NCBI GenBank assembly: GCA_008933995.1
Contig: WARS01002855.1
Coordinates: 528,001 to 592,000, forward strand
Origin: Datnioides undecimradiatus
Lineage: Eukaryota > Chordata > Actinopteri > Lobotiformes > Datnioididae
DNA length: 64,000 nt
Direction of reading: 5' to 3'
The translations under genes and the position numbers were made by a program. The notes under the pieces were generated by a model. It had not been told where the DNA came from. It made no database searches and saw only the letters and a list, made by a program, of their open reading frames with translations. How positions within the stretch are numbered: the first letter of the stretch is position 1; each line of letters opens with the position of its first letter. This document shows positions 1 through 64,000 of the stretch, piece after piece.

Positions 1-1088
1 CCAAGTGTTTGTGCACAGATTGAAGTGTGACCGTCACCTCGTGAAGTTGCTCTGGCAGATGTGTTTGGTGCCGCGCAGGAAGTATAAGCAGTGGATTTAT
101 CCGCGATCGTAGCATGAAACCGCTCCAAGCTTTCCCTAAAAAATGAGGCTAATAAGAGCCGGCGCTGGAGTCGGCAGTAAACGTGCCATAAAACACAAAC
201 GATTTGCATAAAGAGGCCGAAAAGCTCTTCAGAGCCGCAGAACTGCTGGATAATATATTTGGGTGGTTACGAGCAACATCGCTCACATTAGCGCGGTAAC
301 CGTCTGATTTAAAACCGACTTGGGGAGCGTTAAAGGTCGATTCGCCGCCGTCTTTGCAGAAGAATGACATCTAACAGAAGTGGAACCATTCGGGCGGTTT
401 TAACGTAAGGATCTGATGCGGCTTTGTTCCACTCCAACACAGTCCGATCACCCAGGGTGCATGTCGGTACCACGTGCAGCCAGTCGCGCACACGCTGAGA
501 GCTGTATGTACACAGGCACTGCACACATGTGTGAACACATGCAAATATAAAAGAACACGTCATCTGACATTTACACAGCTTATAACGATTTACTGGAATG
601 ATGCTGCTGTCATATATTTGTCCCAATGGTTCTGTGCGTGGAGCTTAGCGTGACATTTGCAGCCGAGGCTTTAAACTGCGGTGTAAAAGTGTCAGCAGGG
701 CCACGTTCACGACAACGGTTGAGGCGATACGGAAGCAAATGCAAAGTAGCAATGAATAAATCAATGGAGGGGATGGATTTAAAGATGAGAGGAGGCATGA
801 AACACAAAGACTTAATGCAGGGCTGCAGAATAAAACCAGAAAAACAGCAGTTTGGGGTGATTAGCGGCAAACTGTTGGCTCTTTGCAGAGCTCGTTAACG
901 CTTTTCAGTTGGCAAACAAAGCCTAAATCAGCTCCTATCTGTTATTTTGACAGCAACGTAGCAAAGAAATGTGAAGCGAACGTGCATCACGGCGCCGCAC
1001 CGCGAAACTGCAGCTGTACTAACTGCCCCTCATTACCACGCCACCAGCGTCTGCGGCCCATTGATGTAGAAATCCCTGTGCAACAGCT

Positions 1089-1167
1089 CACATGTGTAGC
1101 TCAACGTACAGCTGGCTATATATAGCACCGCATGTATAGGGTTTCCCTGGCAGGGAGCTAAAAATAG
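1089..1167 (+). promoter_or_regulatory. E-box and MEF2-like motif cluster
   Basis: Within 80 bases lie CACATGTG, CAGCTG, CTATATATAG (1116-1125, also TATA-like) and CTAAAAATAG (1158-1167). The last two both fit the MEF2 consensus YTAWWWWTAR, and the first two are E-boxes. Such spacing is typical of muscle or neuronal bHLH/MEF2 modules. No gene is visible next to it. Confidence 0.35.
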
Positions 1168-4100
1168 AGTGAGGGGCGAGGAAAGAGGGGGCGAGAGGGA
1201 CCCCATAGGAATAAGACAAACACGGGAGGAGCAGGAGGACGATCTATATGGACTCTGCTCGCTTGCTGCACTCGCTGTGCTGCTCTTAATTTGCCTTTTT
1301 CCTGCATTTGCTTCGAGGTGAAATAGTGAGATAACCGCCTTCATAACGCACCATCACACCCTTCTGTCACCTCCCTGTCTGGTGTTTTCAGGAAGAAACT
1401 AAATTCTTAATGGCAGCCGCATGTGAGTGTGTGTGTGTGTGTGCACGACAGGGCTGTTTAACCCTGGACTGAGTTACATTCGTGGATCAGTGCCCACTTA
1501 TCCCTTCAGCACCTTGGTGCCGAGGGAGTTTTACTTCAGTTACTCCACCGTGGAGCTCTTAAAGGATGCCTCGGGCAGGAGTAGTAGGTTTTCTGTGTCC
1601 ACTGGGAGGTTTTTACGAGCTGTGCTAAGCAGAAGCTCGTGCTGAGCGCTGATCGAGCTGCTGCTGCTGCTGCTGCTGCAGCTGCAAGGAGGCTGCCTGA
1701 ATGCCAGCCGGGGCTGCCAGCTTCATGTTATACAGCCGGACATCAGGGCGATTCAGGAGCGGTCGTCCTTACAGCACGTCTTTAAGATAAAGTGTTTCGT
1801 TCAGGGATGACTTAAAGATTGAAAGACATTACGAATTAGTTTAATTATTGATTAATCTGATTAATTAGTTTATTGATATTTAATAGGATAAATGAATTGG
1901 TGAAAGCTTGCAGCACCTAGATATGCCCAAAGATAGTGGCACTAATCTGAGAGAAGCAGCAGTCGAAAGCAGTTTGATTAATCATGTTGAAGGCCTTAAT
2001 GAAAAACCCTCCTTAGATACACTTAAAGCCATCATCTGTGCAGAACGTCTGAAAGTGATCTCCTACATTTCGCTTCGTCAACCTGTGGAGAGCAAGCCTG
2101 AGGACATCACATGGGGTAAATGGTTTGTCTGGAGGAGATCCTCGTGCTGACAGCTGGCGACTGCACAGAGTTACTAACATCCTTATATTCATTCATTTAA
2201 TTAGGGTTTAATTACCCAGAACGAGTGATCAGGTGTGTCGCAGACAGGTGCTAAGATGAAGACGAGTCCAACGGGACGTAGTGTTGACAGTTAGTGCATG
2301 GCTTCGACTGCGTATGGGACGCATGGGTCTTCAGCTTTTTCCCAAAGGTGGTGAGGGACTGAGAGTTTGGTAACTCGTTCGTCAGAGGAGAAGACGTCTA
2401 ACTCGTGACTTCAGGCCCCGCTGTGAGGGCGGGACTGGTGTGAAGGAGCGTAGATCACGAACAGACGTGTCACATGTGTCTGTTTCTCAGCCATAACTAC
2501 AATATTGTCGTTAATGCTATTTAAAAGTCAGAAATCACTAATTACTATTACTCTTTCAAGAGAGATGTGGAAATATGTAGGTTTCATAGTTTTGTCAGCG
2601 CGTCATGAACGGTGCATCTCTGAGGGGAAAGAGGCTGCAGTGTTTGAGGAGCTCTGCACTCAGGCGTTGCCGGTTGCACCGCCTGGACAACCACACCTGC
2701 TTATTAGCTACAAGAGAGGGAAACGACAGTCCAATCCAATACAACACAGGGCAATCACACCATGCTTAAGACCCAGACGCTATCCCAAAGACAAGTAAAG
2801 GTTGTAACTGGGCTTTTCCATCTAAAGCAGGATGCACCACTGCATTGCTGCTGTACAAACATTCACTAAATCACAGGTTTTGATTGCGACAGGCGTCTGT
2901 TTACCCGTGAAATCATCGAATCAGCGTCGACAGATCAGGGTTTCTACAAATATCAAAACTGCAATTGAAATTTAATATAGAAAACCCTTTTTTTTAGTGA
3001 AGATACACACCATTTTATCCCACAGTTGGTCACTTTTGCACCAGTTTTCTCACTCATGTATCATTTCTGATTTTATTACGATTGGATCAATGAGCACATT
3101 GATTGTAAACGGCCGTTTTAAGATTGCCTGTGAGCCAACACGACGTCTCTCTCTGAACTCTACCCTTTGTATAATTATTGATTATCGCTCTGTCTTTTAA
3201 AATAGACCTCCGCCTCTCTGAAGGGATATTAGTATTGATTCAGTGATATTTAGTGTTGCTCTCAACAGAAACCTTTCCGTAACTGTACAATAGAAAGTCG
3301 AAGGGAACCACCAGTTTGTTCTCCAGCGCTGAAACCAGCGTGGTAAAGACCTGGTCACTCCAGGAAGCTGCACGGTCAGAACAATCTGCATGATGAAGTG
3401 ATTGGCTATGCAGAAATGATGCATTTTGCCATTTCAGATGCTGCTTTGACCCTTTAATCTGCAAAACATTTGTTATATGATCGCTTCTGTGGTCTTTAAT
3501 CTGTACCAGACAAGACTTCGTGTCATAACAGACTCATTTACTGGTGCCATGTCCTAATTCATACTCCCTTTTATTCATCCATAATTGCGCGGTGCTGCAC
3601 AGACTGAAACGCTCTGTTGCTGATGAGATCAGCAGCCCCTGCCACTAACTAACCCTACCTAGCCCTAACTAGCCCTAAGGCTTACCAGTACCATCTTTCA
3701 TAGTTTACATTTGTTTAGCCAACTTTGTCCTGGAAGGCACAAACATGCCAGAGGTGCAGATTCTCCTCCATCACCTGAGCTCTCGCACTTAGAAACTAAA
3801 ACGCCACCAAACTGTTTCCTCTCACCTGTGTTTGTGCCTCCCAGTTTGTTAGAATAGCTTGCAAACACTTTGTCGCTGGGAGATGTGCAAAAGTGTGAAG
3901 TGTCCTGTACAGATATGCTCTGGATTTGGGGCAGTTGTGAAACTGTAGGGCTGCAGCAAAGTCTGGCGTCTGCATCAGTAGTTATTTTTTCCCTGATCTG
4001 TGCAGCAGCAGAAGGCAATTTGACTCAGGACCAGTTGGCCTGACGCGGGAATAACCAGTTAAATAGGCCATGTGCTCCCTCGCTATTACTATGTTTGTGG

Positions 4101-5716
4101 TTATGAGTCACACATTACTCCATAAATGGCAGGAGGTTCCTTAACCCTCTGCTTTTTCTGGGCCTCCTTAGAAGTGTTTTCACCAGGAAGCCAAGTCGCA
4201 CTTTATATTCAGCTGTGAGTTTGAGCTGTCCACCACAGAAGAAGAAAAATAACTTAACTCAACTGAAGTTAAGATCAGTGAAAGTGAATCTGACTTGGCT
4301 GAAAATGGTTTATCCCCTGGTCCTATTTAGAACAGGTGTCAGACGCGAGACAGGTGTTGACAATGAAAGTGTGTTCTCAATATTTCCTAACTGACATTGC
4401 TCCATGTTTTTAGGTCAATGAATTTATTTTTCATATTTTTGCTAAAATATTTCAAAAAGTGCACGTTGAATTCTTGACATAAAGCTTTTTTTGTGTAGTT
4501 TTGTTTATGGTATTTGAGGAAGCTTGGTTTTAGCCATTTGGCATCATTAACCCTATTGGTTAATGACATCAGCGCTACCTGTTGCTTTTCCTACTGGGTC
4601 TTTTCTTGTGTTGTACTTATTCTGTATGTACCTTGTTTTGGATAGAAGCATCTGCCAGGTGACATTTTAGATTGTTAATTGTAAATTAAGGTGATCAACA
4701 GGTTACATAAAACACTGAGCTTCACCCAGTTTATTTGGAAGGTAAAGCGGAGTATCGTCTGCATACAGTGATATGCCGTGTTGTTCTCTAGAAAGAAAGC
4801 TGGTGTTTTAAGATAATCTAATCAAACCTAGAATAAAACCTTGAGGTTCTCCACAGCAGATACATTTGTTTTCACAGAAATCCTAGTTACCTGGCCTGGA
4901 GATACAAACAAACAAACAAACAAAACATTCTGCAAAAACTCTGCCTGAGCTGTGCCGATGATGGAGCCGTCTTCGCTCCAGCTTCATCAGCCCCGGATAA
5001 GGAGTTTATAGTTTTCCCCAGGCGACAGGATTTATGGAAGCAGATTGCTCGTCCTGTAGCGGTGAGGGATGAGAGCCCACCTGAAGTGGGGACGACCCAT
5101 TTTGAGGCTGAACTGATCTCCTTTTCCCCCCACTAACAGCAGATACGATTGAAATGTGTGTGTGAGAATTTAGGCCAGTAGCTGTGAAGTGTCAACGTGC
5201 TCTGAAGGATGTGATTTCCATTGACTTTGTACCCTATAGAGACCACACGGCACATGTCGGCTCACATCAGGCTCCAGTTAGCAGGGAGGGGAAGAGGATG
5301 TGCAGACTGAGGCATGAACGGTTTAACATGATGGTGGTACAAATCCCCAATCATCACCGCACATCCAAGTAAAAACTACTTCTACATTTATATACTTTTT
5401 AGTAAAAGCAGTGTTTTTATTAACGTGTCATTCATTTAGAGTGTACCTGCCTAATAACGGTCACATGATCCCATCTTTTGGAGGCCTGTCTATGTCAGAA
5501 AAGGCCATTACACGCCTCTTTTGTGTGCACCTCCACGCTCACACTGTAACTGAATATGTATTTAATAGCCTATAATTGAATTTATATGATGGTGCTCAAG
5601 TGTGAATATGACTATTATTATAATTATGGTCTATAATCAGCCAATCAGAGCCCAGGATGTCACCTCAATCTGCAGCAAAGCAAACAAACCAGCAAATATC
5701 TTAGTCCGGGTGCAAG

Positions 5717-5749
<33 letters not shown>

Positions 5750-5914
5750 AAGTTGGCAGGTGGGATGAATTCCCTTGTTACCCACACATGTGCCCACACA
5801 CACACACACGCAGTGACTCACAGGGCAACACAGCCTACTGTATCAGTCTGTGGGTCGCCAGGGGCTGATGGGGCCACTCAACCATGAAAGAGGGTATGGA
5901 GGCATAACAGACAA

Positions 5915-5918
<4 letters not shown>

Positions 5919-5947
<29 letters not shown>
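5919..5947 (+). repeat. (CA)n microsatellite
   Basis: CA repeat, 170 bases after the GT repeat at 5719-5748. Confidence 0.95.
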
Positions 5948-6999
5948 GCTACATGCACACACACAATATCACATGCAAAAGCACAGGGAGACACATGCAC
6001 ACAATTTTTTTCTTGCACAAGTAAATATGTGACATCCTGCTCTCTCTCCCTCTCTCTCGATTATTATTTTAATGTTTTTATTCATTTAAAACAGAAGCTG
6101 AGATTTCCTGCACACAATTAATGCATCACACTCATTTTAAGCTACCTCAAAACATTTGGTTAAAGCAATGCGGCCTCTGTTCAGTAATGCCTTGTACCTG
6201 CAGGTGATGTCACTTAATTTATGTATTTTTTTACGTTTTCCTTTGTTTTATTTTGAAAGTCTAATCCCAGGATGTATATTTATCATCGCAAACCTATTAC
6301 CAGTAATTAACCAAAACCTATAAAATCCTTCTGAGGTCAATCAGACAGTCCTCATCAATCATCGACATGTTTTCACCTGATGATGTAATAATGACGTCCG
6401 ACAGTGTAAGTTAGCACGCTCACTCTTACACTACATGACATTGTTTCTCATCATTGATTTTACATCATCATCTAGTCTAAACATGCAACGTCCCTTATTA
6501 TACAGCAGTTCCCAGGTTTTCTCTATGGTTTAACACATAACAGTCACATGTTCAGCGGAGGCAGCACCTGCACTCATAAACCAACATTAATAATATCAGT
6601 GATTTTTAATCATTTGCTTTATAATGTGGTCATATTTTGTAAATTAGTTATTCTTACGTATTTTTTATTAATTTCTTACAATATATTAATTGCACATAGC
6701 ACAAAGCACATAGCTACCAATCATTTATGTTAGAGTTCAGCTTGTGACACTGAGCTCATTATGATATGGCCGCATTATTATCGCATTATTATGTATAAAG
6801 TCGCTTATTAAGTAACAATTAGTGGTTAAAATCACGTTATTCGCGCGCTAAACTGATCAAACTGCGTTGCGACTGATTTGTAGCGACTTTGTGCAGAAAC
6901 AGAACAGTCAAATCAAACCATGTGACTCGGTTTCATTCTGCTCCGGCTCTCTGCTGGAGGTTTGCTCACAGCTGTCAGTCACTTCCCTCAGTTATCATG

Positions 7000-8215
7000 T
7001 AAAAAGAAAGAAATAAAATACGGACCGCACGCGCACGCTGCGGATCCGTGTTTGGATGTTTTGTTCGTTAATGAGTTACACGGTGCTAATTGTTGCTGTA
7101 TGCTTGAATCAGTCGTGCTGTCAGCTCGCATGATGTGTCCTCAATTCCAGCCAGCACGCTCTTGTGCCATGCTGTCCTCGTGCGCGTTTGTGTGTTGTGC
7201 GCGCGCGTGTCTTCTTCTCCCTCTAGCCTACATCGCTGTAACCCCCCCCCCTCCCAACACACACACACACACACACACCCTCCCCTCATCTTCACACATA
7301 CACACACCAGTCCCACCTCCCTATACCCAAACTACAGTGAAGCCCATTCAACCGATTCTCCGCAGTGCTGGAAGAGCAGAGTGAAGTAAAGGAGGAGGAG
7401 GAGGAGGAGTGAAAGAGGGGAGATACGGGGAAACACGAAAAAAGCGAGAGTGTGTGTGCGGCGAGAGCAGGAGAGAGAGAGAGAGGGAGAGAGAGAGAAG
7501 GGGAAAACTGCAAATTTGGTGGCCAGGCTTCCCAGTGCGCACAGACCTGTCGTCGGCTGCACTGTCCGAGCAGCCCTCCGCTCTGCAGGGTGAGTAAAGC
7601 CTCCGCTGCCTTATCTGATTTGATTTTTAAACTGCGCCTCAGCAAACACCTCCATTCCACCCGTGTCATCCCCTCACCATCTCACCTCACCTCACTCCAG
7701 CCTCCCTCCCTCCCTCTCACATCTGTTTCCGAGCCTCTCGCACTCTTTTTTTTTGGGGGGGGGGTGCTTGTTGAGGGCGAGCTCCGCTGCTTTGGCTGCG
7801 CACGTCGGGACTTCTGTGTCGGCTGCGGGGACGAGAAATGAGGCTCATGCGTGTGGCGGTGCGCGGAGGTGTCATTTTAGCCTGCGTCGTCCCGCCGTGA
7901 GCCAAAATCAAAATACAGAAAAGCGAGGGACGCTGTGTGAGAGCGCAGCCGCGGGTCTCTGTGCTCACCCCGGTGCGAGGGGAGAGGAGATGCGCGCTGT
8001 TCCGTTGACAGCCGCTGGTGAGCGTGTCTGCGCGGCTGTTCCCCGGCCTGTTAGCGGACGAGACGGCGCTGTACAGCGATTAGTGTGGCGCATTTGGAAG
8101 GAGCGCGCTGTAACGCTGCACAGTCAATATAGAGTCTGGAGAACAGCAGCAGAGCCGCTCCGCTCCCAGCGGCGCGTGGAGGAGAGAGGGGGGAGCGAGG
8201 GAGAGGAGGGAGCGC

Positions 8216-8263
<48 letters not shown>

Positions 8264-8345
8264 TTGATGTGATTGTGTCACTACAGTCTGCGTGTGTGTC
8301 AGGGAGAAAGAGAAGAGAGGATAGGGAGGAGAGACCAGGATTGAG
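7000..8345 (+). promoter_or_regulatory. cacng7: Candidate promoter and untranslated first exon region of cacng7
   Basis: The stretch is GC-rich with many CpG, unlike the AT-rich DNA before it. It holds two good + strand donors: CAGG/GTGAGT at 7589/7590 and GAG/GTAAGC at 8345/8346. Because the cacng7 ATG abuts an acceptor, a 5' untranslated exon must exist upstream, and this is the best-looking candidate in the 19 kb before it. A second acceptor-like site, CTTTCTACCTGCAG, ends at 8641. No TATA box is obvious. Another CpG-rich patch at 15620-15910 is a competing candidate. Confidence 0.35.
8217..8262 (+). repeat. (GT)23 microsatellite in candidate cacng7 first exon region
   Basis: Perfect GT repeat within the CpG-rich stretch, about 80 bases before the donor at 8346. 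Confidence 0.97.
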
Positions 8346-9109
8346 GTAAGCATGTGTGCGGGTGAGACTGTGTGCGTGTGTGCGCGCGTGCGTGCGTGTG
8401 CTCGTGCTCTAAAAACTCTTGGCTCCTTCTTGGGGAACCCATCCTGTGATACTGTTCCAGCAGACTGCAGCACTTCTTACTGGGTCCAGCTCTCTCTCTC
8501 TCTCTTTCCCCTCTCTCTCTCTACTTCTATAGGCTACATATGCATTTGTATGTGTGTGTGCATGTGTGTGTGCATGTGTTGTGGTGAAGAAGGATGAAGA
8601 CAGACCGGGGTGAAGCTGCTTGTTTCTCTTTCTACCTGCAGAGATGTTCCTCCAGGAAGCAGGAGACGGCGCAGCATGTGACCGCAGAGCAGTTCCATAC
8701 ACTGTGTTTTAACGAGTGATTGACAGGTTTCATAAAACCTGCACACGCAGCCGCAGGTCAGCGCACGTGTCCCTCCGTTCGTTCATCGAGCTGGGAAGGT
8801 GGCGCTCACTTTGCTGCTGTGCCGTTATACGAGCAGAGAAACGGAGCGTGCAGTGAGGTTAGGACTTTATTTTTTTGCAGGTACCAGTTATGATCACCAA
8901 GTGGTTTTAAGGTTAAAGGAATATTTTTTTTAAAAAATGGTGCAAACGGCGGGAAAAAGGTAGAAAGGACAAGTCACATGATTCATCTACGTCCTTGTTT
9001 ATTGGCTGAATCCGTTCCGCCTCAGCCAAGCTCCAACTTTATGAAGACCCGCCTATGGATGTGCCGTGAAAATCGCAGTGCTAGCTCGTTAAAGCTTTTC
9101 TACAAACGA

Positions 9110-9123
9110 GTCGTCATGGTAAC
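9110..9123. promoter_or_regulatory. RFX X-box-like motif (imperfect)
   Basis: GTCGTCATGGTAAC fits the right half of the X-box well and the left half with one mismatch. It lies just downstream of the candidate cacng7 first exon. Confidence 0.15.
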
Positions 9124-11634
9124 AGCTTGCAAGCATCAGACGTTTGACAGCAACATCATCAGGTTTATCTGCCGTCGAGCTTTGGTTCTTTGTAGGGCAG
9201 AGTTGGTATAAACCAGTGTGTATCACCCACAGCAGCGTCTCCCTTTGCTCCGGAGACATTTCCGGTGGCGTCGAAGCTTTTGCAATCATTGCCCATCGGA
9301 TTTTGGCATGCACAATAAAAAAAGTTGGATGTGCAACTGTGCAACTGCTGCGGGAGTTTTAATTTGACCGACTTATTAGTTTGAAACAAGAAGAAGAAGA
9401 AGACCTCGCTCGAGCGGCTCTGGAAGAGGACTGAAAGTCGATATTTGGCCTTCAGCGCCGGTTTGTCAGGAACGAGCCGTAAAGCAGAATCTTTAGTGGG
9501 AACATTAGAGCAAAAACCTAAACTGTGACCATCACAGGTTGGTGTCAGCCGCCCCGGAGTAAGCCCCCGGGGTTCTTAACGCAGCTGCCGTCTTGCAGCA
9601 ATCATCCACCAAGCTGAACTGCATCTGAGATTCTGCTCCTGCTTCAACTGGAGTACAACAGCCAGCCCCAGTGAAGGCACCGAGACAACACAAGCATCAT
9701 TTAGAAAATGCACGAAACCATAAAGTGAGACGGATTTAAGGCGAGGCTGGTTGTGAGGAAGCGGGTTTACCTTTAAGACCTATTCTTAGAGCGTTGTGGT
9801 ACACGGCTTGAATGGAATAATTAGTTCCTGTCCACAGTTTGAGTGGATATGAGTGAATTCATGCACGCTGCACAGAGGGTGAGAAGGTCTGCAAACCCTC
9901 AGTCCACTGCAGAGACGTTCACACCGGCCACGTCAGACGTGGAGCATCATCCCCGTCAGCCGGCGTGCAGCTCTCAGAGGCGAGGGAAAATGAATCAGAC
10001 GCCAACTTCAGTTGTTTAAACGGCTGATTGCCGCCGGCGGCAGGGTCACTGCTTCATTTCCCGCCGGGGGGTTACTCAAGGAGCGTTCGGCCGACAGAGA
10101 GATGACGACACGTTTGTGCTGTCGCGTTAAAACCCCGTGTCTCAGAGATTTGAATGTTTTACGCTGAGCTACGGATAATTTGGTTTGGTTCCACGCTTTA
10201 AATCAACAGTAGATTTGATATTTCTGTGCTTTAATTACTGAAAACAACGAGCCGGGCCGTTAATAACGAGACTGTTAGCTGCGAAACGCCTCAAAAGTCC
10301 ACTTTTTGCTTAGATTTTACAACATTGCATCACAGAAAAAGGAACAAATGAGGCAGGAACGTGGAGCAAACTGCTAATTAACCATTAGTAAACAAGCAAC
10401 TCCTTATCAAACCGTATGCAGCGGCTAATGGTGGGTTGATTAGGAAACGAGGGAGGAACGAATCAGGAGCAGCTTGATCATTTAGGACTTTGTAACAGGG
10501 ATTTCTGTGGATCTGTGAAGCGACGGCGGAAAAAGGTCGATATGGCTGAACCACGACCACAACGACCAGTCAGACAACACATGTACGGCACATGCATGAA
10601 GGCTTTCAGGAGACCCCTCTTGCAGTTTTGGGAGGCGATGACAGATCCTACCCTGCAGTTCTGCTGTAGGAGCACCTCATGTGGTCCAACTGCACCTGAA
10701 GACGAGCACGCTCTGTGGAGGCAGGGCGAGAGCGCCCGTCGTCACAATCTGCCTTTGGCTGCATCGCCGCGCCTTCTCCCCAAGAGCCGCGTGCTTTGCA
10801 TCTTCGTCGTCTCGGTGCGATCAGTCCTAGAAATGAGGACCAGGGAACACACACGCTCATACGCCGTCTCTCCTCAGAAGCATCCGTTTCTACAGAAAGA
10901 GGCGAAAGGAACGGCGAGCGAGACAGAACGGATCGAACCCTGCAGGCTCGCCGACCTTCACGCACCTGTTCGATCACTGCATGAGGCGGGCGTGCACACG
11001 GGATTGTTCATTTAGTTCATTTAGTTTGTGAAGCTGCAGCACGGCACAGCTCTGCTGCCTCGTTTAATCAAAAGTCAGGTTAACCCTTTACATCACATCC
11101 ACAGTCACATCCTGCACTTATTTCACATCACGTGCCAAAAATAATATAAAAACTCACATTTATTTGCATTTTATTATAAAAATATAATCATGTTTTCTTG
11201 ACTCTAGGCAGCACAGAGCTAATATTCATTAGCTAGTTAGCACCAGCTAGCCAGTTTTCTTGCGTTCACCTCCTCAGACCTTGTCTCCGTCCGCCTCCAG
11301 CGTTGCGAGGACAGTGTCCATGTTCAGCGTGTCCCACATGCTGCTGCTCCTCTGGAGACGCAGTTTCATCTGGACTCGCGAGCAGCGGCCAAACTCTGAC
11401 TCCATGCGCCGCGGCCCAGATTCACGGTTTCAGACTGGGAGCCGGGAGTCGGAGCCTAAAGAGGGCGAGCCGGGCTGCGTGCGTTTCGGGCGGGCAGACA
11501 TTTTGGAGGTGCTAGCTCTCGGCCCCGACGGCACTGATGTATTTTCAGTGTTTGTATCGTGCACAGTTAAGGTCGATTCCCCCTCTGGCCGAAGCCAAAT
11601 GTGACCTCAGATTACACAAACTGAGTGAAGGTGA

Positions 11635-11635
<1 letters not shown>

Positions 11636-11669
<34 letters not shown>
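11636..11669 (+). repeat. (TG)17 microsatellite
   Basis: Perfect repeat upstream of cacng7 coding exons. Confidence 0.95.
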
Positions 11670-11672
<3 letters not shown>

Positions 11673-14600
11673 ACATGTATAGGCATGTAGGATGTGTCAC
11701 ACTTCGCGCTGCCTGCCTGCCAGCTGTGGTGCGTGTGTGTGTGTGTGTGTGTGTGACATACAGTGTGTGTTTCCTCGGTTTTTGGGCCAAGGTCTCTCCC
11801 TGTACACCCCCCCCGGTCTATCTGCCCATCTCCCCCCTGCTTTATCCACCTCCCCTCTGCACATTAACAGTCTGCAGCAGGCCTTCCCTCGCTCGCACCA
11901 GTGTGTGCGTGCGTGCGTGCGTGTTTTCTTACCCGCCGCGTAAGCTAATTATCTTTATCAGTCGGGCAGTCGCTCTGCAGACTACAGGACGAGGGTTTGT
12001 TTCCCAAAGCTTTCATCGTCTTAAGTAGCGCTTTGAGAAATGAGAGTCTTCAGGCGGCTCGCTGAGACGAGGACGTCGGTGTTTGGAGCGTCTCGACCGG
12101 AGAGTGCGGCGCTGCTTTTAAAAGATACGTTGTTTCTTAGTTTAAGCTGTCGCCCTCACCTCCTCCCTCAGTCCTCCTTCCTTTCCTCTGCCCTCACTCA
12201 AAGCATCCTGCCTCCTACCGCTGCATGCTCCGTCCTCCCGCCGTCCCTCCGTTCGCCGCCCTCTCCTGCTCTTTTCATCTCCCCGTCTTTAAATATCCAT
12301 CTCTCCTTCCTGCCAGTTGGCACCGGCCCCTCGCTGCTGACAGAGGGACATATTGCCTCCTCAACAGAAAACAGCCCCCCCCCGCCCGCCCTCACCCTGC
12401 CCCCTACGCTACCAAGCTAACCTGGGAACGCCATCTGTGGAGCCCCGCCCGGCACCATGGGACGTGTAGTTTTCGTGATGCTCAGCAGTTCGCTGCTTCG
12501 CCTCGCTCCATATTGACCCGCGGTCGCTGCGGAGTCTTTCATCTCGTTTCATCTCGCTTTTATTTTTTTTATTTCTTCGCTGTTCTCACACAGTAACTGT
12601 GCTCTGGACGTGTTTTCAGGCTTTTTCTGCAAAACCAGCTTTGTGATTCTGGCGTTAATCACTAAATCCCTTTTAATTCCTGTAGCTCTCACCTCAAACA
12701 GCATAACTTTAAAGATATTTAGTCTAAAAGTTCATTGAAAAGTGAATCAAGACGATCAGAAAGAGCTTTTAAAAGGTGCGATATCCATAATTTAGCCCTC
12801 AAAAAAGTCAAAAAGCGACTGTTTGCTCCGTAAAGCCGCACGGCCGCCGTGCTCGTTAGCGTCAGAGCAGCAGTGACTGAAATGTGTTTCTGGAAACATC
12901 TGAGGTGAGAAATAAGTGATGCACTCGTTTTCCTCCAACGTTTGCCAAATTTAAATGAAAAATACTTTATCGAAACTCAACTTCACATCTTAATTATCTC
13001 TATGTATCATTAAATGTCAATTAACGACAACAGCAAACCTCTTAGTAGTTGTTTCAGAAGAGCTGAAGAGCGACAAACGCCCAGAACGACGCAGAGATGC
13101 TCGAGCGTTAGCAGGAATCGTTGCGTTGGAGTCGCGTCACTCACAGCCAGCAGCTGACTGACAGAGCGGGCTTGTGGCCTTTTAAAGTTTTGTTTCTTGG
13201 TGAGCAGTGTCTCCTGGCGCAGGTTGTTTCGGTGCAACAGGGTCTTTATTCATTAACTGGAACTGATTAGCAGCAAACCCGCCGCAGCAGAGAGGCCTGG
13301 TGACAGCAGACGTCCCTCAGACTGCGCCGCACAGCCGCCTCTTTATTAAGCAAACGGCCTCTTTCCTGGAATGAATTCAGACGTGCAAAGCTCCTGATTA
13401 AGGGAACTTATTATCACTCCTACACTGACAACCGCGCTTTAATGCCTTAATTAGCAACGCACACTCGTTCATTAGGGCGGGCTGCATTGAGGACGTTTCT
13501 AAGCCTCCGATGATTTAAACAGAATTAATAATGAATCCAAATAAAAAATTTAAATTGCCTGTTGCTTTGTAATGAAGACGCCCGGAAGTGGATTAAATCT
13601 GAAGCTCTGCAGTTTTTGTTTCCACTCCGGGAAACTCTGAAGGGACGCCGACGATCGGCCGACAAACGCCTCGGGCCCGTGGTCACGTGAAGGCGTCAGA
13701 GGCGGCGTTTTGTTTCAGTTAACAGGAGAAAAACTGTCAAAATGTTCAGAGTTTGATGTAAAACAAGGACGACAGGACGCAGCGAGAGCCGGCGTAATCA
13801 TAAGAAATCAGCCGTCGTCTCTGGGACGAGCAGCGCCGCGGCTGACCTGAATCAGTGGCGTCCGTGCACAAAGCTGTGTTTCCGTCTCGTTACTTCACTT
13901 CATCAGCTGCTGCACTGACGACTGCCTCCTTAAAGACGCCCACTTTGGTTGAGCTGCTGTGTAAAACACCGATCAAACGAGCTGATTGGACTTTGCAGGT
14001 TCGTTGTGGTGCTTGCTGTGTGAACCTGCAGTCTCTCCGGTGGCCACCAGGGGGCGACGGCGCCAGCAGCAAACAGGAGTCTATGGGAAAATGACTTCTC
14101 TCTTGATTAATCAGCTCAGCAGACTCTTTAAAGCTTAGTTTACAGTCTCAGTCTCTAGTTTCACCTTTCCTTCTTCCCTTCCTGACACCTTCTCGGCATC
14201 TCCTTTCCTAGTTTGTGTCCTTTCCTTCCTCCCTCGCTCACTTCCCTCACTCCTTCCTCCCCACATCATTACCTCCGACTGTTTGTTCCCAAGCACCGGC
14301 GCTCCATTCATCTGTAATTCATTACATCGCCTCTGCTCCTGGATTCTCCCAGCGCACGCACGCACACTCACACGCACACACACATGCACACACACACACA
14401 CACAGAATTAGTTAGCGGCTGGTGCACCCTGGGAATTGTGGTTATATTCTCAAGGCTTAAACTACAAAGAGCAGCTCATCGCAGCCCATTTGTCGTCAGC
14501 TATCTCGGCAAACACAGGCCTGGTTCAGTTCGTGTGTGTGTGTGCGCGTGTGTGTGTGCAGCAGCTCTCTGTAACATTTGGTGCACTGACCCATTGCAAC

Positions 14601-15619
14601 AGTTCTCGTCCTCCAAACCCACATTTCCTTCAGGCCTCTGTGTCTCAGTAGTTTCAGAGCTTGAGCTGAAGACTAAAACTAAAATATAAGCCGGACTAAA
14701 ACTGGACAAAAGGTTGTTTCTGATGCGTGAAACCACACGAATATCCGTCTGATGCACGGGCAGAAGGTCAGGCCGTCTGTAATTTTACAAAAAACTGGAA
14801 CAAGAAACTTAATAACTGACAGTTGATAAGAAAACATGAAAATTAATTAAGATAAGCTTTATTATAGACTCTAGAAAACAGAAAAACAGGTGTTTCTTAT
14901 TATAACTACAGCAGAAATGTATTTAAATTGCAATATATTATATATATGCAGTATATATACAACCCATAATATACAGAAATGATGCAGCATGCAGACAAAG
15001 TGGAAGGGCTCATCAGTCAGTAGAGGATCCCTCATTTTACTTATTATTTAATGTTATTGTTATTGTGTGTTTCTTTAATATTTCTGATAAACAGACAATG
15101 ATTTGTTCACCGTCTGAAGCTCTCTGGGGTCTGGACACTGTGGGACGTGTGGGAGCTGCTTCATCTGACTTGGCTGCCGCTGATTTAACTTAAATGGCAC
15201 ATTTTTAATGCACTTGACTGTTTTGTAATATGTCAAACATATAATGAAATATAATGGTGCAGCTCAAGATGAACTGATGATCACCGGCTCCCACAGCCAA
15301 CAGTGACGCGCTCAGGGGCCTAGTTTTACCCACAGACAGACATTAAAAGACAGAATCTGGATCTGTTCATTAAGGAATGACTTGATCAAAGTAGCTGTTA
15401 ATTAGCGGGCAGCTAATTGACTAATGACGCATCAGAGCAGCTAGAAAGTATATTTAATCTGCTTCAAGTGCACAAAAAAGCCAAAAGAGGGCAGTTTGTT
15501 CTTAACTCCCTCACAGATTATGTTGCATGAAGTGTTGTGCGCGCGTCTCACAGTTTGTCCTGAGAGTCGCTGCCTCTGTGCAGGGCGGCACAGCTGTAAT
15601 GAGCCACAGGAAGTTAATA

Positions 15620-15910
15620 TCCTGTGTGTTTGAGCGCGTGACTGACGCGATGTGAGGGCCCGCGGGGTGAGGCGCTTTATCAGAGGCGCGCAGGTGCTCG
15701 GCTCTGTCTCCTCGGCTCTGAGCGCGTGGCTCGTCCGACCGCCTTCTCGTGTCGCGCCTGACATTTCCGGCGCTGAGCTGGATGCTTATTTACACGAGCC
15801 GTGCGCACATCACCTCCGCGCCATCCACGGGACTCTCTGGTGACGTCCTGGCGTCTGACTCTGCAGACAACGGGGGCGTGGCTCACGGCGGCCTGTCGGG
15901 ATGCACGCGC
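15620..15910. promoter_or_regulatory. CpG-rich patch upstream of cacng7
   Basis: About 290 bases are dense in CpG (for example GAGCGCGTG, GGCGCGCAGG, GTGTCGCGCCTG). This could be an alternative cacng7 promoter or simply a GC-rich patch. No clear donor was found at its 3' edge. Confidence 0.2.
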
Positions 15911-16007
15911 CGACTTATTAAACCCTCCACGTCCTGCTGCACTTTGGATGCATTTGGGGGATTGCATGGAGTCGTGAGGTCCTGCTTTAAAATGCACGTG
16001 TTCCCTC

Positions 16008-16039
<32 letters not shown>

Positions 16040-16212
16040 GTGGTTTTAAATACTTATATCTCATTCACGAGCTAAAGCGCTGAGACTGACCTGCGGACCT
16101 TGGTGGAGGTCACACCACAAACTTGAACTGTTTAAAGACCTTCAGTCCGGGATCAGGCCTCCTGTGAGTATCCGCTGAGTGTGTGCACGGACGCCGCCAC
16201 ACACCTGCACTT

Positions 16213-16250
16213 ACCTGAGGCGGGTGGCGGGTGCGGGGGGGGGGGGGGGT
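16213..16250 (+). other. G-quadruplex-prone G run
   Basis: GGGTGGCGGGTGCGGG leads into a run of about 15 G, which meets the simple rule of four G3+ tracts with short loops. Confidence 0.5.
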
Positions 16251-16859
16251 CACCGTATCAGATATTTGCAACGTGTGACTCAACGTCTGAGTGAGCGGAT
16301 CCTCCGTGACACCGCCGCACGCGCTCTGCGGCGTTTCTCTTGAGCGATGAGGTCACTGCTCGCTCCCCTGCTGCCTGACAGCGACTCCCTCCCTCTCTCT
16401 TATCTGCTCCGCGCTGATCTTGTCTCTCCGAGTTCATTTTGTTCCGGGCTGCTCTCCCGTCAGCTCCTCCTCAGCTGCGTAAACAGGATTTTAACAGTCA
16501 CCGAGTCCTCCCTCAGCATCCTGCTTTGAACGTCACCTATTGTTACTACAACAACAAACAAACAAATGTACGTTCATGCAAATGTATTAATGCATATTTA
16601 TACAGAAGTGAGTTAAAGCTCATTCGGTCTGAATTCACTGTTTTTGCCTTTTAAAGTTTCATAAAATCAGTAGAAAACACTGAAACGTGCAGGAATACCA
16701 GCGTCGCTGTGTTATGACCTTTAAATAACCTTTATATAAACATGGCCGACGCGCCGCCACTTCCTCCCTCTGTACAAATACGAGGCGAAAACATCCCAAA
16801 TGCAGGCGCTGCCATCCTGCTCTGATGACGTCCTATACTGCAGCAGTCTGCAGCATCGA

Positions 16860-17060
16860 AGCCCCGCCCACTGAGCTGTCAATCACAACGCCACACCCAC
16901 TTTCTTATATTAATGAACTAATTGAAACTAATCAGAGAAATGAACATTTGAACAAACAAATGTACTTAGCTTTAATTTGGGGGTGGGGCTTATGACCTGT
17001 GCTGCAGCCAGCCACCAGGGGGCGATGGATAGCTTGCTGTCATGTCGGCCATCTTCATAC
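16860..17060. repeat. CCACCAGGGGGCGA-containing dispersed repeat patch
   Basis: The order AAGCCCCGCCCACTGAGCTG, GGGGTGGGGCTTATGACCTG and CAGCCACCAGGGGGCGATGG fits a fish repeat also hinted at near 13990-14090 (GGCCACCAGGGGGCGACGGC). Confidence 0.35.
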
Positions 17061-19016
17061 ACAGCATGCAAATAGCATAATAATCTTTTTGTTGCACAAT
17101 ACGTGCAAACAAACACAAAACAAAGTGCTTTAGATAAAACACTGATCATGTTTTCACGTTAATTCAAAAAAGACAAAAACTTTATTGCAACGTTAAGAGA
17201 AGCTGCCTGGAACACGACTGAACACTGGATTACGAACAAACTAAAGACTTTGCATCCTCCTGCCGTCCTCTCTGTGTTTACCCATCATCTCTGCAGGGTG
17301 TTTGTGTTTCACGCATGCACATTAAGCCCAGGGCACGTTCCATCGAACTGCGTTAGCACTGCACAGCTTCGGCTTCGATGAGGAGTTTGCACCGTGGCTG
17401 CAGGCGACGTGAGGTGCATGTGGTCTGAGCGTGAAGCAGGTTTTAGGGAGTCTGACCTGGTCCGAGCAGCATTTCAGGTCTGTGTTTACAGCTTTTGGCT
17501 CCACACCTGCTTCACGTACAGCCTGCTGCATGTGGCCTCCATTTTGACTGGATGGATGAGACGCTGTGTGTGTGTGTGTGACAGAGGGGTGCTTCTCAGT
17601 GTGTCAGCAGCTGAGACGATGCGTGGCACAGGGCAGCGATCCTGCCACCTAGTGAGCGTCAGAGCGCACTGCACGACAGCTGGAGGCCTGACGACCCGGG
17701 CTCGCCTCGCAGGATCCCGGCAGGCGCTCATCAGACCGCCACCAGAGGCTGCGATCACGGCCTCAGTCAGTGCTCTGGTAGTTTAAAATGATCAAAACCA
17801 AATGCACGCCTCAATATTTAACAGCCAGACCAGAATTCACTCATTATTTCTGCCTTTTTCTGCGAATTCTGCAAAACTTCACTGCAGGACCTTCGTGTTT
17901 CTGTGATTTTCCCTCCTGCAGCTTCTCATCTCTCAGTTTCCCGTCGGGTTCAGAACAAAATTTCTAAATTTTGGCACTAAACTTTTTTTTTTTTTTTTTA
18001 ATCCAATGAACAGCTTCGCTTCGTCTTGCACTCTTGACCCTCTCACTCCTTACACCCGTGCTCTTAGCTCTGCAGACCAGCTGCTGCTCTGGATCCCAGG
18101 ACCAGGGCTGGAGGCGGAGGGCGGCGGGTCTCCTCAGCCTTCCTGTGGAACCACCCTCCCCCGGGAATCAGTCGAGCTTCCTCACTGTTAGACTCTTTTT
18201 AAAACTGTTCTTTAGATTTTCCTGATTTCCATGAACTTTATTTGATTTGTTGGACACACTGAAGCTGTTTCACATTGTAGTTGCACTGCAGCGTGTTTTT
18301 ATGCATCTAAAGCCCTTTGTTAGCTTGTTTTATTAAAGTGCTCATTCATTGAACTTAAACAGTAAAGATGAACTCCCCCATGATGCAGCAGGCATTTGGT
18401 ACAGTCCAATTGGCTGCTTCCTGCTGCACATGGTTTGCTCAGGTGTGGCAAACCTTCCTCCAGCATTGGACCCACTGAGGAGAGCGTAACAAAGATTTAA
18501 TAAATAGTTTATTAAACGTGTGCATGACCAAATATGAAATGCTCCAAACCTGCGTCAAGTCTGGCGCCTCGGATAAAGTCGAGATAAAACCGTTAACGGC
18601 GAAGGAACTAAAGCTGTTTTACTGCAGAGACGCCAGCCTCGCTCATGAGGATCACATGATGAAGGTCTTCCTCCAGCACTTCCTGTTTCACAAAAACAGT
18701 TTGCGCTGTGTGTCATCTCAGGCCGTAAGCGAGGATCAGATCTGAACTATTTCGCTGACGACACGAGAGCGGCTCGGCTCGTGCGAGGTCGTTCTGGGCT
18801 CCTCGCTGCCTTTCATCTCCCCGCGTTGATATCGCATGCATATTTAACGGCTCGACTCAATGAAAGTCAGGAAGGATTCCAGTCAACGGCTCAACGCTCT
18901 CCCCTCGGCGCCTCCTTCATCTGCTCGTGCTCGTGCACTTTAAGAATTTAGAAGTCGATAAATCCAATCGATCCTCGTTTGTCCTCCCGTCATGACTCAT
19001 TCCTGTCTCTCCACAG

Positions 19017-19212
19017 ATGAGTTCGTTCAGCACGAGGGCTCTGACGCTGCTCTCGTCGGTTTTCGGGGCCTGCGGTCTGCTGTTGGTCGGCGTCGCCGTG
19101 TCGACAGACTACTGGCTGCTGATGGAGGAGGGAATCGTCCTGCAGCAGAACCAGACCACAGAGGTCAAGATGGCGCTGCACTCGGGCCTGTGGAGGGTCT
19201 GCTTCGTCGCAG
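19017..19212 (+). CDS. cacng7: cacng7 coding exon 1 (N-terminus, TM1, start of extracellular loop 1)
   Basis: A pyrimidine-rich acceptor ending CCACAG lies immediately before the ATG, which shows a non-coding exon must precede it. The exon encodes residues 1-65 plus the first base of codon 66, including RALTLLSSVFGACG and the GLWRVC motif. The donor follows GTCGCAG and reads GTTGGT, a weak match to consensus. The exon end agrees with the conserved family exon boundary after the GLW block. Confidence 0.95.
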
Positions 19213-20501
19213 GTTGGTGTCAGTATCTGCTGATGAGTTATACCAGCGTTCAGGCTCTGGAGCTGTTCAGAGCAGTCGCCTGTGTCTGACTTTAGTTTGT
19301 GATTCACTCCAAAATTGACTGAAAGTCCTTTTGTCAAAGCGTGACTGTGCCCCGCCGCTCCCAGGAGACAGTATTGACGTCGGACGGGGAACGTGCAGGT
19401 GGACGAGCAACAGGAACAAGGCCGGCGTCACGTCGGCTGAGAGGCAGAGACATTTCAGCCGATTCGTTCAGACAGACTGAGAAACAACAGTTCAACAACA
19501 TTCAACAGTTAAACAGTTACACACTTGCTCAGAGTTCACCGCTGCCTTCAAAGTGTCTGCAGCTGCAGGTACGGCGTCCTGTAGGGACATTCTCTGATTA
19601 ACGTGATGACTTTGAATGCCTCCCCCATTTCTTCTCTTGATAAGGTCGCCGTTGCTTTTTCTGGCGCATCTGTGCTGGCTCGTTTGCAACAAACAGCTGA
19701 GGCTCCTGCAAAACCCAGAGTTGACATGAATGCACCAACGTCATGTGCAAAGAGTGCTCCTCGAACCAGACGGCTGTCTGCACATCACACGTCCCAGAGA
19801 AAGGCCCAATTTGAAATATCAAACTCAGAATAAAGTCATAATAGCAATAATAGTTTAAAGTGAGCGTGCATGCAAGCATAGTGACTGCGAGTCAGGTGGA
19901 AGTGTGGTGGCTGTATACTGCAGGATGTAGGCAGCAGGTGGGCGGTGCCATCAGGTGGAGGGGAGCCAGTCAGTCTGCAGGTCCATAAACAGGCTGCGAG
20001 AGGAAAATGGGAACATTAAATACAATAAAAACACAATAAATGATGAACTGATTGAAGCTGTGCATCTAATTTAATAGCTCAGGTGTTCAGGACGTTTGTC
20101 CCACAGGTGCAGAGCAGAGAAACTACAAGCTACGTCCTGAACCAGTCCCGGGTCACTCCTCCTCTGAGAGTGTGCAGATAAGCCACTAGCTGTTGCAACC
20201 GTGATGCGTTTAGGGCCCGTGAGAGCACTGATCGCGGTCCGCCTGCACAAATGCTGCAGCAGAGTTCGAATGGGATCAGTCAGGCGACTCAGGAGGAGTT
20301 AGAGCGATGTTCGCTGCGTGAAGCGCCGCCGATTTCCAGCGGCGCTCGCCTGAAGTGTCGTCACCATCGCCCCGAACCCTGACCCCTCAAGTCAGATCCA
20401 CTGTGTGGTGAGACTGCGTCAGAGACAAACATCAAAACAACAACAACAGAAACAGAATCAATAAAGGAGTTTTCATTCGTGCACACATTCAGCAGCAGGC
20501 A

Positions 20502-20533
<32 letters not shown>

Positions 20534-20692
20534 CTGTCCTCATTGCAGCGGCTGTCTCCGTGTCTCGGGTCATGATGGTGTTGCTCTGGGGAGGCGGCCA
20601 TGTTTGTGTTTCCCTGTTGTCTGACGCCTGGTACAAAAGGTCAGAGGAGGAAAACGCTGGTGGCATTTGGAGCGGCCGTGTTGTGCTCATGC

Positions 20693-20728
<36 letters not shown>

Positions 20729-21250
20729 ATGAGTGTGTGTGTGCGTGTGTGTGTGTGTGATACAGAGAGAGGAGGCAGGAATCATGTTTGTCGGTATGTG
20801 TGCGCATCATTTTTCATTTTGTTGACATATTTCCGTGTGTGTGTGTATACAGACGTCTGTGTGTGTGTGTGTGTGTGTGTCCTCTCCCTCTGTGCCTACA
20901 GTTTGAGGTTAATCGTCTTGTCTGTATTCAGCTCCTCTCTCTCTCTCTCTCGCAGCTCAGCCCTTGTTTTCTCCCGACCTCCATCTGCCTCCACCTCTAA
21001 TTCACTGTTTTCTCTCTCTCTCTCTCGTTTCATCATCTCTTTCGGGGTCTCTCGCCCCTCTCCGAGCCTCCATTTGCCTCCCCCCGTCTGCAGCGCTGTT
21101 GCTCTCCCGCTCGTCATCTCTCCCCTCTTCCTGTCTCTCCCTCTCTCTCAGGGCCGGAGAAGGGCCGGTGTGTGGCGTCGGAGTATTTCACCGAGCCAGA
21201 GATAGAGATCACCACGGAAAACACAGCCAACATCCTCAGTGAGTCAAGCC

Positions 21251-21285
<35 letters not shown>

Positions 21286-24200
21286 AGCTGATTTTCAGCC
21301 AATTAGCACCAATTAAAAGAAAAATAATAACAAAACATGTAATTAATTGATTTAACGTGTCCATAATAAAAGTGAAAGAGTGGCACATTTCAGAATAATC
21401 TCACTTTATATCCTGCAGGGCGGCTGGAGCACTTCCAGCAATAACGCGTCCAAATTCATTCATTTAATTAATTATTTATTTATTTATTTATTCATTCTGT
21501 GGTTGTGTTTTGATATCTGTGCCTTTTTAATGATGCACAGATTAACAGAAAACAGAACAACCATGTAACGGTCACGTTGTCGGATCAGAACCGGGGCGTG
21601 CAGGAGCCAGAGCTCAGAACAAAGCTGTTAAAACCAGACTGAACACATGTTCCGTGATACGAGTCCCAGTTCGTTTGCTTTTATTTCTGGACTTTGAGGT
21701 GAAAATGCTGTTTGAACGTTCTGCAGCTTCACTTGTTTCTCATAATCTGAGCACGGCCGGTGACTCTCTGTGCAGCAGGGAACTCTGGGATGCTAGCGGC
21801 CTGTTGCAGCAGGACAACACAGCACTGAGGCAGTTTGCATTTGGCCCGTGTCCGATCATAAAACAAAAGACTTGCAGTAATTGGGTTCTAGTGGGAGCGG
21901 GTGCAGGGGGGGTGAAACGTTAAAGAGATGCAGGAGCGAGCGGCATCTTCAGTCTACAACATCTTCCTTTCATTTGTCTTTTTAATCATGTTTGTCCCTC
22001 GCTCGCCCTCTCCCACAATCCCCTCTGTCCTGCAGAGATGGTCCGGACCGCCACCCCCTTCCCGATGGTCTCCCTGCTCTTCGTCTTCACCGCCTTCGTC
22101 ATCAGCAACATCGGACACATCCGGCCGCAGCGCACCATCCTCGCCTTCGTCTCCGGGATATTCTTCATCCTGTCAGGTACCGCGCACGTGCTCACACGCC
22201 AGCGTCTGTTCGCAGGTTCGCAGGTTCTTGTGCACGACTCCGGGCTGTTCTCCTCGCGCCTTGTTTCCCTTTTATCCAATTACTCTGCCGTGCAGAGTCG
22301 TTGCAGAGCAGCCTGGGAGACGAACGTCAGTGCACAGCTGTCGGTTGTCGGTCGGCGCAGGACGAACGCCTTCTCTGGGAGCTCGTGGTGCTCGGTGTGT
22401 TTATGCCAACAGTCAAATCAAGTGAGCTTAATCCACTTAATGGGACAGATGCAGCTCCTGTGCCAGGGCTGATGGTCAGGTGATTAAACCCGTCTCTGAA
22501 CTCTCATCAGCTGCTCTGGGGTCAGTCTCGCCTCACCTCGCTTTAAACTGCAGGCTCGGCACGATGCAGATAAAAAGGCTTTAGGAAAAGCGTCGTATCG
22601 GAGGTTTAAGAGCACCTGAGGTCACGCTTCTGACCTCCCTGTCCAGAAGCGCATTGCCTCGTCACCACAGTCTTTTCTCTCACGTCCTGCAGCAGCACCA
22701 ACAGCTCGGAGCCGCGCAGCATTTCGGTTCTTCAATAGTGACCCTTCAGTAAAGCACTTAAATGTTGTTGTTGTTGGTGAGAAAAGCCAGAAACGAGGAC
22801 GTTCTGTGTGTAAACACATTCTGCTCAGTGTCTGCACATCGAAAATAAGAATTAGAAAGTCTTCAAGAGCTTCAACTTCATCTTTAGTAGCTCACTCATC
22901 GCCCTTCAGCTCCTCCTGCTACACAGCGGATCATCTCGTTGGTAAACCGGGCGCCAACTGATCGGAAATCAGTGTGGTTCCACGTCGGTTTCTGATTCCG
23001 CACGCCCTTCTCGATGCAACCAGCCTGATTCTCGGGCTTTGCAGCTGCATCAGGAAGTGCGTCCTCGCGGCGATCGACCCGCTCGTCCTCTGCACGGGCG
23101 TTAAGTCTCAGTGGGAAACGTGAACTGAAAGGATGGAATGAATGAAAATCATAATAGAAATAACAGATATCATAAAACCCAGATAACGGCTCTCAGAGCA
23201 GTTTGGAAGGAGAGACGGAGGTCACAGACTCAGCCGACCTCGTTTCCTCGAGCAGATCGTCGCAGAGCCTCTGGATCATCGCTGCAAACCGGACGCATTG
23301 ACTTTTTCAGACGTTAACAGCACAATAACCGTTCGCCAACGAAGCCGAACTGTTGCAGGAATCTAAATGAGGGAGTTTCTTGAGCTGCGGCGTGACCATA
23401 CGTCGGTCACACCTGCTGGATGAACGCTCTGAAACGTCTCTCGCTGCAGCACCGCAGCCCATCGGGACTGCAGGAACGGGCACGAAGGCGTCGAGCTCCT
23501 CCCTCACCTGTCGGCTTAAATAAGATGTTAAAACGCAGCAGAGGGAGCGAGAGACGGGAGGGAGCTTGTTCAAAGTCAGCGTTCTTCAAGGTTAATGGTA
23601 AAAAGGCGGCTCAGTGGACGGAGGACTCCTCTCTCCTTTCCCCGGATGACAGCTCGTCAGACCGTACCTTGTTCCTGCTTCTGGCTGAACAGCGAGCGGG
23701 ATTTAATTCCAAATAATTGCTCTCTGCCGAGGAAGCTGCAGGGCGGCACTGATTTTATGTTTCGCCGCGGGCGTCTGGAAGAAAGCTTCAACCTGGACCA
23801 AATAGTCTGGAAGGAGACTTTGTTGTAGTTTGACATGTGGATCAGAAAGTCTGTAATGAGGCGGCTGGATGTCTTCAGGGTGAGATCTTTCCCATAATCC
23901 CACTGCAGCAGGTCGGCCGGACCGTCACCAACCGTCAGCACACAGACACCGTCCGCGCACTTCTGGATGCATGAGCTCGTGGCTCTGTCAGGTCTCTTCC
24001 TGCTAAAGCTCGGTCACAGATTGTGTTTGGTTCACTTGCACAAAGCGGCTCGGTGAGGACACAGCGTTCCCAGCTTCATGTGCAAGAGCTCGCCCAGAGC
24101 TCCGACCCCGACCCCGTCAAACACATTTGGGATGAACCGGAACACCGACCGCGGGCCGGGAGCGAGCCCCTGAAACCAGAAGACGCAGCAGCATTAAGGG

Positions 24201-25767
24201 TTAAAGGTCCTGCTGGAGCCAATGACGACTCGCTTTGCACCGAACATCTGAACATTGCACGAGTAGCAAGTGGCACAGTGTATCCCTGCCAATGGTTTCC
24301 ACTAAACGACAGTCTGTGGCTTTTAATGTGCCAAGAACCAAAGCGAAGAAGACCGATGGGTGGATGCTGGACCGGCCAATCAGGGCACAGGGGCCTCTGA
24401 CACCTGAGGACACCTGGGCCTCTGCCCAGTCGGTCTGTTCAGCCGTCGCAGGCACAGCTTCTGTTTGAAGCAGAACTAAGTTGTGAAGGTAACTCATCTG
24501 AACAGACGGGAAAACCCCAAACTGGACAACAATGTTCGTTATTCCCTACAGCTGCAGCTCACACCAAAAAGACGCCAAGGAGACAACGTTTGGCGGCTGT
24601 AGTCCGTCTTTTTGGTTTGAATCACAGCATCAAAGCAGGCAAAGCAAAGCTGTGAAGCTCCATCAACATCTCCATCTGAGCCAACGGGGTGACATCACTT
24701 CCCGGTGTCGCTGCGGGACGGCCGCGGGACGTTTCAGGCCGGTTACCTCGAGCGCAGGGTCGAGCGTGTCGCTGATGAGGTGGTTGTTTTCAGTCTCTCT
24801 CTCTCTCTCTCTCGGAGCGGGCGAGCGGGATGACATCATCTTCCTGTTTCACCTTTTTTTTTTTGTTTGCATGAGGGAGCTTCACCTCACAGATGCCAGC
24901 TTAGCATGGTGGACTGCTGACTGGACACTTGGACGGACGTGACAACCATGGTGTCATAGAAATGTCACGGAGCCAAGACGGAGACAGACGCACGTGCACG
25001 GAGAGAGACTCTGAACACGTGCACGTGCATGCAAACGCACACTGAACGCACCATTTACACACTCAAAACTCGTGAAATGTAATATTTTCTTTAAAACGGT
25101 GGATAAAGTTTAAACACTGCTTCATTTTATTTTGTTGCACGTTTAATTTTGAGTTAAATTTGCATCGAAATCATTTGATTTTGTTGAATCTCAGCTTTTT
25201 GCATCAAATGAAAAATTCAGATATGGGATTTTTGGACATTTTGCGTGTAAAGTTACTCATATGAAGCCATTTTACACGTGATCACGCCTATTTCTGTCCA
25301 GACACAGTGTGCATATTGTTGCACTTTGCACATTTTATTGAAACTAATCGTATGAAAACAGAAATTCTTGCTTATTTAAAAGCAACAAACTTGTGGGAGC
25401 AGCATTGTTAAAGACAGCCGAGTCAGAGAATGAACCAACGTGTCTTTTCTTTATCTGTCAACTTTGAAAAGTGGTTTCAGCAACACGTCGCTGCGATCGC
25501 TTGCACAAAGGAGGCACTGAGCCCAGAAATCGATGGTGGACATGTTCGCCTCTGAAAAAACACTTTTGAGTCTTTTTGAGTGCAGATTTGTGTTGTTGTT
25601 GTCGTTGTTGTTGTCGTTGTTGTTCTTGTTTTTGTTGTTTGCCATGAAAGGAACTGTTTTTCAGAGGCAGCGCTGCAATTATTCCACACGCAGCGGGCGA
25701 GTCGGAGGGAAATCAGTGGTGTTTTTCAGCGATTGTGCAGAAAATAAGCTGCGCTGTTTGTCTCAGT

Positions 25768-25822
<55 letters not shown>

Positions 25823-25999
25823 ATGGAAAGTGCTGGTCCAGCGTGCAGCCTGAGGTTACAACATGGTGTCTGTGGGCCAGCTGTTTCCTCCCATGTCTCC
25901 CCGTCCGTCCTTCCTCCAGTAATTCCTCTCCTGCAGTGCCGACTCTCCCTTTATTCCCCCCTCTGTGAATGTGTGTGTGCGTGCGCTCACTCACACACA

Positions 26000-26040
<41 letters not shown>

Positions 26041-27581
26041 CATGGTGTCCACACAGCTCAGTCCAGGAGGCTGTTACTGGGACGATCATGCAGCCACGAC
26101 ACTGCCATCTGATGGCCGACACAGGGAGTTACAGCTCTCCATCTTTCACTGTAGCGTCCATCACTCCGACGTATTCTCCATATTTATCGCCACGGAAACG
26201 ACCGATGACACTGAATTTTATAGTTTTTTTAAAACACATTTGATGTTAACACCCTCGTTTCAGGCCGTTCTGCTGCTGCGCTCTCTTCTCTTAACTCCAC
26301 AGCGGCTTCAGTCTCATCCCGTAAAGGGTGAGTCCACGTTAAAACACGTTCGTGCGCAGCGACATGTCAGACAGAAGCCAATCAGAGATGACGACTGATC
26401 CTCCTAAATCTTGAACCGCGTCACTTCCTCTGCAGTATCCCAGGAGGTATGAATACATATATATTTTAGTGTGTATCCGATGTGTTCGAACACTCAGCAC
26501 GTTCGTCCGGATCACAGGACGTGTTTGTTCCGACAGACGTCCCACGTTCTTTCCCCCGGGACGCCGCGTCTCCCGCTTTGATTAGTCCCATTTTGCACAG
26601 CTGCGGCGCCCAACAGTCTCGCCGTCGAGCAGGTATTTCCAATCAGGAGCAGATGGCGCTCTGCTAATCTGTTTCCAGACACGAGTTCTCTGTTTGTTTC
26701 GGCAGCGACTCTCTGTTTTCCTGCAGCGGCGGGGCAGGCAGCAGTGATCGACTCTCTGCAGCGACACGTCGGTCGCCATCAGGTAGAGTTTGCACAGATT
26801 AGATGAAGCGACGAGCGACAGCTTGGGAAACAGCTATGGGCAGCTCCTCAGACTGTTTCTCAGACACGTGCAACAAGGACTGGGCTGGACAATGAGCGCT
26901 GAAGTGTGTCTGGGGGCCGGGCCTCACTGACACCTGGACAAACGCACAACTGTATAACTTTAAACAATGACAACAGACCTGCTCCGCCTGCCACGTCTCT
27001 GTCCTCCCTGGAGTCTGAGCTGCTGTAAACCACCTCAGCGTCGCTACCTGTTGCCTCAGTCAGCCCGTTCTGCTCCCCCACTCTGGGAGCAACCAACTAA
27101 AGCTTAGAAGTTCAGTTATCCATTAAGGAAAAGGACATGTGCTCTGATGCACTGAAGGTCTGCTTCTTAGTTCCTCAGTATTAGCTCCGCGGTGTCTGTA
27201 CCAGTGTTGGAGGCCGTGTGTGTGTGTGTGTGTGTGTTGCTGTGGTCGACATGTTGTTTCTCTGCGGCGCCGGCATGTAGTGACATTTATAAGGAGGCGC
27301 ACATCCGCCCCGCCGAGCCACGGAGCCACAGCGACGCCCCGACGCAGGGGCCTAAATCCGGATTAAGACGAGGGTCCGTGCAGACTGCAGCGCTCCGGCG
27401 TCGGGGTTCGTGTCCGCGGCGCTGTGCAGCGACACGCCGGCGCGGGTTTCTGAGCGAGAACAGGGTTTTTATGAAGTGGAGCATCTTTCTGTGTGTTTAC
27501 TGTGGCAGAGGATTTTAGAGGTCAGCTGCAGCGGTTAGTCTGTCGACAGGGGAGGGAGCACTGACACACTCCTAATGAGGG

Positions 27582-27617
<36 letters not shown>

Positions 27618-27724
27618 ATTTTTATACTTTAGTGTGCATTTGCGTTTATGTGTGCGTCTTTTGCACAAATTTGACCGTGAGGACGAGTGCATGTCATCGT
27701 GCATGTGTGTGTGCGTGCATATGA

Positions 27725-27767
<43 letters not shown>

Positions 27768-27877
27768 ATTGTCCTTGTTTATCTCCGTTCCACAGCACAG
27801 CCTGTTGTTGGGGTTTTCTCAGTCTATTTACAGTACAACGAGGACACGTTATCATTAGCTATTCTAGCTACAGAGCG

Positions 27878-27925
<48 letters not shown>

Positions 27926-28508
27926 AGAGACCAAAGCCCTGCTCACATGGCGCTGGTGTCACGGGGAAACAGCGCCCGTCCTCGCACTGCTGTTAAAGCG
28001 CCACGAGGGAACGAACGTGACCAAACGTCGTTCTCTTCGGCGCCCTCGTCAGTCGGTCAGCGACCTCATCCGGCGTCTGCGGCGTTTGATCCGCTCTTGA
28101 ACCGTCTGTCCCTCCACCTCAGCCCTGTGTCTGTCAGTCATTGCCCCGCCCCTCCCCGGTCGCTCACGCTGTGCGTCCTCGCTCGCGTGTGCCGTCAGTT
28201 CGTCTGTGCGCAGCGTTTTTGGCGTTGCAGCCTGTTATTTGTTGTGTTTATCTGTTTTGGCCCATGGTCCGTCTCGTGGACTTCTGACGCCGCTGTCTTG
28301 GAGCTGTGCCGCTGTACCCTCCTGTCAGCCTCTTGCTTTTGTGTTTATTATTAAGTGCTGCAGCTCTTTGAGTCTGCATTTAGGGTCCTGACTCTACTTC
28401 TCTTATATCATGTGGTCCGTCCCCGGGATCAGCAGCGTGGGTAGAGCTCCACCTTTAAAATGAGCGCAGCAAACCCCTCGTTATATGAGATAATAACAGT
28501 CTGAGTAT

Positions 28509-28547
<39 letters not shown>

Positions 28548-28902
28548 GTCTCAGCCTGGTGGTTGGTCTGGTCTTGTATATCTCCAGTATTAACGACGAG
28601 GTGATGAACCGACCCAGGGAGCCGGAGCAGTTCTTCCACTACCACTACGGCTGGTCCTTCGCCTTCGCCGCCTCCTCCTTCCTGCTTAAAGAGGTAATCG
28701 AAGAGGAACACGCGCACGCGCACGCGCACACACGCTGAGATGTAGTCATGCGTGAACATTTGCATGTACCGACACAAACACACACGAAGAAAACACCAGC
28801 GCAGGCAGAAACACGCACACACGCGCTGCAGATGTGCACAACGCAAACACGCACACAAGTGACGCTAATGTGCACTGATGCTTAACATTCACAGAAGCTC
28901 AT

Positions 28903-28940
<38 letters not shown>

Positions 28941-29915
28941 TTTGCAATCTGCCCTGGATGTCGACCAACCGCCGTTTAGCGAAACACACTCCAGCATGCG
29001 TATAAACACAGACACACAAACTTGCCTGTAGCTTTCTGAAATGCAGACGTATTCAGCTGAACACACACACACACACACACACGTGCACACACACACCACA
29101 CACACACACATTTGAAAAGTGCCTGCGTAGGAGCCCGTCATCCTGCCTGCATCAATATTCATAAATGTTAATAGCTGGAATACTTGAGGGCAGCAGCTCT
29201 GTCGCAGCTCAGCTTCATATGCATCTGAATGTTGCTGGCGGGTGGAGGCTGATGGAGGGGGGGTGATGGGGGGGGGGCTCTGCTACGCCTTCTTCTCGCT
29301 CCTTCTTTCCTCTCCTTTCATCTCCCTCCTCCTCTTCTTATTCCTTAATTCCTCCTCTCTGCCCTTCGCTTCTATTTCCTTCCTTCCTTCCTTCCTTCCT
29401 TCCTCTGTTCCCTCATCTTATCTCCCCTTGGTCTCTTCTTCTCCCACTTCATCTTGAAGTGCTCTCCTCTTCTCTTTAATCTCAACCCTCCCTCCTCTAA
29501 TCCTTTATTATCTCCATCCCTCACTCTTCCTCTCGTATCTCCTCTCCTCTTCTTCCTCCTTTCATCCTATCTCCCCTCCTTCCTTGTGTCTTCCCTCCTC
29601 TCCTATTCTCTTCCTTTTGTTTCCTTTCCTCCCTCCTGTCCTCTCATGTCTTGTCTCATCTCCTCCCCTCCTTTCCTCCTCCTCCTCCTCCTCTTCTAAT
29701 CCGTAAAACATGGGATCCTTCACACACACACACACTCACTCATCAGCGTGCTGTTTAAAGGCGGTTGTAGCTGATGCTGTGGGTGAATAGTGAATGAGCT
29801 GTGAACGCTCGGCTGAAAACACGAATACGTTTCTGATAATGGCTCGTTCCACCGAGGAGCGCCGAGGCTTTTTGGCAACTCTCTGCAAAATGACTATGGA
29901 TTTATTAAATTTACC

Positions 29916-29949
<34 letters not shown>

Positions 29950-31337
29950 CCACGCCCCATCTTAATGGCAGCATGCTGCAGTTTAGGCAGCAGGAGGACG
30001 GGGCTCATTCTGACGCTGCATTAAAGCTTGTCGCGTCGGGGAATGTGCTGAAAAGTCTGCGGCGCAGGCTCGACTGTCTCCGCTCGCACCGACGTCGAGT
30101 CCGCTCTCTGCACCGCCTGATTTGTCTGTTTGCATATCGGATCCACCTCTTTTCCACAGGCTGTATACAGAATATACAACATGCGTACGGATGGGGCTGT
30201 TTATGCGATTTAAAACCCATGCTTCTTGTCAGCCTGCTGATATAAATATGAACATAAAACATAATAAAAGCAAAACAAGACAATAAATGTTTTATGAAGC
30301 GCGAGCAGTGAGACGTTAATCCAAACACACCGTCTCCGGGGCGTCAGGATCATCCGAACGTGTTTCATTAATGGAAAATGTTTGTTTCTGTGTTGAAACG
30401 TGTAAAATGCATCTGATGCAGCTCTGCAGGGATGCTTACTGAATATAATGTATATACAACGAGTTTCAGCTGATGAGAAAAAGGCTTTATTCAACAAAGA
30501 ATAGTCCCAGTCGATGCTTCAGAGGCCGAGCTGTCATACGTCAAACACGCCATGACATCACTGTTCACTCAGGAGCGTAGCTAAACGTCCAGATCAGCGA
30601 GTGCAGGTCTTAAACGTGGCGTCTGTGCAGACTCTGGCTCCACATGATGCAAACGGAGCGAGATGGCGGCCGCCGTGCACCGTGAGAGGAAGCGTGTCGG
30701 CCATCTTTACGCCGTTTATGGTTGTACTGAACCTCATGCGGCGTCGCAGCGGCAGCGTGTTGTCTGGTTTCGTGCCCGTAGCAACACGCAGCCGTGATGT
30801 GACACGCTGTTTTGTTTCCGTGTGTCCCAGGGCGCCGGCGTGATGTCCGTCTACCTCTTCATGAAGCGTTACGCTGAGGAGGAGCTGTACCGGCCCCACC
30901 CCGCCCTCTACCGCCCCCGCATGTCTGACTGCAGCGACTACAGCGGCCAGTTCCTCCACCCGGACTCCTGGCCTCCTCCGCAGCGGGGCCGCAGCGCCTC
31001 CGAGGTCTCCTCCGACATCTCCATCCAGCTCAACCAGACGCCGCCGCAGCCGCCGCCCAAGGGGGGCAGCAGCTCCCAGCCGACGCCCTCCTCCTCTGGG
31101 CCTTCGTCGGCGGCCAGTTACCAGCTCCAGCCGGCCTCCTCCTCCTCCACCTCCTCCTCTTACCCACACCCACTCCACATGGCCGCCACCTCCACCCTAC
31201 CCAGAGCGTCCCATGCTCACGCTCACCCCCACCCGAGCGGGCCCCCACCCCAGTCCCTGCCCATGGCGGCGCCCCCCTCAGCGGTGCCTCCTCCCCGCTA
31301 TCACACGCACATGCGAATGAGCGCCTCGCCATGCTAG
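19017..31337 (+). CDS. cacng7: Voltage-dependent calcium channel gamma-7 subunit (type II TARP), 5 coding exons
   Basis: The joined exons are 19017-19212, 21152-21238, 22036-22176, 28548-28693 and 30831-31337, all with GT-AG introns and one continuous frame of 358 residues. The protein is close to mammalian CACNG7 from residue 1 through the fourth membrane segment. Visible parts: TM1 about 8-32; first extracellular loop with sequon N45-Q-T and the GLW-x2-C motif at 57-62, whose partner cysteine is C72; TM2 about 103-122; TM3 about 127-152; TM4 about 176-200; then a cytoplasmic tail. By family knowledge it is an auxiliary subunit that alters AMPA receptor trafficking and gating in neurons. The start codon directly follows an acceptor, so the 5' UTR must come from an upstream exon. 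The tail is about 80 residues longer than in the 275-residue human protein because of a Pro/Ser/His-rich stretch. The C-terminus -SPC is retained, and there is no type I PDZ ligand. Identity is very sure; the ohnolog letter (a/b) cannot be assigned. Confidence 0.96.
20502..20530 (+). repeat. (CA)n microsatellite in cacng7 intron 1
   Basis: Perfect CA repeat, complementary to the GT repeat at 20695-20727. Confidence 0.95.
20695..20759 (+). repeat. (GT)n microsatellite, interrupted, in cacng7 intron 1
   Basis: Two GT runs separated by a short GCATGAGT interruption. Confidence 0.95.
21152..21238 (+). CDS. cacng7: cacng7 coding exon 2 (extracellular loop 1)
   Basis: This 87-base exon encodes GPEKGRCVASEYFTEPEIE and following residues, with cysteine C72 that pairs with C62. 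The acceptor is preceded by about 210 bases of almost pure pyrimidine. The donor is GTGAGT, and a CA repeat begins about 15 bases into the intron. Confidence 0.94.
21253..21282 (+). repeat. (CA)15 repeat just after the cacng7 exon 2 donor
   Basis: The repeat begins about 15 bases into intron 2. Confidence 0.95.
22036..22176 (+). CDS. cacng7: cacng7 coding exon 3 (TM2 and first part of TM3)
   Basis: This 141-base exon encodes MVRTATPFPMVSLLFVFTAF through FFILSG, nearly identical to mammalian CACNG7. The matching cacng8 exon (54095-54235) is also exactly 141 bases with the same phase, which supports both boundaries. The acceptor is CTGCAG and the donor GTACCG. Confidence 0.96.
25772..25821 (+). 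repeat. (GT)25 microsatellite
   Basis: Fifty bases of perfect GT, in cacng7 intron 3, 180 bases before a complementary CA repeat. Confidence 0.97.
26002..26039 (+). repeat. (CA)19 microsatellite
   Basis: Near-perfect CA repeat in cacng7 intron 3, able to pair with the GT repeat at 25772-25821 in the transcript. Confidence 0.97.
27729..27765 (+). repeat. (GT)n microsatellite
   Basis: Perfect GT repeat in cacng7 intron 3; another lies at 27583-27614. Confidence 0.97.
27882..27921 (+). repeat. (CA)20 microsatellite
   Basis: Perfect CA repeat, 117 bases after the GT repeat at 27729-27765 and 590 bases before the TG tract at the exon 4 acceptor. Confidence 0.97.
28512..28545 (+). repeat. (TG)n tract abutting cacng7 splice acceptor
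   Basis: A TG repeat of about 34 bases runs straight into the TGTGCAG acceptor of coding exon 4. The usual CT-rich tract is missing. Confidence 0.95.
28548..28693 (+). CDS. cacng7: cacng7 coding exon 4 (rest of TM3, loop 2, start of TM4)
   Basis: This 146-base exon encodes LSLVVGLVLYISSINDEV through FAFAASSFLLKE (residues 142-190). The 3' splice site is TGTGCAG, preceded directly by about 34 bases of TG repeat instead of a normal polypyrimidine tract. A TAATAAC branch-point-like sequence sits at 28491-28497. The length is not a multiple of three, so skipping would shift the frame. The donor is GTAATC. Confidence 0.95.
28903..29090 (+). repeat. Two (CA)n repeats after cacng7 coding exon 4
   Basis: CA runs at 28903-28938 and 29061-29090, complementary to the TG tract before the same exon. 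Confidence 0.95.
29285..29697 (+). repeat. Polypyrimidine tract of about 410 bases
   Basis: The + strand is almost entirely C and T, including TTCC and CCT runs. It lies in cacng7 intron 4. Confidence 0.9.
30772..30785. promoter_or_regulatory. RFX X-box-like motif in cacng7 intron 4
   Basis: GTGCCCGTAGCAAC fits GTNNCC-N2-RGYAAC. It ends 45 bases before the last cacng7 exon, so it may be coincidental. Confidence 0.2.
30831..31337 (+). CDS. cacng7: cacng7 coding exon 5 (end of TM4 and extended cytoplasmic tail)
   Basis: The exon opens with GAGVMSVYLFMKRYAEEELY and runs through the conserved RPRMSDCSDYSGQFLHPDSW block, then a Pro/Ser/His/Gln-rich stretch absent from the human protein as I recall it, and ends MRMSASPC with a TAG stop. 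The acceptor is TGTCCCAG. Base composition is strongly GC-rich with CCN and TCN codon runs. Confidence 0.94.
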   Translation, partial: GAGVMSVYLFMKRYAEEELYRPHPALYRPRMSDCSDYSGQFLHPDSWPPPQRGRSASEVSSDISIQLNQTPPQPPPKGGSSSQPTPSSSGPSSAASYQLQPASSSSTSSSYPHPLHMAATSTLPRASHAHAHPHPSGPPPQSLPMAAPPSAVPPPRYHTHMRMSASPC

Positions 31338-31944
31338 GCTACATACGCAGGGGAGGGGAGGGCAAACACAACTTAGTGAGGGGGAGGGGGGCTCGCTCAG
31401 TTACAGCTCTTAGACACCATGAGACAACACACACACACACACACACAAACACAAATCCTGCATCCTCGGAGTGTGTGGGAGGAGGGATGCAGCAGAGTGG
31501 ATGAAGGAGGGAGGTTTAAGGAGATCAGAAAGAGGAGGAAAGGAAAGAGGGGAGAAGAGGAGGCGGGGGGGGGGGGCAGGTGGGCGGGGGGATGAGTCAC
31601 TGCTGATGCGGAGCCCGAGACGAAGACAGACACTCAACAAAACTTTCAACGCGCTGGGAGGGAAACATGGGAGGGGAGGAGAGAGGGATACGGTGATTAG
31701 CTGCAACAAGACGTTTGCGGGGTTCCTGACGGGTACGCTCATCATCGGGGCCGTGACACACAGGCGACGGCGTGAAGCAGCGCGGGAAAAACAGGAAGCT
31801 GAGTCATTTCCAAAACGCCGTCCGTTCACAGAACAAACAGCAACACGTTTGGATTCAGATGTTACCCGTTCATCAAAGAAACAAACACTTATGGGTCCAA
31901 ACATGGACACAGTTGGGAACGTCGCTGCATTCAATCACTTTCTG

Positions 31945-31950
31945 AATAAA
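31945..31950 (+). terminator. Candidate proximal poly(A) signal of cacng7
   Basis: AATAAA lies 608 bases after the stop codon, with T-poor, A-rich DNA downstream, so the downstream element is weak. Confidence 0.35.
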
Positions 31951-33019
31951 TGTGACCCATAAAAACAAAATAATAATAATAATGAACCTCTTACTCATTA
32001 ATGAACGAGAGTGCAGGCGAGTGACACCGTGCACAAGTCCACAATGCACCGTCCTGCATCTTGTTAATGTCGTTGTCGCGCAGCGGTTGCCGTACCAACC
32101 ATCTCACGTTCAGCATTTCAGGTGTTCGCCTGAAAGACGCTGCCAAACGGAAACCTGCGTGTCGGCGCCTGTTCCCAGGCCCGAAACCGCCTGAGGAGTC
32201 GCATTTCATCACGTCCCAACCGTGTTCATGAAAGCCCGCGTTCAAAAACCAGCAGAATGGTTAAAAGTGCGGGTTTTGTTATGATGAGCGCTGCTTCCGA
32301 CCTTTGCCCATGCACCATGACCCACACACATCACTCTTAGCTACACAATCAGAGGTGAAACTGTATATGCATAGAGATTTATACGTAAGCTGTATAGAAA
32401 TCCTCCTTCCTCCGTCTCCTTCGTTCTTTCTGAGACAAACATCGAGTGTAATCCTGTCCGACCACCGCCGGCTGTAAATATCAGGGTGTGTTTTAGGCGT
32501 TTTAGCTGTTGGATTTTCTAAGCTGTTTGTATTTAGACGGGGGAAAGCTCTGCGGATGAATGTTCGACGTTTTTCTGGAATGAAACGCGACCGAGAGACT
32601 TTGTTCGAGCGCCGAGCGCGAGGTCGGGATGCTCCTTTGATGCCACTGATTTTAAATGTTCAGGTGTAAATAATACGACTTTGAGTAGGAACGACGGATA
32701 CGAGAACCCAGACCTCCTGGATTCAGCTTGAACGGATTCAAAATGGAAACATCATTGAGCGGTCCGTGGGCCGTGCAGCTCGGTGCTTCGTGGCGGCTGA
32801 ATGTCTGCAGAAAGTTTCAGGTGCGGAGCAAAGTGCATTTGTTTGTTTGTTTGTTTGTTTGAATGACGCCGTGCTTCCTGAGTGGACAGATGTGGAGCGG
32901 GATCGAATTCTTCCTGGTTTTCCTCAAGACGAAGCAGGTTTATATGTAAAAAAGAGACGACGAGGCACTTTGATGAGCACGAGCTCACATGGGAAGCAAA
33001 CTGAAAACCTGACCTTCGA

Positions 33020-33056
33020 TGATTATTATTATTATTGTTATTATTATTATTATTAC
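33020..33056 (+). repeat. (TTA)n microsatellite
   Basis: TTA repeat with one TTG interruption, in the candidate cacng7 3' UTR. Confidence 0.9.
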
Positions 33057-34285
33057 AAATGTGAAGCAGGGAAACAGAGAGATGGATCCAAATCCAAAGA
33101 AAAACACGTGGAAACAGGATCAAATACGCTGGGGTGCTGAGAGCAACGTGTAAAGATGAGCTGACGCAAACAGGAAGTGAAGGGAACCGAAAAAACTTTC
33201 AAAATAAAACAGGAAATGGCTGAACACAGGAGCTGGACGGGGATTAGTTCGGTCAGACCATTAATCAGTCATCATAAAATTCATTTGTTAGGAGATTTTA
33301 AATAAAAAGTTAATTTAGGAAACGTCAAATATCATTTATGGTGTGGAGGCAGCGTCTGTTTAATATTGATGTCGCGATTAATAAAGTTTTATTCCGTGGC
33401 AGGAAGTCATGTGACGCGCCTGTAGCGCAGCAGCCACAGCGAGGAGGTTGATATGTGCTTCTAACTGAACTCAAAGCCCCACTTACACTGGAGCTTTTGA
33501 GCCCATCGCGTGCCCTTCCTGAGCTCCAGATCAGGTTTCGTGGCGTTTCGTGTTCCTGATCGTGCTTTAAACGACACATCTTGGTAAAAGTTGGTGTGTT
33601 GCACATCTTCGCAGCGGGAAATCGACCCTGGCAGCAGGAGGTTTTCAGTTTGACTCCCGTCGACGCTCTCACGCTGCACCACGGCGACTGCGAGCTTGTG
33701 TCTTTTTGTAGCATATTAGCGCTGGCGCCCGGCGCAGGGCGGCGTCTGTAGCCACTGTTTTTTTAGACGCACGGGGAACAACGTCAAGCTCGACAGCCCC
33801 CCGTGGTACTGTTAAAACAAAACGGTGTAGCAAAACAAACCGCGGCGTCTCCTCTGACTATTTACTGTGTGGGAACCAACCAGGAGGCGGTTTAGCAGCT
33901 TTCTTTGCTGATGTTTCCAGATGTTTATTTTAATCGCCAAAGCCGAGCATTCATGCTGTGCAGTGAGCACACAGGTGTATTTATGTAGCTGGCTTCTGTT
34001 CTTTGGTTTTCCTCCGATCCAAATGAATCAGGGCCACCCGGGTCGTCCGAGGACGTGGGACTCTGATGTGTTCGCCGCAGACGCTTCTCCAAACGGTGAC
34101 CGAGGTGTAAATACTCATTCTGAACACGCCGTACGACGCGGAAGTTTACATGCTCACGTGGGCGTGTGTGTGCCCGACCGACCGACCGACCACGTGGTTC
34201 ATGTGAGTTTGATCGGAGTTTGTTCTCGCCATCGCAGGAGTGTGGTTTTTAATCTGCCGGCAGTGTTTTGTTAAGTTTAAAAACC

Positions 34286-34291
34286 AATAAA
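34286..34291 (+). terminator. Candidate distal poly(A) signal of cacng7
   Basis: AATAAA in CCAATAAAGCTTGCCTGG, followed by a T/C-rich stretch, about 2.95 kb after the stop. It looks more typical than the proximal signal. Confidence 0.35.
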
Positions 34292-37200
34292 GCTTGCCTG
34301 GTTCCAGCCTCCCTTCTGCTTATTTCGTTTTCTTCTCACCACATTTGCTCGTCGAACTGCACTCAGAGGATCAGACGTCAGAGGTAAATGACTTTACGTC
34401 ACGCACAACCAGCCTTTCTGTGTGAAACAGCTCCACGGCGACTCAAAGTGCACATTTAAAACGGCTGCAAAGTGAATCTGAGGCGGAGGAAGATCATTAA
34501 ATCTTATTTAATGTCGTACCTCCAGGGTCTGGGCTGCGAAACTGTTTTTAAGGAGCGTTGTGAGATATTGTTCAGTCTGACGCTGCATGTTTCACAGAAT
34601 GCAGTCGTGGGGAAAATGAGGCGCTTTTGACCTTTTCACTTCATTTTCCTGCAGTTAATTAAAATTAAACTGATTCACTTTGGCCATTTTTATTAACTTA
34701 AGCGTGAGCGCTTAGAGAAATGCATCAGGGTCACGGCGCCGCTCTTGGTTACAGGTGGTCCTTTAAATGTATTTTTATCCTCTAATCACTCAAATCGCTC
34801 CTTCGCTGCGCAGGAGAACAGAAACCGAGACCTCAGGGGTCGACATCAGCTTGATTCGTCTGCAGTTTGGGTCGTCGTTGCTCGTTTGACGGATCCTCTG
34901 AGGACAAGTGTTGGAAACGTCGCAGGGGCAACAACGAGGTCGCCAAATGAGTCACGGAGCAGTGGAACAAAACATATTTGCATTTGTTGATACCGGCGCT
35001 TATGTAACGGCGGCCGGGCCTGAAAATGAGATGCATTATGGCGCGTCATTAAAGCATGAGTCAGCCTTTGCATAACACATCTGAGGTATGTGGAATATGA
35101 ATTGATATTGAATTATTCTGTTTTCTATCAGGAAACATCTCCATCGTTTACGTCCACAGTCACTGTTATTCTGGGTGATGGGTGTATTATATAGCGCAGG
35201 GGTGGGCGGCTAGCACTAGCAGGTTGCATAAAATCGGTTTACTAGTCTTTAGCTTAAATTGTTAAACTTATTAAACCTGTTTGTTGCATAAATGTGAAGA
35301 CAGACTTAATCTGAGGTAGGGTCGCACCCTCTCCCCCCTGACTGGTGGACCTGAATCACATGTGACGTGGGTTTTGGCAGCTAGCTAACAGCTTAACAGA
35401 CTTCGGTTTGCAGTTGTCTGAAACGTGTCGCCACAGACGGTGTAGCCACGTGCACGCAGGAGTCATTTCCTGTACACTCTCCACCGAACCTAAAGAGACC
35501 AGCAGCAGGTCCTGGGTCTGTCCAATGTTAGCAAATAAACTTCTAATTTAATAATCAAACGTGACGCAAATCACAACCCAGCACTTCCAAACAAGGCTGT
35601 GGTGATCTACACTTCCTGTCTCCACTCATACCATTAGCACAGCTAGCATCACCGTCTCTGTTTCTCTCCTGTGTCTTGTTCAACCAGTGAAGCAAATCTT
35701 CCACCAGGAGCTTCATGCAACAGGTAAATGTAAGAGTCTGATGAGTCTGACTTAAGGCTACAGCTAATCTGAAAACTGCAGGTCTGTCCTGCTGCAGCCG
35801 GCCTGATCCGACTGATCCTGGAAAGCTTTTGCAAATGTATTAAAAGCATTTAAGCATGATTTTAGGCCAACTACAGTGCATTTGTGAGATAATGTGGATT
35901 TTAAAAAATCATGTTTATAATGGCCTGGGCCGGCCGTGGCTGCAGACAGGCTGAGGTCTGGAGAAGCGTCGGAGGTGCAGCGTGGCTTTCCAAGATGTGA
36001 ATGAGGTTTATTCACACCTGCACGTTCCTGAGGATAAGTCTTATCAGCCCACATAACAGAGCGCCCCAGTGCACCGTGGGTATTCAGGGGGTTTAAGAAC
36101 ATATGGAGCGGCTGCTGAAATTCTCTGGTCCAGTTTTATCGTCGGTGCACTTTTCATTTCAGCTGCGGGAACAGACTGTGGTCATCAGAGGAGGCCAGTC
36201 CAAGTGTTTTGTGGGGACCGATCCCCGTTCGGTCAGCTGGTCTGTCCCAATTTAGGCGAGTTATTTAGAGTGGCTTGAACACCAGGGCGACTTAGGCCTC
36301 ACGGAAATAGCTTTTAGGAACATTTTAGGCCCTGGTGAGTCGATACGGGCCAGTTTAACAGGTCACAGCACTAAACTCACCTCAGCATCAAAGTTAACTA
36401 AAGACATATTAACCTGATGTTGACAGGGAGACACACTGATCCTTCTGCGTCCAGTCTGGGGTTTTTGTGTCAACACGTGTGCAGAAGGAAGCTTTAGAAC
36501 TGAATATTTTGCGTTTGCGCCTGCACCAGAAAATGCAATTTGCTGTCGTCTTTGCTTTAACGTCGCGGATAGCCGCCTGTAATGAAAACGCGCTAGATGA
36601 TTTACAGCTGTAAAGGCCACAGACGCCGCAGCTGTCAGCGTTTGGACTGGACGCCGCAGCGTTTGCAGTCTTGCTCATGGCGGCGGTCGGTGAAGAAGAT
36701 GAGCGGGAAGCTGTGCAAACGGAGCTGTTGTCGTATTTGCAAAGAGCGCGCTTCGACGTGCAGCTAATATTTGTTTACATTGACAATGAGTGGGAAGCAT
36801 TTCTGTGGTTTTCGTGTTGTGACAGTGTCCTCAGCCTTGTGTAATCTGCCGCCGCCCGCCGCCACCGCCGCCCGCCTGGACTGTGAATGTCACTGGAAGT
36901 TCCGGCCGAGTGGCTTTTACTGCGGCTGCAGAGCGGAGCTGCACTTCATTTCTAAATGTTTGTCTTTCTGGCCCGGGCATTGATTTCCTCTCTGTCTGTC
37001 TTTATTACTCTGGCTCCCCTCCCGTGTACTGTATAACCCCCAACACACACACACACACACACACACACGTCTTAACCCCCCCTCCCCTGGCAGCCTTCTG
37101 ATCCGTATTGACTATCCGTCTTAGTTTAGCTACCTGACTGTTCCTTATTAAACCTGTGAAGGCTGCCGTGTTCGACCTGTCTCTTCTCCTCTCCACGCTC

Positions 37201-37370
37201 ATTCTTCTCTCCGGCCTTTGTTCTGTCCTCTCAGCCGCCTCGTCTCGTTTCTCCGGCCTCTGTCGTCTTGGCGGAGGTATTAAACGGGCACCTGTTTGTG
37301 ATTTTACATGGTTTTATATTTCCCCTTATGTTGCACATGTGCATAAAGGCTCTATCTTTATGATGGAGGA

Positions 37371-37798
37371 AGCATTCAGAGCTTTACTGAGGTAAAAGCC
37401 ACAGTTTGGACAGTAAAAGTCAAAATACACTTAAATTAACAAAACTCATTACATTAAGTAGCCCATTGTTTTTAGTATGTTTAAAGCATTGGATTATGAT
37501 TATTGATGCTTTAATGTGCAAATCTGTTCAATATTGCTGGTTAAAGTGAAGCTAAATTGAATTATTTAATATACTGCTGAGTAAATTGCTTCAAATCCCC
37601 AACGAGCATCAGTAAAGTTGTATTTTTTAAATTATAATAAAACATAATAATATATTTGTTGCTTATGTTTTCTTATATTTTAAATCTGCAAAGTAACTAA
37701 ACGTGTTTAATTGCTGTAGTAAAGTAATAATAAGTATAATAAGAAAATTAGCAAATAGTACTTAAGTAAATGTACTTAGTTACTCTGCAGCACCGTCT
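37371..37798. mobile_element. Second, older MITE-like copy of the GTACTT-rich family
   Basis: The right end holds TACTTAAGTAAATGTACTTA followed by GTTACTCTGCAG, the reverse of the left end at 45255. The inner part is AT-rich and diverged, and the left boundary is uncertain. Confidence 0.45.
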
Positions 37799-37829
37799 GC
37801 ACCTGCAGTTGGTTTCAGCTGAGCGCTCT

Positions 37830-37843
37830 GTTGCCATAGCAAC
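37830..37843. promoter_or_regulatory. Perfect RFX X-box motif between cacng7 and cacng8
   Basis: GTTGCCATAGCAAC is a full 14-base match to the palindromic X-box bound by RFX factors. It lies directly beside a MITE-like repeat edge at about 37795, about 6.5 kb upstream of cacng8. Confidence 0.35.
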
Positions 37844-40800
37844 CGCATCTTTTGTCTGGTATATCACAAAACAAAAATGTTTTACGTGCTCCCCAAACGT
37901 CTTTGCTGGAGCTCACGTTGAATCAGCCCGTTTCATTGCAGCTGATCGCTGATTATCGATTAGATTATTTGTTCAGTCACCTATGATCAGTTCGCTGCTG
38001 ACCAAGTTAGCCGTGACGGTCCACGCTGAATGCATCGGTTATGGACTTTCTGCCACGTAAACAAACAACACAACCGGTTTGGTATCGTGATGTTCCTGCG
38101 CTGACACAGTGGAGCCGACAGCAGGGGGCCTTCTGTCTGCTCTCTGTGGAGGAACCTGATTCTAACTCCGGCCTGCTCCCACTTCATTCGGGCTCCTGCA
38201 GTGAAACGAGGACAGATGTTCGCTGTAGGATGAAACAGCTGCACACGAGCAACTTAAAAACGTGCAGCATGGTCGAGGGACATTAGTGAAGCGGTTCACG
38301 CAGCGACTGAAACGTGCAAAGTCTGAAACGCTTCTGACCCAAAACCCTGGAAAGTTTTGCATCTTTCAGGAAGGTGAGTTCTCAGCACCTGCCCGCGGCA
38401 ATCAGCCAGTGATCATCAACCCCCCGCAGACACACTCTTAAAACATTAGCACTCCCACCTGCTTTTGAGCTTCAGCCCCACTGAGCTTAATCCCTCGCTC
38501 TGATTGCCAAAAGAAGAGCTCCACTTCTTCATCGCCCCCCCCCCTTTGTAACGGGGTCAAATGGGTGACGGCGTTTTTTAACGAATCACAACTTTAATCC
38601 GCAAAAAGTTGTGTTTGCTGGCGCGGAAACGGTTTTAATGTTGCAGTAAATGTGATCTGTCTTGTCTTTATCCCCAGCTCACTTGCTGTGTTAGAGAATG
38701 ACGCCCTGAATGCTGCAGAGCTGCAGGGTTGGCTATTAGCATGACGTTAGCGTTTCACCCGACGTCTGAACAGCTGGACTCAGGTAAGATCAAACTGATG
38801 CAAAGTCCACGTCCTTTGAGGGAGTATGTGGGGTCGTGGTTGTGATTCGGGACCAGGAGCAGATTAAGGGGCTGGACTCCAGGGGACCCAGAATGTCTCA
38901 CAGCCCTCCTGTTCAGATCTGACCCGTTTTTCCACATTTAGACCCGAGGCACATTTAGACACACGCTTGTCAGATCTGGTGGCTGTTGTCTGAAGACGGG
39001 TACGGTTCGGTCACACCTCCGTCCGCAGCTAACGCGGGAGCACCTGTTCGCTGCACAGCACGTCCTCGCAGGTACAGGGGCTGAGAGGAACCACGGAGCG
39101 ACGTGACAGACGCTGAGTTCTGCGCTGAATGATTAAAATCAGCTGCTGGAGACATTTAGGAGACAACTCCAGCGTGTCAGCAAGTCCCGTTAGATCCTAT
39201 TAGATCCTATTATTATGTGCACAGAAGCACATACATACAGATCTGACATCCCACCTCTCCCTCTCTCTCTCTCCCTCTCCCTCAATCACGCGCCTCGGTG
39301 CCACCAGCATCAGCGCCGGCTGCAAAAGTTGCGCCTGCAAAGGTAAGCGTGTGCCTAACTGATCACAGCATCGACCAACTCGATCAACCAACAAGCCCGT
39401 CACCACATTTCATTGCGTCAACTGCATTTACAGCGTTTCCCAGCGGACGGCGGCTGTGCGCATGCCCGGAGCCGGAGAGGAGCGCGCCACATGTACATGT
39501 ACACATTGTACTCTTGATGCAATCATCTGGGAGCGACCGCGCACCGCTCCGCGTGTGCGCTGATCGCAGACCGGCTCAGAAGGTGCCGTCATCAGGCGAG
39601 GCTGCACGCGGGGGGGAGAGGACCGGCGCTGTTGAAGGTAAGGGAGCGGTTAAGGTGGAAGCGAAGGCGCAAATACGTGAGGAATTCAAGGTTCATAGCA
39701 AAACTGAGAAGAGTCTGTGAAGATGCTGCAGGAGCAGGAGCATGGTCGCCACATTAACGCAGAAATACGTTTAAATTACAAACGCGCGGTGTTTTCCCTT
39801 CAGGAGGCTGTTCAGGGAGGTGTAATTGGCTAAAATGAGTGACGTGACCAACTTGACAGGTGTGTCTGGTCTGTTCCTGCCCTGTGAGAACAGCCTGTGT
39901 TGTGTGTAGGATCGGCTGTGCGGGCGGGGTGTACAGAGTGTGGGCTCCAGCAGGAGTCTGGACTTAGACTTCTCTGTCTGAGTATTGAACATTACTGAAG
40001 GAAGCAACCCGAGCACCGCTTCTGCTTTCACCCCCGGTCCCGCTGGAGTTTGTGCACGCCGTCAATAATCTCGATTTGTAACAAAAATAATTTAAAAAAA
40101 ATCACATTTCTCTCTCAACATCCTCGTTAATTTAATATTATTTTATAGAAAACTCTAAAATAGAAAGAGGGAACACAAACTGTCGCTATATTTACCAAGA
40201 TAATATAAAATATTCCTAGAAAAGCCTTAAATTTCCTGAATATTTACCTCATCAGATGCTCTTAGTGATGATCTCACACCTACATGTTTCTATAAAAGGA
40301 CGTTCTGTACAGTTTGTTTACATGTAAAGAGCTTTTTGCACATCAAACGCAGCAGCATGCATCCCATCATGCCTCTGAGCTCTGAGGACGCTGTGCGGCT
40401 CCTGTATGTTCTAATCCCGACCAGCGCTCCAGCCCGCTCCTGCGCCACGTCCACGTCCTGCTGCTGCTCTGTATTCACAGCAGGAGTCATAGCGCCGCTG
40501 CATTCGTGATGCAGAGCGCGGCTGATTCGTCCTTGAACTTTTATTCTCTGCACTGTGCATCTGCGCTGCCGCCGGCGAACCCTCCCAGCGTGTGCTCGCC
40601 CCGTGTAGTGCTGCAGGAGCCGTCCTCGTCATCCACGCTGTCGGCCTGAGAGGCAGATGTGCTTCAGGAGTTTGGAGCAGGAGGTGACACAGTCGGACTT
40701 CCTGCTGAGGTTTGGTTTGTTGTTGATAACCACCGGCCCTCCCAGGGGTCCCTCTGGGCTTTTAAGGGGCCCCAAAAAGTTGCACACGCTGGCTCAGGGC

Positions 40801-43325
40801 CTTTGTGAAGGGGCTTCCTCTGGAGGTGCAAACAGCAGAGTGACGCATGTAAAAGGCCACGAATCAGCGATCACGAGTCCTCACAGGGGTTCACAGAAAT
40901 CAGAAATCAAGTCTGTCAACAGCAGTGTGAGGGCATCTTTGCATATATAATACATACATATATGTATTTCCAAGATGAAGGTTTGAAGATAAACGTTTGT
41001 ACGGGGAGCCACTTGGATGGCTCTGCAAGGTTCTGCTCGTGAACTGTGATCTGTGATCGGGTCACTCAGGGCGGGGACGAATCGCACACTGAGGCTCTGA
41101 TTTCTTCTTTTCTCACATTTTTTCTGCTTTACCTCATTTATTCCATAGATTTCAACATCCAGCTGGGTCCTGGGGCGCTGCTATCAAGGTGTTAACGTGG
41201 AATTTATAACATTCAGTTGATTTTGGCAACAACATCCATGTCAGCACTTGAATTAATCATTTAATAATCAGGCCTTTTCCTCCATTAAGATGTTAGCTAC
41301 GCAGGCAGTTGGAGAGCTGTTGATGCGTGCAGAGACAACTGTTTGATTGACAAGAGCGTCGCTGCGTGGCGCTGCGTTTGCTGGCCCACCCCACGTTCAT
41401 CCCCCAGCGGGAAACCGAACTCAGCCCCGAGAGCTTCTCTCCAGAGACCCGAGCGTGACGCCGCAGACGGTACGTCAGCGCTCTCCCTGCGACGGGTCCC
41501 GGGGAAAAGGATCACGTCTAAACGCGGCGTGAGCAAACTTTCACACTCGCTCTTGGCACTTTCACGGGGACTTTTTGAAAGTTTAAAGGGTTTCACCAGC
41601 CAAAAATCCTGCGAGGCAACGTTAAAATGTCTTGTTATTATTCTGTGGTGGGGGTGGAGGTGTTGGAGAGCCGCAGCCAGTGTGTGCAGCTCTCTCTGGA
41701 CGGACTCACTTGCTCACTTGCGTGCCATAAAAAGCTTGCCTGTAATTTTGATTCATTACTTTCTGTTCACGGGGAGCAGTTCCTGTGAGCGACTGCACAG
41801 CGGCAGAATCTGCCCGGTCTCATTTAAAACGGATGCGACGGGAGACTCTTTCCTGCTGCAGCAGCCCAGCTTGTAATTTAGGCAAATAGCCCGGGCATGC
41901 TTTTACATAGAATCTGCAGAAATGAAAGCGTTTCATGGCAGGATTCAAAGACAAGCGACACCTCTGCTAACCGTGCACCGCCGCTGATACAGAACCCGTC
42001 TCTTCCTCACTTGGCGCTTTAAGCCATGACCGTGTTTCTCAATGAGTTTTGACTGGAAAGCCGATTTCAGTGCCTCCTTTGCAATTTGGGACCATTCAAA
42101 CTCCAGTTCCTGCCTGCAGCAGCGCCACTGTTAATATTTCATCAAAGGAGAGGCAGCTGCGGTGGCACAGAGCGATCCCACGTGTCGCACCTTTCCGCAT
42201 CTTCCGCCGACTGTTGGCGACCAGAGATCTCGTGGTTTGCGTTAACCAGGACCAAACCCTGAACCCAACTGGGGCCAGATCCAAATTATTACACCTACGA
42301 TCCAATAATCGGGTATTTTAAGGTTCCCCTTCCCCTTTCCAGCTCTGATTGGCCTCTTTACACCCTGTGCAGAGTCTCCTGGGTCCTTTGAATCAGGACT
42401 TGGTTTATGCACGCCACATTGGCGATGAAGGTTACCGCAGATTTCCCAGGGTGCAAGGTTTCTTCCTGTTCTGACGACGCTGCTAAGAGCTCGTTCATAG
42501 TGGCAACTGTTGGGTGACAATTAGACCTTACTGATATGAAAAGTGTCCTGTTGGTGCCATTTGATGCTGTGTAAATAAAACTGAATGGAGCTGAATGAGG
42601 TGAAGACCTCGAGTACAGAGAAGAGAAATGGTTTGTCCGCTCTTTCCAAAGCAAACCCGTGGTGATATTTAAGCAATCTGATAACGACTCGTGGTCAGGT
42701 TGGAGGAAATGTCACAGTTTGGGATCAATTAAAGGAGAGCCGCTGTGGCTGTCTGCAGGAAACGTGATGATGTCCACCACCAAACGCACGCTTTGAACCT
42801 CGTCTGGCGATGCTTTGTCAGTCCGTGTTGTGTTGAGTCCAGAGAGAGGCTGGTGGTCAGAAACGCCTCCAGACGTGCTGTTGATGGGAAACAAATACCC
42901 TGGGGTGCCCCGCTGCGCTGCTGCTGATGCCTTTCATGTGGATTTTGGGTGCCCTGCAGTTTTGGCAGCAGCTCGCAAAAAAATCAAAACTCAAACTATC
43001 AAAACCTGACCCTGGGTCAGCGCTGACGGGGGTTTTCTCTGCAGGAAGCCGCCGCTCGTGATGTGAGTTAAAGCAGCAAAGCGGCGGCTCTGCTGAAAAG
43101 CCCCCGAGCAAGGCATCGTGTTGACGCTCGTTTGGGATCTTCCGGCTTCGGCGGATCCGCATTGTGCATTTCGAAGCATGAAACGGCGCTAAGCGCTCGC
43201 GGTGTGGAGCAGGAAGCAAGTTGGACGGGTGAAACGCGCCGAGACACTGTCACCACGGCGCTAATGACTCACGAGTCTGTCATCTCTGCTGCGAATGTTC
43301 ATTCTTCATGTGCTGTATGCATAAA

Positions 43326-43329
43326 CGTG

Positions 43330-43372
<43 letters not shown>

Positions 43373-43400
43373 CTGCGTGCGTGCGTGTGTGTGTGTGTGT
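43326..43400 (+). repeat. (CGTG)n array grading into (GT)n
   Basis: About 15 CGTG units with one CCTG variant, then GT units, roughly 0.9 kb before the candidate cacng8 5' exon. Confidence 0.95.
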
Positions 43401-43576
43401 TTGCGTCCGTCATGTATGACCGGTGGAATTCACACACACACACTTTTATTTTTTTATTTTCAATCTCAACAGAATCCTCTCAGCTGTTACATCCATCCCT
43501 CCACTCCACCGACACACACACACACAAACACACACACACACGCTCGCCAGCTCCACCATAGACTTTGGAATTCACT

Positions 43577-43590
43577 GTTGCCATGGCAAT
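43577..43590. promoter_or_regulatory. Near-perfect RFX X-box upstream of cacng8
   Basis: GTTGCCATGGCAAT differs from the palindromic X-box only in the last base. It lies about 0.75 kb before the candidate first coding exon of cacng8, in promoter range. Confidence 0.4.
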
Positions 43591-44023
43591 GGAATAGAGC
43601 ACGCTCTCTCACATCGCCTGTTCTTTTCTGTTGCTTTATCTCTCTCTCTCTCTCTCTGTAGAAGCACACCAGCCTCTCTTGTTTGACAGGAGCCTCGTTT
43701 CTCTCAGCATCAGGTTTTGGATGTTTTTGTTGATTTGTTTGCTCGTTTGTTTGTTTGTTTGTTTGTTTCCCAGTGACATATCATCATACTCGTATAGAGA
43801 TGCTCCTGTAACAGGAGCAACCCCTGGTTTCAAGACTCGCGTCACGTTCGTTAATCGAATCCTGTCTTCTCGTCTCTTCCTCGCACTGTTCCCTTCCTCT
43901 CCCTCATCTTCTCCTTGTCTTTTGCCTCTCTCCCTCTCTTCCTGCCTTTCCTCTCACTCTCTCTTTACTCCCCTCCTTTCCTTTCTCTCTCTCTCTCTCT
44001 CTCTCTGTTCTTCCTTCTCTCAG

Positions 44024-44327
44024 TAGCTAAGATGACTGCCGTGACAATTCAATGAGAGGAGAGGACGCCAAGTGAAGCATCCCCCGCTCGCTGAAAAGGA
44101 GAGAAGGAGCACTCAAGGTAAAGAGAGGAGAGGGAGAAGAGGAAGAGTAGGAGGAGGAAGAAGGGATAAGAGAGAGGGAGAGGCAGAGGGAGCAAGGGAA
44201 GGGGAGAGAAAGTGAAGGATAAACGGTGGATGGAGGCGGCTCGGACCGCGGCTACGGAGCGCTCTTCACCGACGACGAAGAAGAAGAACAGCAGCAGCAG
44301 CAGGAGCAGCAGCGGGGGGGAGAGGAG
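44024..44327 (+). promoter_or_regulatory. cacng8: Candidate cacng8 5' UTR with upstream ORFs
   Basis: A long CT tract ending TTCTCTCAG at 44023 looks like an acceptor. After it come a seven-codon upstream ORF (44032-44055), a purine-rich stretch, and an ATG at 44230 in a different frame from the ATG at 44328. The frame of the gamma-8 start is itself open from 44223 (acidic and glutamine-rich) but has no ATG before 44328. A further donor-like AAG/GTAAAG lies near 44119. Transcript structure here is uncertain. Confidence 0.35.
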
Positions 44328-55562
<11,235 letters not shown>

Positions 55563-56964
55563 AACAAAACCTGAGAGAGGAGGGAGAGAAGGTAACGAGA
55601 GAGTGTTATGAGATGAAGGAGAGGTGGAATTTAATTTAGAGAGATGTTGGAGATATCTGAGTTGAAAGAGAAGAGTAGGGCTGGAAATGTGTGGGCGACA
55701 CCTCGACGGTAATGCTTCTGTCCTTGAGCCTGGGGTATCTAGCTGCCATAATTAACTTACCGATATCATAAACAGTCATAAAACACCTGATATTACGAGC
55801 AAAACTCATGACAGCTGCCTTAAAATGGTCATGACTTTAGCTTCGACAGCAATCTGGTTTCTCAGTTAATTATACAGGATTGTTGCAGTGGAGGCTTCGG
55901 CACAAGGGATCTTTCTATTTTACTTTTACATTTCAGCGTCGTCCCAAATCATACACGCACAACTGGGAGCTTCCCAGTCTAGCCAGTCTCCCGGTGCAGC
56001 AGTTGGGGGTTAAGTGCCTTTGCTGAGGAGGCAGGGGAGCTCAGTAGTTATTTACTCTGCACTTCCACAATTTGTCAGCTGCTTTGGAGATTTGAAACTG
56101 CAACTTCACTGAAACTTACTGAGCACTGGAGTTGCGATTTGTAAGTCGCAAGACGTCCAGGTTAAAATTAACCAGAGTGAGCAGCCTTTGCACATCTACA
56201 CAGCCAGTTTGAACTTGAACAGACCATCGAATCAGCGCTTTCTGGTTTTCTACGCCTACGTGCAACTCTTCTGAACGTCATAAATGATAAAAGGAAAAAG
56301 TGGCGAGATGGTAAAAGCCACAAATCTCTGGTACATTTCTGTTTTAAAAGGAACAGAGAGCCACAGACGGGTACATTCAGCCAAGTAACAACAAGCTGCT
56401 CAGTGACGAGTTGACTGCCAATTCAAGGTCAACGGTAGCTACTTAACCTCTGGTCCTGAGAGAGTGACCTCAGCCATATCTACCCCACACACACTCGCGC
56501 GCACACACACACACACTAGAAGAAGCAGACACACTGTGAGCCTATTTATTTTTCATTGTGTGTCAGAGGTAGTTGCAGTGACAGATGGCCATTCTCCAGC
56601 AGAACGGCGCAGCCATCGACTTAAAGCTTCACCCTGCACGCCTCCATTACACCACTGCCAGTTGTCACAGTTCGGTTTGAGCACCGCAACAAATGTCCAT
56701 CTGAGCAAGTAACTTCATCTGACGGCAAATTCCCAGAGTCATTGTTCAAATGTGTGAAGTACTTACTGAATTCTGGCCAAGTGAGAGTAGACTGCTCCTC
56801 TTGTTTCAGGATAATGTCGCTTGTTCCCAAAACAACAGTTGCGTTTTAGTACGAGGCGCTTGATTTAAGCCTGCTATTGAGTTTTTATCTAACCCCATGT
56901 GGTGAAGACTCTGTTCTTCTGTATTAAAGTCAAAGCTTCTTCAGCTTGTGTATTCATACAGCCT

Positions 56965-57360
56965 GCAGGCAATAGACCCATCTTTCCCATTGATCTCTAT
57001 GGGAAACAGATGCATCAAAACCCCACGTCTAACGGAAATGTCAGGTGATGTGGTGTAAATAGCAACAGATTTGGCGTATAGAGGAGGTTGGGGTGGACTG
57101 ATTGGTCAAAAAAGCAGGACTTGGACCCAGGAGACTGCAGTTTGTGTCTCTGTGAAACCAGAAGTCAACATTTAACTTCAACTTATGGACGAAACGTAAC
57201 TTATTGAACTTATTTCAACCCAAAAAGGCATATTTTACAAAGCCAAACAAAGTAATTTTGTTGTCTAAATGTCTAAACTTTGAACTTAACTTCAGCCATG
57301 GCACCTGACCATGGATCTGCTGTTTATAGAAGTTAATGGGAAAGACTGGCGTATCACATT
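56965..57360. mobile_element. Foldback MITE-like repeat in candidate cacng8 3' UTR
   Basis: CTTTCCCATTGATCTCTATG near 56981-57000 is nearly the reverse complement of AGAAGTTAATGGGAAAG near 57329-57345, and the match continues on both sides. The CTTTCCCATT-CTATG motif recurs in fish repeats. Confidence 0.5.
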
Positions 57361-58291
57361 TCGAGAGTTGTGTCATATGTATGAAACATAAGACAGAGTT
57401 GTGGAGGTAAATGGACATCCATCCACCACCAACAACGTCAAAAATCATATTTTAAGTCCGTTGCATGTAAATTACACCTCCGTTTGCAAGTAAAAGTGCT
57501 ATAGTTGAGCTTTCTGAAAAACCAAGACATGTCCGTATCTAGCCAAGTAATTTGTCAGTTATTGGTGTAGGTAATCAATACCGTCAATACTATAATTTGT
57601 GCTCATTTAGTGGCATCTGTGAAGGTGGACCTGTGCACACCCGATGCATCGTTTAATTGCAAAAGCAATCGATTCCCAGGGTTCGTATGACTGTTTACGA
57701 TGATGATTCGGTACCGACGGCTGCGAGGCAGACCTCCGTTGAGTGTTCCCGCAAAGGGCTGCAACCGCAGGCAACAGGGTGGGGGTCAATTCAGTTTACA
57801 CTCAGGGGGTGGAGTTTTAGTTAGAGCTTAGATTAGAGGAGATACAAAATTAACATCATGTGTTACTCCAGTATAGGATATCAACCATTTTATCAAAGTG
57901 AGTTCCTCACTTGTTCTTAAAGGGATGACACAATATCGAAGCACATGGTTTGGGATTAAAGGTAAATGATCCCAACAGGTTCTCAATCAGACATTGGGCG
58001 CAGCGCATTTTGGAAATCGAGATCATTTGAGGGGAAAACAGTTTCAGGATGTACTACAAAGCACTTTGGACTGAAACCCTTCACACGTCCTGAATCCGGC
58101 CACTGGACTGAAACACGCTGAACTCCGAATGCACTTCTGAATCCGCTGCGTTTGCGAGTGAACCCAACTCAACCCTGGTTGACGACAAACCGGAGGTGGA
58201 GGGAAAGTGAAAAGAGCACATTATCCTGCAGTTCCCCTTCCCTCCGTCTCTCATTTAGCTATAAACTATATACTATTTCAAAAACTAGAAT

Positions 58292-58297
58292 AATAAA
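58292..58297 (+). terminator. Candidate poly(A) signal of cacng8
   Basis: AATAAA in an AT-rich context, 2.7 kb after the stop codon; the downstream GT element is weak. Confidence 0.25.
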
Positions 58298-59652
58298 TGT
58301 ATTATTGAGTATATTATCGGTCCATTCACTTCAGCAGAAGCACATAATGTCTGTAAATGGTAATCTTTGGGTTGTCTTTTCATTGCGAGTGATTGATCAT
58401 CTCTAGGTTACACGAGATTGTAACTCCTTGAGTATTAATATCATGTTGCTGGTGTTTCTATGATCGTAATGGTTATTGCAGGGTATTTATACATTTTGAA
58501 TTCTTTTCTTTTTGTAATTTTTTTATATTCCTTTCAAGGACTTTCTTTCTCTTGCTTATGTACACTAAGAGTCAGTGGTGTCACGTGGAAAGCATGTGCA
58601 CAAACAAGCGAGAGGGTGTAAACTCCATCCGTGGTTCATCTTCATCTTAAATGTGTCTGTACAGGAGGGAGTTGGCTGAGCGTGCATGCTCTTTTTCTGT
58701 AACATCCTGCTTCAACCGCACTGGCACGCCGCGCCCAGTGAAACCAGTCTGCTGCTGGTTACTGGGAAGAATATGGGGTTGCACGCGCCTTTTCCCAGGG
58801 GCACACGGTCATCTTTGTCCTCCATCTTGGTTATTTTGGCTTCTGGTCCATTTATTTTTCCATGTATCACTCAAGTGTTTTTCTGTGTGCGCTATTTTTA
58901 TTGTAGATGTAATTGTCACGCCGTGCATCGTTTACATTTTCGTGTATTTATCCGCCTACTTCTTATTTTTTATTTACAATCTTTCATAATCTCCGCTGTC
59001 GCTCTTCCATCGTCACTGGGTCTCCATTTCCTCGCAGGCTATTGATTGTTTTTAGTTTCTAAACATTACCAACGTAGCCTAATAAGCAGTGTTTTTTATT
59101 GTTCTGACTAGTGTATAACTGTAGGCGATAGAATTTATATTAATCTATTTATTTTTCGTGGTGGTATGTATAGATATTCTTAATGTTATATTGTTTCAGA
59201 GCTCCTACACCTGTAACTTGGGGCTATAAAAGGCTTCACGCCTGCCTGTGACACTCTGTCAGTAGCCTAAGTGCTGGGAGCGTGGGCTTAATGTGGTCTG
59301 TGTTGGTGTTGTCAGCAACTTTTACATGATAAACGAAACGCGTCGGCCTCATGCTTCAGAGGAATGTGCCAGCTGTGCGGAAACAAACATCCCGAACTCG
59401 CTTTTGACCAAAAGCAGACATTCTCGTTCCTTCGTTTTCCGATTCATATCCTGACGTGAAGGCCGTTTTAAAGGCAGCGCGAGTCACCAGCTCCTTCTCC
59501 CAGCACATACGCTACTGACACGCGTCAAACCTGAAACTCTTCAAATGGAAAACTGGTGTGTTTCCACTCAGCAGATCCATGTCAAGAACAATAAGGAAAA
59601 GGGGGAAGCAATACAATATACTGATCCTCGCCGGAAAAGACAAAAAATACAA

Positions 59653-59654
59653 GG

Positions 59655-59686
<32 letters not shown>

Positions 59687-59708
59687 TATATAAATATATA
59701 GATATATT
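59653..59708 (+). repeat. (TA)n(CA)n(TA)n microsatellite
   Basis: Alternating TA, CA and TA runs just before the AATAAA at 59710. Confidence 0.9.
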
Positions 59709-59709
59709 C

Positions 59710-59715
59710 AATAAA
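59710..59715 (+). terminator. Candidate distal poly(A) signal of cacng8
   Basis: AATAAA is followed 15-30 bases later by TTTGTTTGTTTGTGTC, a good GT-rich downstream element. It is the best-looking cleavage site after cacng8. Confidence 0.4.
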
Positions 59716-61463
59716 GTTCTATTTGAAAATTTGTTTGTTTGTGTCATCTGAATTATTGTCAAACGTCATGAAGTGCTTTAACTTTTCAAAAGTCAGAACA
59801 GAAAGTGAACACGTGGCGTAAACAGACGCAGTTTAAACAGGTTTATTAAAGAAAATTAGGTCTGGTTTTTAAAAAAAGAGGGTTTTAATACTTAGAAATG
59901 TTACGTTAGATATGTAAAATAAACATGTAACGTCTGATAACAGCAAAACGTACACTGAAACCAGTTAACACTGTGCCCCTTTGGTGACAAAAGGTGCCGT
60001 TAGCAAGCAACGTCATGCTAACAGTGACGAGCGAGACGTGTCTGCAGTCATGTGATTTATTTATTATTATAATCCATAAAAGGTCCGAACTGATTGAAGT
60101 CACTTCCTGGATCACACCCAGACCGCAGCACCTCGATTACTACCCCTGTCCATTCAGTCCGTGCTGCAGGTGTCTACTGATGCAATGCTTCACAATGTTG
60201 CAGGTGCTGCACAGATACATAGAGAGATAGATCATGACAGGCAGTAATTAAGACAGTGCGGTGTCTTAATAATGCTGAGACGTCTTCTCTGCAGAGAAAC
60301 ACAGGAAGGGACCGTCATCTCTGGGGACATGTGACAGTTTTTAATCCCGCTGACAATAGATCTGCCGGCGGAGCGCGCTGGAGACTGAGATGTGTTCGGC
60401 TGAAGCAGCGAGGACTGGTGTCAGAGTTTTAATTAGTCGGCCCCCCTGTGTGGAATCCGCCTGACGCTACAGCGCGAAGCCTTCGCGGCTTTGTGCAGCA
60501 GGAACAGCGCGCAGCAGCTCTGCACCGACAGCTTCTGCAAAGTGAGGGGTCGTCTCTGTGCAGCTGTGCAGAGTTGCGTGGAGCACCTGCTTATTCTGCT
60601 CCGTGCAACCGCTTTGTCTGACGATCAATCGGCGTGCGGTGCCTTGTTTGGAGACAGCATCATTGGTCGGCAGGTTGGAATAGCTCAGTTTTGCCGTCTG
60701 GAGGAGGTATTTCGATTTAAAGGCAGAATTAGGGACGTGCTGCTTTCTCGATTCAGCAGAGTCAAAGGCCCATTGATCAGAGATGAAATGTTCCCTTCGA
60801 GGTAATTAGAAAGAAAGATTAAGGTGGCTGAGGTTAAGCTGAACCGTCGGTCACGTGGTCAAGGCGTCGTTAGCTGTGCTCTCATTAAAAAAGCTAATTT
60901 ACCTGCTTTGAGTAGCAGGCGCATGAAACCAAGCAAGGGACAAAACACAACATGCCTGGACGATGATCCAGTTTCAGTTTTAACCCTCAGACACTTGGAT
61001 TAATCCTGCATTGAACGTCCTTGTTTAATAAATTCACATTTCATCACATCAGTGCAGTGAAATGTTGTATTGAATGTTTCCTGGTGGCCTTGGACTGAGG
61101 AATGAGCGCAGAATAAAGTGTTAGAATAAGTGTTTTTTATTGTGGTCTTTGCTCCGGCACAGTCCAAAGACACGCGGGTCAAACTCATCCATAACGAAAG
61201 TGTGAATGTTAGATCGAAGACAGCCAGATCGGACCATTCTCATTCACACCTCAGCGTCTCGTACAGAGGCCCATCAGAGCAAGTCCTGTCGTAAAAGGAG
61301 CAGATGGAGAGGAGGATGTTGAGATGGTTGAAACGCAGGACTTTGTCCCAGGACGCTGCTGCACTTCAACCGTGACTCCTTATTAAAACCCAGTCCGCGA
61401 TCTTTCCCTGACGCTAACGATGTAACTGGGAGAGCTGGCTCCGTATGAGATGCCGAGGGGGTT

Positions 61464-61710
61464 GTGGTTTTTGGTTACTTCCTGTTTTATTTTGAAAGGT
61501 TTTTCCCTGGTGTGTTTCCTGTGTGTCTATGTCACTTCCTGTATTCTCTGTTGTCTTTGTTTCCGCCTGCTCTTTGCGTGTTTTGGGCTGAATACCTGAT
61601 TTTGACCCTGCCTGCCTGGACGACCGGTAAGCCTAAACCCTTTTTACATTAAACTGTTGACCTGTCACTGCTCCCTGTCTCTGCCTGCAGTTGGGTCCAG
61701 TCGCCCTCTG
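61464..61710 (+). mobile_element. LTR-like dispersed repeat fragment
   Basis: It holds TTACTTCCTGTTTTATTTTG, then TTTCCTGTGTGTCTATG, CATTAAACTGTTGACC and a CTGCCTGCAGTTGGGTCC end. Layout and motifs match a family common in fish, possibly solo LTRs of Ty3/gypsy-type elements. Degraded and old. Confidence 0.4.
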
Positions 61711-63089
61711 TCTCCGTGCAGAGCAGTTCTGACTTTAAGGTTTGGTAAAACGTTAGTATCTGACCAGAAGTTTGGTTTTTTGCTTCATAATCAAAGCCCC
61801 ACAAGCTTGACACGTTTCCTGTCAGGTAGGAACATTAACATACAGCAGGCCACTGTCTGCGCTGGAGTTCCCCCATGGTGCACCTCTCCTGTATTATTAT
61901 GTCCAGAGCTAGCAGCACAGTTGTCGTACATACAGCACAGTGTGATAATAGCTCCCACCTTGTGTCAGCTTCCATGAGTCAACAGGAGTCTGCCACCTGT
62001 GAAGACATTCTGCACTTTAATTTCCTGTCTTCGTTCAGTCTGACTGCTCGCTGTCCGGCTGTCTCTCTTTGGTGGTGAAGAGCTCGTGCCTGCAGTCGCT
62101 GATAACGACTCCCTGGCTTCGCTGACACACGGCCGTATGCCGGCGGGGAGGTCTGTCAGTCAAGATTACACTCTCATTTCCTCTAGTCCTCAAATCCTTC
62201 CTCGCTCCCAGAGAGGGAGATCCTGCGACAGGAAACCTGGGCTGTCGGAGCGACGCTGTCTCTCATGAAAACTAAAGCACACGTTGAACTTCAGGGACTA
62301 CACACACACAGATATACAAGTCCAGACACCAGTGTCCATCCTCTAAAACCGAAACCTTAAAAGATCCTGAAGATCAAATAAGTCATTATCGTACGTTGAT
62401 CAGTTTGGGAACACTTGGCAGATGATTGGATGAACCACTGATCGCCTGTTACCTACCTGCCTGCAGACTCCAGCCGATCAGATCAAACCACATCAGGTAA
62501 CAATCAATACCAGTGGAGCCAGCTGGTGAAACTCTGTCTGCCTCTTGTACAGCTGCTGCTACATGCTACATGCTAACCACTATGGGAACCACCAGTGTTG
62601 TTCTTGAACAAACACTGCTCTTGCTGTTTTCTGATTGGTCCGAACCATTGAGGTTTAGCCACTAGCACAGAACTCGAGATTCTCGTGATCGTCATTAATT
62701 CGTACGCTGTCGCGAGGTCAAACTCAGATTTGTTGGCATGTCCGAGATCTGACTGTACCGTTCAGCCACTGTCCGTGCATCAGAGGTGTTCAGCACATGT
62801 ATGAGCTGGTGTCTCACAGCGAATCTTCAGTGGGGGCGGGTCGAGGAGAGTCAGGTGTTTGTGTTACGCAGTGTGTGTTTCTGTACAGGTCAGTGGTCAG
62901 TGGGACAGTGTGGCTGTTTTAATTGGTCAAACTTGTAAATCAGTGGGCGGAGCCTAAAACAGGTGGAGGTTTCAATCATTCCCGCCTTCTTTTACAGTCA
63001 GAGCAGATCATAATCCATTATTCTGTTCCTTTAAGCAACAGATTAACAGATTAGCAGCAGATCAAGACGAAACAGATCCAAGCTTCTGT

Positions 63090-63430
63090 TCTGTTACTTC
63101 CTGTTTTATTTTGAAAGAGCATTTACTCGTGGGTCCTTGTTTCCTGGCTTGTTCCCACCTGTTTTCTTCGCTTGTTCATCGGGTTCACCTGTATCTCATT
63201 AACCTTCTCTCCTTGTACGTGACGTGGGTCCTACCCTGCCAGTTCGTCTTCGTACCTTGTGTTGTTCAGATCAGTTTCCTCGGACTTCACCTGCTTCATG
63301 GACTTTGCCTCTGCGCGCTCACCTTTACTGCGGCTCTTTGTGTTTATTTTTAAAATCATTGATCTGCACCAGCTGCGCCTCAGCCTGCAGAGTCCTGCAC
63401 CTGGGCCCGGTCCTTTGTGTTTTCCTGCTT
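63090..63430 (+). mobile_element. LTR-like dispersed repeat fragment, second copy
   Basis: It shares GTTACTTCCTGTTTTATTTT with the 61464 copy, then a TTCACCTGTATCTCATTAAC block and an AGAGTCCTGCACCTGGGCCC end. Diverged from the first copy; an old, broken fossil. Confidence 0.4.
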
Positions 63431-64000
63431 CCTATCGGGCGAAACTGTGACGACAACATTCAAAACCACCTGCTTTGCACAAGAAAATATGGATTTTTAT
63501 TAGATTTATTTGTGTCTGGCTGTGTATTTATCATAATACACTCCAGAAATCTCCTCATTGTGGCGACTCACCTGCCAAACGGGTGGTTCCTGCAAGGTTA
63601 AACGTTTAACGTCAGGGGTTAAGGTGCAGTGGCGAGGGTCACGGCTAACTTTCGGGGAATGCATGCAAGACAACACAGTGTCACATGAGTTTAATTCATT
63701 CATACGTAAAGAGAAGCAGAGGTGACATGACTCAAAATGCAAAATACCTTGAGTGGTTCGGGAGTACATGAGTTTACCAGGCCATCTGATATTCACTGAG
63801 TGTCCACCAGATGAAGCTGTGTGAGCTTTTAACGGCGCGATAAAGTCTTTTTTTAGGTCGGCGCTCATTCTGATTTGTATTTACGACGGTTGTCTAGACG
63901 CGTTTGACATTCAGGAGCTCTTAATTTAATGCCTCTGTGTTACCGAAGACGTGCACAGCAGTGTGTGCGTTAGAGCTGCTGTGTTTGATTTGACGGTTTA

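What the first reader, a model, noticed from the sequence alone, without database searches (positions are those of the whole stretch)
28491..28693. TG repeat replaces the polypyrimidine tract at a cacng7 splice acceptor
The acceptor of cacng7 coding exon 4 is fixed by protein homology, yet the 34 bases before TGTGCAG are pure TG with no CT-rich tract. A TAATAAC branch-point-like site lies about 50 bases upstream. UG repeats beside acceptors are known binding sites of TDP-43, as at CFTR exon 9, where they promote skipping. This exon is 146 bases, so skipping would shift the frame inside TM3/TM4 and remove the tail. The tract length is probably polymorphic, which could tune gamma-7 dosage.
Basis: partly seen in the sequence, partly recalled or inferred. 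Interest (0 to 1): 0.75.

Follow-up and report, generated by a model that had tools for sequence, protein, structure and literature searches.

The report
TG microsatellite at cacng7 splice acceptor
A short TG repeat sits where a splice acceptor normally has a pyrimidine-rich stretch in a fish-like brain receptor gene; this looks like a known kind of fish intron end, with a possible extra twist in which the repeat could pair across the exon with a complementary stretch.

Summary
The acceptor of cacng7 coding exon 4 (28548-28693, 146 nt) is fixed by homology to solved gamma-7 and is preceded by (TG)14 at 28517-28544: 28 nt in all, 24 (not 34) before TGTGCAG. It is the weakest of five cacng7 acceptors scored. 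TAATAAC lies 51 nt before the intron end. Skipping by TDP-43 and a dosage effect are possible but untested; a skipped mRNA would stop in the last coding exon, so decay is not predicted. TG and CA arrays are common in this window, and UG-repeat introns paired with CA repeats that bypass U2AF2 are described in fish (PMC12962679, passages). This intron lacks that class's AC tract at its own 5' end. Instead a CACGCG-type tract 16 nt into the next intron can form a 27-bp stem around the exon. That is rare against random places (18 of 11,528) but not against TG arrays (5 of 26, this one included). Best reading: a microsatellite at a working, weak acceptor; a new member of a known kind.

The parts
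22036..22176 (+). cacng7 coding exon 3 (141 nt), upstream partner exon; donor GTACCG at 22177
   Evidence: gene model; homology to gamma-7
27882..27921 (+). (CA)20 inside intron 3, possible alternative partner of the TG run
   Evidence: duplex -54.7 kcal/mol
28491..28497 (+). TAATAAC, branch-point-like; A at 28496 is 51 nt from the intron end
   Evidence: resemblance to the branch consensus is recalled
28498..28505 (+). two upstream AGs (28498-28499, 28504-28505) ending 3 and 9 nt after the presumed branch A; use of the first gives a stop at once, use of the second adds 14 in-frame residues
   Evidence: scores -2.1 and -7.3 against 2.2 for the real acceptor with a recalled matrix
28506..28516 (+). 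TATTATATATA, TA part of the compound microsatellite
28517..28544 (+). (TG)14 in place of the polypyrimidine tract
28545..28547 (+). CAG acceptor of intron 3
28548..28693 (+). cacng7 coding exon 4, 146 nt, phase 1 start, ends on a whole codon
28553..28587 (+). two AGs inside exon 4: ending 28554 (score 1.7) and 28587 (score 7.9, above the real acceptor); use of either would remove 7 or 40 nt and shift the frame
   Evidence: recalled matrix
28709..28735 (+). CACGCG/CACA tract starting 16 nt into intron 4, complementary to the TG run (27 pairs)
   Evidence: duplex -50.7; local folds
28904..28938 (+). (CA)17 in intron 4, alternative partner
30831..31334 (+). cacng7 coding exon 5, last coding exon; stop of the skip product at 30875-30877
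   Evidence: stop letters

Best explanation
A compound TA/TG microsatellite has taken the place of the pyrimidine tract at a working but weak acceptor of cacng7 in a teleost-like genome. Most transcripts probably include exon 4: the branch-like site, the AG-free repeat (no competing AG lies between it and the intron end) and exon definition carry recognition, helped by UG-repeat behaviour described for fish introns (pairing with CA-rich RNA) and by UG-binding proteins, in place of strong U2AF2 contact. TDP-43- or CELF-type binding may lower inclusion somewhat. Shown here: position, length, exon frame, weak score, complementary tracts. Inferred: constitutive use, factors, direction of any effect.
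For: The exon with this start is needed for an intact gamma-7. Of the two AGs between the branch-like A and the repeat, 28499 gives a stop and 28505 adds [14 protein letters not shown] and scores -7.3; AGs inside the exon shift the frame. The acceptor scores 2.2 against 8.9 to 13.7 for the other four cacng7 acceptors (recalled matrix). TG and CA runs of 20 nt or more make up 0.58% and 0.60% of the strand, so microsatellite drift is sufficient. Fish are reported to have thousands of intronic pUG sequences accompanied by CA repeats that bring intron ends together and replace U2AF2 (PMC12962679, introduction passage; similar in PMC7404189 section 4.1).
Against: No RNA evidence that the exon is efficiently included. 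An AG inside the exon (ending 28587) scores 7.9, above the real acceptor, and one ending 28554 scores 1.7. In all eight folds the acceptor bases 28545-28550 are predicted mostly paired (unpaired 0.24-0.28), which would hinder use. The fish class pairs the two ends of one intron, and intron 3 has no AC array at its 5' end; its end-to-end duplex (-46.8) is matched by 275 of 1500 random pairs. TDP-43 close to a splice site is reported to repress it (PMC13343711, passage).
Confidence: 0.55

Rival explanations
1. TDP-43 (with CELF-type proteins as competitors) binds the UG run and makes exon 4 a regulated skipped exon, as at CFTR exon 9; the truncated product lowers working gamma-7.
For: (UG)14 is longer than the (TG)11 and (TG)12 with T5 in the CFTR passages seen; TDP-43 binds long GU repeats cooperatively (PMC8523171, abstract and passages); binding near splice sites represses.
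Against: No data here; CFTR mis-splicing also requires an exonic hnRNP A1 silencer, not looked for here; the skip product is predicted truncated but not decayed; strong pairing partners could mask the run.
Confidence: 0.2
2. The UG run pairs with the CACGCG tract past the donor (or the CA run at 28904) and encloses exon 4 in a stem, either looping it out (skipping), aiding exon definition, or favouring a circular RNA.
For: 27-pair duplex, -50.7 kcal/mol. Of nine folds that contain the tract (three, six), the UG run pairs with it at 0.95-0.96 in four and at 0.58-0.59 in the two limited to 200-nt spans. 281-nt fold z = -3.99, 0 of 200 shuffles as stable. Exon-flank duplex -55.6, reached by 18 of 11,528 pseudo-exon places in the window.
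Against: In the other three of those nine folds the UG run pairs elsewhere: 28904-28938 (28450-28960 fold; span 450) or that run and 27882-27921 together (27860-28960). Dinucleotide repeats pair well by nature: of 26 TG runs of 20 nt or more on both strands, 5 (this included; the other four are two places read from both strands) have a partner of -50 or better at the same offset. No relatives to test conservation.
Confidence: 0.12
3. The UG run folds by itself as a pUG quadruplex between branch point and AG and brings the AG from 51 to about 23 nt of the branch point in effect.
For: 14 repeats; the fold takes 12 UG repeats, and pUGs of 12 or more repeats are reported enriched near human splice sites (PMC12276007, abstract and introduction passages).
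Against: Folding half-life in vitro of 13 min or more (same abstract) is slow against splicing (recalled); complementary CA runs nearby favour a duplex, as stated for fish. Nothing here tests it.
Confidence: 0.05
4. Assembly or sequencing error: the real acceptor has a normal pyrimidine tract or another repeat length.
For: Microsatellites are error-prone (recalled).
Against: Flanks are without N and in frame; the repeat length may be off by units, but a lost pyrimidine tract is unlikely.
Confidence: 0.05

Closest known systems
Fish AC...GT introns that pair and bypass U2AF2 (Lin et al., Genome Res 2016, doi 10.1101/gr.181008.114; paper not held; described in PMC7404189 sec. 4.1, and PMC12962679 passage)
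   Same: UG repeat directly at the 3' end of a fish-like intron, no pyrimidine tract, complementary CA-rich RNA nearby
   Different: No AC array at the 5' end of the same intron; the nearest boundary partner lies past the donor of the next intron, so it would bridge the exon, not the intron
CFTR intron 8 (TG)m(T)n and exon 9 skipping by TDP-43
   Same: UG run just before the acceptor; skipping would ruin the protein
   Different: CFTR keeps a short T tract after the repeat and needs an exonic silencer (PMC12171016, abstract and passages); here no T tract, silencer not examined, skipping not shown
AC and GT repeats as predicted intronic splicing enhancers of fish (Yeo et al., PNAS 2004; recalled only, not found)
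   Same: GT repeat by an acceptor; AC-rich stretches just past three of seven donors in the two genes (0.5%, 1.8% and 6.8% of random places as rich)
   Different: The repeat stands in the place of the pyrimidine tract itself; no enhancer assay
pUG fold (left-handed quadruplex of 12 UG repeats)
   Same: enough repeats
   Different: no evidence of folding; CA partners present

Membership tests
Fish AC...GT paired introns | GT repeat at the 3' end of the intron | tested here: met
   (TG)14 at 28517-28544 directly before CAG
Fish AC...GT paired introns | complementary AC repeat at the 5' end of the same intron | tested here: not met
   positions +7 to +60 past the exon-3 donor hold 11 CA/AC steps, as many in 16.6% of random places; end-to-end duplex -46.8, matched by 275 of 1500 random pairs; TG run against the first 150 nt only -28.0
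Fish AC...GT paired introns | splicing without U2AF2 | not testable with these tools
   needs knock-down or in vitro splicing
TDP-43-silenced exon (CFTR exon 9 type) | UG run long enough for TDP-43 close to the acceptor | tested here: met
   14 repeats, 3 nt from the exon
TDP-43-silenced exon (CFTR exon 9 type) | TDP-43 binding and TDP-43-dependent skipping | not testable with these tools
   no CLIP or RNA-seq held
TDP-43-silenced exon (CFTR exon 9 type) | exonic hnRNP A1 silencer | not tested
   no search made
pUG fold | at least 12 G in UG repeats | tested here: met
   14 repeats
pUG fold | quadruplex formation | not testable with these tools
   the folding runs used here do not model it
Exon looped out by flanking complementary introns | complementary sequences on both sides of the exon | tested here: met
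   duplex of flanks -55.6
Exon looped out by flanking complementary introns | pairing beyond what repeat density gives, or conserved | tested here: inconclusive
   18 of 11,528 random places, but 5 of 26 TG runs; no relatives

The most novel reading that the evidence does not exclude
The UG acceptor and the CACGCG tract past the donor form an exon-bridging stem: the fish intron-bridging device turned inside out, holding both splice sites of one exon together, so that repeat length sets whether cacng7 exon 4 is included, skipped or circularised.
Probability: 0.1. Interest if true: 0.55.

Novelty: new member of a known kind. Interest (0 to 1): 0.27.

Why it matters
If the exon-bridging pairing were real it would extend a fish mechanism that spares U2AF2 from introns to exons, with a repeat-length dial on an AMPA-receptor auxiliary subunit. 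If not, it is a clear example of how a microsatellite can take over a pyrimidine tract in a repeat-rich genome.

Tried and rejected
Rejected as the main site: AGs at 28499 (stop) and 28505 (14 extra residues, lowest score). Not excluded as minor sites: AGs inside the exon ending 28554 and 28587, scores 1.7 and 7.9, both out of frame. Rejected as a strict match: same-intron AC...GT bridging. Held as weak: the 281-nt fold z-score, because shuffling destroys the repeats; the control conditioned on TG runs is the fairer one and weakens the pairing claim. Rfam on the window at gathering scores: 0 matches.

Literature searches: 29 papers, 20 listed; 6 listed; 1,147 with either term, 20 listed; 19, 15 listed; CACNG7 with splicing and exon: 21, 12 listed, none about its splicing by title or abstract start; none opened; 1,960, 15 listed, nothing of use; 125, 10 listed; of these only the review PMC13343711 was opened. 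Papers opened: PMC7404189 (passages, sections 4.1 and 4.2), PMC5766209 and PMC10809524 (passages; they cite the 2016 fish paper, in the passages shown only in the reference lists), PMC12171016, PMC12276007, PMC13174678, PMC12962679, PMC13343711 and PMC8523171 (passages).

In one search three of four motif anchors for the second gene failed and its exons were read from printed DNA; the anchor for that gene's exon-2 acceptor was one base early (50879 for 50880). Neighbouring windows overlap. No genome-wide count of such acceptors could be made, and the species was not identified.

Full report
What is there. The window carries two receptor auxiliary-subunit genes on the + strand. The first is cacng7: five coding exons at 19017-19212, 21152-21238, 22036-22176, 28548-28693 and 30831-31334 give a 358-residue protein that matches the solved gamma-7 chain 9s41_I at E 3.4e-146 and runs without a gap across the exon 3/4 and 4/5 joins. 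The second, from 48372 to about 55562, matches gamma-8 best (E 1.1e-122). The animal was not identified; a teleost is inferred from the repeat density and the gene pair. The exon-4 acceptor is therefore firm. It is preceded by (TG)14 at 28517-28544, then CAG. Before it stands TATTATATATA, then two AGs, then TAATAAC at 28491-28497.

How unusual. One of those four, directly before the start codon, is an acceptor by assumption. Of the AGs from 28489 to 28600 only one scores above the real acceptor: the one ending 28587 inside the exon (7.9), whose use would remove 40 nt and shift the frame; one ending 28554 scores 1.7. Of eight acceptors listed in the two genes, one has a TG run; the exon-5 acceptor is mildly rich in TG/GT steps (15, as many in 5.4% of random places). 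TG runs of 20 nt or more cover 0.58% of the + strand and stand within 6 nt of 7 of 4063 AGs there and 7 of 4473 on the other strand. So it is notable in one gene and expected often in a genome.

What surrounds it. Sixteen nt into intron 4 starts a 27-nt CACGCG/CACA tract (28709-28735) that pairs along its whole length with the TG run (27 pairs, -50.7 kcal/mol). CA runs at 27882-27921 and 28904-28938 pair somewhat better (-54.7, -54.4). Eleven folds were made (three, eight); nine contain the tract. In four of the nine the TG run pairs with it at 0.95-0.96, in two (pairs limited to 200 nt) at 0.58-0.59, and in three it pairs elsewhere: with 28904-28938 in two, with that run and 27882-27921 in one. 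Of the two folds without the tract, the TG run is paired 0.61 in one and 0.99, with 27882-27921, in the other. In all eight folds the acceptor bases are mostly paired (unpaired 0.24-0.28), also where the tract is absent. The 281-nt piece folds better than all 200 shuffles (z -3.99), a test biased by the repeats. Against pseudo-exons every 11 bases on both strands, 18 of 11,528 have flanks pairing as well as exon 4 (neighbours overlap). Against 26 TG runs read on both strands, 5 have a partner at -50 or better at the same offset, this one included. So the stem is possible, not shown, and not surprising where TG and CA runs cluster.

Known kinds. Fish are described as having thousands of intronic pUG sequences accompanied by CA repeats that bring intron ends together and replace U2AF2 (PMC12962679, passage; PMC7404189 section 4.1; original paper not held). 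The present intron has the UG half only: its 5' end is not notably AC-rich and its ends pair no better than many random pairs (275 of 1500 as strong). AC-rich DNA does follow some donors: exon 2 of cacng7 (as many CA/AC steps in 0.5% of random places), exon 2 of the gamma-8-like gene (1.8%), exon 4 of cacng7 (6.8%); the four other donors of the seven are at 16.6% or above. This fits the fish pattern but was looked at after the fact. TDP-43 at CFTR exon 9 is the closest disease precedent (PMC12171016, abstract and passages), with a T tract that is absent here and an exonic silencer that was not looked for.

Consequence of skipping. Exons 1-3 plus exon 5 read 141 native residues, 15 others and a stop at 30875-30877 (positions counted by hand; stop letters), losing part of TM3, TM4 and the tail (helix placement recalled). 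This stop lies in the last coding exon, so junction-dependent decay is not expected unless a 3' UTR intron exists. Using the AG at 28505 would insert 14 residues, most of them coded by the repeat, in frame at this repeat number and at numbers differing by multiples of three, but it has the lowest score of the AGs compared.

Verdict. A real microsatellite acceptor of ordinary origin, a new member of a known kind, with an untested exon-bridging pairing as its most novel reading.

Noticed in passing
48372-55562: A gamma-8-like gene downstream of cacng7 on the same strand; joined exons match solved gamma-8 at E 1.1e-122. The same neighbours are recalled for mammals.
   Followed up: partly
21255-21283: CA run of 29 nt starting 17 nt into intron 2 of cacng7; that intron's acceptor has an ordinary pyrimidine tract.
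   Followed up: partly
50971-51024: AC-rich stretch soon after the exon-2 donor of the gamma-8-like gene.
   Followed up: partly
28506-28547: The TG run is open in the exon's frame; using the AG at 28505 would add [14 protein letters not shown] at the exon 3/4 join.
   Followed up: partly
28568-28587: An AG inside exon 4 with a better pyrimidine context (score 7.9) than the real acceptor (2.2), out of frame.
   Followed up: partly
48279-48333: 17-nt unit tandem repeat (TGGTCTGATTCTGGTTT, 3.2 copies, 100% match) just before the start codon of the gamma-8-like gene.
   Followed up: no
43329-43410: GTGC tetranucleotide array, 20.5 copies, 91% match.
   Followed up: no
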